From contig JAIUYB010000046.1 in assembly GCA_020216625.1 (NCBI GenBank), positions 1 to 10,091 on the forward strand: DNA of 10,091 nucleotides. The letters run 5' to 3'. Position 1 is the stretch's first letter. Each line of letters begins with the position of its first letter. The notes under the pieces are model-generated. The model did no database searches. It was not told the origin of the DNA and was given only the letters and a program-made list of their open reading frames with translations. Below are positions 1-10,091 of this stretch, in pieces. Made by a program: the position numbers and the translations under genes. The DNA is from Desulfarculus sp. (GTDB lineage Bacteria; Desulfobacterota; Desulfarculia; Desulfarculales; Desulfarculaceae).

Positions 1-1975
1 CTACACCATCAACCGCGTCAGCCTGTTCGCCCTGATCTTCTCGATCGGCATCCTGGTCGACGACGCCATCGTCATGATCGAGAACATCGCCCGCTACGTG
101 GAGCAGGGCGACCCGCCGTTGGATGCGGCGCTCAAGGGCTCCAAGCAGATCGGCTTCACCATCCTCTCCCTAACTGTCTCCCTGATCGCGGTGCTGATCC
201 CGCTTTTGTTCATGGGCGACGTGGTGGGCCGGCTCTTTCGCGAGTTCGCCATCACCCTGGGAGTGACGATCCTGATCTCGGCGGTGGTCTCCCTGACCTT
301 GACCCCCATGATGTGCGCTCGGCTGCTTAAGCACACGCCCGAGGACAGACAGGGCCGCCTGTTCCGGATCTCCCAGCGCGCCTTCGACCGGGTCATCGCC
401 AATTATGACCGCAGCCTGCGCTGGGTGCTGCGTCACCAGCCGGCGGTGCTGATGATGGCGGCGGCCACCCTGGCTCTGACCGTGCTGCTCTACGCCTACG
501 CGCCCAAGGGCTTCTTCCCGGTGCAGGACACCGGCGTCATCATGGCCATCTCCGAGGCGCCCCAGTCCATATCCTTCGCGGCCATGGCCGCCCGCCAAGA
601 GGAGCTGGCTCGGGTCATCCTGCGCGATCCGGCGGTGGAGAGCTTGTCGTCGTTTATCGGCATCGATGGCGCCAACACCACCCTGAACAGCGGACGCATT
701 CTGGTGAACCTCAAGCCCCTGGCCGAGCGTCGGATCAGCGCCAGCCAGGTCATCGCTCGCCTGCGGCCTGAGCTGGCGCGGGTGGAGGGCATCCAGCTCT
801 TCTTGCAGCCGGTGCAGGATCTGACCGTGGACGCCCGGGTTAGCCGCACTCAATACAAGTACACCCTGGAAGACCCGGACCTGGAGCAGGTAAACCGCAT
901 CGCCCCCCAGATGGTCGCGGCCATGCGGGCCCGGCCGGAGCTCCACGAGGTCAGCAGCGACCAGTTGGACCAGGGTCTGCGGGTGATGTTGACCATCGAC
1001 CGGACCACCGCCTCCCGCCTGGGCGTCACCCCCCAGCAGATCGACGACGCCCTCTACGACGCCTTCGGCCAGCGCCAAGTCTCTATCATCTTCACCGAGC
1101 TGAACCAGTACCGGGTGGTGCTGGCCGCCCATCCCGACTTCCAGCAAGGGCTGGCTGGGCTCCAGACCATCTACTTGCGCGGGGCCAACGGAGGCCAGGT
1201 GCCGCTGGCGGCCGTCACCCGGATGGAGCAGACCTCCGGGCCCCTGGCCATCAGTCGCCAGGGCCAGTTCCCGGCGGTGACCATCTCCTTCGATCTGGCC
1301 TCCGGGGTGGCCCTGGGCCACGCGGTGCAGGCCATCGAGGAGGCCGCCCACCAGCTCCAGCTTCCGGCCAGTCTGCGGGGCGGGTTCCAGGGCACGGCCC
1401 AGGCCTTCCAGGCCTCCCTGGGCTCCCAACCGCTGTTGATCCTGGCGGCCCTGGTCACGGTCTACATCGTGCTGGGGGTGCTCTACGAGAGCTACATCCA
1501 CCCGGTGACGATCCTCTCCACCCTGCCCTCGGCCGGGGTGGGGGCGGTGCTGGCCCTGATGGCCTTCGGCCTGGAGCTGGACGTCATCGCCGTCATCGGC
1601 ATCATCCTGCTGATCGGCATCGTCAAGAAGAACGGCATCATGGTCATCGACTTCGCCCTGGAGGCCGAGCGCGGCCAGGGCCTGGCCCCGGAGGAGGCCA
1701 TTCACCAAGCCTGCCTGTTGCGGTTCCGGCCCATCATGATGACCACCCTGGCGGCCCTGCTGGGGGCCCTGCCATTGGCCCTGGGCGGCGGGGTGGGCTC
1801 GGAGCTGCGTCAGCCCTTGGGCATCTCCATCATCGGCGGATTGGTGATCAGCCAAATCATGACCCTCTACACCACCCCGGTGATCTACCTGGCCTTCGAC
1901 CGCCTGGCCCATCGCCGGCGCATGCGAGAGGGCCAGGCCCCACCTCCGGCCGGGCGGCTGGACCAGCGGCCATGA
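1..1975 (+). CDS. mdtB: MdtB-like RND multidrug efflux permease, C-terminal ~657 residues (5' end outside window)
   Basis: This is the C-terminal two thirds of a proton-driven RND (HAE-1) inner-membrane permease; the reading frame is open from base 2. Family members have about 1040 residues, so some 380 residues (TM1-3 and the first porter subdomains) lie upstream. Visible parts in order are TM4 with the proton-relay Asp pair (fragment residues 20-21, in ILVDDAIV), the TM5-6 block with LIPLLFMGDVVGRLFREFAI, TM7, the second periplasmic porter/docking half (FLQPVQDLTVDARVSRTQY; DALYDAFGQRQVS), and TM8-12 including YIVLGVLYESYIHP and GIVKKNGIM, whose second Lys (fragment residue 543) matches the TM10 relay Lys of AcrB. 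The wording from TM5 onward follows E. coli MdtB from memory rather than MdtC. In the MdtABC system, MdtB and MdtC form a mixed trimer that works with MdtA and TolC. It overlaps the next gene by ATGA, so translational coupling is likely. Oddity: the first ~25 residues look like a different RND subfamily (see findings). Confidence 0.9.
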   Translation, partial: YTINRVSLFALIFSIGILVDDAIVMIENIARYVEQGDPPLDAALKGSKQIGFTILSLTVSLIAVLIPLLFMGDVVGRLFREFAITLGVTILISAVVSLTLTPMMCARLLKHTPEDRQGRLFRISQRAFDRVIANYDRSLRWVLRHQPAVLMMAAATLALTVLLYAYAPKGFFPVQDTGVIMAISEAPQSISFAAMAARQEELARVILRDPAVESLSSFIGIDGANTTLNSGRILVNLKPLAERRISASQVIARLRPELARVEGIQLFLQPVQDLTVDARVSRTQYKYTLEDPDLEQVNRIAPQMVAAMRARPELHEVSSDQLDQGLRVMLTIDRTTASRLGVTPQQIDDALYDAFGQRQVSIIFTELNQYRVVLAAHPDFQQGLAGLQTIYLRGANGGQVPLAAVTRMEQTSGPLAISRQGQFPAVTISFDLASGVALGHAVQAIEEAAHQLQLPASLRGGFQGTAQAFQASLGSQPLLILAALVTVYIVLGVLYESYIHPVTILSTLPSAGVGAVLALMAFGLELDVIAVIGIILLIGIVKKNGIMVIDFALEAERGQGLAPEEAIHQACLLRFRPIMMTTLAALLGALPLALGGGVGSELRQPLGISIIGGLVISQIMTLYTTPVIYLAFDRLAHRRRMREGQAPPPAGRLDQRP

Positions 1976-4900
1976 ACCTGCCGGCCATCTTCATCCGACG
2001 GCCGGTGGCCACCACCCTGCTGACCATCGGCCTGACCCTGGCCGGCATCCTGGCCTTCCGCCTGCTGCCGGTATCGCCCCTGCCCCAGGTGGACTTCCCC
2101 ACCATCATGGTCATGGCCAACCTGCCCGGAGCCGACCCGGAGACCATGTCCACCTCGGTGGCCGCCCCCCTGGAGCGCCAGTTCGGGCGCATCGCCGGCG
2201 TGACCGAGATGACCTCCACCAGTTATCGCGGCGCCACCACCATCACCCTGCAGTTCGAATTGGACCGCGACATCAACGGGGCCGCCCGCGACGTGCAGGG
2301 AGCCATCAACGCCGCCCGCGGTTTTCTGCCCAGCAACCTGCCGGCCAATCCGGTCTACCGCAAGGTGAACCCGGCCGAGGCCCCGATTCTGATCCTGGCC
2401 CTGACCTCCGACACCGTGGCCACCGACCGAATCTACGACGCGGCCTCCACCATCCTGCAGCAAAAGCTGGCCCAGGTCAGCGGGGTGGGCCAGGTCATCG
2501 TGGGCGGCAGCGCGCTGCCGGCGGTGCGGGTGGAGATCGACCCCCACGCGCTGAACCATTACGGCATCAGCCTGGAGCAGGTGCGCGGGGTCCTGGCCAA
2601 GACCAGCGTCAACCACCCCAAGGGTCAGCTGACCGAGGACGAGCGGACCTGGGAGATCCAGGCCAACGACCAGTTGCACACGGCCTCGGAATACCGCCCC
2701 CTGATCCTCTCCCACCGCTCCGGGGCGGCGGTGCGCCTGGCCGACGTGGCCGAGGTCCAGGACTCGGTGGAGGATCTGCGCACCGGGGCCCTGGTCAACG
2801 GCAAGCCATCGGTGACGATCATCATCTTCCGGCAGCCCGGGGCCAACATCATCGAGACCGTGGACAACGTGCGCGCCATCCTGCCCCAGTTGGAGGCCAG
2901 CCTCCCCGGCGGGGTCACGGCCTCGGTGGTTCTGGACCGCACCCCGCCCATCCGGGGCTCGCTGCGCGACGTGGAGCGGGCCCTGGCCATCTCCTGCTTC
3001 CTGGTCATCCTGGTGGTCTTTGTCTTTTTGCGCAACCTGCGGGCCACCATAATCCCCGGCGTGGCGGTGGTGGTCTCCCTGATCGGCACCTTCGGGGTGA
3101 TGTACCTGTTCGGTTATTCCCTGGACAACCTCTCTCTGATGGCCTTGACCATCGCCACCGGCTTCGTGGTGGACGACGCCATCGTGGTGTTGGAGAACAT
3201 CACCAGCCACATCGAGCGGGGGGAGCCGCCCCTGCAGGCCGCGCTCCAGGGGGCCCAGGAGATCACCTTCACCGTGGTCTCCATGAGCGCCTCGCTGGTG
3301 GCGGTCTTCATTCCGGTTCTCTTGATGGGCGGCATGGTGGGGCGGCTGTTCCGCGAATTCGCCATGACCCTCTCGGTGGCCATCGCGGTTTCGCTGGTGT
3401 TGTCCTTGACCACCACCCCCATGATGTGCGCTCTGTATCTCAGGCCGCCGGAAGGCGTCAGTCATGGCCGGCTCTACCGGGCCAGCGAGCGCTGGTTCCA
3501 GGCCCTGCGCTCCGGCTACGAATCCAGCCTGCGCTGGGCCCTGCGCCACTCCCGCTTCATGTTGCTATTGATCGGCCTGACCCTGGCCATCAACATCCAC
3601 CTCTACCTCGTGGTTCCCAAAGGGTTCTTTCCCGAGCAGGACATCGGCCGCCTGACCGGCTTCATCCAGGCCGCCCAGGACATCTCCTTCCAGGCCATGC
3701 TGGACAAGATGGCCCAGGTGGTGGAGGTCATCCGCCAGGATCCCGAGGTGGAGTTCGTGAGTGGGAGCACCGGCGGAACCGGACCCGGCAGCGGCAGCAC
3801 CAACAGCGCCCGCATGTTCATCACCCTCAAACCATTTGAGGAGCGCAAGGCCACGGCCGGACAGGTCATCGCCCGTCTCCGGGGCCGCCTGGCCCAGATT
3901 CCCGGCGCGCCCACCTTCTTGCAGCCGGTGCAGGATCTGCGCATTGGAGGCCGGGGCAGCAACGCCCTGTATCAATACACCATGCAGGCCGAGGACCTGG
4001 AGGCGCTCAACGCCTGGGCTCCGCGCATGGTGCAAAAGCTGCGCACCCTGCCGGAACTGGCCGATGTCAGCAGCGACCAACAGAACAAGGGCCTGAGGGC
4101 GGAGGTGGTCATCGACCGCGACGCCGCCGCGCGCCTGGGCATCCCCACCAAGGCCATCGACGACGCCCTCTACGACGCCTTTGGCCAGCGTCAGGTTTCC
4201 ATCTTCTACACCCTGCTGAACCAGTATCACGTGATCATGGAGTTGGCCCCCCGCTTTTGGCAGGACCCCGAGAGCCTCAAAAGCATCTATGTCCCCACCG
4301 CATCGGGTGCCCTGGCTCCCTTGAGCGCCTTCAGCCGCTTCGAAACCCGCACCACCACCCTGGCGGTGAACCACCAGGGCCAGTTCCCCTCGATCACCGC
4401 TTCCTTCAACCTGAATCCGGGCGTGGCCCTGGGCGACGCGGTGCGGGCGGTGGAGGCCGCGGCCCGGGAGATGGGCATGCCCGCCGGCATCCGGGGCAGC
4501 TTCCAAGGCACCGCGCAGGCGTTCATGTCCTCGCTGAGCAACCAGCCCTGGCTGATCCTGGCCGCCCTGGCGGCGGTCTATATCGTGCTGGGCGTGCTCT
4601 ACGAAAGCTACATCCACCCCATCACCATACTTTCCACCCTGCCCTCGGCCGGCATGGGCGCGGTGGCCGCGCTCCTGATCTTCAAGACCGAGCTGAGCAT
4701 CATCGCGATGATCGGCATCATCCTCCTGATCGGCATCGTCAAGAAGAACGGCATCATGATGATCGACTTCGCCCTGGAGGCAGAGCGCCGCCAGGGCAAG
4801 AGCCCCGACGAGGCGATCTTCCAGGCCTGCATCCAGCGTTTCCGTCCCATCATGATGACCACCATGGCCGCCCTGCTGGGCGCGCTGCCCTTGGCCCTGG

Positions 4901-5064
4901 GTGTTGGCGTGGGCTCCGAGCTGCGCCGACCGCTGGGCATCGCCATCATCGGCGGCCTGATCATCAGTCAGATCCTGACGCTCTACACCACTCCCGTGGT
5001 CTATCTCTACCTGGACCGCTTCCGACTTTGGTTGCGCCGTCCGCGCCACCTCCGCCGGACCTAG
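1972..5064 (+). CDS. mdtC: MdtC-like RND multidrug efflux permease
   Basis: This is a complete 1030-residue RND permease, close to the ~1025 residues of E. coli MdtC. It begins with TM1 (MNLPAIFIRRPVATTLLTIG) followed by the family signature PVSPLPQVDFPTI. The N-terminal porter half contains DRDINGAARDVQGAINAA. TM4 carries the proton-relay pair Asp401-Asp402 in GFVVDDAIVVLENI. The second periplasmic half contains VPKGFFPEQDIG, FLQPVQDLRIGGRGSNALYQY and DALYDAFGQRQVS. TM10 holds Lys924-Lys925 in GIVKKNGIM, the latter matching the AcrB relay Lys. The start is set by the ATGA overlap with the mdtB-like gene; no strong Shine-Dalgarno sequence precedes it, which suits coupled translation. With MdtB it would form the heteromeric proton/drug antiporter of an MdtABC-TolC pump exporting amphipathic drugs or bile salts. 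No two-component genes (BaeSR-type) lie immediately downstream. No frameshift or lost key residue is seen. The general class is certain; the MdtC rather than generic HAE-1 assignment is strong but rests on remembered sequence. Confidence 0.93.
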   Translation: MNLPAIFIRRPVATTLLTIGLTLAGILAFRLLPVSPLPQVDFPTIMVMANLPGADPETMSTSVAAPLERQFGRIAGVTEMTSTSYRGATTITLQFELDRDINGAARDVQGAINAARGFLPSNLPANPVYRKVNPAEAPILILALTSDTVATDRIYDAASTILQQKLAQVSGVGQVIVGGSALPAVRVEIDPHALNHYGISLEQVRGVLAKTSVNHPKGQLTEDERTWEIQANDQLHTASEYRPLILSHRSGAAVRLADVAEVQDSVEDLRTGALVNGKPSVTIIIFRQPGANIIETVDNVRAILPQLEASLPGGVTASVVLDRTPPIRGSLRDVERALAISCFLVILVVFVFLRNLRATIIPGVAVVVSLIGTFGVMYLFGYSLDNLSLMALTIATGFVVDDAIVVLENITSHIERGEPPLQAALQGAQEITFTVVSMSASLVAVFIPVLLMGGMVGRLFREFAMTLSVAIAVSLVLSLTTTPMMCALYLRPPEGVSHGRLYRASERWFQALRSGYESSLRWALRHSRFMLLLIGLTLAINIHLYLVVPKGFFPEQDIGRLTGFIQAAQDISFQAMLDKMAQVVEVIRQDPEVEFVSGSTGGTGPGSGSTNSARMFITLKPFEERKATAGQVIARLRGRLAQIPGAPTFLQPVQDLRIGGRGSNALYQYTMQAEDLEALNAWAPRMVQKLRTLPELADVSSDQQNKGLRAEVVIDRDAAARLGIPTKAIDDALYDAFGQRQVSIFYTLLNQYHVIMELAPRFWQDPESLKSIYVPTASGALAPLSAFSRFETRTTTLAVNHQGQFPSITASFNLNPGVALGDAVRAVEAAAREMGMPAGIRGSFQGTAQAFMSSLSNQPWLILAALAAVYIVLGVLYESYIHPITILSTLPSAGMGAVAALLIFKTELSIIAMIGIILLIGIVKKNGIMMIDFALEAERRQGKSPDEAIFQACIQRFRPIMMTTMAALLGALPLALGVGVGSELRRPLGIAIIGGLIISQILTLYTTPVVYLYLDRFRLWLRRPRHLRRT

Positions 5065-5075
5065 GCTCCCAACGC

Positions 5076-5091
5076 CGGCGGGTCTCCGCCG
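5076..5091 (+). terminator. Short G+C hairpin after the efflux operon, possible weak or Rho-assisted terminator
   Basis: A perfect 6-bp stem (CGGCGG/CCGCCG) with a 4-base loop starts 12 bases after the mdtC stop codon. No run of T follows, so it does not meet the usual intrinsic-terminator pattern. It could slow polymerase or protect the 3' end of the mRNA. In G+C-rich DNA such a stem can easily arise by chance. Confidence 0.2.
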
Positions 5092-5130
5092 TGGCTTCGT
5101 CCCGCTGCGGGGTCGTCCGGGCTCCGCTTC

Positions 5131-5172
5131 TGGAATAAATGACACTAAAAACCAGGTGAATTGGTAGAATAA
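5131..5172 (+). promoter_or_regulatory. A+T-rich island, candidate promoter for the patatin/peptidase/MBL operon
   Basis: These 42 bases are markedly richer in A+T than anything around them and lie 63 bases before the patatin start. ATGACA at 5139-5144 differs by one base from the -35 consensus, and TAGAAT at 5165-5170 differs by one base from the -10 consensus. The spacer between them is 20 bases, longer than the optimal 17, so the pair as such would be weak or need an activator. The composition shift is what is seen; promoter function is inferred. Confidence 0.35.
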
Positions 5173-5179
5173 GCCATGA

Positions 5180-5198
5180 CGCCCGGAGGCGACGGGCG
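5180..5198 (+). other. Leader hairpin upstream of the patatin gene
   Basis: A perfect inverted repeat (CGCCCG at 5180-5185 and CGGGCG at 5193-5198) encloses a 7-base loop. If transcription starts about 7-10 bases after the candidate -10 box at 5165-5170, this stem would sit at the very 5' end of the mRNA. It could stabilise the transcript, or it could be an operator-like dyad. It does not cover the ribosome-binding site at 5226-5232. The repeat itself is certain; any role is speculative. Confidence 0.25.
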
Positions 5199-5234
5199 GC
5201 GTGGAACAACCCAGCCATCGACCGGGGGGGAGTC

Positions 5235-6425
5235 ATGCCGGAGCAGAGCCGTCCCGCGGGCCGAGCGCGGCGATTGGACGCGCCGGTTCGTTTTTTGGAT
5301 AGCGACCAGGAGCGCGAGCCGGAGGATGGCCTGGCGTTGTGCCTTTCCGGCGGCGGCTATCGGGCCATGCTCTTTCACCTGGGGGCGGTGTGGCGGCTGT
5401 ATGAGCTCGGCCTCCTGGCCGGGTTGGACAGGGTCTCCAGCGTGTCGGGCGGCTCCATAACCGCGGCGGTGCTGGCCCTGGCCTGGGAAAGCCTCCGGGT
5501 CCACGAGACGCCAGACCCGGCCCGGTTTGTGGCCCAGGTGGCAGCCCCGATCCGGAAGTTGGCCCGGATCACCATTGATCGCCCGGCCATCATCCGGGGC
5601 CTGCTGCGGCCGGGGCGGGCCAGTGAATTCCTGGCGCGGGCCTATCGTGAGCATCTCCTGGGCGCGGCCACCCTCCAGGACCTGCCGGACCGGCCGCGTT
5701 TCGTCTTCAACGCCACCAACGTGCAAACCGGCTCGCTCTGGCGCTTTTCAAAGCCCTACATGGCCGACTACCAGGTGGGTCTGATCCCGCGCCCCCGGGT
5801 GGCCCTGGCCACCGCGGTGGCGGCCTCGTCGGCCTTCCCGCCCTTCATGTCGCCCCTGATTCTGGCGGTGAACCCGCTGTCCTTCGCTCCCCGCCAGGAA
5901 CGCGAGATTCTGCGCCGGCCACCCTTCAACCTGCGGGTGGTGCTCTGCGATGGCGGGGTCTACGACAACCTGGGCCTGGAAACGGCCTGGAAGCGCTACC
6001 GGACCATCCTGGTCAGCGATGGCGGCCAGAAGATGTCGCCCCAGGGCCGGCCCAAGGAGGACTGGCCGCGTCACACCCTCAGGGTGCTGAGCTTGATCGA
6101 CAACCAGGTCCGAGGACTGCGCAAGCGTCAACTCATCGGCTCGTACCAAACCGGCGATCGCGCCGGGGCCTATTGGGGCATCCGCAGCGACATCGACGAT
6201 TACGATCTGCCCTCCCACGGCCGGGGCCAACCGTTGCCCTGCACCCGCGAGGGTGTCCAGGATCTCGCCGACACCCCCACCCGGCTGAAACGGCTGTCAC
6301 CGGAGCGTCAGCGACGATTGATCAACTGGGGCTACGCCATCTGCGACACCGCCCTGCGCCGGCATTATTTCTCCGGGCCTCCGCCCTGGCCGGCGGTTTT
6401 CCCCTATCCCAGCGACGGAGTCTGA
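5235..6425 (+). CDS. Patatin-like phospholipase (acyl hydrolase)
   Basis: This 396-residue protein has the patatin/cPLA2 catalytic layout. The oxyanion-hole loop is LSGGGYRAMLFHLG (residues 37-50). The nucleophile elbow is SSVSGGS, with Ser71 as catalytic serine; the first Gly of the usual GxSxG is Ser69. The dyad Asp is Asp239 in CDGGVYDNLG. The tail (TPTRLKRLSPERQRRLINWGYAICD) is typical, as I remember it, of a bacterial patatin group. The family hydrolyses membrane phospholipids or other acyl lipids with a Ser-Asp dyad. No signal peptide or membrane segment is visible, so a cytoplasmic enzyme acting on the inner face of the membrane is inferred. The start is the only usable one: the frame is closed at 5157 and no ATG, GTG or TTG lies between. 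A GGGGGGGAG purine tract ends just 2 bases before ATG, an unusually tight ribosome-binding site. It is the first gene of a three-gene cassette; the next start is 24 bases after its stop. Specific substrate and trigger are unknown. Confidence 0.9.
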   Translation: MPEQSRPAGRARRLDAPVRFLDSDQEREPEDGLALCLSGGGYRAMLFHLGAVWRLYELGLLAGLDRVSSVSGGSITAAVLALAWESLRVHETPDPARFVAQVAAPIRKLARITIDRPAIIRGLLRPGRASEFLARAYREHLLGAATLQDLPDRPRFVFNATNVQTGSLWRFSKPYMADYQVGLIPRPRVALATAVAASSAFPPFMSPLILAVNPLSFAPRQEREILRRPPFNLRVVLCDGGVYDNLGLETAWKRYRTILVSDGGQKMSPQGRPKEDWPRHTLRVLSLIDNQVRGLRKRQLIGSYQTGDRAGAYWGIRSDIDDYDLPSHGRGQPLPCTREGVQDLADTPTRLKRLSPERQRRLINWGYAICDTALRRHYFSGPPPWPAVFPYPSDGV

Positions 6426-6449
6426 TCGGTCAGAGGGGAGTTGTGACCC

Positions 6450-8363
6450 ATGCAGCGTTTCCGCTCCGACGGCGGCTCAATTTACGACCTGCCCCGCCCG
6501 GCGTTCCGCCGCCTGCGCATCTATTCCCTGGACCCCAGCTTGGCCCAAAGCCTGGACACCATGGCCATCCGCGAAACCAGAATCGAGGTGCCCTGGGAGC
6601 TAACGGAGGATGGCCTGGGCGATGGGCCGGAGCCGGGTCCCCGGGGCGAATACCTGGAGGTGATCGACTACGACGCGCCCAACCAGGTCTTTTACAAGCC
6701 GGTGGACCTCAACGACAACTACCTCCTGGCCCAGGACGGGCTGCCGCCCTCGGACGGCAACCCCCAGTTCCACCAGCAAATGGTCTACGCGGTGGCCATG
6801 CGCACCATCCGCAACTTCGAGTTGGCCCTGGGACGGCGGGCCCTGTGGGCCCCGCGGCGTCGCGAGAAGAAAGGCAGGTTCAGCGAGGAGTTCGTGCGCC
6901 GGCTCAGGATCTACCCCCACGCCCTGCGCGAGGCCAACGCCTACTACAGCCCGGAGAAGAAAGCCCTGCTCTTCGGCTATTTCCCGGCCACCCCGGCCGA
7001 CGCCGGGCAGCACATGCCCGGCAGCATGGTCTTCACCTGCCTGTCCCACGACGTGGTGGCCCACGAAACCGCCCACGCCCTGCTGGACGGCATGCACCGC
7101 CGTCTGATCGAGGCCAGCAATCCCGACTGCCTGGCCCTGCACGAGGCCTTCGCCGACCTGGTGGCCCTGTTGCAGCACTTCTCCCTCACCGACGTGGTGC
7201 GCCACGTCGTCGGCCGCACCCGGGGGGATTTGGGGATCGGCAATCTGTTGGTGGAGCTGGCCCAGGAGTTCGGCCGGGCGGCGGGCTACAGCGGGGCCCT
7301 GCGCAGCGCCATCGGCCAACCGCCCGATCCCGGCGCCCTGGATCGGGCCGAGGAGCCCCACGCCCGGGGGGCGATCCTGGTGGCGGCGGTCTTCGACGCT
7401 TTTCTGGCCATCTATCGTCTGCGCACGGCGGATTTGGTGCGCCTGGCCACGCAGGGCAGCGGGGTCCTGCCGGCGGGCGAGATCCACCCGGATTTGGTGG
7501 AGCGCCTGGCCCGGGAGGCGGCCAAGAGCGCCCAGCAGGTGCTGAACATCTGCATCCGGGCCCTGGACTATCTGCCCCCGGTGGACGTGGTTTTTGGCGA
7601 TTACCTGCGGGCCCTGATCACCGCGGACTTCGATTTGGTGACCGACGACCGCTACGGTTACCGGGTTGCCTTCATCGAATCCTTCCGCCGTCGGGGCATC
7701 TATCCCAAGGAGGTGCGCTCGCTCTCGGAGGAAAGCCTGCGTTGGGAGGGCCCGGCCCTGGCCGGGACATCCCCCGACTCCCAGCTCAGCCTGGGGCGTG
7801 AACTGCGGGGCACCATGGCCGCCTGGGATCTCTGCGGCGACCGGCGGGAAATCTATGAAAACACCAGGGAGGCGCGCAAGGCCGCCCACGCGGTCATCGA
7901 GGCCACCCGAGATTATAAGCAAACCATCCTCAAGGGAGTGGACCTCACCCAGGGGAGGTTCGAAGTGCACTCACTCTGCCCGGTGCGTCGCATCGGGCCC
8001 AACGGCGAGTTCCTGACCGACGTGGTGCTTCAGGTCACCCAACGGCGGCCGGGATGCCTGGCCCGGTCCGAGGGCCGCGAGCAATGCCTGCCGCCCCTGG
8101 ATTTCGCTCCAGACCTGGAGCCCGATTTCTGGTTCCGGGGAGGATGCACCCTGATCTTCGACCTGGCCAGCGGCCTGCTGCGCTATTGCATCTACAAAGA
8201 CATCAACAGCCAGAACCGTTACGAGCGACAGCGCCGATACCTCGAAAGCGGTCTGGCCAGCGGCGCCTTCCTGCGGGCGACCTATGCCGGAGGGAGGGAC
8301 GACAAGGGGCAGGACGAGGTTTTCGCCTTGGTTCACCGCGGACTGCGGGGGGGAGGGGCATGA
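6450..8363 (+). CDS. Uncharacterised gluzincin (thermolysin-like) zinc metallopeptidase homologue
   Basis: This 637-residue protein has no name that I recognise. Residues 205-209 are HETAH (zinc-binding HExxH, catalytic Glu206), followed 23 residues later by Glu232 in LHEAFADL. This is the third-ligand ExxxD pattern of gluzincins such as thermolysin (M4), where the spacing is about 20. His304 in EEPHARGAIL may correspond to the thermolysin transition-state His (VHxxSGI). N-terminal to the core is a conserved-looking block (NPQFHQQMVYAVA, 104-116). After the core comes a helical part (YLRALITADFDL, RRRGIYP), and residues ~500-637 look like a separate beta-rich C-terminal domain (FEVHSLCPVRRIGPNGEFLT; CTLIFDLASGLLRY). 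No signal peptide, propeptide signature or membrane segment is seen, which is unusual because M4 enzymes are normally secreted as pre-pro-proteins. The start follows GAGGGGAG (6433-6440) at 9 bases. It overlaps the MBL gene by ATGA. Peptidase activity is inferred from the motif only; the substrate is unknown. Confidence 0.8.
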   Translation: MQRFRSDGGSIYDLPRPAFRRLRIYSLDPSLAQSLDTMAIRETRIEVPWELTEDGLGDGPEPGPRGEYLEVIDYDAPNQVFYKPVDLNDNYLLAQDGLPPSDGNPQFHQQMVYAVAMRTIRNFELALGRRALWAPRRREKKGRFSEEFVRRLRIYPHALREANAYYSPEKKALLFGYFPATPADAGQHMPGSMVFTCLSHDVVAHETAHALLDGMHRRLIEASNPDCLALHEAFADLVALLQHFSLTDVVRHVVGRTRGDLGIGNLLVELAQEFGRAAGYSGALRSAIGQPPDPGALDRAEEPHARGAILVAAVFDAFLAIYRLRTADLVRLATQGSGVLPAGEIHPDLVERLAREAAKSAQQVLNICIRALDYLPPVDVVFGDYLRALITADFDLVTDDRYGYRVAFIESFRRRGIYPKEVRSLSEESLRWEGPALAGTSPDSQLSLGRELRGTMAAWDLCGDRREIYENTREARKAAHAVIEATRDYKQTILKGVDLTQGRFEVHSLCPVRRIGPNGEFLTDVVLQVTQRRPGCLARSEGREQCLPPLDFAPDLEPDFWFRGGCTLIFDLASGLLRYCIYKDINSQNRYERQRRYLESGLASGAFLRATYAGGRDDKGQDEVFALVHRGLRGGGA

Positions 8364-9736
8364 TGGATTTCGCGGCTCCCGCCGGCGGTTGCGCGGTCCG
8401 CATGTACCGCCAGGGTCTGGGCGATTGCTTCTTGTTGGCCTTCGCCGACCTGGAGGGCGGCCAAAAGCGCCTGCTGATCGATTGCGGGGTGCTGGTTGGA
8501 ACCAAGGACGCGAGGCAGCGGATGCAGGCCGTGGTGGGCGACATCCGCCAGGCCACGGGCGGCCGCCTGGATATCCTGGTCGTCACCCACGAACACTGGG
8601 ACCACGTCTCGGGTTTTGTCCAGGCCCGCAAGGAGTTCGAGCGGCTGGAGATCGGCCAGGTCTGGCTGGCCTGGACCGAGGACGAGAACGATCCCCTGGC
8701 CCGGGAGCTGAGAGAGCGCCACCGGTCGGCGCTGCGCGCCCTGGGCCTGGCCCAGACCCGCTGGCGCAAGGCTCACCCGGAAGCGGACTCCGGCCTGAGC
8801 GCCCGGGTGGAGGCGCTGTTGGGGTTCTACGGACCCGGCCTGGCGACCCAGGGAGGCTCGCTGACCCAGGACGCCATGGACTGGGTCAAGGACCGGCATC
8901 CCCAACCAATCTACTTGAAGCCCGGTGGCGAGCCGGCGGTCATCCCCGGCCTGGAAGGCCCCCGGTTCTACGTCTTGGGCCCGCCCCTGGACCCGAAGCT
9001 GATCTATAAAGGCGATCCGGCCAAGGGCTCCGGCGAGGTCTACCTGGGCGATTTGTCCCAGGGATGGCCGGGGCTGCAATTTGGGGTGCTGGAGGCGGAG
9101 GCCGGAGCGGCCGAACCCCCGCCACCCTTCAACCCCGCCTATCGGTTTTGGGGCGACGCCCCCCACCGCATGCAGATTGAGGACCGCTACCGCTCCGAGC
9201 CCTGGCGCACCATCGACCAGGACTACCTGGACGCGGTGGGGCAACTGGCCCTGATGCTGGACAACCACACCAACAACACCAGCCTGGCCATGGCCATCGA
9301 ACTGACGCCGGGCAGAGCGGTGTTGCTTTTCCCCGGGGACGCCCAGCGCGGCAACTGGTCCTCCTGGGAGACGGTGCGCTGGACCGGGGCGGGAGCCGGG
9401 ACCACCACCCAGGACCTCCTGGGCCGCACGGTGCTCTACAAGGTGGGGCACCACGGCAGCCACAACGCCACCGCCCGGGGCCTGGGCCTGGAGCTGATGA
9501 ACCATCCCGGTTTGGCGGCCCTGATCCCGGTGGACCGCGAGACCGCCGCCCAAAAGCGTTGGCAGATGCCATATCCGCCGCTGTTTAGGCGTCTCCTGGA
9601 GCGCACCGGTGGGCGTCTGTTGCTTTCGGACCGGGGCTGGGAGGTGGACCCGGCCGCCCCGGCGGTGGCGGAGTTCGCCGCCCGCTGCCGGGAGACCGAG
9701 CTGTATTTCGAGGTGGCCTTCCCCCCGGCGACGTGA
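8360..9736 (+). CDS. Metallo-beta-lactamase-fold hydrolase, ComEC-like type
   Basis: This 458-residue MBL-fold protein has, after an N-terminal strand pair (MYRQGLGDCFLLAF; LLIDCG), the metal motif HEHWDH at residues 77-82. The later core elements are NNTS (305-308), the bridging Asp327 in LLFPGDAQ and KVGHHGSHN (His364, His365, His368). That C-terminal order matches the MBL domain of ComEC/Rec2-like proteins, but there are no ComEC membrane segments, so it is a soluble stand-alone enzyme. About 220 residues with no recognisable motif separate HEHWDH from the NNTS strand, much longer than in a typical MBL domain. MBL enzymes of this branch often act on phosphoesters or nucleic acids; the substrate here is unknown. 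Start: ATGATG gives two candidates. ATG 8360 makes a 4-base overlap with the upstream stop, while ATG 8363 sits 6 bases after GGAGG (8352-8356) and may be the better initiator. The open frame continues upstream to 8054, but that would overlap the peptidase gene by about 100 codons. Last gene of the cassette. Confidence 0.88.
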   Translation: MMDFAAPAGGCAVRMYRQGLGDCFLLAFADLEGGQKRLLIDCGVLVGTKDARQRMQAVVGDIRQATGGRLDILVVTHEHWDHVSGFVQARKEFERLEIGQVWLAWTEDENDPLARELRERHRSALRALGLAQTRWRKAHPEADSGLSARVEALLGFYGPGLATQGGSLTQDAMDWVKDRHPQPIYLKPGGEPAVIPGLEGPRFYVLGPPLDPKLIYKGDPAKGSGEVYLGDLSQGWPGLQFGVLEAEAGAAEPPPPFNPAYRFWGDAPHRMQIEDRYRSEPWRTIDQDYLDAVGQLALMLDNHTNNTSLAMAIELTPGRAVLLFPGDAQRGNWSSWETVRWTGAGAGTTTQDLLGRTVLYKVGHHGSHNATARGLGLELMNHPGLAALIPVDRETAAQKRWQMPYPPLFRRLLERTGGRLLLSDRGWEVDPAAPAVAEFAARCRETELYFEVAFPPAT

Positions 9737-9771
9737 CCTCCGGGCAAGTGGCGGAGTCGAGCTAGGACCGG

Positions 9772-9787
9772 GCCACACCAGTGTGGC
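9772..9787. terminator. Hairpin in the convergent spacer, possible bidirectional terminator
   Basis: GCCACAC and GTGTGGC form a perfect inverted repeat of 7 bp around a 2-base centre (effectively 6 bp with a 4-base loop). It can also be nested in GGGCC/GGCCC at 9770-9794. It lies 35 bases after the MBL stop and about 30 bases beyond the stop of the opposing gene, where a shared terminator would be expected. No T-tract flanks it on either strand, so intrinsic termination would be weak. Confidence 0.4.
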
Positions 9788-9815
9788 GCGGCCCGCGGGG
9801 ATGCGAGCGCCGGTA

Positions 9816-10091
9816 TCAGGCCAGCGCGGGAGTTACCTCACCCATGAGGAAAAGCAGCCAGGCCGCCTCGGCCGGTCCAGGACGGGGCGGCAGTTGGGTC
9901 AGCACCCCCAGGCCCGCGCTGGCGCGGTGGAATCCCTCCGGCTCCTGGTCGCTTACCACGGCGCTGGTCAGGCCGGCCTCGGCCCTGGCCAAGTCCCGGA
10001 GCAGGTCCCAAGGACCGGGCTGGCCAGGGAGCTGGGACCGGTCCAACACCGCCAGGTTGGGACGCCAGCGGCGGACTTGGTCCAGGGCCTC
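9816..10091 (-). CDS. Response-regulator receiver (REC) domain, C-terminal 91 residues (5' end outside window), degenerate
   Basis: The frame is open from the right edge of the window to the TGA at 9818-9816, so the gene starts outside. The visible residues follow the second half of a CheY-like receiver: EALDQVRRWRPNLAVLD, with the phospho-acceptor Asp as fragment residue 17 (10043-10041), then LPGQPGPWDLLRDLA, the strand TSAVVSD that supplies the conserved Ser/Thr (Ser47), and GVLTQLPPRP. In the last motif the near-invariant Lys before a Pro is replaced (Gln66-Leu-Pro), so phosphorylation-driven switching may be altered. The protein ends shortly after the receiver, so this is either a stand-alone receiver or the C-terminal receiver of a longer protein such as a hybrid histidine kinase; no output domain follows. 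A GTG at 10049 lies inside the domain and is not the real start. It converges on the patatin/peptidase/MBL cassette with a 79-base spacer, so shared function cannot be assumed. Confidence 0.7.
   Translation of the reverse strand, partial: EALDQVRRWRPNLAVLDRSQLPGQPGPWDLLRDLARAEAGLTSAVVSDQEPEGFHRASAGLGVLTQLPPRPGPAEAAWLLFLMGEVTPALA

Follow-up and report, generated by a model that had tools for sequence, protein, structure and literature searches.

A metallopeptidase of thermolysin/fungalysin fold (GLU) and a ComEC-like MBL-fold enzyme form a conserved gene pair which, in the Desulfarculus contig studied here, lies directly downstream of a patatin-like phospholipase gene. What is conserved is this pair and not the trio, the patatin being one of several interchangeable lipase partners. 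The favoured reading, to which a probability slightly below one half is assigned, takes the cassette for an execution module of defence type that was acquired laterally, in which GLU would free a gated MBL nuclease and the patatin would attack the membrane. A wider proposal, of a widespread and undescribed immune module in which GLU, alone or fused to a subtilase, would activate a gated ComEC-like DNase at a Pro-Phe site and an interchangeable lipase would attack the membrane, making a two-hit death programme against DNA and membrane driven by a metalloprotease, is tentative and on balance doubtful.

Protease-gated MBL nucleases with trypsin-like and caspase-like partners were published in 2025 (PMC12799240). 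If the favoured reading is true, a metallopeptidase version with a lipase would mean that bacteria have built proteolytic death triggering from several unrelated proteases. Among 84,980 species genomes scanned, 478 stretches encoding GLU relatives were found, and the family has no model in the scanned libraries. Only the best 80 of the 478 were analysed, and all locus counts therefore describe the closer relatives.

Gene layout, catalytic motifs and folds

The window, the whole 10,091-nucleotide stretch analysed, ends where its contig ends and belongs to a draft genome that is 70% complete. On the plus strand it encodes the patatin (396 aa; 5235..6425), GLU (637 aa, ending in a beta domain; 6450..8363) and the MBL (458 aa; 8360..9736). 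The ORF positions confirm the earlier note's description of three open, co-directional frames joined by 24 bases and then an ATGA overlap. Its catalytic motifs are likewise all in place, and the catalytic residues do not vary across 19 aligned patatins, 43 GLUs and 47 MBLs, sets which include the window proteins and leave out fused, tandem and broken copies. Signal peptides, which it had reported as absent, are not apparent either, no hydrophobic N-terminus being discernible by eye. Two RND pump genes, the first truncated at the window start, lie upstream, and a partial minus-strand ORF at the contig end (9816-10091) resembles, by eye, a response-regulator receiver domain.

The patatin scores 82.5 bits against Pfam PF01734 (6e-23; cut-off 27.7) and retains its Ser-Asp dyad, formed by Ser71 (codon 5445-5447) and Asp239 (5949-5951), both invariant in the 19 patatins. 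In GLU, the HETAH zinc motif (residues 205-209; 7062..7076) and the third zinc ligand, Glu232 (7143..7145), are intact, with H205, E206, H209 and Glu232 invariant in all 43 members. GLU itself has no match in Pfam, NCBIfam, PADLOC or PDB sequences: the window protein passes the gathering score of no Pfam family, a GLU profile retrieved no PDB sequence, and Peptidase_M4 matches six of the 43 members, no better than E 0.0046. Foldseek matches are modest, the best having E 0.0014 and none reaching 0.001, and the thermolysin/fungalysin assignment derives from VIA-align comparison rather than Foldseek. Peptidase families M4 and M36 have this fold and an HExxH plus Glu zinc site in common with GLU, which differs from them in lacking a sequence match, a visible signal peptide or a propeptide and in possessing the extra C-terminal beta domain. 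An NTF2-like identity for that domain was rejected, the Foldseek values (E 0.3 and worse) being too weak.

The window MBL is recognised by Pfam at 4.5e-7, and structure comparison identifies a ComEC-like fold with intact metal motifs. These comprise HEHWDH (residues 77-82; 8588..8605), the metal ligand Asp327 (9338..9340) and HHGSHN (residues 364-369; 9449..9466), in which H77, H79, D81, H82, Asp327, H364, H365, S367 and N369 are invariant in the 47 MBLs. Within its insertion, residues 221-290 (9020..9229) are modelled with low confidence (pLDDT block means 44-66) and constitute a candidate gate. This stretch contains Pro256-Phe257 (9125..9130), a putative cleavage site conserved at 46/47 and 47/47 respectively; other conserved residues lie nearby, and the spacing overlaps that of the comparators. 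Having a named candidate cut site makes the protease-gating idea directly testable. In another locus (L017), an 895-aa MBL ORF (12063-14750) has the two halves of its MBL match about 355 residues apart, and this giant insertion coincides in position with the candidate gate.

A conserved pair with exchangeable partners

The 80 loci include representatives of the Proteobacteria, Acidobacteria, Planctomycetes, Chloroflexi, Bacteroidetes, Verrucomicrobia, Armatimonadetes and archaea. An MBL directly follows GLU in 71 of them, 68 as called genes and three (L010, L014 and L016) by tblastn, an arrangement beyond chance. Of the nine exceptions, two (L049 and L079) reach a contig end and seven are subtilase-GLU fusions. 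The association is reciprocal on plasmids. Compared by eye among the matches listed (40 of 71 records), each of the 33 records with an MBL match has a same-strand GLU match within ~1.7 kb, and the 28 records that contain 80% or more of GLU all have the MBL. Furthermore, GLU and MBL distances are correlated (r 0.66 over 65 loci, with none of 2000 permutations as high; species divergence uncorrected).

The patatin is much less constant. It lies directly upstream of the pair in 18 of 80 loci, 17 as called genes plus L080, in which it is overlapped by another called ORF, and directly downstream of the MBL in just one (L072). On the GLU tree, the patatin label requires 13 changes; in a count of 14, with L080 labelled as lacking patatin, at least ten are forced by strong branches. 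Plasmids are similarly varied, with 12 of 30 listed patatin records (44 in total) adjoining GLU-MBL: five upstream, six downstream and one divergent. Other lipases occur in its stead. A DUF2235 lipase follows the MBL in L039, where it was confirmed as PF09994, in L057, and in L078, where it is cut by the contig end; a class-2 lipase lies upstream in L037. About half of the 80 loci have no lipase next to the pair. The earlier note had taken the trio as the unit and had held that rarely adjacent homologues would speak against it: that objection fails for GLU and MBL but partly applies to the patatin, which is infrequently adjacent and swappable.

An N-terminal subtilase, detected with a custom profile and confirmed by Pfam PF00082 in L026 and L045, is fused to 23 of the 80 GLUs. 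Patatin and fused subtilase are mutually exclusive, the patatin being present in 0/23 loci with the fusion vs 18/57 without (Fisher p 0.001, relatedness uncorrected). The fusions lacking an MBL (L029, L047, L050, L053, L062, L065 and L068, the last with just 1250 bases of downstream sequence) form one clade on the tree. The L029 fusion adjoins genes for a GMC oxidoreductase and an enolase-superfamily protein, which suggests that the clade has another job. Further variants include four Variovorax loci (L016, L037, L042 and L080) with tandem GLU domains in one ORF, the first copy forming its own long branch; a GLU (L009, 9185-11062) and an MBL (L031, 2717-4182) each split across reading frames; and, in a congener of the window genome, a lone, distant GLU-like ORF of 466 aa (L092, 2173-3573) whose motifs are HETGH and LHESF.

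Relationship to known systems and the proposed mechanism

Tuck et al. 2025 (PMC12799240), who cover Hachiman (HamM), AVAST type 1 (Avs1a), Lamassu, DRT and caspase-nuclease (canu) loci, describe the MBL nucleases of Hachiman and AVAST as having disordered insertions that contain one conserved isoleucine each and are predicted to obstruct the active site; a cut by a trypsin-like partner activates these enzymes, and caspase partners exist too. The cassette resembles such systems in pairing a protease gene with an MBL of the ComEC (DNA-uptake) type, and may also resemble them in the insertion of this MBL, which carries conserved residues in a stretch modelled with low confidence. By contrast, GLU has a thermolysin/fungalysin fold rather than being trypsin- or caspase-like, the MBL lies downstream of the protease, a lipase is added and no sensor-like gene is seen in the window. 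Among its relatives, L036 has an NB-ARC/TPR protein upstream, and in Hymenobacter monticola an AAA ATPase gene (AAA_23 and AAA_21, with SMC_N just below cut-off) lies 24 bases before GLU. The window MBL matches the Avs1a and LmuA models weakly, scoring 37 bits against a cut-off of 420 for NF041809 (Avs1a), and it reaches 25.1 bits against 220 for NF058524 (6A-MBL). All 47 MBLs match LmuA, but so does a generic MBL of the same genome (1.8e-5), and these matches were therefore not taken to prove kinship. The cassette most likely works like the protease-gated nucleases, yet it stands outside the described families, given its protease class, its MBL model scores and the added lipase; an open-access literature search found no description of a patatin/GLU/MBL gene set.

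Other systems contain parts of the same combination. Among the matches listed, the best-ranked plasmid patatin (57.7% identical to that of the window) is from Sinorhizobium meliloti M270 (L176), and lies in a tight patatin-subtilase-MBL operon for which a literature search found no published test. The gene order equals that of the window, but an S8 peptidase stands in place of GLU, and the LmuA/Avs1a-type MBL matches LmuA over residues 2-375 of 434 (7e-53); hence the set of lipase, protease and ComEC-like MBL survives a change of protease class. The 6A-MBL anti-phage system (NCBIfam NF058523 and NF058524) also employs a ComEC-like MBL, its partner being a Cap2/Cap3-like protein, unlike the GLU-type protease of the window. 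In Gluconobacter oxydans 621H pGOX1 (L178, 3737-8209), a patatin gene comes after, and overlaps, an operon with a 6A-MBL-like MBL and a Cap2/3-like gene, and the combination of ComEC-like MBL and patatin therefore recurs in another system. CapV-type CBASS patatins share the fold and Ser-Asp dyad of the window patatin, but the PADLOC phospholipase effector models match it at 0.0046, and the cassette has no nucleotide cyclase. The latter absence, previously noted, is borne out, there being no CD-NTase ORF within the window, whose end is that of the contig.

In the mechanism proposed, a trigger lying beyond what is visible in the window would set off a cytosolic GLU. At the core, the long insertion would keep the ComEC-like MBL inactive until GLU, or the subtilase-peptidase pair of fused relatives, cut it, probably at the conserved Pro-Phe, so freeing the MBL as a nuclease. 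The patatin, as a second and interchangeable effector, would hydrolyse the cell's own membrane lipids, and the resulting killing or arrest of the cell would stop phage growth. An alternative role for the MBL, as the maker or destroyer of a signal, had been raised; since it is ComEC-like, and this class is gated by proteolysis elsewhere (PMC12799240), it is likelier to be the substrate of GLU. Proteolytic activation as the likeliest link between genes forming one unit, also suggested by the earlier note, is supported, and an immune-type role is plausible.

Distribution, defence context and alternative functions

The cassette is accessory in its distribution: of 97 other relative genomes searched, 96 lack a homologue and the remaining one has a distant homologue. 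Three congeners resemble the window only as far as 5018-5039, where the pump gene ends, and carry different genes after it. Viral contigs yielded one distant relative, with two peptide patterns, and phage records two matches, one of them an unverified 9.5-kb record.

Several plasmid copies of GLU-MBL adjoin defence genes: DarTG, a CBASS cyclase and Hachiman-like genes on pRle248a; a CBASS cyclase and SAVED protein on pColt5.8d; Hachiman-like genes and a restriction enzyme on pAtH25_79a; and SIR2 genes on pCMU01. Similarly, complete 6A-MBL pairs (NF058524 and NF058523) adjoin patatin-GLU-MBL in Burkholderiales (L018, 14481-17950), Sphingomonas (L021, 14894-18351) and Flavisolibacter (L075, 14496-17811), making a functional link possible; 6A-MBL-related proteins are also found nearby on two Hymenobacter plasmids (L084 and L146). 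Twelve plasmid windows, hand-picked from the 28 records that contain 80% or more of GLU, were scored by product names, with neither toxin-antitoxin genes nor the Mov34 proteins in H1 and H2 counted. Defence-like neighbours were present in seven (H4, H5, H6, H8, H10, H15 and H17; a ThiF protein was what scored in H10 and H17 and, together with multiubiquitin, in H15) vs three of 12 windows elsewhere on the same plasmids (Shedu, SIR2 and SIR2; p 0.21); H9, H12 and H14 have no such neighbour whatever. In a PADLOC scan, judged on the first 25 of 63 and of 53 families, the flanks were not clearly richer than random stretches from the same genomes. A defence-protein mini-library matched several of the 80 loci and 0/48 control loci but, having been drawn from these same neighbourhoods, is unusable as an enrichment test. 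A defence role appears likely.

Lipid or envelope turnover, with the patatin deacylating, the MBL acting as a phosphorylcholine-esterase-type phosphodiesterase and the peptidase maturing or removing its partners, is unlikely: the cassette is sporadically distributed, several plasmid copies sit among defence genes, S. meliloti keeps the gene order with an LmuA/Avs1a-type MBL, and the pair so often lacks a neighbouring lipase. Patatins act as immune effectors in other systems, and patatin and GLU distances are correlated (r 0.57 over 19 loci, 0/2000 permutations), both in favour of a reading in which GLU would activate the patatin and the MBL would make or destroy a small signal; this reading is quite improbable, as GLU keeps the MBL rather than the patatin (71 vs 19 of 80), and the signal-degrading Apyc1 ranks far lower in Foldseek with the MBL (E 0.058 vs 6.9e-9). 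Tle1-like lipases are known type VI secretion cargo, and the DUF2235 partner in L039 belongs to Pfam's T6SS Tle1-like family, but delivery of the enzymes into competitors is very unlikely, with no signal or delivery domain seen and with VgrG, Hcp and PAAR absent from the product names of all 12 plasmid neighbourhoods. That the three genes are unrelated chance neighbours, for which the ordinary genes around the cassette might speak, is scarcely credible, being contradicted for GLU and MBL by their adjacency, reciprocity and correlated divergence.
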